DNA of 37,599 nt from an uncultured Pelagibacteraceae bacterium. GTDB taxonomy: Bacteria > Pseudomonadota > Alphaproteobacteria > Pelagibacterales > Pelagibacteraceae. Numbering within the stretch: position 1 is the stretch's first letter; every line of letters begins with the position of its first letter. The notes under the pieces were generated by a model. That model ran no database searches and was not told the origin of the DNA. It saw only the letters and a program-made list of their open reading frames with translations. The stretch spans positions 1 through 37,599 of the forward strand of contig CACHPJ010000009.1 of the NCBI GenBank assembly GCA_902581775.1, given 5' to 3'. The translations under genes were made by a program, and so were the position numbers. Below are positions 1 to 37,599 of the stretch, in pieces.

Positions 1-2046
<2,046 letters not shown>

Positions 2047-2070
2047 ACTTTGTATATACAGCTTTTTTAT

Positions 2071-2098
2071 ATTTTAACAAATTCAATAAATGCGACAA
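2071..2098 (-). promoter_or_regulatory. Possible promoter for coxB-coxA
   Basis: On the minus strand TTGTCG (2098-2093, 4 of 6 to the -35 consensus) is followed after 16 bases by TAAAAT (2076-2071, 5 of 6 to the -10 consensus). Transcription would begin about 18 bases before the coxB ATG. AT-rich DNA makes such matches common, so this is tentative; read-through from rsmE is the alternative. Confidence 0.3.
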
Positions 2099-2812
2099 TT
2101 AATGATTATTCGATATAAAATTGACTAATGAAATAGCGGTTATTACGGCAGTGTCTGATCGTAAAATATTTTTAGATAATGAAAAGGAAACTACGTTAGG
2201 TTTAGACAAAATAATTCCAGCCTCTTTGGGTGAAAAATCACCCTCGGGACCAATTAAAATACAAAAAGTTTTATTTTTGCTTAAGTCAGATGATTTTAAA
2301 ATATTTTTTGAATTAATATTTGCAAATAATAGTTGTTTTTTTTCATCGAAGCTTTGAATAAAATTTTCGAGTTTCACTATCTTTTCGATAGATGGTGGTA
2401 ACATTTGATTTGATTGTTCAGTTGCTTCAATTACAATTTTATTTGCCCTTTGATAATTTAAATCTTTTATCTCCGTTCTTTCAGATACAATTGGAAAAAT
2501 TTTATTTACACCTAATTCAGTTGCTTTTTGCAAAATTAATTCTAACGAATTTTTTTTCACCAAACATATTCCTAGTTCTATGTTATTTTTTTCTATTGGT
2601 TCTTTTACTTTTTTTAAAAATTTTACTTCTACCCGCTCTTTATTTAAAAAGATAATTTCACTTAACCACTCTCCATCTTTATTAAAAAAACTAATATTAG
2701 ATCCTCTTTTTAATCTCATCACATTTGTAATATAATGAGTATGTTCTTTGGATAATAAAGAAGACGAATTTTCAACTATACTATTTTGGTGATATAATCT
2801 AATAATACTCAT
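2099..2812 (-). CDS. rsmE: 16S rRNA (uracil-1498-N3)-methyltransferase
   Basis: Methylates U1498 of 16S rRNA in the small subunit using S-adenosylmethionine. 237 aa, normal for RsmE. N-terminal PUA-like region (about 1-70) and a C-terminal SPOUT/trefoil-knot domain, recognised by ILIGPEGDFSPKEAG followed by FSLSKNILRSDTAVITAI, the conserved knot motifs that bind the cofactor. The more usual GPEGG(F/L) reads GPEGDF here. Starts 54 bases from the divergently transcribed CDGSH gene and precedes coxB on the same strand, 52 bases away. Identification rests on the two C-terminal motifs plus overall length and order. Confidence 0.93.
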   Translation of the reverse strand: MSIIRLYHQNSIVENSSSLLSKEHTHYITNVMRLKRGSNISFFNKDGEWLSEIIFLNKERVEVKFLKKVKEPIEKNNIELGICLVKKNSLELILQKATELGVNKIFPIVSERTEIKDLNYQRANKIVIEATEQSNQMLPPSIEKIVKLENFIQSFDEKKQLLFANINSKNILKSSDLSKNKTFCILIGPEGDFSPKEAGIILSKPNVVSFSLSKNILRSDTAVITAISLVNFISNNH

Positions 2813-2866
2813 TAGTTTATTTATATACTATTATAAAATTAGATTAATTAATAAAAGGAATTTAAT

Positions 2867-3103
2867 ATGAAAAAAGGAAAAAGAGCAGGTAATAACCCAA
2901 TTGGAGTTGATGTAGTTGAAGGTAAGTCTTATTTTTGGTGTACTTGTGGTAATAGTAAAAAACAACCATTTTGTGATGGTTCACATAAAGATACGGATTT
3001 TAGTTCATTAGTCTTTAAAGCTGATCAATCCAAAAAAATATTTTTCTGCATTTGCAAACAAACTAATGATCCACCTTATTGTGATGGATCACATAACAAA
3101 TAG
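2867..3103 (+). CDS. Double CDGSH-type iron-sulfur protein
   Basis: Small soluble protein (78 aa) of the CDGSH/mitoNEET superfamily, expected to bind two redox-active [2Fe-2S] clusters, each by three Cys and one His. First motif: C25, C27, C36, H40 (FWCTCGNS ... FCDGSH). Second: C61, C63, C72, H76 (FFCICKQT ... YCDGSH). No membrane anchor, so it is the bacterial soluble two-repeat form rather than the anchored mitochondrial type. A purine-rich Shine-Dalgarno (aaagga) precedes the ATG. It heads a co-directional run with DoxX 11 bases downstream. Its partner and physiological role are not known from sequence; electron transfer or Fe-S handling is the inference. Confidence 0.9.
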   Translation: MKKGKRAGNNPIGVDVVEGKSYFWCTCGNSKKQPFCDGSHKDTDFSSLVFKADQSKKIFFCICKQTNDPPYCDGSHNK

Positions 3104-3114
3104 GAGTAATTAAA

Positions 3115-3516
3115 ATGAAAAAACTAGATGAAATAATTAACAGCACTTTGGATAAAATAAATTTTTTAGCACCATGGTTGATTAGATTGGGGTTAGGAGT
3201 TGCCTTTTCAATACATGGTTACGGTAAGTTTCCTTTGCCTCCAGAGGGTCTGTCAGATTTTCTAGGTCCAGGTCTTGCATCGTTTGTGGCAATCTCAGAA
3301 TTAGGAGCGGGAATTGTTCTTATTATTGGAGGCTTTATTAAAAAACCTTTGGGTAATTTAGTTACAAGGTTTGCTGGAATGACAATTGTAATAATAATGA
3401 TAAATGTTTTTTCAATTGCTCATAGAGATTGGTTCATAACAACCAAATTATTTACAAGTGAACAAATATTTCTTTTTTTAATTGGATTATACTTTTTAAT
3501 AAAAGGAAATCGATAA
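3115..3516 (+). CDS. DoxX family membrane protein
   Basis: 133-aa integral membrane protein with about four hydrophobic segments (roughly residues 16-36, 51-75, 82-102 and 112-130). The family pattern LAPWLIRLGLGVAFSIHGYGKF with a following conserved Pro/Gly-rich loop and LGAGIVLIIGGF fits DoxX. Members are linked to redox or thiol stress in several bacteria, but no biochemical function can be read from this sequence. A good Shine-Dalgarno (taggag) precedes the ATG. Second gene in the run that starts with the CDGSH protein; next gene begins 10 bases after the stop. Confidence 0.82.
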   Translation: MKKLDEIINSTLDKINFLAPWLIRLGLGVAFSIHGYGKFPLPPEGLSDFLGPGLASFVAISELGAGIVLIIGGFIKKPLGNLVTRFAGMTIVIIMINVFSIAHRDWFITTKLFTSEQIFLFLIGLYFLIKGNR

Positions 3517-3526
3517 ACTATTTAAA

Positions 3527-4189
3527 ATGAAAAGCACAAAAGCTTTTGTATTTGATGCATATGGCACTTTATTTGATGTAAATTCTGCTGCTGAAAAATG
3601 CAAAGATAAAATTGGGTTAAAGTGGGAAGAATTTGCAAATTTTTGGCGAATAACTCAGCTTGAGTACACGTGGCTAAGAAGTCTTATGAAGAGACATAAA
3701 GATTTTTGGAAAATCACTGAAGATAGCTTGGAAAAATCTATGCAAGTCTTCAAAATAGATCCGAAAATGAAAGGTGAACTTTTAAATCTCTATAAAATTT
3801 TATCAACCTATCCTGAAGCAAAAAATGTTTTAAGTAATTTAAAAAAAAAGGGCTTTAAACTTGCAATACTTTCAAATGGCACGCCAGACCTTTTGAATGA
3901 ATTAGTAAAAAGTAATAATTTAGTTGGTATTTTCGATGACTTATTTTCAATTGAAGAAGTTAAAATTTATAAACCTGATTCTAGAGTTTATGAATTACCG
4001 GTAAAAAAATATAATATCAAGCCTGATGATGTAACGTTTTTAAGTGCAAATACTTGGGATGTTTCCGGTGGTGGTAATTATGGCTATCAAGCTGTTTGGG
4101 TAAATAGAAATCATGCTACTTTTGATTACTTAGATTTTAAGCCTAAATATGAAGTAAACAATTTAACGCAGTTACTAAAATTAATTTAA
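3527..4189 (+). CDS. L-2-haloacid dehalogenase (HAD type II)
   Basis: Hydrolyses L-2-haloalkanoic acids to D-2-hydroxy acids through an aspartyl-ester intermediate. 220 aa, the usual length. The known catalytic set of this subfamily can be placed: nucleophile D10 and T14 in FDAYGTLFD, R40 in WRITQLEYTW, S115 and N116 in LSNG, K148 and Y154 in KIYKPDSRVYE, and S172, N174, D177 in SANTWD. These line up with the classical L-DEX enzyme residues at a nearly constant offset, which favours true dehalogenase over a generic HAD phosphatase. No Shine-Dalgarno is obvious. Sits between doxX and pirin genes in the same direction. Natural substrate unproven. Confidence 0.88.
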   Translation: MKSTKAFVFDAYGTLFDVNSAAEKCKDKIGLKWEEFANFWRITQLEYTWLRSLMKRHKDFWKITEDSLEKSMQVFKIDPKMKGELLNLYKILSTYPEAKNVLSNLKKKGFKLAILSNGTPDLLNELVKSNNLVGIFDDLFSIEEVKIYKPDSRVYELPVKKYNIKPDDVTFLSANTWDVSGGGNYGYQAVWVNRNHATFDYLDFKPKYEVNNLTQLLKLI

Positions 4190-4204
4190 AAGTTAATATT
4201 AGAA

Positions 4205-5047
4205 ATGAAACAAATAGAAGTAAAAAAAATTGTTAAAGCCATAAATGCATCTGATGGAGCTGGGGTCAAACTAAAAAGAAGTATTGGAACACCGGAAGCT
4301 GATTATATTGATCCATTTTTAATGCTTGATGAATTTGGTTCTGATAATAAAGATGATTATGTTGCCGGATTTCCTCCCCATCCTCATAGAGGTATTGAAA
4401 CAGTAACTTATATGTTGAATGGTCAATTTGAGCATGAAGATAGTACCGGATCAAAAGGTAAAATGGAACCGGGCGATGTTCAGTGGATGAAAACTGGCAG
4501 AGGCATAATACACTCTGAGATGCCAGCTATGACAGGAGGTAAATTGTTGGGTTTTCAGCTTTGGATTAACATGCCAGCAAAATTAAAAAAAAATAAACCT
4601 GAATATCTATACATAAAAAGTGCTGAGCTTGGTGTTCATAAAGATAGTGAAAAGACAATAAAGATAATAGCCGGTAAGTTTGAAAAAACTGAAGGTCCTC
4701 AATCAAACCATAACGTCGAACCAATATATTTTCATATTGATTTGAATGAAGGCAAAGAATTCAAATTTGAAGTACCTGGGGGACATAATTCTTTTATTTA
4801 TATTCTTAAAGGAGAGTTAAAAATTGGTGAAAAAGAACACGATAAAACAACTAACTCTGATTTAATCTTACTTGAGAGGGGAAATAAAGTTTGTGTAAAA
4901 GCAAATAAAAAGACAGAATTTCTTTTTATCTCAGGAAAACCTATAGGGGAACCAATAGCAAGAGGCGGTCCATTTGTAATGAATACAAAGGCAGAAATAC
5001 TAGAAGCAATTCAAGATTATAATAACGGAACATTTGCTAAATATTAA
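4205..5047 (+). CDS. Pirin family protein
   Basis: Cupin-fold protein of 280 aa. The N-terminal cupin carries the metal-binding set found in pirins: H59 and H61 in FPPHPHRGIETVTYML, H103 and E105 in GRGIIHSEMP. The C-terminal cupin (from about residue 170) is degenerate, as usual. Some bacterial pirins oxidise quercetin or modulate central metabolic enzymes; which applies here cannot be told. Fourth gene in the CDGSH-DoxX-dehalogenase run, 15 bases after the dehalogenase stop. Family call secure, function open. Confidence 0.92.
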   Translation: MKQIEVKKIVKAINASDGAGVKLKRSIGTPEADYIDPFLMLDEFGSDNKDDYVAGFPPHPHRGIETVTYMLNGQFEHEDSTGSKGKMEPGDVQWMKTGRGIIHSEMPAMTGGKLLGFQLWINMPAKLKKNKPEYLYIKSAELGVHKDSEKTIKIIAGKFEKTEGPQSNHNVEPIYFHIDLNEGKEFKFEVPGGHNSFIYILKGELKIGEKEHDKTTNSDLILLERGNKVCVKANKKTEFLFISGKPIGEPIARGGPFVMNTKAEILEAIQDYNNGTFAKY

Positions 5048-5072
5048 AAGTTCAAGTACGTTCTCATAAAAA

Positions 5073-6047
5073 ATGCCAAAATCTATAATTATAAAAAAAA
5101 ATGGTGGTCCGGAAGTTTTTGAGCTTGAAGAGGTTCAAGTTGGAACTCCGAAATCAAATGAAATTAAAGTTACAAATCATGCAATAGGATTAAATTATAT
5201 TGATACTTATCATAGATCTGGTTTATATCCTCTTCCATTGCCTAGTGGTATTGGTTTAGAAGCTGCTGGGAAAGTTGAGGAAGTTGGTTCAGATGTCAAA
5301 GACTTTAATATAGGAGATAACATAGCTTATGCCTCTATGCCTATTGGAGCTTATTCACAGCAAAGAATTATTCCTGCTAAAGTAGCAGTCAAAGTTCCTG
5401 AAGGTATTTCTCATAAATTAGCTGCAACTTTAATGACTAAAGGACTAACTACGAATTACTTAATTTGTAAAACTTATGTTTTAAAAGCTGGGGATACAGT
5501 ATTATTTCATGCTGCGGCTGGAGGGGTTGGACAAATATTTGCACAGTGGGCTAATAGTATTGGGGCAAAAGTAATCGGGACCGTAGGTTCAGATGAAAAA
5601 ATTAAAATTGCTAAAGAAAATGGTTATTTCCATGTCATTAATTATACAAAGGATGATTTTGCGAAAGAAGTTATGAAAATTACTAATAATGAAGGAGTGC
5701 CTGCAGTTTTTGATGGTGTTGGCAAAGAAACTTTTCAAGGTTCTATTTCATGTCTTAAACCTAGAGGAATGATGGTAAGTTTCGGAAACGCATCAGGACC
5801 TCTCAATCCGGTAAATGTATCTAAAGATATCCAGTCAAAAAGTCTTTACTTAACCCGCCCAACTATTGCTCACTATTTTACTAATAGAGAAGAATTACAA
5901 GCTGGAGCAGATGCTATTTTTGAGAAAATAAAATTCGGCAAAATTAAAATAAAAATTTCTAAAGAGTATAAACTTTCAGATGCGAAGCAAGCTCACGAAG
6001 ATTTAGAATCAAGGAAACTAACCGGTCCTGCTATCCTTATTCCTTGA
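5073..6047 (+). CDS. qor: NADPH:quinone oxidoreductase, zinc-free MDR family
   Basis: 324-aa medium-chain dehydrogenase/reductase of the zeta-crystallin/Qor type, which reduces quinones or enones with NADPH in the cytoplasm. N-terminal GroES-like catalytic domain with LNYIDTYHRSGLYPLPLPS, then a Rossmann domain with HAAAGGVGQIFAQWA at about 149-163 for the dinucleotide. The catalytic zinc ligands of alcohol dehydrogenases are absent, as expected for this subgroup. Follows pirin by 25 bases and overlaps the next gene (TGATG). The neighbourhood suggests handling of reactive quinones or other electrophiles, which is inference. Confidence 0.92.
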   Translation: MPKSIIIKKNGGPEVFELEEVQVGTPKSNEIKVTNHAIGLNYIDTYHRSGLYPLPLPSGIGLEAAGKVEEVGSDVKDFNIGDNIAYASMPIGAYSQQRIIPAKVAVKVPEGISHKLAATLMTKGLTTNYLICKTYVLKAGDTVLFHAAAGGVGQIFAQWANSIGAKVIGTVGSDEKIKIAKENGYFHVINYTKDDFAKEVMKITNNEGVPAVFDGVGKETFQGSISCLKPRGMMVSFGNASGPLNPVNVSKDIQSKSLYLTRPTIAHYFTNREELQAGADAIFEKIKFGKIKIKISKEYKLSDAKQAHEDLESRKLTGPAILIP

Positions 6048-6313
6048 TGGATAAAAAAATTATATCTCCATGTATAAGTATATGTAAAACAGATCCAGTT
6101 ACAGGCTATTGTTATGGGTGTGCGAGGACTGATCAAGAAAAAACAATTTGGAAAAATGAAAAAACAAAAAATGAGTGGAAAAAACGAAATTTAGAAAACA
6201 TTTTAAAAAGAATGAAAGGCTGGCAGTTAGATACATTTAAAGAGTCTTACAATTATAAGATTAAACAAGGAATATCTTTATTTAAAAAAAAGAATTTAGA
6301 AAAAGTGGATTAA
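6047..6313 (+). CDS. DUF1289 family cysteine-rich protein
   Basis: 88-aa protein starting with the family's N-terminal Cys pattern ISPCISICKTDPVTGYCYGC (C-x3-C-x8-C-x2-C), probably a small metal-binding knuckle, followed by a charged helical tail. I chose ATG 6047, which overlaps the qor stop as TGATG, instead of the in-frame TTG at 6044. In other proteobacteria DUF1289 proteins accompany Fe-S or oxidoreductase genes; no function is established. Its stop overlaps the 3' end of the convergent DUF2721 gene by 4 bases. Confidence 0.85.
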   Translation: MDKKIISPCISICKTDPVTGYCYGCARTDQEKTIWKNEKTKNEWKKRNLENILKRMKGWQLDTFKESYNYKIKQGISLFKKKNLEKVD

Positions 6314-6720
6314 AAATCTTTTTTCATTGATTCCATATCACTAAGATGGAATTTTAAGGCTTGATTTGAAAGTCTAATTTCTTGTAAAAATAAAAAAATT
6401 GAAATAATCATGCATACACAACATGATGCAAAACTTAATCTTGCATAAAAAGTATAAGATAAATAAAGTAATAAAACTGTAAGCATATTAAAAAGAAATC
6501 CGAAAGCAGCAAACCCCATTACATACTTCAGGTAGTTGGTTCTTTTATTTAATACATGTAGTTGGTTTTCCCACTCAGGTGGAACTCTTTTTTCAAAAGT
6601 GTACTGGTCATGGATCTGCCTAATTAGGGCACTTAGAGTATGAAAACGATTGCTGTACATCGTCATCATTAACGGAATAGCGGGAAACATTAAAGCTGCT
6701 ACTGTATAATCAATATCCAT
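6310..6720 (-). CDS. DUF2721 family membrane protein
   Basis: 136-aa predicted membrane protein. An N-terminal hydrophobic stretch (about 6-22), then a polar segment with NRFHTLSALIRQIHDQY typical of DUF2721, and two closely spaced membrane helices (about 66-90 and 93-114), ending in a charged cytosolic-like tail. No catalytic residues recognised and function unknown. It stands alone on the minus strand between the DUF1289 gene (convergent, stops overlap by 4 bases) and ubiA (divergent, 56 bases). Confidence 0.72.
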   Translation of the reverse strand: MDIDYTVAALMFPAIPLMMTMYSNRFHTLSALIRQIHDQYTFEKRVPPEWENQLHVLNKRTNYLKYVMGFAAFGFLFNMLTVLLLYLSYTFYARLSFASCCVCMIISIFLFLQEIRLSNQALKFHLSDMESMKKDF

Positions 6721-6776
6721 ATCGAATCAAATTGATTATGTATTTACTGTTTGATATTTACAAGTAGAAATTCAAA

Positions 6777-7637
6777 ATGAATCACATAAAAATTTTTATT
6801 GAACTTACAAGATTAAATAAACCAATTGGGTTTATGTTGTTATTTTGGCCTTGCAGTTGGGGTTTAGCTTTAGCGTATGTATTAAATAGAGACCTAAATA
6901 CGTTTTTTTATTTTTTATTACTTTTTTTTCTTGGATCAATTTTAATGAGAAGCGCAGGTTGTATTATAAATGATGTTGTAGATAGAAATATTGATAAAAA
7001 AGTTCAAAGAACTAAAAATCGACCTTTGGCTTCGGGAAGAATAACTGTTTTAAAATCTTTACTTTATTCTTTGCTCTTATGTATTTTCGCTTTTTTAATT
7101 TTAATTCAGTTTAATATGATTACTATAGTTCTAGGTTTTATCTCTATGTTTTTAGCTTTTAGCTATCCTTTTATGAAGAGAATTACTTTTTGGCCCCAAT
7201 TTTTTCTTGGATTAACTTTTAATTGGGGGATTATTATGGCTTGGACATCAATGATAAATGGTGTTTCATTTGATATATTCTTACTTTATTTTGCAGCCAT
7301 ATTTTGGACATTGGGTTATGACACAATTTACGGATTGCAAGACATTGTAGATGATGAAATTATTGGCATGAAATCCACTTCGATTAAATTTAAAAACTCC
7401 CCTAAATTGTTCGTTGGTTTTTGTTATAGTTTAAGTTTAATTTTAATGTTTTTATTATTCAAAGAATTTTTTGGTTCAAATTTTTTTAGCTTAATCTTCT
7501 TACTTTTTATAATTACCTTATTTTATCAAATATTTATTTTTAATTTGAATATTCCAAAAAGTTGCTTAAAAGCATTCAGGATAAATAATTTATCTGGTAG
7601 CTTATTATTTTTATCAATAATGTCTCTAGCATACTAA
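6777..7637 (+). CDS. ubiA: 4-hydroxybenzoate polyprenyltransferase
   Basis: Attaches the polyprenyl tail to 4-hydroxybenzoate in ubiquinone synthesis; integral inner-membrane enzyme with about eight to nine helices. 286 aa. Both Asp-rich Mg-diphosphate motifs are intact: N65, D66, D69 and D73 in NDVVDRNIDKKVQRTKNRPL, and D182, D189 and D192 in YDTIYGLQDIVDDEIIG. It opens a five-gene plus-strand run; its stop overlaps the msbA start (TAATG). Placement with lipid A genes is co-transcription of two envelope pathways, not evidence for another substrate. Confidence 0.94.
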   Translation: MNHIKIFIELTRLNKPIGFMLLFWPCSWGLALAYVLNRDLNTFFYFLLLFFLGSILMRSAGCIINDVVDRNIDKKVQRTKNRPLASGRITVLKSLLYSLLLCIFAFLILIQFNMITIVLGFISMFLAFSYPFMKRITFWPQFFLGLTFNWGIIMAWTSMINGVSFDIFLLYFAAIFWTLGYDTIYGLQDIVDDEIIGMKSTSIKFKNSPKLFVGFCYSLSLILMFLLFKEFFGSNFFSLIFLLFIITLFYQIFIFNLNIPKSCLKAFRINNLSGSLLFLSIMSLAY

Positions 7638-9379
7638 TGAAGTTTAATGAATTATACTCAATCGCTAAAAGACTTTATAGAGATTATATTAAAAAATATA
7701 TATTCAGGATTCTTATAGCTTTATTTTTATCGATTTTAGTGGCGGGCAGTACCTCGTCTATAGCTTGGCTTCTTGATCCGGCAATAAAAAAAATATTTAT
7801 TGAACAAGATAAAACTTATGCATTGATTATACCTTTTGCTATTATTTTGTCTTTTGCTACTAAAGGAATTTCACTTTATTTTGCAAGAACAAATGTTATA
7901 AAAATTGGGTATTGGATTTGTGGACAATTGCAAAAACAAATGTCTAATACAATTCTTCTTTCAGATACAGAGACCATAGACAAGAAACACTCTGGTAAAT
8001 TCATTTCAAATTTTTTGTATGATGCAACTTTAGTTCAACAGGCTGTGAGTACAGTAGTTTTAAACATAATGAAGGATAGTCTTACTCTAACAGCGCTATT
8101 AATAGTTATGTTTTATCAAAACTGGAAATTAGCGTTATTTGCAATAATCATGATGCCTCTTGCTGCTTTTGTAGCAAAATCACTTGGTAAAAGAATTGGG
8201 AAAGCATCAACAGAAAGTACTGATCTTTCTGGAAAATTATCTACATTCCTTTCAGAAATATTGAAAGGCTCTAAAATAATAAAAATTTACCAAAGTGAAG
8301 ATATTGAAAAGAAAAGAGCAGAAACCACGATAGATAATCTAAATAATAAATTTATCAAAATTTCTACTATCTTGATTAGGGCCACTCCAATAATGGAGAC
8401 TCTTACTGGAATAATGATTGCGGGATTTATTTATTATTCTGGTATTTTAATATCTAACGGCGAATTAGAAATAAATAATTTTTTTTCTTTTTTAACTGCA
8501 ATGATGTTAGCTTATCAGCCCATAAGATCTCTCGCTACTCTTAATATGACGATCAATCAAGGTGCTGCTGGGGCTAAAAGAGTCTTTAAAGTAATAGATG
8601 AGGAAATAAGTATCAGAAATAAAGATAATGCATATAAACTCAAACTTACGAATTCTGATATCGAATTCAAAAATGTTAATTTTAAATACAGCTCAACAAA
8701 TGATAAAGCGATAAACGATGTAAATTTTAGCATAGAAGGAGGAACTATGGCAGCTTTTGTTGGACATAGTGGAGCTGGAAAAAGCACAATTTTAAATTTA
8801 ATCCCAAGATTTTATGATTGTCAAAAAGGAGATATATTAATTGATAAACAAAATATTTATGATGTCTCTATTGAGTCATTGAGAAAAAGTATTTCTTTGG
8901 TTAGCCAAGACATCATTTTATTTGATGATACTGTGAAATCTAACATTTTATATGCTAACCCACTAGCAAGTGAAAACGACATTATAAGTGCATGCAAGTT
9001 TGCTGCAGCACATGATTTTATTTTAAATCTTCCAGATAAATATGAAACGATTATAGGAGAAAATGGTTTACGATTATCTGGAGGTCAAAAACAACGAATA
9101 TCTATTGCTAGAGCTTTTTTAAAAAACTCTCCTATTATCCTTTTAGATGAAGCAACTTCGGCTTTGGACTCTGAGTCAGAAAACATGGTTCAAGAAGCAG
9201 TTAAAAAATTAACGAAAAATAAAACAACTTTAGTTATTGCGCATAGACTTTCTACAATATTAAACGCTAATAAAATATTTGTAATGAAGAATGGCAAAGT
9301 AATAGACAATGGATCTCATGAAGAATTGATGAGTAAAAGCAAAGAATACAGGTCACTTTATAATAAACAACTAAACTGA
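7637..9379 (+). CDS. msbA: Lipid A export ABC transporter (MsbA type)
   Basis: Half-size ABC exporter (580 aa, permease fused to ATPase) that flips lipid A-core across the inner membrane. Six membrane helices in residues 1 to about 320. Nucleotide-binding domain: Walker A GHSGAGKST near 375-383, signature LSGGQKQR near 480, Walker B PIILLDEATSALD near 500, and switch His in AHRLST near 535. Direct linkage to waaA, lpxK and lpxL supports lipid A as cargo over other exporters of this family. The ATG overlaps the ubiA stop by one base. Confidence 0.9.
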   Translation: MKFNELYSIAKRLYRDYIKKYIFRILIALFLSILVAGSTSSIAWLLDPAIKKIFIEQDKTYALIIPFAIILSFATKGISLYFARTNVIKIGYWICGQLQKQMSNTILLSDTETIDKKHSGKFISNFLYDATLVQQAVSTVVLNIMKDSLTLTALLIVMFYQNWKLALFAIIMMPLAAFVAKSLGKRIGKASTESTDLSGKLSTFLSEILKGSKIIKIYQSEDIEKKRAETTIDNLNNKFIKISTILIRATPIMETLTGIMIAGFIYYSGILISNGELEINNFFSFLTAMMLAYQPIRSLATLNMTINQGAAGAKRVFKVIDEEISIRNKDNAYKLKLTNSDIEFKNVNFKYSSTNDKAINDVNFSIEGGTMAAFVGHSGAGKSTILNLIPRFYDCQKGDILIDKQNIYDVSIESLRKSISLVSQDIILFDDTVKSNILYANPLASENDIISACKFAAAHDFILNLPDKYETIIGENGLRLSGGQKQRISIARAFLKNSPIILLDEATSALDSESENMVQEAVKKLTKNKTTLVIAHRLSTILNANKIFVMKNGKVIDNGSHEELMSKSKEYRSLYNKQLN

Positions 9380-9383
9380 TAAA

Positions 9384-10628
9384 ATGTTTTTTTTTTATAG
9401 AATTCTAACTTCTTTATTTTTTCCCTTTTTAATAGTATATTTTTTTTTAAGAATTTTTTTTAAAAAAGAAACTTTTAATAGTTTTATACAAAAAATTTTT
9501 ATCAATCATAATACAAGAAATTTCTCTAAATTATTTTGGTTTCATGGATCAAGTATTGGAGAAGTAAAAAGTGTTTTTCCTTTAATTAAGTATTATCTAA
9601 AAAAAAAATCTGACTTAAATATTTTAATAACTTCTTCAACATTAAGTTCAAAAAAAATTATTGATATAGAATTTTCTGGTAATAAAAGAGTTATACATAA
9701 ATTTCTTCCCTTAGATACAATTTTTCATAGTAAAAAATTTTTAAAATATTGGAAACCAAAAGCAGTTTTTTTTATTGACTCTGAAATATGGCCTAATTTT
9801 ATTTCAAAAATAAAAAGTAAAAAAATTCCTTTAATTTTACTCAACGGAAGAACTACTGAAAAAACTTTCAAAAGATGGAAAAGTTTTTCAAATTTTCACA
9901 AAAAAATATTCAGTTCTTTTGACCTTTGCATTGCTTCAAGTGAAATTTCTAAACAAAAATTTCTAATATTAGGAATTAAAAATGTGAAATACTTTGGAAA
10001 CCTAAAATTCATATTTGATGAAACAGTCCAAAAAGGAACAGCTGAAAAAAGAGTAAATGATGGAAGAAAGTGTTGGTTGGCAGCTAGTACACATGAAGGG
10101 GAAGAGGAAATGTGTCTTCAGGTTCATGAGTTAATTAAAATTAAATATCCAGATATTCTTACAATTATAATTCCTAGACACATAGACAGGGTAAAAAAAT
10201 TAGAATCTAAACTTAAAAAATTTAATAACAATGTCGAAATTACAGGTGACCATAATTTTATTGATACAAAATCAGAGATACTAATTGTAAATATTTTTGG
10301 TGTACTCCCAAAATTTTATAAAAATTTAGATAATGTATTTATGGGAAAATCAATGATAAAAAAACTTGTTGGCGAAGGTGGACAAAATCCATTAGAAGCT
10401 ATTCAAATGGGCTGCAAAGTTTATCACGGACCATATGTTTACAATTTTAAAGAAATTTATGATTTCTTAAAAAAAAATAATATGTCTAAAGAAATAAATA
10501 ATAGTCAAGATTTGGCTTATGAAATTATCAATAATTTTCAAAATCCTGCAAAGACACCATCAAGTATAGAGTCGATTGGAAAAGATATTCTTAACAAAAC
10601 TTTAAAAGAGTTAGATAGCTTTTTATAG
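9384..10628 (+). CDS. waaA: Kdo transferase
   Basis: Transfers 3-deoxy-D-manno-octulosonate from CMP-Kdo to lipid IVA at the inner membrane (GT30, GT-B fold). 414 aa, close to the E. coli enzyme. One N-terminal membrane anchor (about 5-25), then WFHGSSIGEVKS containing the conserved catalytic Glu, NGRTTEKTFKRW, AASTHEGEEE at the start of the C-terminal domain, and GEGGQNPLEAIQMGC, matching the donor-binding GG(H/Q)NPLE motif. Starts 4 bases after msbA. The Kdo activator KdsB is also in this window (33933-34673). Confidence 0.93.
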   Translation: MFFFYRILTSLFFPFLIVYFFLRIFFKKETFNSFIQKIFINHNTRNFSKLFWFHGSSIGEVKSVFPLIKYYLKKKSDLNILITSSTLSSKKIIDIEFSGNKRVIHKFLPLDTIFHSKKFLKYWKPKAVFFIDSEIWPNFISKIKSKKIPLILLNGRTTEKTFKRWKSFSNFHKKIFSSFDLCIASSEISKQKFLILGIKNVKYFGNLKFIFDETVQKGTAEKRVNDGRKCWLAASTHEGEEEMCLQVHELIKIKYPDILTIIIPRHIDRVKKLESKLKKFNNNVEITGDHNFIDTKSEILIVNIFGVLPKFYKNLDNVFMGKSMIKKLVGEGGQNPLEAIQMGCKVYHGPYVYNFKEIYDFLKKNNMSKEINNSQDLAYEIINNFQNPAKTPSSIESIGKDILNKTLKELDSFL

Positions 10629-10629
10629 T

Positions 10630-11601
10630 ATGAAAATAAAAAAACCTAAATTTTGGGATACAACAAAAAATAATAATTTAAAATTTTTATTTATTCCCCT
10701 CTCATTAATTTTTGACTTAATAGTTTTTATTAGAAAAAAATTCTCTACACCAAAAAAGTTCTCAATAAAAACGATTTGTATAGGAAACATTTATTTAGGG
10801 GGAACTGGTAAAACACCGCTAAGTATTGAATTATTAAAATTAATTAAAAGTGAAGACATTATTAACAAATACAAGCCTATAATTATAAAAAAGAATTATA
10901 AGAACCAAATTGATGAGATCAACTTGTTAAAAAAGAAAGTTAATTCAGTTATGGTAGAAAAAAGCAGGGTTAACGCTCTCGAAAAGGCTGAGCGTGAAGG
11001 TTACAATCTAGCTATTTTGGATGACGGATTGCAAGATTATTCTTTTTATAAAAATATTAAGATAGTTTGCTTTAATGATAAATTGATTGGCAATACTTTA
11101 ACTTTGCCTGCGGGACCACTGAGAGAAAATATTACTTCCGTTAAAGATTATGATATTGTTTTAATAAACACTTTAGATAATAAACCAAAAAAAGATTTTG
11201 AGAAGATTTTGAAATCTATTAATCCTAATTTATCAATATTTTATTCAATTTATAAACCTGATAAAAATAAATTAGATTTACTTAGAGGAAAAAAAATAAA
11301 TGCCTTTGCTGGCATAGGAAACCCAGAAAATTTTTTTTCAATGTTGTTAAAATATGAATTAAATATTGAGAAAAAGGAAGTCTTTCCTGATCATTTTAAT
11401 TTTAATATAAATCAATTAAAAACTTTGGTAGACTTTTCAAAAAAAAATAATCAAAAACTATTAACTACCGAAAAAGATTACATAAGAATTAAAAGTTTAT
11501 TTCCCGGAAATTCTTTTTTAGAAGAAATAGATTTTTTAGAAATTGATTTGCAAATATTAGAAAAAGATAGTTTTATAAACGAAATAAAAAATAAAATTTG
11601 A
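10630..11601 (+). CDS. lpxK: Tetraacyldisaccharide 4'-kinase
   Basis: Phosphorylates the 4' position of the disaccharide precursor to give lipid IVA. 323 aa. P-loop GGTGKTPLSIELL preceded by IKTICIGNIYLG, and the LDDGLQDY motif that corresponds to the conserved DDG(F/L)Q of LpxK. An N-terminal hydrophobic segment (about 17-34) fits the membrane-associated enzyme. ATG follows the waaA stop by one base. Somewhat divergent and AT-rich in codon use like its neighbours, but motif order and context make the call firm. Confidence 0.93.
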   Translation: MKIKKPKFWDTTKNNNLKFLFIPLSLIFDLIVFIRKKFSTPKKFSIKTICIGNIYLGGTGKTPLSIELLKLIKSEDIINKYKPIIIKKNYKNQIDEINLLKKKVNSVMVEKSRVNALEKAEREGYNLAILDDGLQDYSFYKNIKIVCFNDKLIGNTLTLPAGPLRENITSVKDYDIVLINTLDNKPKKDFEKILKSINPNLSIFYSIYKPDKNKLDLLRGKKINAFAGIGNPENFFSMLLKYELNIEKKEVFPDHFNFNINQLKTLVDFSKKNNQKLLTTEKDYIRIKSLFPGNSFLEEIDFLEIDLQILEKDSFINEIKNKI

Positions 11602-11603
11602 TT

Positions 11604-12467
11604 ATGAGGAAAATTAAATACATTTTTGAAGCTATAACTATTTATTTTTTTTTCTTGGTGATTAAAATAATTGGACTCAATTTAAGTAGAAAAGTTTTTG
11701 CAAAAATTTTCATTGGGATAGGACCTCTTTTTAAATCAAAAGATATTGTAAATGAAAATTTAGATAAAATTTTTGATAATAAAATCGACATAAATAAAAA
11801 TAAAATTCAAAAAGAAATGTGGGAAAATTATGGAAAAGTATTTGTAGAATATATATTTTTGAATAAATTTAAAAAAGATAATTCACATATGAATGTGATT
11901 GGTAAAGAACAAATTGAAAATATTATACAAAATAAAGAATCAACAATTTTTATTTCTGGTCATTTTGCAAATTTTGAACTGATGTCCATGGAGCTTACTA
12001 AAATGGGTGTAAAGTTAGCAACAATTTATAGACCCCTTAATAATTTTTTTTTAAATCCATTTATGGAATACTTGAGAAAAAAATATATTTGTAAAAAGCA
12101 AATTAAAAAGGGTTTGCCGGGAATAAGACAGGCTGTCGAACTTGTTAATAAAAGTTATAGTATTGCTTTAATGGTTGATCAAAGAGTTAGTGAGGGAAGA
12201 CTATTACCTTTTTTTAACAAAGATGCTTTAACGACAACTTTACCAGCTCAACTTGCTCTTAAATACAAGTGTAGCATTACTCCAATTTCAATTAATAGAG
12301 TTGGTGATAAATTTAATATGGAAATTCACAAACAAATTGTGACAAAAAATATGGATAACAATGAGGAGAATAAAGTAAAAATTTCTTTAAAAATAAATGA
12401 AATAATTGAAAAAATGATAGTAAAAGATCCTGGTCAATGGATTCTTACTCATAATAGATGGAAATAA
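11604..12467 (+). CDS. lpxL: Lipid A lauroyl-type acyltransferase
   Basis: Adds a secondary acyl chain to Kdo-lipid IVA (HtrB/LpxL/LpxM family). N-terminal membrane segment followed by the acyltransferase motif SGHFANFELMSMEL, which holds the catalytic H-x4-E, and YRPLNNFFLNPF. I chose ATG 11604, two bases after the lpxK stop; a TTG at 11598 would give a two-residue longer product overlapping lpxK. Last gene of the lipid A run. Which acyl chain or position it uses cannot be read from sequence. Its stop abuts the convergent DUF2093 gene with no gap. Confidence 0.88.
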   Translation: MRKIKYIFEAITIYFFFLVIKIIGLNLSRKVFAKIFIGIGPLFKSKDIVNENLDKIFDNKIDINKNKIQKEMWENYGKVFVEYIFLNKFKKDNSHMNVIGKEQIENIIQNKESTIFISGHFANFELMSMELTKMGVKLATIYRPLNNFFLNPFMEYLRKKYICKKQIKKGLPGIRQAVELVNKSYSIALMVDQRVSEGRLLPFFNKDALTTTLPAQLALKYKCSITPISINRVGDKFNMEIHKQIVTKNMDNNEENKVKISLKINEIIEKMIVKDPGQWILTHNRWK

Positions 12468-12674
12468 TCATTTAAAATTTTTACTCATTATTTCCTCATA
12501 CCTGATCTTTACCTCTTTAGGAGAAAAATAGGGTTCTTGTAGATCTACATTCCAGTAAGTTAATTTTTCAAGAGGTATTTTTTTTTTTGTAACTCCACAA
12601 TACACGTAATCCCCAGGCTTTATTATTTCAAAGGAATTTGCTTTATATTTTAGTTTTGCAGCTTTATTATCCAT
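12468..12674 (-). CDS. DUF2093 family protein
   Basis: 68-aa soluble protein matching the alphaproteobacterial DUF2093 pattern: PGDYVYCGVTKKKIPLEKLT followed by YWNVDLQEPYFS. The conserved features are the PGD-x-V-x-C-(A/G)-V-T core and YW...QE(A/P)Y. No known function. Transcribed alone on the minus strand, convergent with lpxL and 34 bases from the divergent purD start. Confidence 0.82.
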   Translation of the reverse strand: MDNKAAKLKYKANSFEIIKPGDYVYCGVTKKKIPLEKLTYWNVDLQEPYFSPKEVKIRYEEIMSKNFK

Positions 12675-12708
12675 GTATTTGATATAACATTTAAAATAAT
12701 TTTTTCAT

Positions 12709-13974
12709 ATGAATATTGCAATAATTGGAAGTGGTGGAAGAGAACATGCTTTATGTGAAAAGATACTAGAGTCCAAAAAAGTTAACAAGGTTGTTTGTAT
12801 TCCTGGTAATGGAGGAACTGAAAAAATAGCTCAAAATCTCAAAATTGATATTTTAGATTTTCCAGTAGTCTTAAAAAACATTAAAAAATTAAAAATTGAC
12901 CTGGTAATTGTTGGACCAGAAGAACCTTTGGTGTATGGAATTGTTGACTTCTTAAGAAAAAAAAAAATTAAAGTTTTTGGACCAAATAAGTTTGCAGCAA
13001 AGTTAGAGGGATCAAAGGGATTTATGAAAAATTTATGTAAAGAAAATAATATTCCAACTGCAGGATATAAGATTTGTAAAAAAATGAGTGATATAAAATT
13101 ATTTGTAAAAAATAATAAATTTCCAATAGTCGTGAAAGCAGATGGGCTTGCAGCAGGAAAAGGAGTTGTAATATGCAAAAATCTTATGCAATTAAATAAT
13201 GTATCAAAACAAATTTTTTTGGGAAAATTTAAAAGCTCAAAAAAATTAGTGTTAGAGGAATTTATAGATGGAGAAGAGGCAAGTTATTTTCTAATAGTTG
13301 ATAAGAATAATTTTTCTTTTTTTGGAACAGCACAAGATCACAAACGTGTTGGGAATGGTGAAACAGGGCCTAATACGGGTGGCATGGGTGCTTATTCACC
13401 TGCTCCTATTATTTCAAAAGCTATTGAAAAAAAGGTTTTAAATAAAATTATCAAACCAACTTTAAATTTTTTTAAAAGAAAAAATAAACATTATACTGGA
13501 TTTTTGTATGCTGGATTAATGATTAAACATAATGAACCATACCTAATTGAGTATAATGTTCGAATGGGTGATCCTGAATGCCAAGTGATACTTCCAAGAA
13601 TTAAAAGTGAGCTGATTAATATAATCGAAAATGCAGTGGAAAATAATTTAAAAAAGATAAAAATTAACTGGTTTAAAAAAATTTGTATGACAGTTGTTCT
13701 TTGTTCTAAAGGATACCCAGGTACTTATAAAAAAAATTTAATAATTTCTAATCTAGAAAAAATCAAAAATAAAAAAAACGTTCAAATTATACATGCGGGT
13801 ACATTAAGAAAAAAAAAGAAATTTATATCAAATGGTGGGAGAGTATTAAATATAACAGCTTTAGGTGAGAATATTAATGAAGTAAAAAAAAAAATTTATA
13901 AATTATTAAAAAATATTAATTGGAAAGATGGATTTTATAGGACTGATATAGGTTGGAGACTTTTTAAAAAATGA
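12709..13974 (+). CDS. purD: Phosphoribosylamine-glycine ligase (GAR synthetase)
   Basis: Second step of de novo purine synthesis: ligates glycine to phosphoribosylamine with ATP. 421 aa, full length. IGSGGREHAL at the N-terminus, ATP-grasp core with VVKADGLAAGKGVV, the family signature QDHKRVGNGETGPNTGGMG, and YNVRMGDPECQ for the metal site, then the C-terminal domain. The stop overlaps the rsmD ATG as ATGA. As it consumes glycine, the glycine-sensing glcB riboswitch elsewhere in the window is a thematic but not direct link. Confidence 0.97.
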   Translation: MNIAIIGSGGREHALCEKILESKKVNKVVCIPGNGGTEKIAQNLKIDILDFPVVLKNIKKLKIDLVIVGPEEPLVYGIVDFLRKKKIKVFGPNKFAAKLEGSKGFMKNLCKENNIPTAGYKICKKMSDIKLFVKNNKFPIVVKADGLAAGKGVVICKNLMQLNNVSKQIFLGKFKSSKKLVLEEFIDGEEASYFLIVDKNNFSFFGTAQDHKRVGNGETGPNTGGMGAYSPAPIISKAIEKKVLNKIIKPTLNFFKRKNKHYTGFLYAGLMIKHNEPYLIEYNVRMGDPECQVILPRIKSELINIIENAVENNLKKIKINWFKKICMTVVLCSKGYPGTYKKNLIISNLEKIKNKKNVQIIHAGTLRKKKKFISNGGRVLNITALGENINEVKKKIYKLLKNINWKDGFYRTDIGWRLFKK

Positions 13975-14525
13975 GGGTTATATCTGGTATTTTAAAGGGA
14001 AAAATAATAGACAATCCAAAATTATTGAATACTCGACCATTAAGAGATTTTGTAAAAGAAAATATTTTCAACATAATCCAACATTCTAAATTATTTAAAT
14101 TTAATTTAGAAAATAAAAATATTTTAGATTTATATTCTGGAATGGGTTCGTTTGGAATAGAATGTATATCTAGGGGAGCAAAAAAAGTTACTTTTGTAGA
14201 AAATAATAAAACCTCAATCAAATTCCTAAAAAAAAACCTAATTAGTTTGTCTTTAGATAACAAATCAATAATATCAAATGACGATGTGATCCAATTTGTA
14301 GAGAGTTATAAAGGCAATAAATTTGATATGATTTTTTTAGACCCTCCTTATAAAGATAGAAAATATCTAAAATTGTTTGATTTTATGAATATTAAACAAA
14401 TATGTTCTAAAAAACATTTAATAATCTGTCATAGAGAGCTTGGAGAAAGTGAAATAAAATTCAATCATAATAAAGTTTTAATAAAAAAATATGGAAGATC
14501 AAAAATTTATTTTTTCAATTTATAA
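13971..14525 (+). CDS. rsmD: 16S rRNA (guanine-966-N2)-methyltransferase
   Basis: SAM-dependent methyltransferase for G966 of 16S rRNA. 184 aa, normal length. Starts with MRVISGILKGK (typical RsmD), motif I ILDLYSGMGSFGIECISRGA, and motif IV DMIFLDPPYKD, the DPPY loop of amino-methylating enzymes. Overlaps purD by 4 bases at the 5' end and the convergent pgi by 6 bases at the 3' end. Confidence 0.94.
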   Translation: MRVISGILKGKIIDNPKLLNTRPLRDFVKENIFNIIQHSKLFKFNLENKNILDLYSGMGSFGIECISRGAKKVTFVENNKTSIKFLKKNLISLSLDNKSIISNDDVIQFVESYKGNKFDMIFLDPPYKDRKYLKLFDFMNIKQICSKKHLIICHRELGESEIKFNHNKVLIKKYGRSKIYFFNL

Positions 14526-15719
14526 TAAAATTTTTCTAGTAGTTTCTTTAATTTTCTCAACAGCTGGTTGATCAAATGGATTTATATTCATTAATCTTCC
14601 TATTAGGAATGTCTCAAATATAAAATAAGAAAAAATTTCCCCAAGACTACTTTCTGTTTGATCTTTAATAGAGATTTCTCTAAAGGGAATATTAAATTCA
14701 TTAAATGTTTTAATAAGAGAAATCTTTTGGGCTTGCACTATTTTATTTAAGCTTTTTTTTCTTAAAATAGATTCTTTATTTTTAAAAAGATTTTTCATAG
14801 TTTTATCTCGAGTTCTTTTAAAGTCAATAATGTAAAATAATTTGTCATTAGGTCCAGCCAAATAAAGTTGAAGTAAGCTATGATAATCTTTTGGAGCCTT
14901 TGATAAAATAGGAAGTAAGCCTTTTCCTTTTTTTCCTAAGCTTTCTGAAATAAGCTGCTGACACCAATATACAAATTCATTTAGTTCTGGGGAATAGGAT
15001 AAAAAAATAATTGATTTAAAATTTTTTGTAAGGTGAACTCTAGACAAATCTGTCACATTTTTTTTTAGTATTCTTAAATCATTTTTTAAAAAACTTAAAA
15101 GTTTTTTTCTAAATTTAGTAATTTTCAGCCCCATTAAAAATGATGGAATCATTCCCACTTCAGATAGGACTGAGTATCTTCCGCTAATATATTTTTTATG
15201 ATCTATTACATGGATTTTTCTTTCAGTGGCAAATAATTTTAAAGAACTTTTTTTATTTTCAGTTATTATAATAGTATTATTTTTATTAAACTTTACTTTA
15301 GAAAAAGAATTTATAATACTCAATGTTTCTAAAGTTTCACCAGATTTTGAGATAATTAAAAATAAAGATTTTTTTAAATTTACTTGAAGAGAAATTTCTT
15401 TAAATTTATTAACTTCTAAATTATCTATAAAATGCACTTTTTTTTTGATTTTATGTTTTAGAAATTCATAGATTGCTTTGGTGCCTAAAATAGATCCACC
15501 CATACCAATAATGATTATCGAATTTAGTTTTTTAAATTTTTCTAAATTTTTAGTATTAAATTGATAGTCTTTATTAAATACATGAAACACATTTTTTCTT
15601 TTTACGAAATCACCTTTTATTTCATCAATAAATATTTTTATATTTTTTTTAATATAATTTTCTTTTTTTTTTGAAAATTTTAATTTCAAGTTTTTAAATT
15701 CACTAATATTTTTTTTCAT
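14520..15719 (-). CDS. pgi: Glucose-6-phosphate isomerase (short form)
   Basis: Interconverts glucose 6-phosphate and fructose 6-phosphate. 399 aa, well below the 450-550 aa common in bacteria, yet the active-site blocks are present in order: GMGGSILGTKAIYEF, SKSGETLETLSI (phosphate binding), SGRYSVLSEVGMIPSFLMG, QLISESLGKKGKGLLP with the catalytic Glu, HSLLQLYLAGP with the conserved His, and DQPAVEKIKE with the Lys. So it looks compact, not broken. Last gene of the six-gene run; its ATG overlaps the stop of the lipoprotein gene (TAATG). Confidence 0.92.
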   Translation of the reverse strand: MKKNISEFKNLKLKFSKKKENYIKKNIKIFIDEIKGDFVKRKNVFHVFNKDYQFNTKNLEKFKKLNSIIIIGMGGSILGTKAIYEFLKHKIKKKVHFIDNLEVNKFKEISLQVNLKKSLFLIISKSGETLETLSIINSFSKVKFNKNNTIIITENKKSSLKLFATERKIHVIDHKKYISGRYSVLSEVGMIPSFLMGLKITKFRKKLLSFLKNDLRILKKNVTDLSRVHLTKNFKSIIFLSYSPELNEFVYWCQQLISESLGKKGKGLLPILSKAPKDYHSLLQLYLAGPNDKLFYIIDFKRTRDKTMKNLFKNKESILRKKSLNKIVQAQKISLIKTFNEFNIPFREISIKDQTESSLGEIFSYFIFETFLIGRLMNINPFDQPAVEKIKETTRKILL

Positions 15720-16024
15720 TATCTTATTTTCTCTAGTATAGATTTTTCAGCAGAGGAAGATTTTTTTGACGGTGAATTTTGATTAGAAGTATTCAGGATC
15801 TTTTGCAATTTCTTTTTATCCTGTCTCTCTGCAATCCCTCCTGGCTCTGGAATTTCTTTATAGTCTGGTGGCAAAGCCAAGGGATCCTTTTTTTCTATCA
15901 AGAATTCATCAGTAGAATTTGTTCTTTGATTTGTAAGTATTCTTTTTCCCTCAGATAAAGAGTTGCATGCAGTCTGGGTTAAAAAAACTAAAATAAGAAT
16001 TATTGAAATTTGAGTATTTTTCAT
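15719..16024 (-). CDS. BamF-like (DUF3035) small lipoprotein
   Basis: 101-aa predicted outer-membrane lipoprotein. Signal peptide residues 1-19 with candidate lipidated Cys C20; the lipobox reads QTAC, with Gln instead of the usual Leu at -3. The mature part carries KKDPLALPPDYKEIPEPG, the Pro-rich PLAxPPD block of DUF3035, a family named BamF after a Caulobacter outer-membrane assembly subunit. Immediately downstream of lspA (4-base ATGA overlap), whose product would cleave its signal peptide, as in many alphaproteobacteria. Family call likely; participation in the Bam complex is inference. Confidence 0.75.
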   Translation of the reverse strand: MKNTQISIILILVFLTQTACNSLSEGKRILTNQRTNSTDEFLIEKKDPLALPPDYKEIPEPGGIAERQDKKKLQKILNTSNQNSPSKKSSSAEKSILEKIR

Positions 16025-16509
16025 TTTTTTATTAAAATTTCTCTAATTAAAATTAATATCACACCTAGAGTGATAAAAATATCTGCAATATTAAATGTGA
16101 ACCAATGATATGAATTAACGTGAAAATCTATGAAATCCGCAACAGAGAAGTAAACAATCCTATCGTAGAGATTTCCAGTGGCACCTCCAATAATAAGAGA
16201 AAAGCAAAATTTTTCAAAATTATCAGATTTATACATAAGGTAAAATATAAATAAAATTATACAAAAAATAAAAAATGAAATTAAATTATAATAAAATTCT
16301 TCTTGTGTGTTGAACAAACCAAAACCTATTCCAGTATTAAATGTAAGATTAAAGTTTAAAAAATTATTTATAATAAGAATATCTTTATTTTCTAGAATCT
16401 CTATGATTTTGATTTTTGAAATTCTATCTAAAATGAAAATTAAAAATAGTATTAAAGTTGCTAATAAATTTGATTTAGAAATAATTGATTTTATATTATC
16501 CAACTGCAT
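16021..16509 (-). CDS. lspA: Lipoprotein signal peptidase
   Basis: Inner-membrane aspartyl protease (signal peptidase II) that cleaves prolipoproteins. 162 aa with four hydrophobic segments. The two catalytic Asp are visible: D116 in GGATGNLYDRI and D143 in FNIADIFI, positions nearly the same as in E. coli. Follows ileS by 8 bases, the classical ileS-lspA order, and overlaps the next lipoprotein gene by 4 bases. Confidence 0.96.
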   Translation of the reverse strand: MQLDNIKSIISKSNLLATLILFLIFILDRISKIKIIEILENKDILIINNFLNFNLTFNTGIGFGLFNTQEEFYYNLISFFIFCIILFIFYLMYKSDNFEKFCFSLIIGGATGNLYDRIVYFSVADFIDFHVNSYHWFTFNIADIFITLGVILILIREILIKK

Positions 16510-16517
16510 TTATCGGA

Positions 16518-19262
16518 TTAATTAATTTTATCTTTCATAACTTTTTCACATCTGGCACATTTATCATCTACGATCTTCCAACATCTTGGACATTTGTTGC
16601 CACTCGATTTTTTTACTGAAACTTTTATTTCATTATCTTCATTTTTATTAATAACTCTTTTTGCTTTAGAAGTTATAAAATATTCTGATAGATCAAGATT
16701 TTCTAAAATTTCATAATTATTTTTATTAAGAGATATTTCTATTTCTGCTTCCAAACTTGACCCAATAACTTTGTTTGATCTTTTTTCTTCGATTGCGACA
16801 TTTACTTCTTGTTTAATTCTAAAAAGGTTTTTCCATTTATTATTTAAATCTGGATTATTCCATGCTTGTGGTATCTTAGCAAATTCTAACTCGTGAATAC
16901 TTTTATCTTTTTTTTTCGTTAAATTGTGTATCTCCTCAGTGGTAAAAACTAATATAGGTGCCAACCACTTTAATAGGGACTCTAAAATTATATTTAGAAC
17001 TGTAACACAATCTTTCCTTTTTTTTGAATTTATATCATCACAATATAAACAGTCTTTTCTAATATCAAAATAAAACGAAGATAAATCTAGTGTGCAAAAA
17101 TTTAATAATTCTTTATAAATTTTATGAAAATTATATATTTCAAAATTTTCGTTTATTATCTTATTTATATTAAAGAGTCTACTAAGTATATATTTCTCAA
17201 GTTCAGGTAGTTCATTTACATTTAAACTTGAAAATTCTATAGGCTCAAAATTATCTTTTAGATTACCTAGTAAAAATCTAAAAGTATTTCTTATTTTTCT
17301 ATATGACTCTGCATGTTGTTCTAAAATTACTTTATCTATTCTTAGATCTTCAGAATAGTCAGAAGAAGCAACCCAGACTCTAAGAATATCAGCCCCATAA
17401 ATTTTCAGTATTTCTTCAGGTAAGATTACATTGCCTGCAGATTTAGACATCTTCATCCCTTTACCATCAACTACAAAGCCGTGAGATAAAATACTTTTAA
17501 AGGGTGCTTTGCCCCTAGTCCCACAAGACTCTAGAAGAGATGAGTGAAACCAGCCCCTATGTTGATCTGATCCCTCTAAATACATGTCTGCCGGCCATTT
17601 TAAGTCATCTCTTTTTTCTAAAACAAAACTGTGAGTTGATCCACTATCAAACCATACCTCAACTATGTCGTTGAGTTTTTCAAAATCATTTTCATTATAA
17701 TCTTCTCCTAAGAATCTTTTTTTACTGTCTGTAAACCAGCAATCTGAGCCCTCTTTTTCGTAAATATCTGCTATTCTATCAATTACCTTTTGATCTCTAA
17801 GAGGTTCCTTTGTTTTTTTATTTATAAATAATGGCAAGGGAACACCCCATACTCTTTGCCTTGAAACACACCAATCTGGTCTGCTTTCTATCATAGATAA
17901 TAATCTCTCTTTTCCCTTTGAGGGGTAAAAATCAGTTTGTTCTATAGCTTTAATTGCTTTGTCTCTTAAAGAATCTTTTTCCATTGATATAAACCACTGA
18001 GGAGTAGCTCTATAAATCAAAGGAGCTTTAGATCTCCAAGAATGAGGATAGCTATGCTGTAGTTTATCATTTTTTAATAGTTTTTGTTCTGCTTTAAGTT
18101 TTTCTATGACAGGTATATCTGCTTTAAAAATATGTATTTTTTCAAAATGTGGAATTTCATTTGTGTAATAACCAGAATTATCAACTGTGTACTTTGACTC
18201 TATTTTGTTTTTCAAGCATAAATTAAAGTCATCTACTCCATGACTAGGTGCGCAATGAACTATTCCGGTTCCTTGTTCTAAATTTACAAAACCAGCATCA
18301 TACATTGGTACATCATAATTAAATCCAAGTTTATTAAAAGGATGACTGCATAATGTATTTTTAAAATCCGCGCCCTTAAAGTTTTTTATTATTTTATATT
18401 TTTTAATTTCACATGACTTAGTAACTTCTTCTATTAAATTTTTTGCAATAATTATCTTTTTTTCCTTAAAATTATCTAATTCTGAAATTTCTAACAAGGA
18501 ATACTCTATAGAACTATTATAAGCCAAAGCTTTGTTTGCAGGTATAGTCCATGGGGTAGTTGTCCAAATAATAACATTCGTATCTTTTAAAAAATCTTTA
18601 TCAGAATTTTTTATCTTAAATGCTACGAAAATTGTATTAGATGTATGGTCTTTATATTCTACTTCAGCATCAGCTAGTGCAGTTTTTTCAACAGTTGACC
18701 AAAGAACAGGTTTAAATCCTTGATATAGAGTTTTATTCATCAGAAATTTTCCAAGCTCTCTGACAATTTGAGCTTCTCCCTCAAAACTCATTGTGGAATA
18801 ATAATTTTTAAAATCTCCAATTACACCTAATCTTTTGAATTCTTTTGCTTGAATATCTATCCATTTTTTTGCAAAATCTCTACATTCTTTTCTAAAATCT
18901 TTTACAGGTATTTCGTCTTTATTTTTTTTATTTTTTTTATATTTTTCTTCAATTTTCCATTCAATTGGTAAGCCGTGGCAATCCCAACCTGGTACATATA
19001 TTGAGTCTTTGCCGGACATTTGATGAAATCTGGTGATGATATCTTTCAAAATTTTATTGAGCGCTGTTCCCATATGAATATTTCCATTTGCATAGGGCGG
19101 GCCATCATGTAAGACAAACTTCTTTTTACCTTTAGAATTTTTTCTTAATTTATCAAATATTCGATTTTTTTCCCAATTTTCAACTATACCTGGCTCTTTT
19201 GCGGGTAGATTTGCTTTCATAGAAAAGACTGTTTTAGGAAGTTGAATAGTATCTTTAGACAT
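16518..19262 (-). CDS. ileS: Isoleucyl-tRNA synthetase
   Basis: Class I synthetase charging tRNA-Ile, with an editing domain. 914 aa. HIGH-like motif in PPYANGNIHMGTALNKIL (reads HMGT), KMSKS in GMKMSKSAGNV, and a C-terminal Cys4 zinc knuckle CPRCWKIVDDKCARC. Bacterial type as judged by this zinc finger. Lies 2 bases after ribF on the minus strand and before lspA. Confidence 0.98.
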   Translation of the reverse strand: MSKDTIQLPKTVFSMKANLPAKEPGIVENWEKNRIFDKLRKNSKGKKKFVLHDGPPYANGNIHMGTALNKILKDIITRFHQMSGKDSIYVPGWDCHGLPIEWKIEEKYKKNKKNKDEIPVKDFRKECRDFAKKWIDIQAKEFKRLGVIGDFKNYYSTMSFEGEAQIVRELGKFLMNKTLYQGFKPVLWSTVEKTALADAEVEYKDHTSNTIFVAFKIKNSDKDFLKDTNVIIWTTTPWTIPANKALAYNSSIEYSLLEISELDNFKEKKIIIAKNLIEEVTKSCEIKKYKIIKNFKGADFKNTLCSHPFNKLGFNYDVPMYDAGFVNLEQGTGIVHCAPSHGVDDFNLCLKNKIESKYTVDNSGYYTNEIPHFEKIHIFKADIPVIEKLKAEQKLLKNDKLQHSYPHSWRSKAPLIYRATPQWFISMEKDSLRDKAIKAIEQTDFYPSKGKERLLSMIESRPDWCVSRQRVWGVPLPLFINKKTKEPLRDQKVIDRIADIYEKEGSDCWFTDSKKRFLGEDYNENDFEKLNDIVEVWFDSGSTHSFVLEKRDDLKWPADMYLEGSDQHRGWFHSSLLESCGTRGKAPFKSILSHGFVVDGKGMKMSKSAGNVILPEEILKIYGADILRVWVASSDYSEDLRIDKVILEQHAESYRKIRNTFRFLLGNLKDNFEPIEFSSLNVNELPELEKYILSRLFNINKIINENFEIYNFHKIYKELLNFCTLDLSSFYFDIRKDCLYCDDINSKKRKDCVTVLNIILESLLKWLAPILVFTTEEIHNLTKKKDKSIHELEFAKIPQAWNNPDLNNKWKNLFRIKQEVNVAIEEKRSNKVIGSSLEAEIEISLNKNNYEILENLDLSEYFITSKAKRVINKNEDNEIKVSVKKSSGNKCPRCWKIVDDKCARCEKVMKDKIN

Positions 19263-19264
19263 AA

Positions 19265-20167
19265 TTATTTTTTTGCTTTCTTAATATCTTTACTAATTTG
19301 AGATCTTAATTCATTTATATTTTTAAATTTTTTTTCTTTTCTTATAAATTTTATAAAATTAACTATAATCATTCTTTTATATAAATTTGAGTTTATTCCA
19401 AATATATTTACTTCAAGGAGTATACTTTTGCCACTAAATGTTGGTCTGTAACCGATATTTGCGATACCTTTTTTTAGTTTTTTTCCTATTTTTATTTTAA
19501 CTGAATAAACTCCCAGTCTTGGGATTACATATTCTTTGAGATTAATATTACATGTTGGAAATCCTATTTTTCTTCCTCTTTGTTCACCTTTAATCACTAA
19601 GCCTTTTATGCACCACGGCCTACCCAATAAGTTACTAACTTCTTTTACTTTACCTAATGATATTTTTTTTCTTATTATTGTAGATGATAATATTTTTTTA
19701 TCTTTTTTTAAGGGTGATGAGATAATAGTTTTATAATTGAAATATTTTTCAAATTTTTTTAATGTGTAAATATCTCCTTTTCTTCCCTTTCCAAATCTGA
19801 AATTTTTACTTACAAAAACAAATTTAGCGTTTAAATTATTATAGATAATTTTTTGAATAAATTTTTTTGGTTCATAATTTGAAAATTTTTTATTAAATTT
19901 AATTATCCTTAAAAAGTTTGGAGAAATTTTTTTTAAATATTCTACTTTTTGATCGTAATTGTTTATTCTGTGATTTTTAATATTCTTATTGAAAAACATG
20001 ACTGGCACTGGTTCAAATGAGACAACACCGAAATTAAGATTATTTTTTTTTGCTTTTAGTCGAGCTTCTTTTAAAACTTTTTGATGACCGAGATGAACTC
20101 CATCAAAGTTACCTATAGCAATAACTGACTTTTTAAGATTTTTTTTTAAATTCTTATAAATTTTCAT
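19265..20167 (-). CDS. ribF: Bifunctional riboflavin kinase / FAD synthetase
   Basis: Makes FMN from riboflavin and then FAD. 300 aa. N-terminal FAD synthetase domain with IGNFDGVHLGHQKVL (nucleotidyltransferase GNFDGVHxGH motif). C-terminal riboflavin kinase domain from about residue 178 with GRPWCIKGLVIKGEQRGRK and GFPTCNINLKEYVIPRLGVY. Starts one base after the HAD hydrolase stop and ends 2 bases before ileS; the ribF-ileS-lspA order is common in bacteria. Confidence 0.96.
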   Translation of the reverse strand: MKIYKNLKKNLKKSVIAIGNFDGVHLGHQKVLKEARLKAKKNNLNFGVVSFEPVPVMFFNKNIKNHRINNYDQKVEYLKKISPNFLRIIKFNKKFSNYEPKKFIQKIIYNNLNAKFVFVSKNFRFGKGRKGDIYTLKKFEKYFNYKTIISSPLKKDKKILSSTIIRKKISLGKVKEVSNLLGRPWCIKGLVIKGEQRGRKIGFPTCNINLKEYVIPRLGVYSVKIKIGKKLKKGIANIGYRPTFSGKSILLEVNIFGINSNLYKRMIIVNFIKFIRKEKKFKNINELRSQISKDIKKAKK

Positions 20168-20168
20168 G

Positions 20169-20975
20169 TTACCAGGTTAATAAATTTTGAAAATAATTTG
20201 TCTTAACTTTATAGTTTTTTAATAATATCTCTAAATCTGAAGTATTTTTAAATTCTGACCTGTGAACTCCGCTAGTAATAAAAAGTGAGTCTATTCCCAT
20301 GTTGTTTGCTCCTTTAATATCTGTTTTTAAATTATCACCAATAATTAAATTTTTTTGTTTTAAGTTTATGCATATATTATAAATTTCTTTATAAGGTTTG
20401 CCAAAATATATTACTTCTCCTCCCATCTTCTCAAAAATTTCTGCAATCTTTCCTGCACAATACTCAGATTTTGAACCTCTATGTACAATCAAATCTGGAT
20501 TGGTGCAGATTAATTTTTTTTTAGTATGCTCATTCAATAATGAATTATAATAGTCCAAATTTTCCATTTGATCATCAAATAAACCTGTACATAAAATAAA
20601 TTCACATTCTTCAATAATTGTTTTTTTTAAATCTAGTCCTTTATATAATATATTATCCCTTTCCGGACCAAGATGATAAAATTTTTTACCATAATACATT
20701 TTTTTAAGTGAAATCTTCGCTGCCTCACCTGATGTCATAACATTGTTAAGAAATTTTTTTTTCATATTAATTTTTTCCAAAAATTTAATAACACTTGCAC
20801 TTGGTCTTGGTGCGTTAGATAAAAATATTACTTTTTTACCGTTGCTACTTAATTTCTCTATAACGTTACTGGCACCTGAATTTAAACTTATTCCATTATG
20901 AACTACTCCCCATAAATCAATAATAAAGGCATCATATTGGTTGTAAATTTGAGATAAATTATCGAGTTTTTTCAA
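20169..20975 (-). CDS. HAD superfamily hydrolase, class IIA (NagD-like, TIGR01459-type)
   Basis: 268-aa phosphatase-like protein. Motif I FIIDLWGVVHNG (nucleophile Asp and the DxWG(V)xHxG form of class IIA), motif II FLSNAPRPS, and the C-terminal FGKPYKEIY with IIGDNLKTDIKGANNMGID providing Lys and the acidic motif III/IV residues. Substrate unknown; relatives act on nucleotides or sugar phosphates. First gene of the six-gene minus-strand run, 152 bases from the divergent groES. In alphaproteobacteria this subfamily commonly lies before ribF. Confidence 0.85.
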   Translation of the reverse strand: MKKLDNLSQIYNQYDAFIIDLWGVVHNGISLNSGASNVIEKLSSNGKKVIFLSNAPRPSASVIKFLEKINMKKKFLNNVMTSGEAAKISLKKMYYGKKFYHLGPERDNILYKGLDLKKTIIEECEFILCTGLFDDQMENLDYYNSLLNEHTKKKLICTNPDLIVHRGSKSEYCAGKIAEIFEKMGGEVIYFGKPYKEIYNICINLKQKNLIIGDNLKTDIKGANNMGIDSLFITSGVHRSEFKNTSDLEILLKNYKVKTNYFQNLLTW

Positions 20976-21065
20976 TTTTTAAGGTTCCTTTTTAGGTATT
21001 TATAAAAAAGTTAATAAAATATAGCAATATTAGGGGGATTTGGGCACCAAAAATTAATTAAAAGA

Positions 21066-21093
21066 CTTGAAATTTTTCCAAAACTCACCATAT
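21066..21093 (+). promoter_or_regulatory. Heat-shock (sigma-32/RpoH type) promoter of groESL
   Basis: CTTGAA at 21066-21071 and CCATAT at 21088-21093 with 16 bases between match the RpoH -35 (CTTGAA) and -10 (CCCATnT/CCATAT) elements known from proteobacteria. Transcription would start about 28 bases before the groES ATG at 21128, and an AGGAG lies at 21114-21118. No CIRCE inverted repeat (the HrcA operator) is present in the 152-base gap, so control by RpoH without HrcA is inferred. Confidence 0.6.
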
Positions 21094-21127
21094 CAAGGCT
21101 ACAAACGAATTTTAGGAGTAAAAAAAT

Positions 21128-21424
21128 ATGAAATTTAAGCCATTACACGATAGGGTTTTAATCAAAGTTTTAGACAGTGACGAGAAAACAGCTGGCGGAA
21201 TAATTATTCCAGACACAGCAAAAGAAAAACCTCAAGAAGGTGAAGTTGTTGCTATAGGAAGTGGAGCAAAAACTGAAAACGGTAAATCTGTTCCTATGGA
21301 TGTCAAAGTTGGAGATATAGTACTTTTCGGCAAATGGTCAGGTACTGAGGTAAAAATTGACGGTAAAGAATATAGCATAATGAAAGAGTCAGACATTATG
21401 GGAATTTCAAAAAGTAAAAAATAA
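21128..21424 (+). CDS. groS: GroES co-chaperonin
   Basis: 98-aa 10-kDa chaperonin cap for Gro[13 protein letters not shown] at the N-terminus, the mobile loop [20 protein letters not shown], then [10 protein letters not shown]. Strong Shine-Dalgarno AGGAG at 21114-21118, 9 bases from the ATG, unlike many genes in this window. Followed 20 bases later by groEL. Confidence 0.98.
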
Positions 21425-21432
21425 TTTATTGA

Positions 21433-23103
<1,671 letters not shown>

Positions 23104-23109
23104 TTTCAC

Positions 23110-23787
23110 TTACCCAAATGAATTTAAAAAAGGCTGTAACTTCGCAGCCTTTTTTTTTGCAGAAAGCAAACACGCTGTTGAATTTAAAATCAGTCCATCC
23201 TTTAAAACTCTCAAATTATTATCGGCTAAAGTCTTTCCAGTTGAAGTTATATCAGTAATAACTTCAGAGGAACCTATGAAAGGATATGTTTCAGTTGCAC
23301 CCAGACTAGGTATAATTTTATATTGAGTAACTCCTTTTGAAATTAAAAAATCATTTGTTAAATTTGGATATTTGGTTGCGACTCTTAACCTTCTATTTTT
23401 TTTAGATCTTAAATCAAATGAAACTTCTTCAAGGTCTGCAATTGTCTGAACATCTATCCAATCATCAGGAACCGCTACAACTAAATTAGCGTTACCAAAA
23501 TCAAGTTTACGTTTAATATTAATCTTATCATGTAAGTTTTTACCAGACTCGTTGAGAAGGTCTAATCCTGAAATACCTATATCTAAAGTGCCATCTCCTA
23601 ATCGCTGAATAATTTCTTTAGCATGAAGAAAAATAATTTTAATGTTAGATTTATTTTCAATAGTCCCAAAGTAATTTCTTTCTTTTTCACTTTGCAGAAT
23701 TTTTAGACCGGTGTTATTAAAAAAAGAAATTGATTTGTCTTTCAATCGGCCTTTGCTAGGCAAGCCTATAGTAATTAAATTTTTCAT
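23110..23787 (-). CDS. hisG: ATP phosphoribosyltransferase, catalytic subunit (short form)
   Basis: First committed step of histidine synthesis: ATP plus PRPP to phosphoribosyl-ATP. 225 aa, the short form that lacks the C-terminal regulatory domain and needs HisZ, whose gene is directly upstream and overlaps by 4 bases (ATGA). Conserved GLPSKGRLKD at the N-terminus, LGDGTLDIGISGLDLL, and the PRPP-binding region ITDITSTGKTLADNNL. The last codons lie in the groEL terminator hairpin. Confidence 0.96.
   Translation of the reverse strand: MKNLITIGLPSKGRLKDKSISFFNNTGLKILQSEKERNYFGTIENKSNIKIIFLHAKEIIQRLGDGTLDIGISGLDLLNESGKNLHDKINIKRKLDFGNANLVVAVPDDWIDVQTIADLEEVSFDLRSKKNRRLRVATKYPNLTNDFLISKGVTQYKIIPSLGATETYPFIGSSEVITDITSTGKTLADNNLRVLKDGLILNSTACLLSAKKKAAKLQPFLNSFG
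23126..23158 (+). terminator. Rho-independent terminator of groESL
   Basis: An 11-bp stem, AAAAAAGGCTG (23126-23136) with CAGCCTTTTTT (23145-23155), an 8-base loop, and a run of nine T at 23150-23158 on the plus strand. It begins 22 bases after the groEL stop and lies inside the 3' coding part of hisG on the other strand, where the T tract is shorter (six). Confidence 0.85.
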
Positions 23788-24821
23788 ATATTTTTTAAGT
23801 TGATTGCCGCACCAACAGCTGGGGTATTTTTTTTAGCTCCTAGACTTTTTAATAAATTATCATAACGTCCACCTCTTGCAATTTCTTTTTCGCCTGAAAA
23901 TACTTCAAATACTATTCCAGTATAGTATTCTACATCTCTACCGAAGTTAGTAATAAAATTCACATCTTCTTTAAGTTTCTTTAAGTTTTGAATTGATTTT
24001 AAATCCTTAAAAATATTTTTTTTAAGTTTATTCTTTTTTGCAAAAACCAATAATTTTTCATCGAGCTTTAAAAGTTTACAATTAATTTTTAAAAAAGACT
24101 TAATAATTTTAACAATTTGTTTACCATCACTAAAAGATCTTGGGTCTTTTAATTTTTTATCAAACCTTTTTAAAATTTCTGATATTGATCTTCCAGCAAC
24201 TACTTTATCTTGATCCATTTTTTGCATTTCAAAGAACCTTTTTTTGTCAGCATCAAAAGTGATAGCATCAATATCAGTATTTTTTTCTAATCGTTTTAAA
24301 AGTTCTTTAAAATAAATTGGTCTCCAAAAGTGTCTGATCAATCTTAACTTCCACCTTTCAGGCATATCGAGTGCATTGATTAAACTTTTGAATAAACTGA
24401 TATCTCCAACTTTGACTTGGATCCTTTTACTTTTAATTTTTTTGGCTGAACTTAAAATTGTGCTGATAACCTTAAAATCATCTTCAATTTGATTTTTAGA
24501 ACCTAATATCTCAATACCTAATTGATCGTTTATAAAGTTAGAGCCTTTATTGCCAAGTCTTCTATAAGCTTGTCCTGAATAATAAATTTTTGAAGAAGTC
24601 TTTTTTTGCAAGAAATTTATACACGAAGCTACCGTTAAATCTGGTCTTAAACACATAGTTTTTCCATTCTCACTCTCAAAAGTGAGCATAGAGCTTCTGA
24701 ATTTTTCACCTGATCTTTCAATAATATATTCCGAGTCAAGAAGTACGTCTGGTTCTGACAATACAAAACCATTGTCTTTAAAATTTTTAATTATAGTTTT
24801 AGATAATTTTTTTGATTTCAT
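23784..24821 (-). CDS. hisZ: ATP phosphoribosyltransferase regulatory subunit
   Basis: HisRS-like protein that forms a hetero-octamer with short HisG and gives it feedback control by histidine. 345 aa. Class II synthetase fold recognisable from CLRPDLTVA (motif 2 region), NFGRDVEYYTGIVFEVFSG and IARGGRYDNLL, but it lacks the C-terminal anticodon-binding domain of true HisRS. Overlaps the end of hisS by 23 bases and the start of hisG by 4. Sequence relation to adjacent hisS is as expected for this paralogue. Confidence 0.93.
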   Translation of the reverse strand: MKSKKLSKTIIKNFKDNGFVLSEPDVLLDSEYIIERSGEKFRSSMLTFESENGKTMCLRPDLTVASCINFLQKKTSSKIYYSGQAYRRLGNKGSNFINDQLGIEILGSKNQIEDDFKVISTILSSAKKIKSKRIQVKVGDISLFKSLINALDMPERWKLRLIRHFWRPIYFKELLKRLEKNTDIDAITFDADKKRFFEMQKMDQDKVVAGRSISEILKRFDKKLKDPRSFSDGKQIVKIIKSFLKINCKLLKLDEKLLVFAKKNKLKKNIFKDLKSIQNLKKLKEDVNFITNFGRDVEYYTGIVFEVFSGEKEIARGGRYDNLLKSLGAKKNTPAVGAAINLKNI

Positions 24822-26133
24822 TGACTAATTCTTTAATTTCAATTGCTTTTTCTTTGCCAGATCTAAGTTCTCTTAGAGTAGGTTTACCTGATTTGATTTC
24901 ATTTTCACCATATAGAATAACTGCAGGTGATTTAATCTTATTTGCATATTCCATTTGTTTTTTTAGCTTGTTTTCTCCAGGATATATTTCGGTGCTTATG
25001 CCTGCTTTTCTTAAGATTGATTGTAAACCAATGTATTCTTTCATTGATTTTTTATCAAAAACACAAATTACAATTGGTTTTGACTGTTTAAGCTTAAATT
25101 CTTTTTTTTGCATCAAAGCATAAACCAATCTATCTAATCCAATTGAAATGCCAGTTGCAGGCGCATCGTAATTACCAAAATTATTTATTAAATTATCATA
25201 TCTTCCTCCTCCTCCAATAGATCCAAACTGGACTGCTTGACCTTTGTTATTTTTTACCTCGAAATTTAAATTAACTTCAAATATCACGCCAGTATAATAT
25301 TCCAGACCTCTTATTACCGACGGATCAAATTCAAAATTATCGAAATTATAGTCTTTGAATATTTTTAATATTTCTAATAAGTCTTGTGTTTCAGGTGACT
25401 TTTTATTTAATTCTCTTTCTAAAACTTCTATATTTTGTGAAGTTAAATTTGCCCCCTTGGTAAAGTCGCCTGATTTATCTTTTCGTCCCTCTCCTAATAA
25501 TTCTTTAACACTGCTCCAGCCTAATCGGTCAATTTTATCTAAAGCTCTTAGTGCAGTAAGTTTTTGTTGATTATCTTTTAAATTTAATTTTTTGAATAAT
25601 TCTTCTGTTATTTTTCTTGAAGAAATCTTTATAATATATTCTGATTTGCTTAAGCCGCATTTCTCAAGAATTTCCGAAATCATTACGCATAGCTCAGCAT
25701 CTGCTTGCAGGCTTTTCGTTCCAACATAATCAGCATCAAATTGTAAAAATTCTCTAAATCTTCCTGGCCCCGGTTTCTCATTCCTCCATACTGTTCCAAG
25801 TTGATATCTTTTAAACGGTTTAGGGATTTCTAAATAATTCTTTGCAACATACCTGGCTAATGGTGCAGTTAAATCATATCTTAAAGACAGCCATTTATTT
25901 TCATCTTTAAATGAGAAAACACCCTCATCAGGTCTCTCTTTATCTGGCAGAAATTTACCAATACTATCTGAATACTCAAAACTTGGGGTTTCAAGATACT
26001 GAAAACCATACTTGATCATAACTTCTTTAATCTTAGAAATTATAAAATCTCGTATAAGTAGTTCTTTTTCTTTTCTATCAACAAACCCCAATGGAAGTTC
26101 TTTGGAAGGTTTGTTATTTTTTTCTTTATTCAT
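24799..26133 (-). CDS. hisS: Histidyl-tRNA synthetase (alphaproteobacterial type)
   Basis: Class II synthetase for tRNA-His. 444 aa from the ATG at 26133 (MNKEKNNK); the longer open frame extends back through the tRNA-His gene and is an artefact. Motif 2 reads RNEKPGPGRFREFLQFDAD, the form of alphaproteobacterial enzymes, not the RHERPQxGRYRQF of standard bacterial HisRS. His-specific GLEYYTGVIFEV and motif 3 GISIGLDRLVYAL are present, followed by the anticodon-binding domain. The start lies just 4 bases after the tRNA-His CCA end, so no Shine-Dalgarno fits in between. Downstream hisZ overlaps by 23 bases. Confidence 0.96.
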   Translation of the reverse strand: MNKEKNNKPSKELPLGFVDRKEKELLIRDFIISKIKEVMIKYGFQYLETPSFEYSDSIGKFLPDKERPDEGVFSFKDENKWLSLRYDLTAPLARYVAKNYLEIPKPFKRYQLGTVWRNEKPGPGRFREFLQFDADYVGTKSLQADAELCVMISEILEKCGLSKSEYIIKISSRKITEELFKKLNLKDNQQKLTALRALDKIDRLGWSSVKELLGEGRKDKSGDFTKGANLTSQNIEVLERELNKKSPETQDLLEILKIFKDYNFDNFEFDPSVIRGLEYYTGVIFEVNLNFEVKNNKGQAVQFGSIGGGGRYDNLINNFGNYDAPATGISIGLDRLVYALMQKKEFKLKQSKPIVICVFDKKSMKEYIGLQSILRKAGISTEIYPGENKLKKQMEYANKIKSPAVILYGENEIKSGKPTLRELRSGKEKAIEIKELVNEIKKII

Positions 26134-26137
26134 TTTT

Positions 26138-26213
26138 TGGTACAGCAGGGTGGATTCGAACCACCGACCCCTAGTTCCACAAACTAGTGCTCTAACCAAC
26201 TGAGCTACTGCTG
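26138..26213 (-). tRNA. tRNA-His (GTG anticodon), lacking G-1
   Basis: 76-base cloverleaf on the minus strand with encoded CCA. Acceptor 5' GCAGCAG pairs with CTGCTGT 3', giving a G1-U72 wobble; D arm GCTC...GAGC; anticodon stem CTAGT/ACTAG with loop TTGTGGA (anticodon GTG); T arm GGTGG/CCACC with TTCGAAT. The discriminator is A73 and the base before G1 is C, so the almost universal G-1:C73 pair is absent. This is the form reported for a large alphaproteobacterial group. It is the first gene of the hisS-hisZ-hisG unit. Confidence 0.97.
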
Positions 26214-26261
26214 CGTCCTTTCTATATTTATCTTAATTTTTGTTAAATTTGTATATTTTTG

Positions 26262-26267
26262 ATTATA
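26262..26267 (-). promoter_or_regulatory. Candidate -10 box upstream of tRNA-His
   Basis: A perfect TATAAT on the minus strand 49 bases before the mature tRNA 5' end. No convincing -35 hexamer is found at 16-18 bases upstream, so the promoter is tentative. If used it would drive tRNA-His and the hisS-hisZ-hisG genes with a leader of about 40 bases. Confidence 0.35.
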
Positions 26268-26377
26268 AGCTAAGCAATAGCCTAGCGTGCATTCTGTGAG
26301 AATGTGAATATGTTCTGAAATTTTGCGTTTTTATATTCATTGAGTGTCTTTTAACAACTTTTTGAATTTTTGCAAGC

Positions 26378-26418
26378 TTAACGGGGCAAAAAACTAATAA
26401 TAGTTAATACCCCGTTAA
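26378..26418 (-). repeat. Inverted repeat after the cold-shock gene, possible 3' end structure
   Basis: TTAACGGGG (26378-26386) and CCCCGTTAA (26410-26418) form a perfect 9-bp stem. Inside the 23-base loop a second stem AACTA/TAGTT can form. It lies 24 bases after the cold-shock gene's stop on the minus strand. There is no T tract following on either strand, so it is not a standard intrinsic terminator; it could be a 3' processing or protective hairpin or an operator. Confidence 0.45.
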
Positions 26419-26441
26419 AGAGACTTTAGGAAAATTAAGAA

Positions 26442-26654
26442 TTAAGATGTTTTCTGCAATTTAACTGCGGCAGGACCTTTTTCCGTGCTTTCCACTTCAA
26501 ATGTTAGCTCATCACCTTCGTTTAAATATTTTAAACCAGCTTCTCTAACAGCTGAAGAGTGAACGAACACGTCTTTTTCTTTGTCTTCACGCTCAATGAA
26601 ACCATAACCTTTAGTACCATTGAACCACTTTACTTTACCTTTTAGTGTACTCAT
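26442..26654 (-). CDS. Cold-shock domain protein
   Basis: 70-aa CspA-family nucleic-acid chaperone that binds single-stranded RNA and DNA. Both RNA-binding motifs are intact: [10 protein letters not shown] (RNP1 KGYGFI) and DVFVHSSAV (RNP2 VFVH), preceded by GKVKWFNGT. Shine-Dalgarno TAAGGA at 26670-26665, about 11 bases before the ATG. Lies 141 bases after accA on the same strand; the intervening DNA holds several palindromes and repeats that may regulate it, and a 17-base palindrome lies in the leader. Confidence 0.95.
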
Positions 26655-26685
26655 TATTTACTTATCCTTATTGTTGTTAACTTTA

Positions 26686-26702
26686 GTTAGTTTTAAACTA
26701 AC
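26686..26702 (-). repeat. Palindrome in the cold-shock gene leader
   Basis: GTTAGTTTTAAACTAAC is a perfect 8+1+8 palindrome 32 bases before the start codon. In RNA it would form a short stem with an AU-rich loop; in DNA it could be an operator. No known family recognised. Confidence 0.4.
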
Positions 26703-26728
26703 CATGCCTCTTTACTAAAATAAAGTAG

Positions 26729-26781
26729 ATAATGTCAAGAATTGATTACAGTTTTTCTTATATTTATAAGAATAATGTCAA
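26729..26781 (-). promoter_or_regulatory. Direct repeats and palindrome upstream of the cold-shock gene
   Basis: TTGACATTAT occurs twice on the minus strand (26738-26729 and 26781-26772), 43 bases apart, or about four helical turns. Between them is the 18-base perfect palindrome TTCTTATATTTATAAGAA (26755-26772). TTGACA equals the -35 consensus, but neither copy has a good -10 at the right distance, so these may be protein-binding sites instead. The palindrome may alternatively serve accA, which ends just upstream. Confidence 0.4.
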
Positions 26782-26795
26782 TTATGCCACTAGAT

Positions 26796-27902
26796 CTATT
26801 TAAATACAGTGAAAATGTAGGCAAATATTAATACCGCAAGTCCGAGGTATACATATTTGTATTTAAAAATATTTCTTTTAATTTTTTGATAAAAAGGCTC
26901 TTGGAAACCTAAACCTTTATCACTTAAGTTAGAGGACTTTGTAAAACCCTTTTCTCTGCCAATTTTTAAAAATTTAGATTTTCTATGCTCGTAAATTTGT
27001 TCTTTAGATAAATTTTCAAAATATTTTAAGTTTTTTATTAGACAATTTTTTACTTCATCTGCAATTATTTCCGGGTCTCTATGAGCTCCGCCAACAGGCT
27101 CGTTTATTATCTCATCAATGACTCCTAAACTAAATAAATCTTTTGCTGTAAGTTTCATTGCCTCCGCCGCTTCCAATGATTTCGAAGGGTCTCTCCAAAG
27201 GATTGAAGCACATCCCTCCGGTGAAATAACTGAGTAAATAGAATTTTCAAGCATGATTACTTTATTAGAAGAAGCTAAAGCTATTGCTCCGCCTGAACCA
27301 CCTTCACCAATAATTATTGAAATATTTGGCACACCAAGTGACATTGAACACTCAATAGAATTTGCTATAGCTGATGCTTGACCTCTTTGTTCTGCACCAA
27401 TTCCTGGGTAAGCACCTGGAGTATCTATAAATGTTACAACAGGTATATTAAATCTATTAGCTAAGTTCATTAATCTAACACACTTCCTATAACCTTCAGG
27501 TCTCATCATCCCAAAATTTCTTTCAATTCTACTATTTAAATCTTCTCCTTTTTCTTGACCAATAACTAAAACAGATTTTTCATTGATAAGACCAAAACCA
27601 GCTGTCACAGATTTATCATCACCAAAATATCTGTCTCCTGATAGAGATGTAAAATTAGAAAATATTTTTTCGATATAAAATTTAGCACGTGGTCTATCCT
27701 CATGTCTCGCCACAAGAGTTTTTTGCCAGCTATTTAAATTAGCGTAAGTTTGTTTTAACTTTTCGTTTATTTCCATTTCGGTAGTTTTAATTTTTTGCGT
27801 ATCAACTTCTGATATACCTTCTGTTCCAAAAGGACTTTTTAGATTTTCTACCTCTGACTCAAGTGATTTAATCTCTTTTTCAAATTCTAGATAATTTTTC
27901 AT
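26796..27902 (-). CDS. accA: Acetyl-CoA carboxylase carboxyltransferase alpha subunit with C-terminal membrane helix
   Basis: Alpha half of the carboxyltransferase that makes malonyl-CoA for fatty acid synthesis. 368 aa against about 320 in typical AccA. The core runs to about residue 318 and includes FIDTPGAYPGIGAEQRGQ, IIIGEGGSGGAIALA and MLENSIYSVISPEGCASILW. An added tail of about 50 residues ends in a hydrophobic segment (about 350-366) flanked by lysines, which looks like a tail anchor. The ATG is very close to a candidate promoter (27914-27942), with the purine-rich AGGAGA too far upstream to act. accB, accC and accD are not in the window. Confidence 0.93.
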   Translation of the reverse strand: MKNYLEFEKEIKSLESEVENLKSPFGTEGISEVDTQKIKTTEMEINEKLKQTYANLNSWQKTLVARHEDRPRAKFYIEKIFSNFTSLSGDRYFGDDKSVTAGFGLINEKSVLVIGQEKGEDLNSRIERNFGMMRPEGYRKCVRLMNLANRFNIPVVTFIDTPGAYPGIGAEQRGQASAIANSIECSMSLGVPNISIIIGEGGSGGAIALASSNKVIMLENSIYSVISPEGCASILWRDPSKSLEAAEAMKLTAKDLFSLGVIDEIINEPVGGAHRDPEIIADEVKNCLIKNLKYFENLSKEQIYEHRKSKFLKIGREKGFTKSSNLSDKGLGFQEPFYQKIKRNIFKYKYVYLGLAVLIFAYIFTVFK

Positions 27903-27913
27903 AAACGTTATTT

Positions 27914-27942
27914 ATTATAATTCTCCTTTTAATAGAGTTCAA
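27914..27942 (-). promoter_or_regulatory. Candidate promoter of accA
   Basis: On the minus strand TTGAAC (27942-27937), a 17-base spacer, and TATAAT (27919-27914). Transcription would begin about 5-7 bases after the -10, close to 27907, leaving almost no leader before the accA ATG at 27902. The AGGAGA at about 27928-27923 would then be upstream of the transcript start. Confidence 0.45.
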
Positions 27943-27973
27943 TTAAGACAATATATTGACACTTTGGTGCTTA

Positions 27974-28001
27974 TTGCAATTAATATTTAACTTTATATAA
28001 T
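27974..28001 (+). promoter_or_regulatory. Promoter of the glcB riboswitch transcript
   Basis: TTGCAA (27974-27979), 16-base spacer, TATAAT (27996-28001). Transcription would begin near 28008, about 15 bases before the first riboswitch aptamer. A TTGACA at 27956-27961 could be the -35 of an alternative start but has only ATTAAT at the matching distance. Confidence 0.55.
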
Positions 28002-28022
28002 GGTAGTAAGAAATAATTTAAA

Positions 28023-28159
28023 TCGGGAGAGACTATTTAGATATAGCGCCGAAGGAGCAACCACCCCGGAAACTCTCAGGCAAAAGGACCGAGAAAACAA
28101 GATTCTGGAAAGAGATAAAATCTCACCGAAGGAGTAAATCTCTCAGGTACCAAAACAGA
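28023..28159 (+). promoter_or_regulatory. Tandem glycine riboswitch (two aptamers)
   Basis: Two gcvT-type aptamers. First: TCGG (28023-28026) closes with CCGA (28089-28092) around GCGCCGAAGGAGCAA and CTCTCAGGCAAAAGGACC. Second: TCTG (28104-28107) closes with CAGA (28156-28159) around CACCGAAGGAGTAA and TCTCTCAGGTACCAAAAC. The CCGAAGGAG and CTCAGG cores are diagnostic. Only 22 bases separate aptamer 2 from the glcB start and no terminator hairpin is seen there, so control of translation or RNA stability is more likely than attenuation. A glycine-activated riboswitch before malate synthase has been reported in SAR11. Confidence 0.96.
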
Positions 28160-28181
28160 TGGGGTTAATGAATTGGTGCTT

Positions 28182-30350
28182 ATGAATAAAATTAATAAAA
28201 ACGGACTAAAGATTAATTCTAAATTATTTGAATTTATCAATAAAGAGATCATTCCTGGTACTAAGGTTAATGCAGAGGATTTTTGGGAAGGATTTGAAAA
28301 AACCGTACATGAGCTAGCTCCAATAAATAAATCCTTAATAGAAAAAAGAGAAATAATTCAAAAAAAAATTGATGAGTGGCATTTAGATAATATAGGAAAA
28401 GATTTTGATAAAAAGAAATATACGGATTTTTTAAAAAAAATTTCTTATATCTCAGATGAAAAAGATGACTTTGAAATTGAAACTTTAAATGTAGATCAAG
28501 AAATTTCGTCCATTGCAGGACCTCAACTTGTTGTTCCTGTAGATAATGCCAGATATGCTTTGAACGCTGCTAATGCAAGATGGGGAAGTTTATATGATGC
28601 ACTATACGGAACAGATGTTATTCCAGGAAATAAAGGCAGTGGTTATGATACCGAAAGAGGAAGTAAAGTTATTAATTATGTTAGAGAATTTTTAGATGAA
28701 GTTGTGCCTTTATATAATGGAAGCTGGAAAGAAATCTCAGAGATCAAAATTAAAAATAATGATGTTGTTTTTCTAATAGATGATAAAGAAAACTTCCTTA
28801 AAAATAAAAATCAATTTATAGGTTTTAATGGAGAAAAAGATAAACCTAAATCAATTTTAATAAAAAATAATAATCTTCACATAGATGTGAAGATTGATCC
28901 AGGTCATCTAATAGGAAAATCTGATAAAGCTTCGATTTCAGATGTAGTAATAGAATCTGCTTTATCAACAATTATTGATAATGAGGACTCTGTAGCTGCA
29001 GTTGATGCAGAAGATAAAATAAAATGTTATCGAAATTGGTTGGGGTTAATGAAAGGTGACTTGATAGCTAAGATGGAAAAAGATGGAAAGAAATTTGTTA
29101 GAAAACTCAATCCAAATAGAGATTATATTTCAACTGACGGTAAAAAAATTTCATTGCATGGTAGAGCTTTGCTTTTAAATAGAAATGTTGGTCACTTAAT
29201 GACCAACCCCTCAATATTATTAAATGATGGATCTGAAATACCAGAAGGAATAATGGACGCATTTATAGCGACTTTGTGTGCTTTACATGACTTTGAAAAT
29301 AAAAATAATTCTAGAGTTGGTTCGGTTTACATTGTCAAACCTAAAATGCATGGGCCTGAGGAAGTTGCTTTTACAAATACTCTCTTTGGAAAAGTTGAAG
29401 AAGTATTGGGCATCAAAAAATATTCTATCAAAGTAGGAATAATGGATGAAGAAAGAAGAACTACTGTAAATTTAAAAGAATGCATTAGACAAGTAAAAAA
29501 TAGAATTGTTTTTATTAACACAGGTTTCTTAGATAGAACTGGAGATGAAATGCATACATCATTTGAAGCGGGACCGATGATTTTTAAAGGAGACATGAAA
29601 AAATCTACATGGCTTAACACTTATGAAAACTGGAATGTAGACATTGGTTTAAATTGCGGTTTTTCTGGTAAGGCACAGATAGGTAAAGGAATGTGGGCAA
29701 TGCCAGATCAAATGGCAAATATGATGGAGCAAAAAATTGGACATCCTAAATCTGGAGCGAATTGTGCTTGGGTACCTTCACCTACAGCAGCCACATTACA
29801 TGCTATGCACTACCACAAAGTAAATGTTTTTGAAGAGCAAAAAAAAATTAAATCGAGAACTAGGGCAAAACTAGAAAATATTTTAGAAATACCTAAAGCT
29901 GACAGACCTAACTGGTCCAAAGAAGATATAAACCTAGAATTAGAGAATAATGCCCAAGGAATTTTAGGTTATGTAGTTAGATGGATAGATCAAGGTGTAG
30001 GTTGTTCTAAGGTACCTGATATAAATAATATTGGTTTAATGGAGGATAGAGCTACACTAAGAATATCGTCTCAGCACATGGCTAATTGGATTCATCATGG
30101 AATATGTACAAAAGAACAAGTCATGTCTGTTATGAAAAAAATGGCAAAAATAGTTGATAAACAAAATGAAAATGATCCAGCTTATGGTCGAAGTGGAAGA
30201 ACTGGATATAAAAAAATGTCGGATGATTTTGAAAATTCTATAGCTTTTGCAGCTGCGTGCGATTTAGTTTTTAAAGGAAGAGTTCAACCATCAGGTTATA
30301 CTGAACCACTTTTACACGAAAAAAGGTTAGAAAAAAAAACTAGTCATTAG
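28182..30350 (+). CDS. glcB: Malate synthase G
   Basis: Condenses glyoxylate with acetyl-CoA to malate (glyoxylate use). 722 aa, single-chain G isoform. Active-site blocks: [15 protein letters not shown] with the catalytic Arg, [19 protein letters not shown] with acidic Mg ligands, [19 protein letters not shown], and [19 protein letters not shown] with the catalytic Asp. I chose ATG 28182; in-frame TTG 28173 and GTG 28176 are possible but less likely. No Shine-Dalgarno is seen at normal spacing; a GGGG at 28161-28164 is 17 bases away. Controlled by the glycine riboswitch. Its stop overlaps convergent recR by 11 bases. Confidence 0.97.
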
Positions 30351-30945
30351 TAACCGGGACCCTGTTTTTAAAGGCAGAAAATAATGTTCCATCATCAAGC
30401 TGCTCTATTTCTCCACCGACGGGTAATCCTTGAGCTAGCTTAGTAATTTTTATTTTATCGTTTTTAATTGAGTCTTCAATATAATGTGCTGTCGTTTGAC
30501 CTTCGATAGTTGCGCTTGTGGCTATTATTACTTCTTTTAAACTATTCTTTTTTATCCTTTTAAAAAGAGATTCCATTAATAAATTTTTTTGACTATGCCC
30601 TTCATTTGAATTTAATGTTCCTCCTAAAATATGATAGTGACCTTTATAAACATTTGCTGATTTAATTACCCACATATCCGCTAAATTTTCTACCACACAA
30701 ATTTTATCGAACTGATTATCCCTTTCACAAATACAGTCTTGATCTACTAATTTTAAATTTCCGCAATTATTACAACGAATAACCTTTTTGTAAACTTTTG
30801 CTAAAGATTGGGCCAAAGGTTTAATAATACTATCTTTATTATTGATTAGTTTTAGAACAATTCTTTTAGCAGATTTAGGTCCCAAACCGGGCAATTTTGA
30901 AAATTGTTTAATTATGTCTTCTATTTCTTGAATATTATTATCCAT
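30340..30945 (-). CDS. recR: Recombination mediator protein
   Basis: RecF-pathway protein that helps RecA load at gaps. 201 aa. N-terminal helix-hairpin-helix [12 protein letters not shown], a zinc-finger region [16 protein letters not shown], and the Toprim domain starting [10 protein letters not shown] with HILGGTLN. The third zinc Cys is shifted by one: CxxC-x9-CxC here versus CxxC-x8-CxxC in E. coli. The ATG follows the ybaB stop directly (TAAATG). Last gene of the SRP RNA-dnaX-ybaB-recR run. Confidence 0.95.
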
Positions 30946-31266
30946 TTAAAAAGGAAGTTTAAAATCTGTTGGTAGATTTAGGCCACCAGTAATTTTTGAA
31001 ATTTCTTCATTAGATTTTTTTTTTAAATTGTCTTTTGCATCATTGTACGCGGCAGCAATTAAATCAGTAATTATATCTAGTGTTTCTTTTTTTGCTTCTT
31101 CACTAATTTTTATTGATTTTATTTCATAATTTCCTGTTAGTACAACAGTAACTAAATTTCCTCCAGCTGTACCTTCAACTTCGATTTTTTTTATCATTTC
31201 TTGAGCAGATTTCATTTTTGCTTGTAGTTCTTTTGCTTTGGAGAGCATATCATTGAAGTTACTCAT
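30946..31266 (-). CDS. ybaB: Nucleoid-associated protein, YbaB/EbfC family
   Basis: 106-aa DNA-binding dimer protein. Start ATG at 31266 (MSNFNDMLSKAKELQ) overlaps the dnaX stop by 8 bases; a longer frame begins at 31287 but lies deeper in dnaX. Family features: N-terminal helix with LSKAKELQAKMKSAQE, central GTAGGNLVTVVLTGNYEIKS and C-terminal ITGGLNLPTDFKLPF. The dnaX-ybaB-recR order is widely conserved. Confidence 0.94.
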   Translation of the reverse strand: MSNFNDMLSKAKELQAKMKSAQEMIKKIEVEGTAGGNLVTVVLTGNYEIKSIKISEEAKKETLDIITDLIAAAYNDAKDNLKKKSNEEISKITGGLNLPTDFKLPF

Positions 31267-32938
31267 TTTTATCCTCCACTTTAACAAGTTCAGCGTCTGG
31301 AAACGTAGAAATAATTTTTTTTGCTATTTTGCTATTTTTTTCACTGTCTAGATTTTTTTTGCTTTCTTTAATTGTTCTCTCATAAATTGTCTCGGTGCCA
31401 TCTTTTTTGCTTAAAGAAATAATCCATCTTTCATTTGTCCATTTTAGTAATTTTTCTGATAGATTTTTTATAAAATTTTTGTTGAGCTTTTCATTGAAAG
31501 AGATATCTATTTTACCTTTACTAAAACTAACTAATTTTACATTTCTTTCAAGATCATATTTTAAATCTACCTCTTTTTCTTTATCTGCAAATTTTACTAT
31601 GTCATTAAAATTTTTAATTTCATTCTGAAACTTAAAATTTTTATTATCTGTTTCTTTATAAATATTTGTTTTAATTTGATCAGTACTTTTAAGCTGGCTT
31701 TTAACTGTAGTTTCCTTTTTAGAGTCTTCATCACTATCTTTTGGTTGATCTCCAAGATTTAATTTCAATTTTGGACTAACTTCTATTTTTTCAATATCTG
31801 AAAAATTTTTTGTCTCGATATTTTTTAAGTGCATAAGTTGAAGAATATACATCTTAAGATTTAAATTTTCATTTGAAACAAATCTTATGTCATCAATTGT
31901 TTTAATTGTTAATTGCCAAAATAAGCCTATATCTTGGATATCTAAGTTTTTTGAAGAGTTGTTTATTAACTCTATCTCTGCTTCGGAAACCGTCAAATCT
32001 TTTTTATTTATATCTCCAAGACTAATTTTTCTGCTAAATAAATATAAAATTTCTAAAATATCATTTAAAAAATTCTTAGTATCTAAACCATTCTCAATCA
32101 GCTCTTCTAAAATGCTTAAAGCTTTAACTTCATTACCTAATAAAATTTCTTTAAACAATTTTACTATTTCAGAACGATCAGCAATACCTAGCATTTTTCT
32201 TATATCATCGCCCTGGATTTCCTTATTTGAATTTATAGTTTGAGATATTAAAGCTCTATCTAATAATGATATTGCGTCTCGGACTGATCCCTCTGAAGCT
32301 TTAGCAATAAGATTTATTGCTTCGTCGCTAAAATTGCCATTTTCTTTTTTTGCAATATTTCTAATATGATCTTGCATTTTATCACTACTAACTCTTTTTA
32401 AATCAAATCGCTGGCATCTAGAGAGTATGGTCACTGGAATTTTCCTAACTTCAGTTGTAGCTAAAATGAACTTTAGTTTAGATGGTGGCTCCTCCAATGT
32501 TTTAAGCAAACCATTAAACGCTTGCTTAGAAAGCATATGGACTTCATCAATGATAAAAATTTTGAATTGTGCACTAGTAGGGCTATATTTTGAGTTTTCA
32601 ATTAGCTCCCTTACGTCATCTATTCCCGTTTTAGAAGCAGCATCCATTTCTAAAACATCGATGTGACTAGATCTAACTATTTCACTACATGAATTGCAAA
32701 AATTTTCATTTTCGCAAGTAATTTTTTTATCTAAATTTTTTTCACAGTTTAGTGCTTTGGCTATTAATCTAGCAATTGTAGTTTTGCCAACTCCTCTTAT
32801 CCCAGTCAATAAATATGAGTTAGGTGTTTTGTTGTTTTTAATTCCATTAATTATAGTTTCTGAAATTACTTCTTGACCAATTAAATCTTTAAATTCCTGT
32901 GGCCTATATTTTAATGCTAAAATTTTATTTTGTTTCAT
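31259..32938 (-). CDS. dnaX: DNA polymerase III subunits gamma/tau
   Basis: Clamp-loader ATPase. 559 aa. Walker A GIRGVGKTTIARLIAKALNC, zinc-binding CENENFCNSC, IIDEVHMLSKQAFNGLLK (Walker B), the sensor/Arg-finger region TILSRCQRFDLKR, then domain III and a charged tail. The start lies 11 bases after the 3' end of the SRP RNA, and the gap (taaaaattaaa) holds no Shine-Dalgarno. I see no convincing programmed frameshift site for a separate gamma form. Confidence 0.96.
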   Translation of the reverse strand: MKQNKILALKYRPQEFKDLIGQEVISETIINGIKNNKTPNSYLLTGIRGVGKTTIARLIAKALNCEKNLDKKITCENENFCNSCSEIVRSSHIDVLEMDAASKTGIDDVRELIENSKYSPTSAQFKIFIIDEVHMLSKQAFNGLLKTLEEPPSKLKFILATTEVRKIPVTILSRCQRFDLKRVSSDKMQDHIRNIAKKENGNFSDEAINLIAKASEGSVRDAISLLDRALISQTINSNKEIQGDDIRKMLGIADRSEIVKLFKEILLGNEVKALSILEELIENGLDTKNFLNDILEILYLFSRKISLGDINKKDLTVSEAEIELINNSSKNLDIQDIGLFWQLTIKTIDDIRFVSNENLNLKMYILQLMHLKNIETKNFSDIEKIEVSPKLKLNLGDQPKDSDEDSKKETTVKSQLKSTDQIKTNIYKETDNKNFKFQNEIKNFNDIVKFADKEKEVDLKYDLERNVKLVSFSKGKIDISFNEKLNKNFIKNLSEKLLKWTNERWIISLSKKDGTETIYERTIKESKKNLDSEKNSKIAKKIISTFPDAELVKVEDKNE

Positions 32939-32949
32939 TTTAATTTTTA

Positions 32950-33039
32950 GAGGCGGGCAACAACCTGAAAAATTTTCACTACGGCTGCTTCTTTTCAGAC
33001 CTGACCGGGTTTATGAAACATCCACCTGATGCCAACCTC
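32950..33039 (-). ncRNA. ffs: Signal recognition particle RNA (4.5S type)
   Basis: 90-base RNA forming one long hairpin: GAGG at the 5' end pairs with CCTC at the 3' end. The conserved domain IV is present: GGTCAGGTCTGAAAAGAAGCAGCC, in E. coli GGTCAGGTCC..., with the symmetric loop CAGG/AAGCAG and a GAAA tetraloop in place of GGAA. Binds Ffh for co-translational targeting. A TATAAT at the right distance places transcription start exactly at its 5' G. dnaX follows by 11 bases. Confidence 0.94.
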
Positions 33040-33045
33040 AAAATG

Positions 33046-33075
33046 ATTATATCAAGATAGTTTAAAATACTACAA
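33046..33075 (-). promoter_or_regulatory. Promoter of the SRP RNA-dnaX unit
   Basis: TTGTAG (33075-33070), 18-base spacer, TATAAT (33051-33046) on the minus strand. The seventh base after TATAAT is the first G of the SRP RNA at 33039, which fits a normal transcription start. Confidence 0.65.
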
Positions 33076-33097
33076 GGTTAGAATCGAAATTTGTGGA

Positions 33098-33940
33098 CTA
33101 ATTTTGCCTAAATTTCGAGGCTTCATAAACGCCAAGTATATCCAGGTTCTCTGTGTGAAAACCCAATTCTTCCATAGCATTTTGAACTGGTTTTTCATCA
33201 AGATGACCTTCGAAGTCTAAGTAAAAGTTTGTCTGGGCAAAAGTATTTTTAACTGAAAAACTCTCAAGCTTTGTCATGTTAACTTGGTTCGTTGCAAAGC
33301 CCCCTAGCGATTTGTATAATGCAGCTGGTTCACTTTTTAGTCTAAATATACATGTAGTAATAAATTTTTTTGATTTGTCAAACTCAGGTTGCTGAACATT
33401 TTTTCCCATAATTAAAAATCTTGTAACATTACTTTTTTCATCTTCTATATTTTCTTTAAGAATTTTAAGATTATAAATTTCTGCAGATAATTTTGAGGCA
33501 ATTGCAGCTATGCTTGAATCTTTCCCTTCAGAAAGATCTTTAGCTGAACCTGCGGTGTCTGCTGAAATAATTGTCTTAAATTTATTTTCTAGAATTATTT
33601 TTTGACATTGACCAAGTGCTTGCGCGTGACTTCTAACAAATTTTATGTCTTTAAGGTTAGCATTTTTTTTTGCTAGTAAATTATGTTCTACTGTTTGGAA
33701 ATGTTCAGCATATATTTGTAATTTGTATTTTGGCAAAAGATAATGAATATCTGCAACTCTTCCTGCTAATGAGTTTTCTAAAGGTATAACAATCTTAAAT
33801 GTTTCGTCGTCAAAAGCTATTTTAAAAGCTTCTTCAAAAGTTGCGCATGTCTTAATCTCTGATTTATCAAAAATTTCATTAACAGCTATGTGGGAATACG
33901 CTCCTAATTCACCTTGGAAAGCTATTTTATTTTTAATCAT
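33098..33940 (-). CDS. pheA: Prephenate dehydratase
   Basis: Converts prephenate to phenylpyruvate for phenylalanine synthesis. 280 aa, monofunctional (no chorismate mutase domain). Catalytic domain starts AFQGELGAYSH, with the active-site Thr in NVTRFLIMG, and a C-terminal ACT regulatory domain (about 195-280) with TKLESFSV...FYLDFEGH, the alphaproteobacterial form of the Phe-binding ESRP region. Overlaps kdsB by 8 bases. The cytochrome c-kdsB-pheA neighbourhood is common in alphaproteobacteria. Confidence 0.95.
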   Translation of the reverse strand: MIKNKIAFQGELGAYSHIAVNEIFDKSEIKTCATFEEAFKIAFDDETFKIVIPLENSLAGRVADIHYLLPKYKLQIYAEHFQTVEHNLLAKKNANLKDIKFVRSHAQALGQCQKIILENKFKTIISADTAGSAKDLSEGKDSSIAAIASKLSAEIYNLKILKENIEDEKSNVTRFLIMGKNVQQPEFDKSKKFITTCIFRLKSEPAALYKSLGGFATNQVNMTKLESFSVKNTFAQTNFYLDFEGHLDEKPVQNAMEELGFHTENLDILGVYEASKFRQN

Positions 33941-34673
33941 TTTTTTCCATTATTTTTTTTATTTGAAACAGATCTTCCTCAGTGTCAACACTTAAAGGTA
34001 TAGATTCTACAAAACCAACATCAATTTTCATGCCATTTTCCAAAGCTCTCATTTGTTCGAGGTTTCTCTTAAGCTCTAAATTAGACCTTTTTAAGTTTAC
34101 ATACTTAATCAAAGCCTCACTGGTAAAAGCATAAATTCCAATATGATGATAAGAGAGATTTTTTTTCTTTTCTGCATTTAGCCTAAAAAAATCAAGCGCT
34201 TGTTGAAAGTTATTTTTTTTAATTTTTTCTTTTGTAGAGACTTTGACGGTATTTTTATCGTCTATTTCTTGATCGTTTTTTAAATTGCTAGCTAGAGTTG
34301 CTATATCACAATTTTTTTTCATAATATAATTAGCTAAGTTCTTAATATCTTCAGAATTAATATTTGGCATATCTCCTTGTAAATTAATAATAAAATTTGG
34401 TTCTTTGTTTAAAGTTTTTTCAAATATTTCAAAAATTCTATCTGTACCAGTTTCATGATCATTATGTGTTTTCACAACTTTTCCATTTGCACTCTCTATT
34501 ACATCTTGGATTTTTTCATCCGGAGTCGCTACATATACTTCGCCGATACCAGCTTTAACAGCTGCTTCATAAACATGTAAAATCATTTCTTTTTTATTAA
34601 TAATTTTTAAGGGCTTGTCTGGCAGCCTCGATGACGCTAATCTTGAGGGTATAATTGTTACAATTTCATTCAT
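33933..34673 (-). CDS. kdsB: CMP-Kdo synthetase
   Basis: Activates Kdo with CTP for transfer by WaaA. 246 aa. N-terminal nucleotide-binding IIPSRLASSRLPDKPL, NDHETGTDRIFE, NLQGDMPNI, and HHIGIYAFTSEALI. Supplies the substrate for waaA at 9384-10628. A 7-bp hairpin lies 7 bases before its ATG, where a Shine-Dalgarno would be expected. Divergent from the cytochrome c gene. Confidence 0.95.
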   Translation of the reverse strand: MNEIVTIIPSRLASSRLPDKPLKIINKKEMILHVYEAAVKAGIGEVYVATPDEKIQDVIESANGKVVKTHNDHETGTDRIFEIFEKTLNKEPNFIINLQGDMPNINSEDIKNLANYIMKKNCDIATLASNLKNDQEIDDKNTVKVSTKEKIKKNNFQQALDFFRLNAEKKKNLSYHHIGIYAFTSEALIKYVNLKRSNLELKRNLEQMRALENGMKIDVGFVESIPLSVDTEEDLFQIKKIMEKND

Positions 34674-34680
34674 ACAATTA

Positions 34681-34697
34681 TGCGTCTCTAAGACGCA
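34681..34697. repeat. Hairpin or operator-like inverted repeat between kdsB and the cytochrome c gene
   Basis: TGCGTCT-CTA-AGACGCA, a perfect 7-bp stem with a 3-base loop in the 94-base divergent gap. On the kdsB side it ends 7 bases before the ATG. It is GC-rich for this genome. Could be a leader hairpin or an operator for both genes; no terminator role since no gene reads into it. Confidence 0.45.
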
Positions 34698-34767
34698 AAA
34701 TTTTTTAATTAATTTAAAGTTTTTTTACTAAACTCGTGTTATACGTTTATAAGTCATTATCAAAGTT

Positions 34768-35313
34768 ATGGATAGTTTTGAAATAAATAAAATAATAGCC
34801 GCTGTTCTACTTACTGCTTTAATAGTTATTGGCATAGGCAAAGCTGCAGATTTAGTGTTTCATGTAGATAAACCTAAACAATCCGCATACAAAATTGACG
34901 GTCTAGAAGTAGCTGAGGTCACTAAAGAAAGTGATGGTAAGAGTGAGACTGTGGAAGCCGTAGATATTGCTCAACTTTTAGCTTTGGGAAATCTTGCACA
35001 TGGAGAAAAGGTTTTTAAAAAGTGTAGTGCTTGCCACATGATTGCAAGCGACGGAAAAAATATGATTGGACCAAATTTATGGGGTGTAATTGGTCGAAAC
35101 GCTGCATCAATTTCTGATTATAAATATTCTAAAGCAATGGTGGCATACGGTAAAAACTGGACATTCGAGGAAATGAATTCTTATTTAATTAAACCTCAAG
35201 CTTATATAAAAGGGACTAAAATGGCTTTCGCGGGTTTAAGAAAAGAAAAAGATAGAGCTTCAGTTATACTTTACATGAATTCAAAAAGTAGTAGCCCTGT
35301 ACCCTTACCTTAA
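34768..35313 (+). CDS. Membrane-anchored cytochrome c (CycM/c552 type)
   Basis: 181 aa. An uncleaved N-terminal helix (about 10-30), a charged linker, then a class I cytochrome c domain with heme motif C86-S-A-C89-H90 and the axial Met M152 in GTKMAFAG. It is expected to carry electrons between the bc1 complex and the aa3 oxidase at the periplasmic face, so it is a plausible donor to the coxB CuA site. No clear Shine-Dalgarno. The stop overlaps convergent argF by 4 bases. Confidence 0.93.
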   Translation: MDSFEINKIIAAVLLTALIVIGIGKAADLVFHVDKPKQSAYKIDGLEVAEVTKESDGKSETVEAVDIAQLLALGNLAHGEKVFKKCSACHMIASDGKNMIGPNLWGVIGRNAASISDYKYSKAMVAYGKNWTFEEMNSYLIKPQAYIKGTKMAFAGLRKEKDRASVILYMNSKSSSPVPLP

Positions 35314-36236
35314 TCCAAACACCACTTGATAATACTTTTTTGAGCGTGAACTCTATTAAGAGCTTGCTGCCAAACAACAGATTTTTTTCCATCAATTACA
35401 TCATCAGTTACTTCTTCACCTCTTCCAACTGGTAAACAATGCATAAAAATTGCATCTGGTTTAGCATGTTTAATTAGTTTTTGATTAACTTGGTAATTTT
35501 TTAAAATTTTCTTTTTCTTTTTTTTATCCCCTTTGTCATTCATAGAAACCCACTTATCCGTCATAATACAATCAGCTCCTTTTACAGCTTCTTTGGGGTC
35601 TGTTGTAACTTTGATTTTTGTATTATTTTTCACTGCCCATTTGAGAATTTTTTTATTTGGGCTATATTTTTTTGGACAAGCTATTCTCAGATTAAATTCA
35701 AATTTAACTGCCGCCTCGATAAAAGAATGAGACATATTATTAGCTCCATCGCCGACCCACGATAAATTTTTTCCTTTGATGTTGCCCTTTAATTCCTCAA
35801 AAGTTAAGATATCTGACATTACCTGGCAAGGGTGGCTTTGATCCGATAATCCATTTATTAAAGGTATAAGAGAATATTTTCCGAATTCCTCTAAATTTTT
35901 GTGTGATGAAGTTCTAATCATTATTACATCTGCATATTCAGATAAAACTCTTGCTGTATCTTTAGTGCTTTCATCACCTTTGCCATAATGAATACCATCA
36001 GGATTTAATACGATGGAAGAGCCTCCAAGTTGTTTTATGGCTATATCAAAAGATACTCTTGTTCTAGTTGACGGCTTTTCAAAAATCATAATCATTGATT
36101 TTCCATCTAGCGGTTTGTCATTATCAACTTGAGATTTATTGAATCCAAGCCTTTTTGATTTTCTTGCTTTAGCATCTTCTACAATTTTTCTTAATTCTGT
36201 AGAATTTACGTCAGAAATATTTAAAAAATTTTTCAT
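35310..36236 (-). CDS. argF: Ornithine carbamoyltransferase
   Basis: Makes citrulline from ornithine and carbamoyl phosphate in arginine synthesis. 308 aa. Carbamoyl-phosphate site EKPSTRTRVSFD, DQSHPCQ, and ornithine-side HCLPVGRGEEV are intact. Overlaps argD by 4 bases (ATGA), so the two are co-translated. The lysine run DKGDKKKKKKILK near residue 232 matches an A-rich tract. Confidence 0.96.
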   Translation of the reverse strand: MKNFLNISDVNSTELRKIVEDAKARKSKRLGFNKSQVDNDKPLDGKSMIMIFEKPSTRTRVSFDIAIKQLGGSSIVLNPDGIHYGKGDESTKDTARVLSEYADVIMIRTSSHKNLEEFGKYSLIPLINGLSDQSHPCQVMSDILTFEELKGNIKGKNLSWVGDGANNMSHSFIEAAVKFEFNLRIACPKKYSPNKKILKWAVKNNTKIKVTTDPKEAVKGADCIMTDKWVSMNDKGDKKKKKKILKNYQVNQKLIKHAKPDAIFMHCLPVGRGEEVTDDVIDGKKSVVWQQALNRVHAQKSIIKWCLD

Positions 36237-37399
36237 TTAAAAGTTTTACACACCTTTCTTAAAATTACTATAGCTTTATCAATTTCCTTTTTTTTAATGT
36301 TTAAAGGTGGAAGCAGTCTAATTACATTTTCAGCGGCTTTAACAACTAACATTTTATTGGTAATTAAATTATTAATAAATTTTATTTGATTAACATTTAA
36401 TTTAAGACCAATTAAAAAACCTAATCCTCTTACCTCGCTAATAATTTTTGGATAATCTTTTTGAATTTTTATTAATTCTGACTGAAAATATTTTCCATTT
36501 TTTGTAACATTTTTGAGAAATCCTTTTTTTAAAATTATGTCAAGAACTGCATTTCCTACTTGCATGGCCAAAGGATTGCCTCCAAATGTAGATCCGTGAC
36601 TTCCAGGTTTCATAGATTTTGCGACCTTCTTGTTTACCAGGCAAGCTCCGATGGGAAAGCCGCCACCAATTCCTTTTGCAATTGGAACAATATCAGGTTT
36701 AATTTTTGCGTGTTCAAATGCAAAGAATTTTCCCGTTCTTCCTATGCCGCATTGTACTTCATCTAAAATTAATAGGATTTTTTTTTTGTTACATAGTTTT
36801 CTCAGCCCTTTTAAACAATAATCAGGAATTACTTTTATACCTCCTTCTCCCATTATCGTCTCAACCATAATTGCGGCAGTATTTTTTGTTATCTTTCTTT
36901 TTAATTCATTGTGATTTCCAAAATTAAAATGGTCGAAACCATTAACCTTTGGGTGAAAACCTTCAGTCATTTTTTTGCTATTACTTGCAAAAATAGTTGC
37001 AAGTGTTCTTCCATGAAAGCTATTATTAATACATAAAATTCTGTTTTTTTTAATTTTACCTTGATCGAAAAAATATTTTCTAGCAATCTTAATGGCAAGT
37101 TCAGTTGCCTCAGCACCAGAATTTTGAAAGCCAACAAAGTCGGCAAATGTTTTTTGGCTTAATCTTTTAGCTAGTTTTTCTTGTTCAGGAATAGTAAATA
37201 CATTTGATAAATGCCAAACTTTTTTGGCTTGTTTGTTTATGGCTCTAATTAAATAAGGATTAGAATGACCTAGTGAATTTACTGCGATTCCTTGAACCAA
37301 ATCCAAGTATTTCTTTCCTTTTTTTGTATATAAATAACAGCCTTTTCCTCTTACAAAGGAAATTTTTTTTCTGTTATAGGTATTTAGTACTGAGCTCAT
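36233..37399 (-). CDS. argD: Acetylornithine aminotransferase
   Basis: PLP-dependent class III aminotransferase that forms N-acetylornithine. 388 aa from ATG 37399 (MSSVLNTYNRKK), which lies 4 bases after the upstream gene's stop; an ATG at 37447 would overlap that gene by 44 bases and adds residues not seen in relatives. GSHGSTFGGNPLA, LILDEVQCGIGRTGKFFAFE, and the PLP Lys in PIAKGIGGGFPIGA are present. Paired with argF. Confidence 0.94.
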   Translation of the reverse strand: MSSVLNTYNRKKISFVRGKGCYLYTKKGKKYLDLVQGIAVNSLGHSNPYLIRAINKQAKKVWHLSNVFTIPEQEKLAKRLSQKTFADFVGFQNSGAEATELAIKIARKYFFDQGKIKKNRILCINNSFHGRTLATIFASNSKKMTEGFHPKVNGFDHFNFGNHNELKRKITKNTAAIMVETIMGEGGIKVIPDYCLKGLRKLCNKKKILLILDEVQCGIGRTGKFFAFEHAKIKPDIVPIAKGIGGGFPIGACLVNKKVAKSMKPGSHGSTFGGNPLAMQVGNAVLDIILKKGFLKNVTKNGKYFQSELIKIQKDYPKIISEVRGLGFLIGLKLNVNQIKFINNLITNKMLVVKAAENVIRLLPPLNIKKKEIDKAIVILRKVCKTFK

Positions 37400-37403
37400 T
37401 TTT

Positions 37404-37599
37404 CTAAGATTTAATTTTATATCCTTTTTTGTACAAAAGATAAGCAATGAACCATATCAATAAACATAAAATAAATAAATAAATTAATCCATAAAAAATT
37501 GATCCGTCAGATTTTCCTAAAAAACTATACCTAAATCCATCAATCATATAAAAAAATGGGTTTATTTTACTTACAGTTTGCAAAAATTCTGGAAGTCTT
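37404..37599 (-). CDS. ABC-2 type transporter permease (partial, C-terminal part)
   Basis: Only the last 64 residues are in the window; the 5' part lies beyond the right edge. The frame reads LPEFLQTVSKINPFFYMIDG then FRYSFLGKSDGSIFYG, followed by a final membrane helix (LIYLFILCLLIWFIAYLLY) and a Lys-rich end. The LPxxLQxxSxxNPFFYMIDGFRY block is typical of YadH-like ABC-2 permeases. Substrate unknown. Stop at 37406-37404, four bases before argD. Confidence 0.82.
   Translation of the reverse strand, partial: RLPEFLQTVSKINPFFYMIDGFRYSFLGKSDGSIFYGLIYLFILCLLIWFIAYLLYKKGYKIKS

Follow-up and report, generated by a model that had tools for sequence, protein, structure and literature searches.

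On balance, a short histidine-rich leader ORF, a hairpin (P2), the tRNA-His gene, hisS, hisZ and hisG, which follow one another in this order on the minus strand of the 37,599-nt stretch of Pelagibacteraceae DNA analysed here (the window), appear to form a single unit controlled by the His leader. The tRNA, histidyl-tRNA synthetase (HisRS) and the histidine-synthesis proteins are probably produced from one transcript according to histidine supply, and the His-rich leader with its hairpin, overlooked in the first-pass annotation of this DNA, is the likeliest candidate regulator of the unit. A more specific version of this reading, to which somewhat less than an even chance is given, holds that the unit is a self-sufficient operon supplying charged tRNA-His, in which a tRNA carried on the leader-gated RNA would double as the cleavage mark for a near-leaderless hisS. 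Gene order, a gap of 3-6 nt between tRNA and hisS, the leader ORF and the hairpin recur in 83 loci of the window's own family, while 27 loci of the sister family are without the junction.

The tRNA-His/hisS junction in the window

The tRNA-His (GTG) gene occupies 26138..26214 (minus) and was recognised by ARAGORN as well as by the Rfam tRNA model (71.9 bits at 26141-26214). Its CCA is encoded, and it carries G1:U72, A73 and a C at position -1. The 4-nt spacer AAAA (26134..26137, minus) separates it from hisS (24799..26133, minus), which encodes a HisRS of 444 aa (TIGR00442, 370 bits against a cut-off of 287) and has its ATG at 26133-26131. Direct reading of the CCA end at 26138, the spacer and the ATG at 26133 confirms the first-pass observation that tRNA-His ends 4 bases before the hisS start codon; the range given there, 26131-26213, contains the junction and misses the start of the tRNA, which at 26214 lies one base outside.

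Since the first in-frame ATG after the hisS start is at codon 39, no alternative ATG start is available nearby. Upstream, the reading frame is open into the tRNA (a 466-aa ORF from a TTG), and a hisS start inside the tRNA was considered and rejected, as tRNA-His sequences differ between types and a shared N-terminal extension of hisS is therefore unlikely. With only 4 nt between CCA and ATG, there is no room for a hisS promoter or for a leader of its own; thus, the hisS RNA either runs through tRNA-His or starts within it. The latter would require a conserved promoter inside tRNA-His, which is unlikely in view of the differences between the tRNA types.

The spacer likewise has no room for a Shine-Dalgarno (SD) site, which is weak evidence for a leaderless mRNA. 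The earlier remark that no ribosome-binding site fits before hisS holds for these 4 nt, but the feature is not special to hisS: in the loci analysed from three own-family genomes, SD cores were found upstream of 5/61, 5/45 and 2/45 genes (0.07, 0.07 and 0.05 in shuffled sequences), as compared with 14/39 in the control genome G345 (0.16 in shuffled sequences). As SD cores in these own-family loci stay near the shuffled rate, the absence of an SD site at hisS tells little when taken alone.

Conservation of the junction across relatives

The HisRS of the window was searched against 297 genomes of the order and matches were obtained in 277; among the matches listed, the hisS start region was examined in 110 genomes (83 of the own family and 27 of the sister family). 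The 3' end of tRNA-His lies 3-6 nt before the hisS ATG in all 83 own-family loci examined, with a gap of 4 nt in 65, 5 nt in 14, 3 nt in three and 6 nt in one, and the spacer reads AAAA in 49. An acceptor stem of seven pairs, G1:U72 and A73 are common to all 83 tRNA-His genes, while the base at -1 varies (T in 43, A in 30, C in six and G in four). The tRNA-His sequences of the family fall into several very different types, yet the spacing is kept. Four of the 83 genes were undetected by ARAGORN (L104, L107, L109 and L110), and the one from genome G003 (L110) scored 50.6 bits with the Rfam model. Very divergent tRNA-His genes are present in L098-L105 and L107-L110, upstream of a HisRS about 46% identical to that of the window. 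In a further locus (L057, genome G127), hisS is broken by stops in a draft genome, perhaps through an assembly error, and the tRNA junction is intact.

None of the 27 sister-family loci examined has a tRNA within 700 nt upstream of hisS. In two sister-family records (L376 and L419), tRNA-Phe and tRNA-His are present at 433-590, well upstream of hisS, and in L376 an opposite-strand ORF (575-1774) lies between the tRNA pair and hisS; in the sister-family genome G002, the tRNA-Phe/tRNA-His pair is located about 1.4 kb upstream of hisS. Conservation of the 4-base spacing across SAR11, which the first-pass annotation had proposed to check, is therefore a property of the own family (83/83 at 3-6 nt) that does not extend to the sister family; relatives with a normal leader, which it had named as evidence against its reading, occur in the sister family (27/27) and not in the own family.

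At the level of the class, 141 of 142 genomes gave a match, and none of the 28 loci examined from other families has a tRNA upstream of hisS. Among 80 named loci, a set which overlaps with these 28 and is not to be added to them, a tRNA lies within 500 nt upstream of hisS in 32. In 31 of the 32 it is always tRNA-His, and these loci are titled Pelagibacteraceae, Pelagibacterales or Fonsibacter (one just Alpha proteobacterium). The remaining locus (L408) belongs to a non-SAR11 alphaproteobacterium and has tRNA-His 195 nt upstream of hisS.

The histidine-rich leader and its hairpins

Between tRNA-His and an upstream cold-shock protein gene (26442..26654, minus) lies the His leader ORF MNIKTQNFRTYSHSHRMHARLLLSL (26263..26340, minus), the stop of which stands 48 nt before the tRNA. 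The region 26340-26460 folds with z = -3.3, and a hairpin lies in the 3' region of the cold-shock gene. When the best short ORF was sought in the 230 nt upstream of tRNA-His in the 83 own-family loci, a short His ORF was obtained in every case, with at least 3 His per 8 residues in 80 and 2 His in three; among 3320 first-order Markov sequences, 37 reached the threshold of 3. A cluster of cognate codons in a short ORF upstream of the operon, the arrangement known from hisL-type leaders, is thus found in 80/83 loci. In the own genus, the three leader His codons are retained in 27/27, 26/27 and 27/27 loci, and at two of them CAT and CAC replace one another. Across 15 leader codons of the own genus, variant bases number 14, 14 and 21 at codon positions 1, 2 and 3, so that the signature of coding is weak beyond the His core.

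With the threshold of 3 His per 8 residues, a His leader also precedes hisS in 27/27 sister-family loci (42/540 in the null set), where it occurs without the tRNA. The leader may therefore be older than the junction, and the comparison suggests that in the own family the tRNA-His gene later came between leader and hisS. The same threshold is reached by an ORF in seven of 46 named loci from other alphaproteobacteria (null, 36/980). Four of the seven (L396, L402, L420 and L421, three titled Phenylobacterium and one 'bacterium') show HHHxHHH-like runs upstream of hisS outside SAR11, and the other three may be due to chance.

Directly behind the last leader His codon lies the hairpin P2 (GCTAGGC-TATT-GCTTAGC; 26269..26286, minus). 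A P2-type hairpin directly behind the His cluster was detected in 83/83 own-family loci as compared with 156/1660 shuffles, after the search anchor was shifted for leaders with residues following the HA motif (with the earlier anchor, the stem was poor in 2/83). The arms are quite different in three loci, and six of the 83 leaders have a further His codon inside P2. A second hairpin, P1 (CATTCT-CAC-AGAATG; 26290..26304, minus), spans two His codons and is present in the own genus and in g6. For the analysis of pairs in this own-genus and g6 set, 35 loci were reduced to 18 distinct blocks and L027, in which P1 differs, was excluded. No pair of P2 changed on both sides, while in P1 both-side changes were seen in 2/6 pairs and the sixth pair is broken in 6/17 distinct rows; these counts are also shaped by coding constraint and relatedness.

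The 10 nt that follow P2 contain 3-7 T, which does not make a clear U-run, a terminator scan of 26100-26720 found none, and no competing antiterminator fold was identified, so intrinsic attenuation remains a putative step. An Rfam scan of 23000-28200 with E up to 1 returned no T-box, and no known RNA family besides the tRNA was found at the leader or hisS. Elsewhere in the window, a glycine riboswitch aptamer (28014-28159, plus; 68.5 bits) stands before a 725-aa ORF at 28173, and a weaker second copy in the same region reaches 30.8 bits, just below the cut-off.

The roughly 50 AT-rich nt between P2 and tRNA-His would leave room for a further promoter, acting independently of the leader. If such a promoter drove tRNA-His and hisS, the leader would be either a separate short attenuated RNA or a relic of an old hisS leader. 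This explanation is considered unlikely. TATAAA-like words can be seen by eye in this stretch in own-family sequences, and the single tRNA-His found in each of the window's own genome (76.7% complete), G009 and G002 may need steady transcription; however, a promoter scan of the window reported no site between P2 and tRNA-His, which is a weak test, and conservation of the His codons in 83 loci would hardly be expected of a relic.

The control of the whole unit by the His leader is the preferred reading. Under this reading, when charged tRNA-His is scarce, the ribosome would slow on the leader His codons, the slowed ribosome would prevent P2 from forming, and more RNA polymerase would continue into tRNA-His, hisS, hisZ and hisG. 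The attenuation step and the extent of the transcript are inferred, as are the processing site and leaderless initiation at hisS.

tRNA processing and the freed hisS mRNA

The close spacing and its retention in 83/83 loci make co-transcription with the tRNA, followed by near-leaderless translation of hisS after tRNA processing, the simplest reading of the junction. The tRNA-His would act as a punctuation mark, its excision by 5' and 3' processing freeing an hisS-hisZ-hisG mRNA with about 4 A before the AUG, which would be translated near-leaderless. A cut directly after the CCA would leave 4 nt before the hisS AUG, and the released mRNA is predicted to be unpaired over its first 20 nt.

As for the processing enzyme, RNase E/G was found in 54/58 genomes (above the cut-off in 50). 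In E. coli, RNase E is among the enzymes held responsible for cleavage a few nt downstream of the tRNA (PMC4681348, in the portion available), and by analogy a cut a few nt after the CCA is plausible here. RNase Z was also considered as the cutting enzyme and set aside: weak matches occur in 52/58 genomes with none above the family cut-off, although 5/14 control genomes miss that cut-off as well. The candidate protein of the own-family genomes G003 and G011 fits other MBL-fold models better than RNase Z, and that of the sister family has an RNase Z model as its best match, below the cut-off.

The first-pass annotation had also raised the possibility that tRNA folding or HisRS binding sets hisS expression, which would mean repression of hisS translation on the uncut tRNA-hisS RNA. 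Such autoregulation could draw on the position of the start codon 4 nt from the end of a tRNA that HisRS must bind, and the predicted fold of the tRNA-hisS RNA keeps the acceptor stem with the start region open. Nevertheless, no dedicated feature is seen at the locus, the uncut RNA would have to compete for HisRS with abundant mature tRNA-His, and a leader-peptide sensor seemingly already lies upstream, which makes this explanation very improbable.

Short tRNA-ATG gaps in SAR11 genomes

Short gaps between a tRNA and the following ATG are a wider habit of SAR11. When distances were measured to the ATG of ORFs with 80 codons or more, a gap of 7 nt or less was counted for 17/87 tRNAs in three own-family genomes as compared with 2/90 in three others, namely one sister-family genome and two other AT-rich alphaproteobacteria (Fisher p 1.6e-4). 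A stricter count gives 16/87, as in G009 the ATG behind a tRNA-Leu overlaps the CCA and the conserved start of tig (trigger factor) lies at 8 nt. The counts cover 31/35 tRNAs in G326, 32/34 in G345, 27/28 in G002 and 32/33 in G003, in which the tRNA-His unseen by ARAGORN was entered by hand. Both short gaps outside the own family (6 and 7 nt) come from G326, a non-SAR11 AT-rich genome, and the notion that such gaps are strictly specific to the own family was rejected on this ground.

The genes behind such short gaps include ones that best match trigger factor, TypA, NAD kinase, acyl-CoA ligases and a CCA nucleotidyltransferase, with some of the family matches below curated cut-offs or cut short. 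In one such case (L154, G003), 3 nt separate the end of tRNA-Gln from the ATG of a gene that matches CCA tRNA nucleotidyltransferase best, below the cut-off. The tRNA-Leu to tig junction was present in all 30 loci examined, out of 52 genomes with a match.

The frequency of short gaps in SAR11 indicates that compaction is part of the cause of the hisS junction. Streamlining might even be the whole cause, SAR11 trimming its spacers to the processing limit so that the adjacency is without regulatory meaning; this is possible, at a probability well short of even. In its favour, the 16-17 of 87 own-family tRNAs with an ATG within 7 nt include some placed before genes unrelated to the tRNA in question, hisS-hisZ and hisZ-hisG overlap, and the non-SAR11 AT-rich genome has two such gaps. 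Streamlining nevertheless does not account for the His-rich ORF that precedes the tRNA in 83 loci, and the gap from tRNA-Leu to tig ranges over 6-16 nt in 26 own-family loci, whereas that at hisS is held to 3-6 nt in 83.

Downstream genes and evolution of hisS

Behind hisS and overlapping it lies hisZ, encoding the regulatory subunit of ATP phosphoribosyltransferase (23784..24821, minus; NCBIfam matches below cut-offs), which in turn is overlapped by hisG, encoding the 225-aa ATP phosphoribosyltransferase (23110..23787, minus). The operon thus serves the synthesis and charging of the same amino acid, as in hisL-type systems. Both hisZ and hisG follow hisS in 20 further loci examined, with hisZ just a fragment in L234; an extra ORF of 264-281 aa is present between hisZ and hisG in L230, L235 and L236.

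In three genomes (G017, G028 and G036), hisS clusters with sequences of other genera and hisZ with those of its own genus (AU p 2.7e-4 and 1.5e-7), G028 hisZ being a long branch in the tree, and hisG of the corresponding loci (L226, L227 and L228) stays with its own genus by identity. As hisS groups elsewhere while hisZ stays, a different SAR11 lineage was probably the source of an in-place replacement of hisS in these genomes. The gap between tRNA-His and hisS is 4 nt in all three. Transfer of tRNA-His and HisRS together as a matched pair was considered and not adopted, since the 28 loci with tRNA type B differ in their HisRS, of which they carry three kinds.

Comparison with known systems

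In mitochondrial transcripts, tRNAs serve as punctuation. The junction described here is similar in that a tRNA abuts the start codon (at hisS, in 83/83 loci) and that processing would free a near-leaderless mRNA. It differs in belonging to a free-living bacterium, in leaving 3-6 nt at hisS, in encoding the CCA and in involving only some tRNA genes; furthermore, the 58 genomes searched hold no RNase Z above the family cut-off.

T-boxes sense tRNA. In the part of the source at hand, T-box control of hisS is described for Bacillus and others (PMC2965389), and the likeness to the present locus lies in control placed upstream of hisS; here, in contrast, there is no T-box match and the tRNA itself is encoded before hisS. 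The same source, as far as available, describes His leader peptides before hisS* and hisZ in bacilli, which were found by their terminators (Naville and Gautheret, 2010; PMC2965389). Those leaders share with the present one a short His-codon ORF upstream of hisS-family genes, whereas in the window the cognate tRNA lies between leader and hisS and there is no clear terminator.

A derived tRNA-His/HisRS identity, with A73 and no templated G-1, is described for the RRCH alphaproteobacteria, among them 7/8 SAR11 strains (Amrine, 2014; PMC3937112). The own-family tRNA-His genes agree with this in having A73 without a conserved G-1, while gene adjacency and a leader peptide are undescribed in the available part of that paper. 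In the main text of a survey of structured RNAs in Ca. P. ubique (PMC2704228), no word starts with hisS or histid. Among the titles and abstracts listed for Pelagibacter/SAR11 together with leaderless mRNAs, leader peptides, Shine-Dalgarno sites or HisRS, none dealt with this locus; an earlier mention of the adjacency is possible.

Implications

The window's own family comprises very common ocean bacteria, and few classical regulators are attributed to SAR11. If the proposed control is correct, a leader acting at once on a tRNA, on the synthetase that charges it and on the first step of biosynthesis would provide compact control of an essential resource, with a single RNA yielding tRNA-His, HisRS and the committing enzyme of histidine synthesis together with its regulator. 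Apart from its possible role in regulation, the junction offers a setting in which change of tRNA and synthetase can be studied under fixed spacing. The tRNA punctuation, if true, would provide a testable case of leaderless translation start in streamlined bacteria; SAR11, although free-living, would then resemble mitochondria in punctuating transcripts with tRNAs, and its tRNA-His would be controlled through its own charging.
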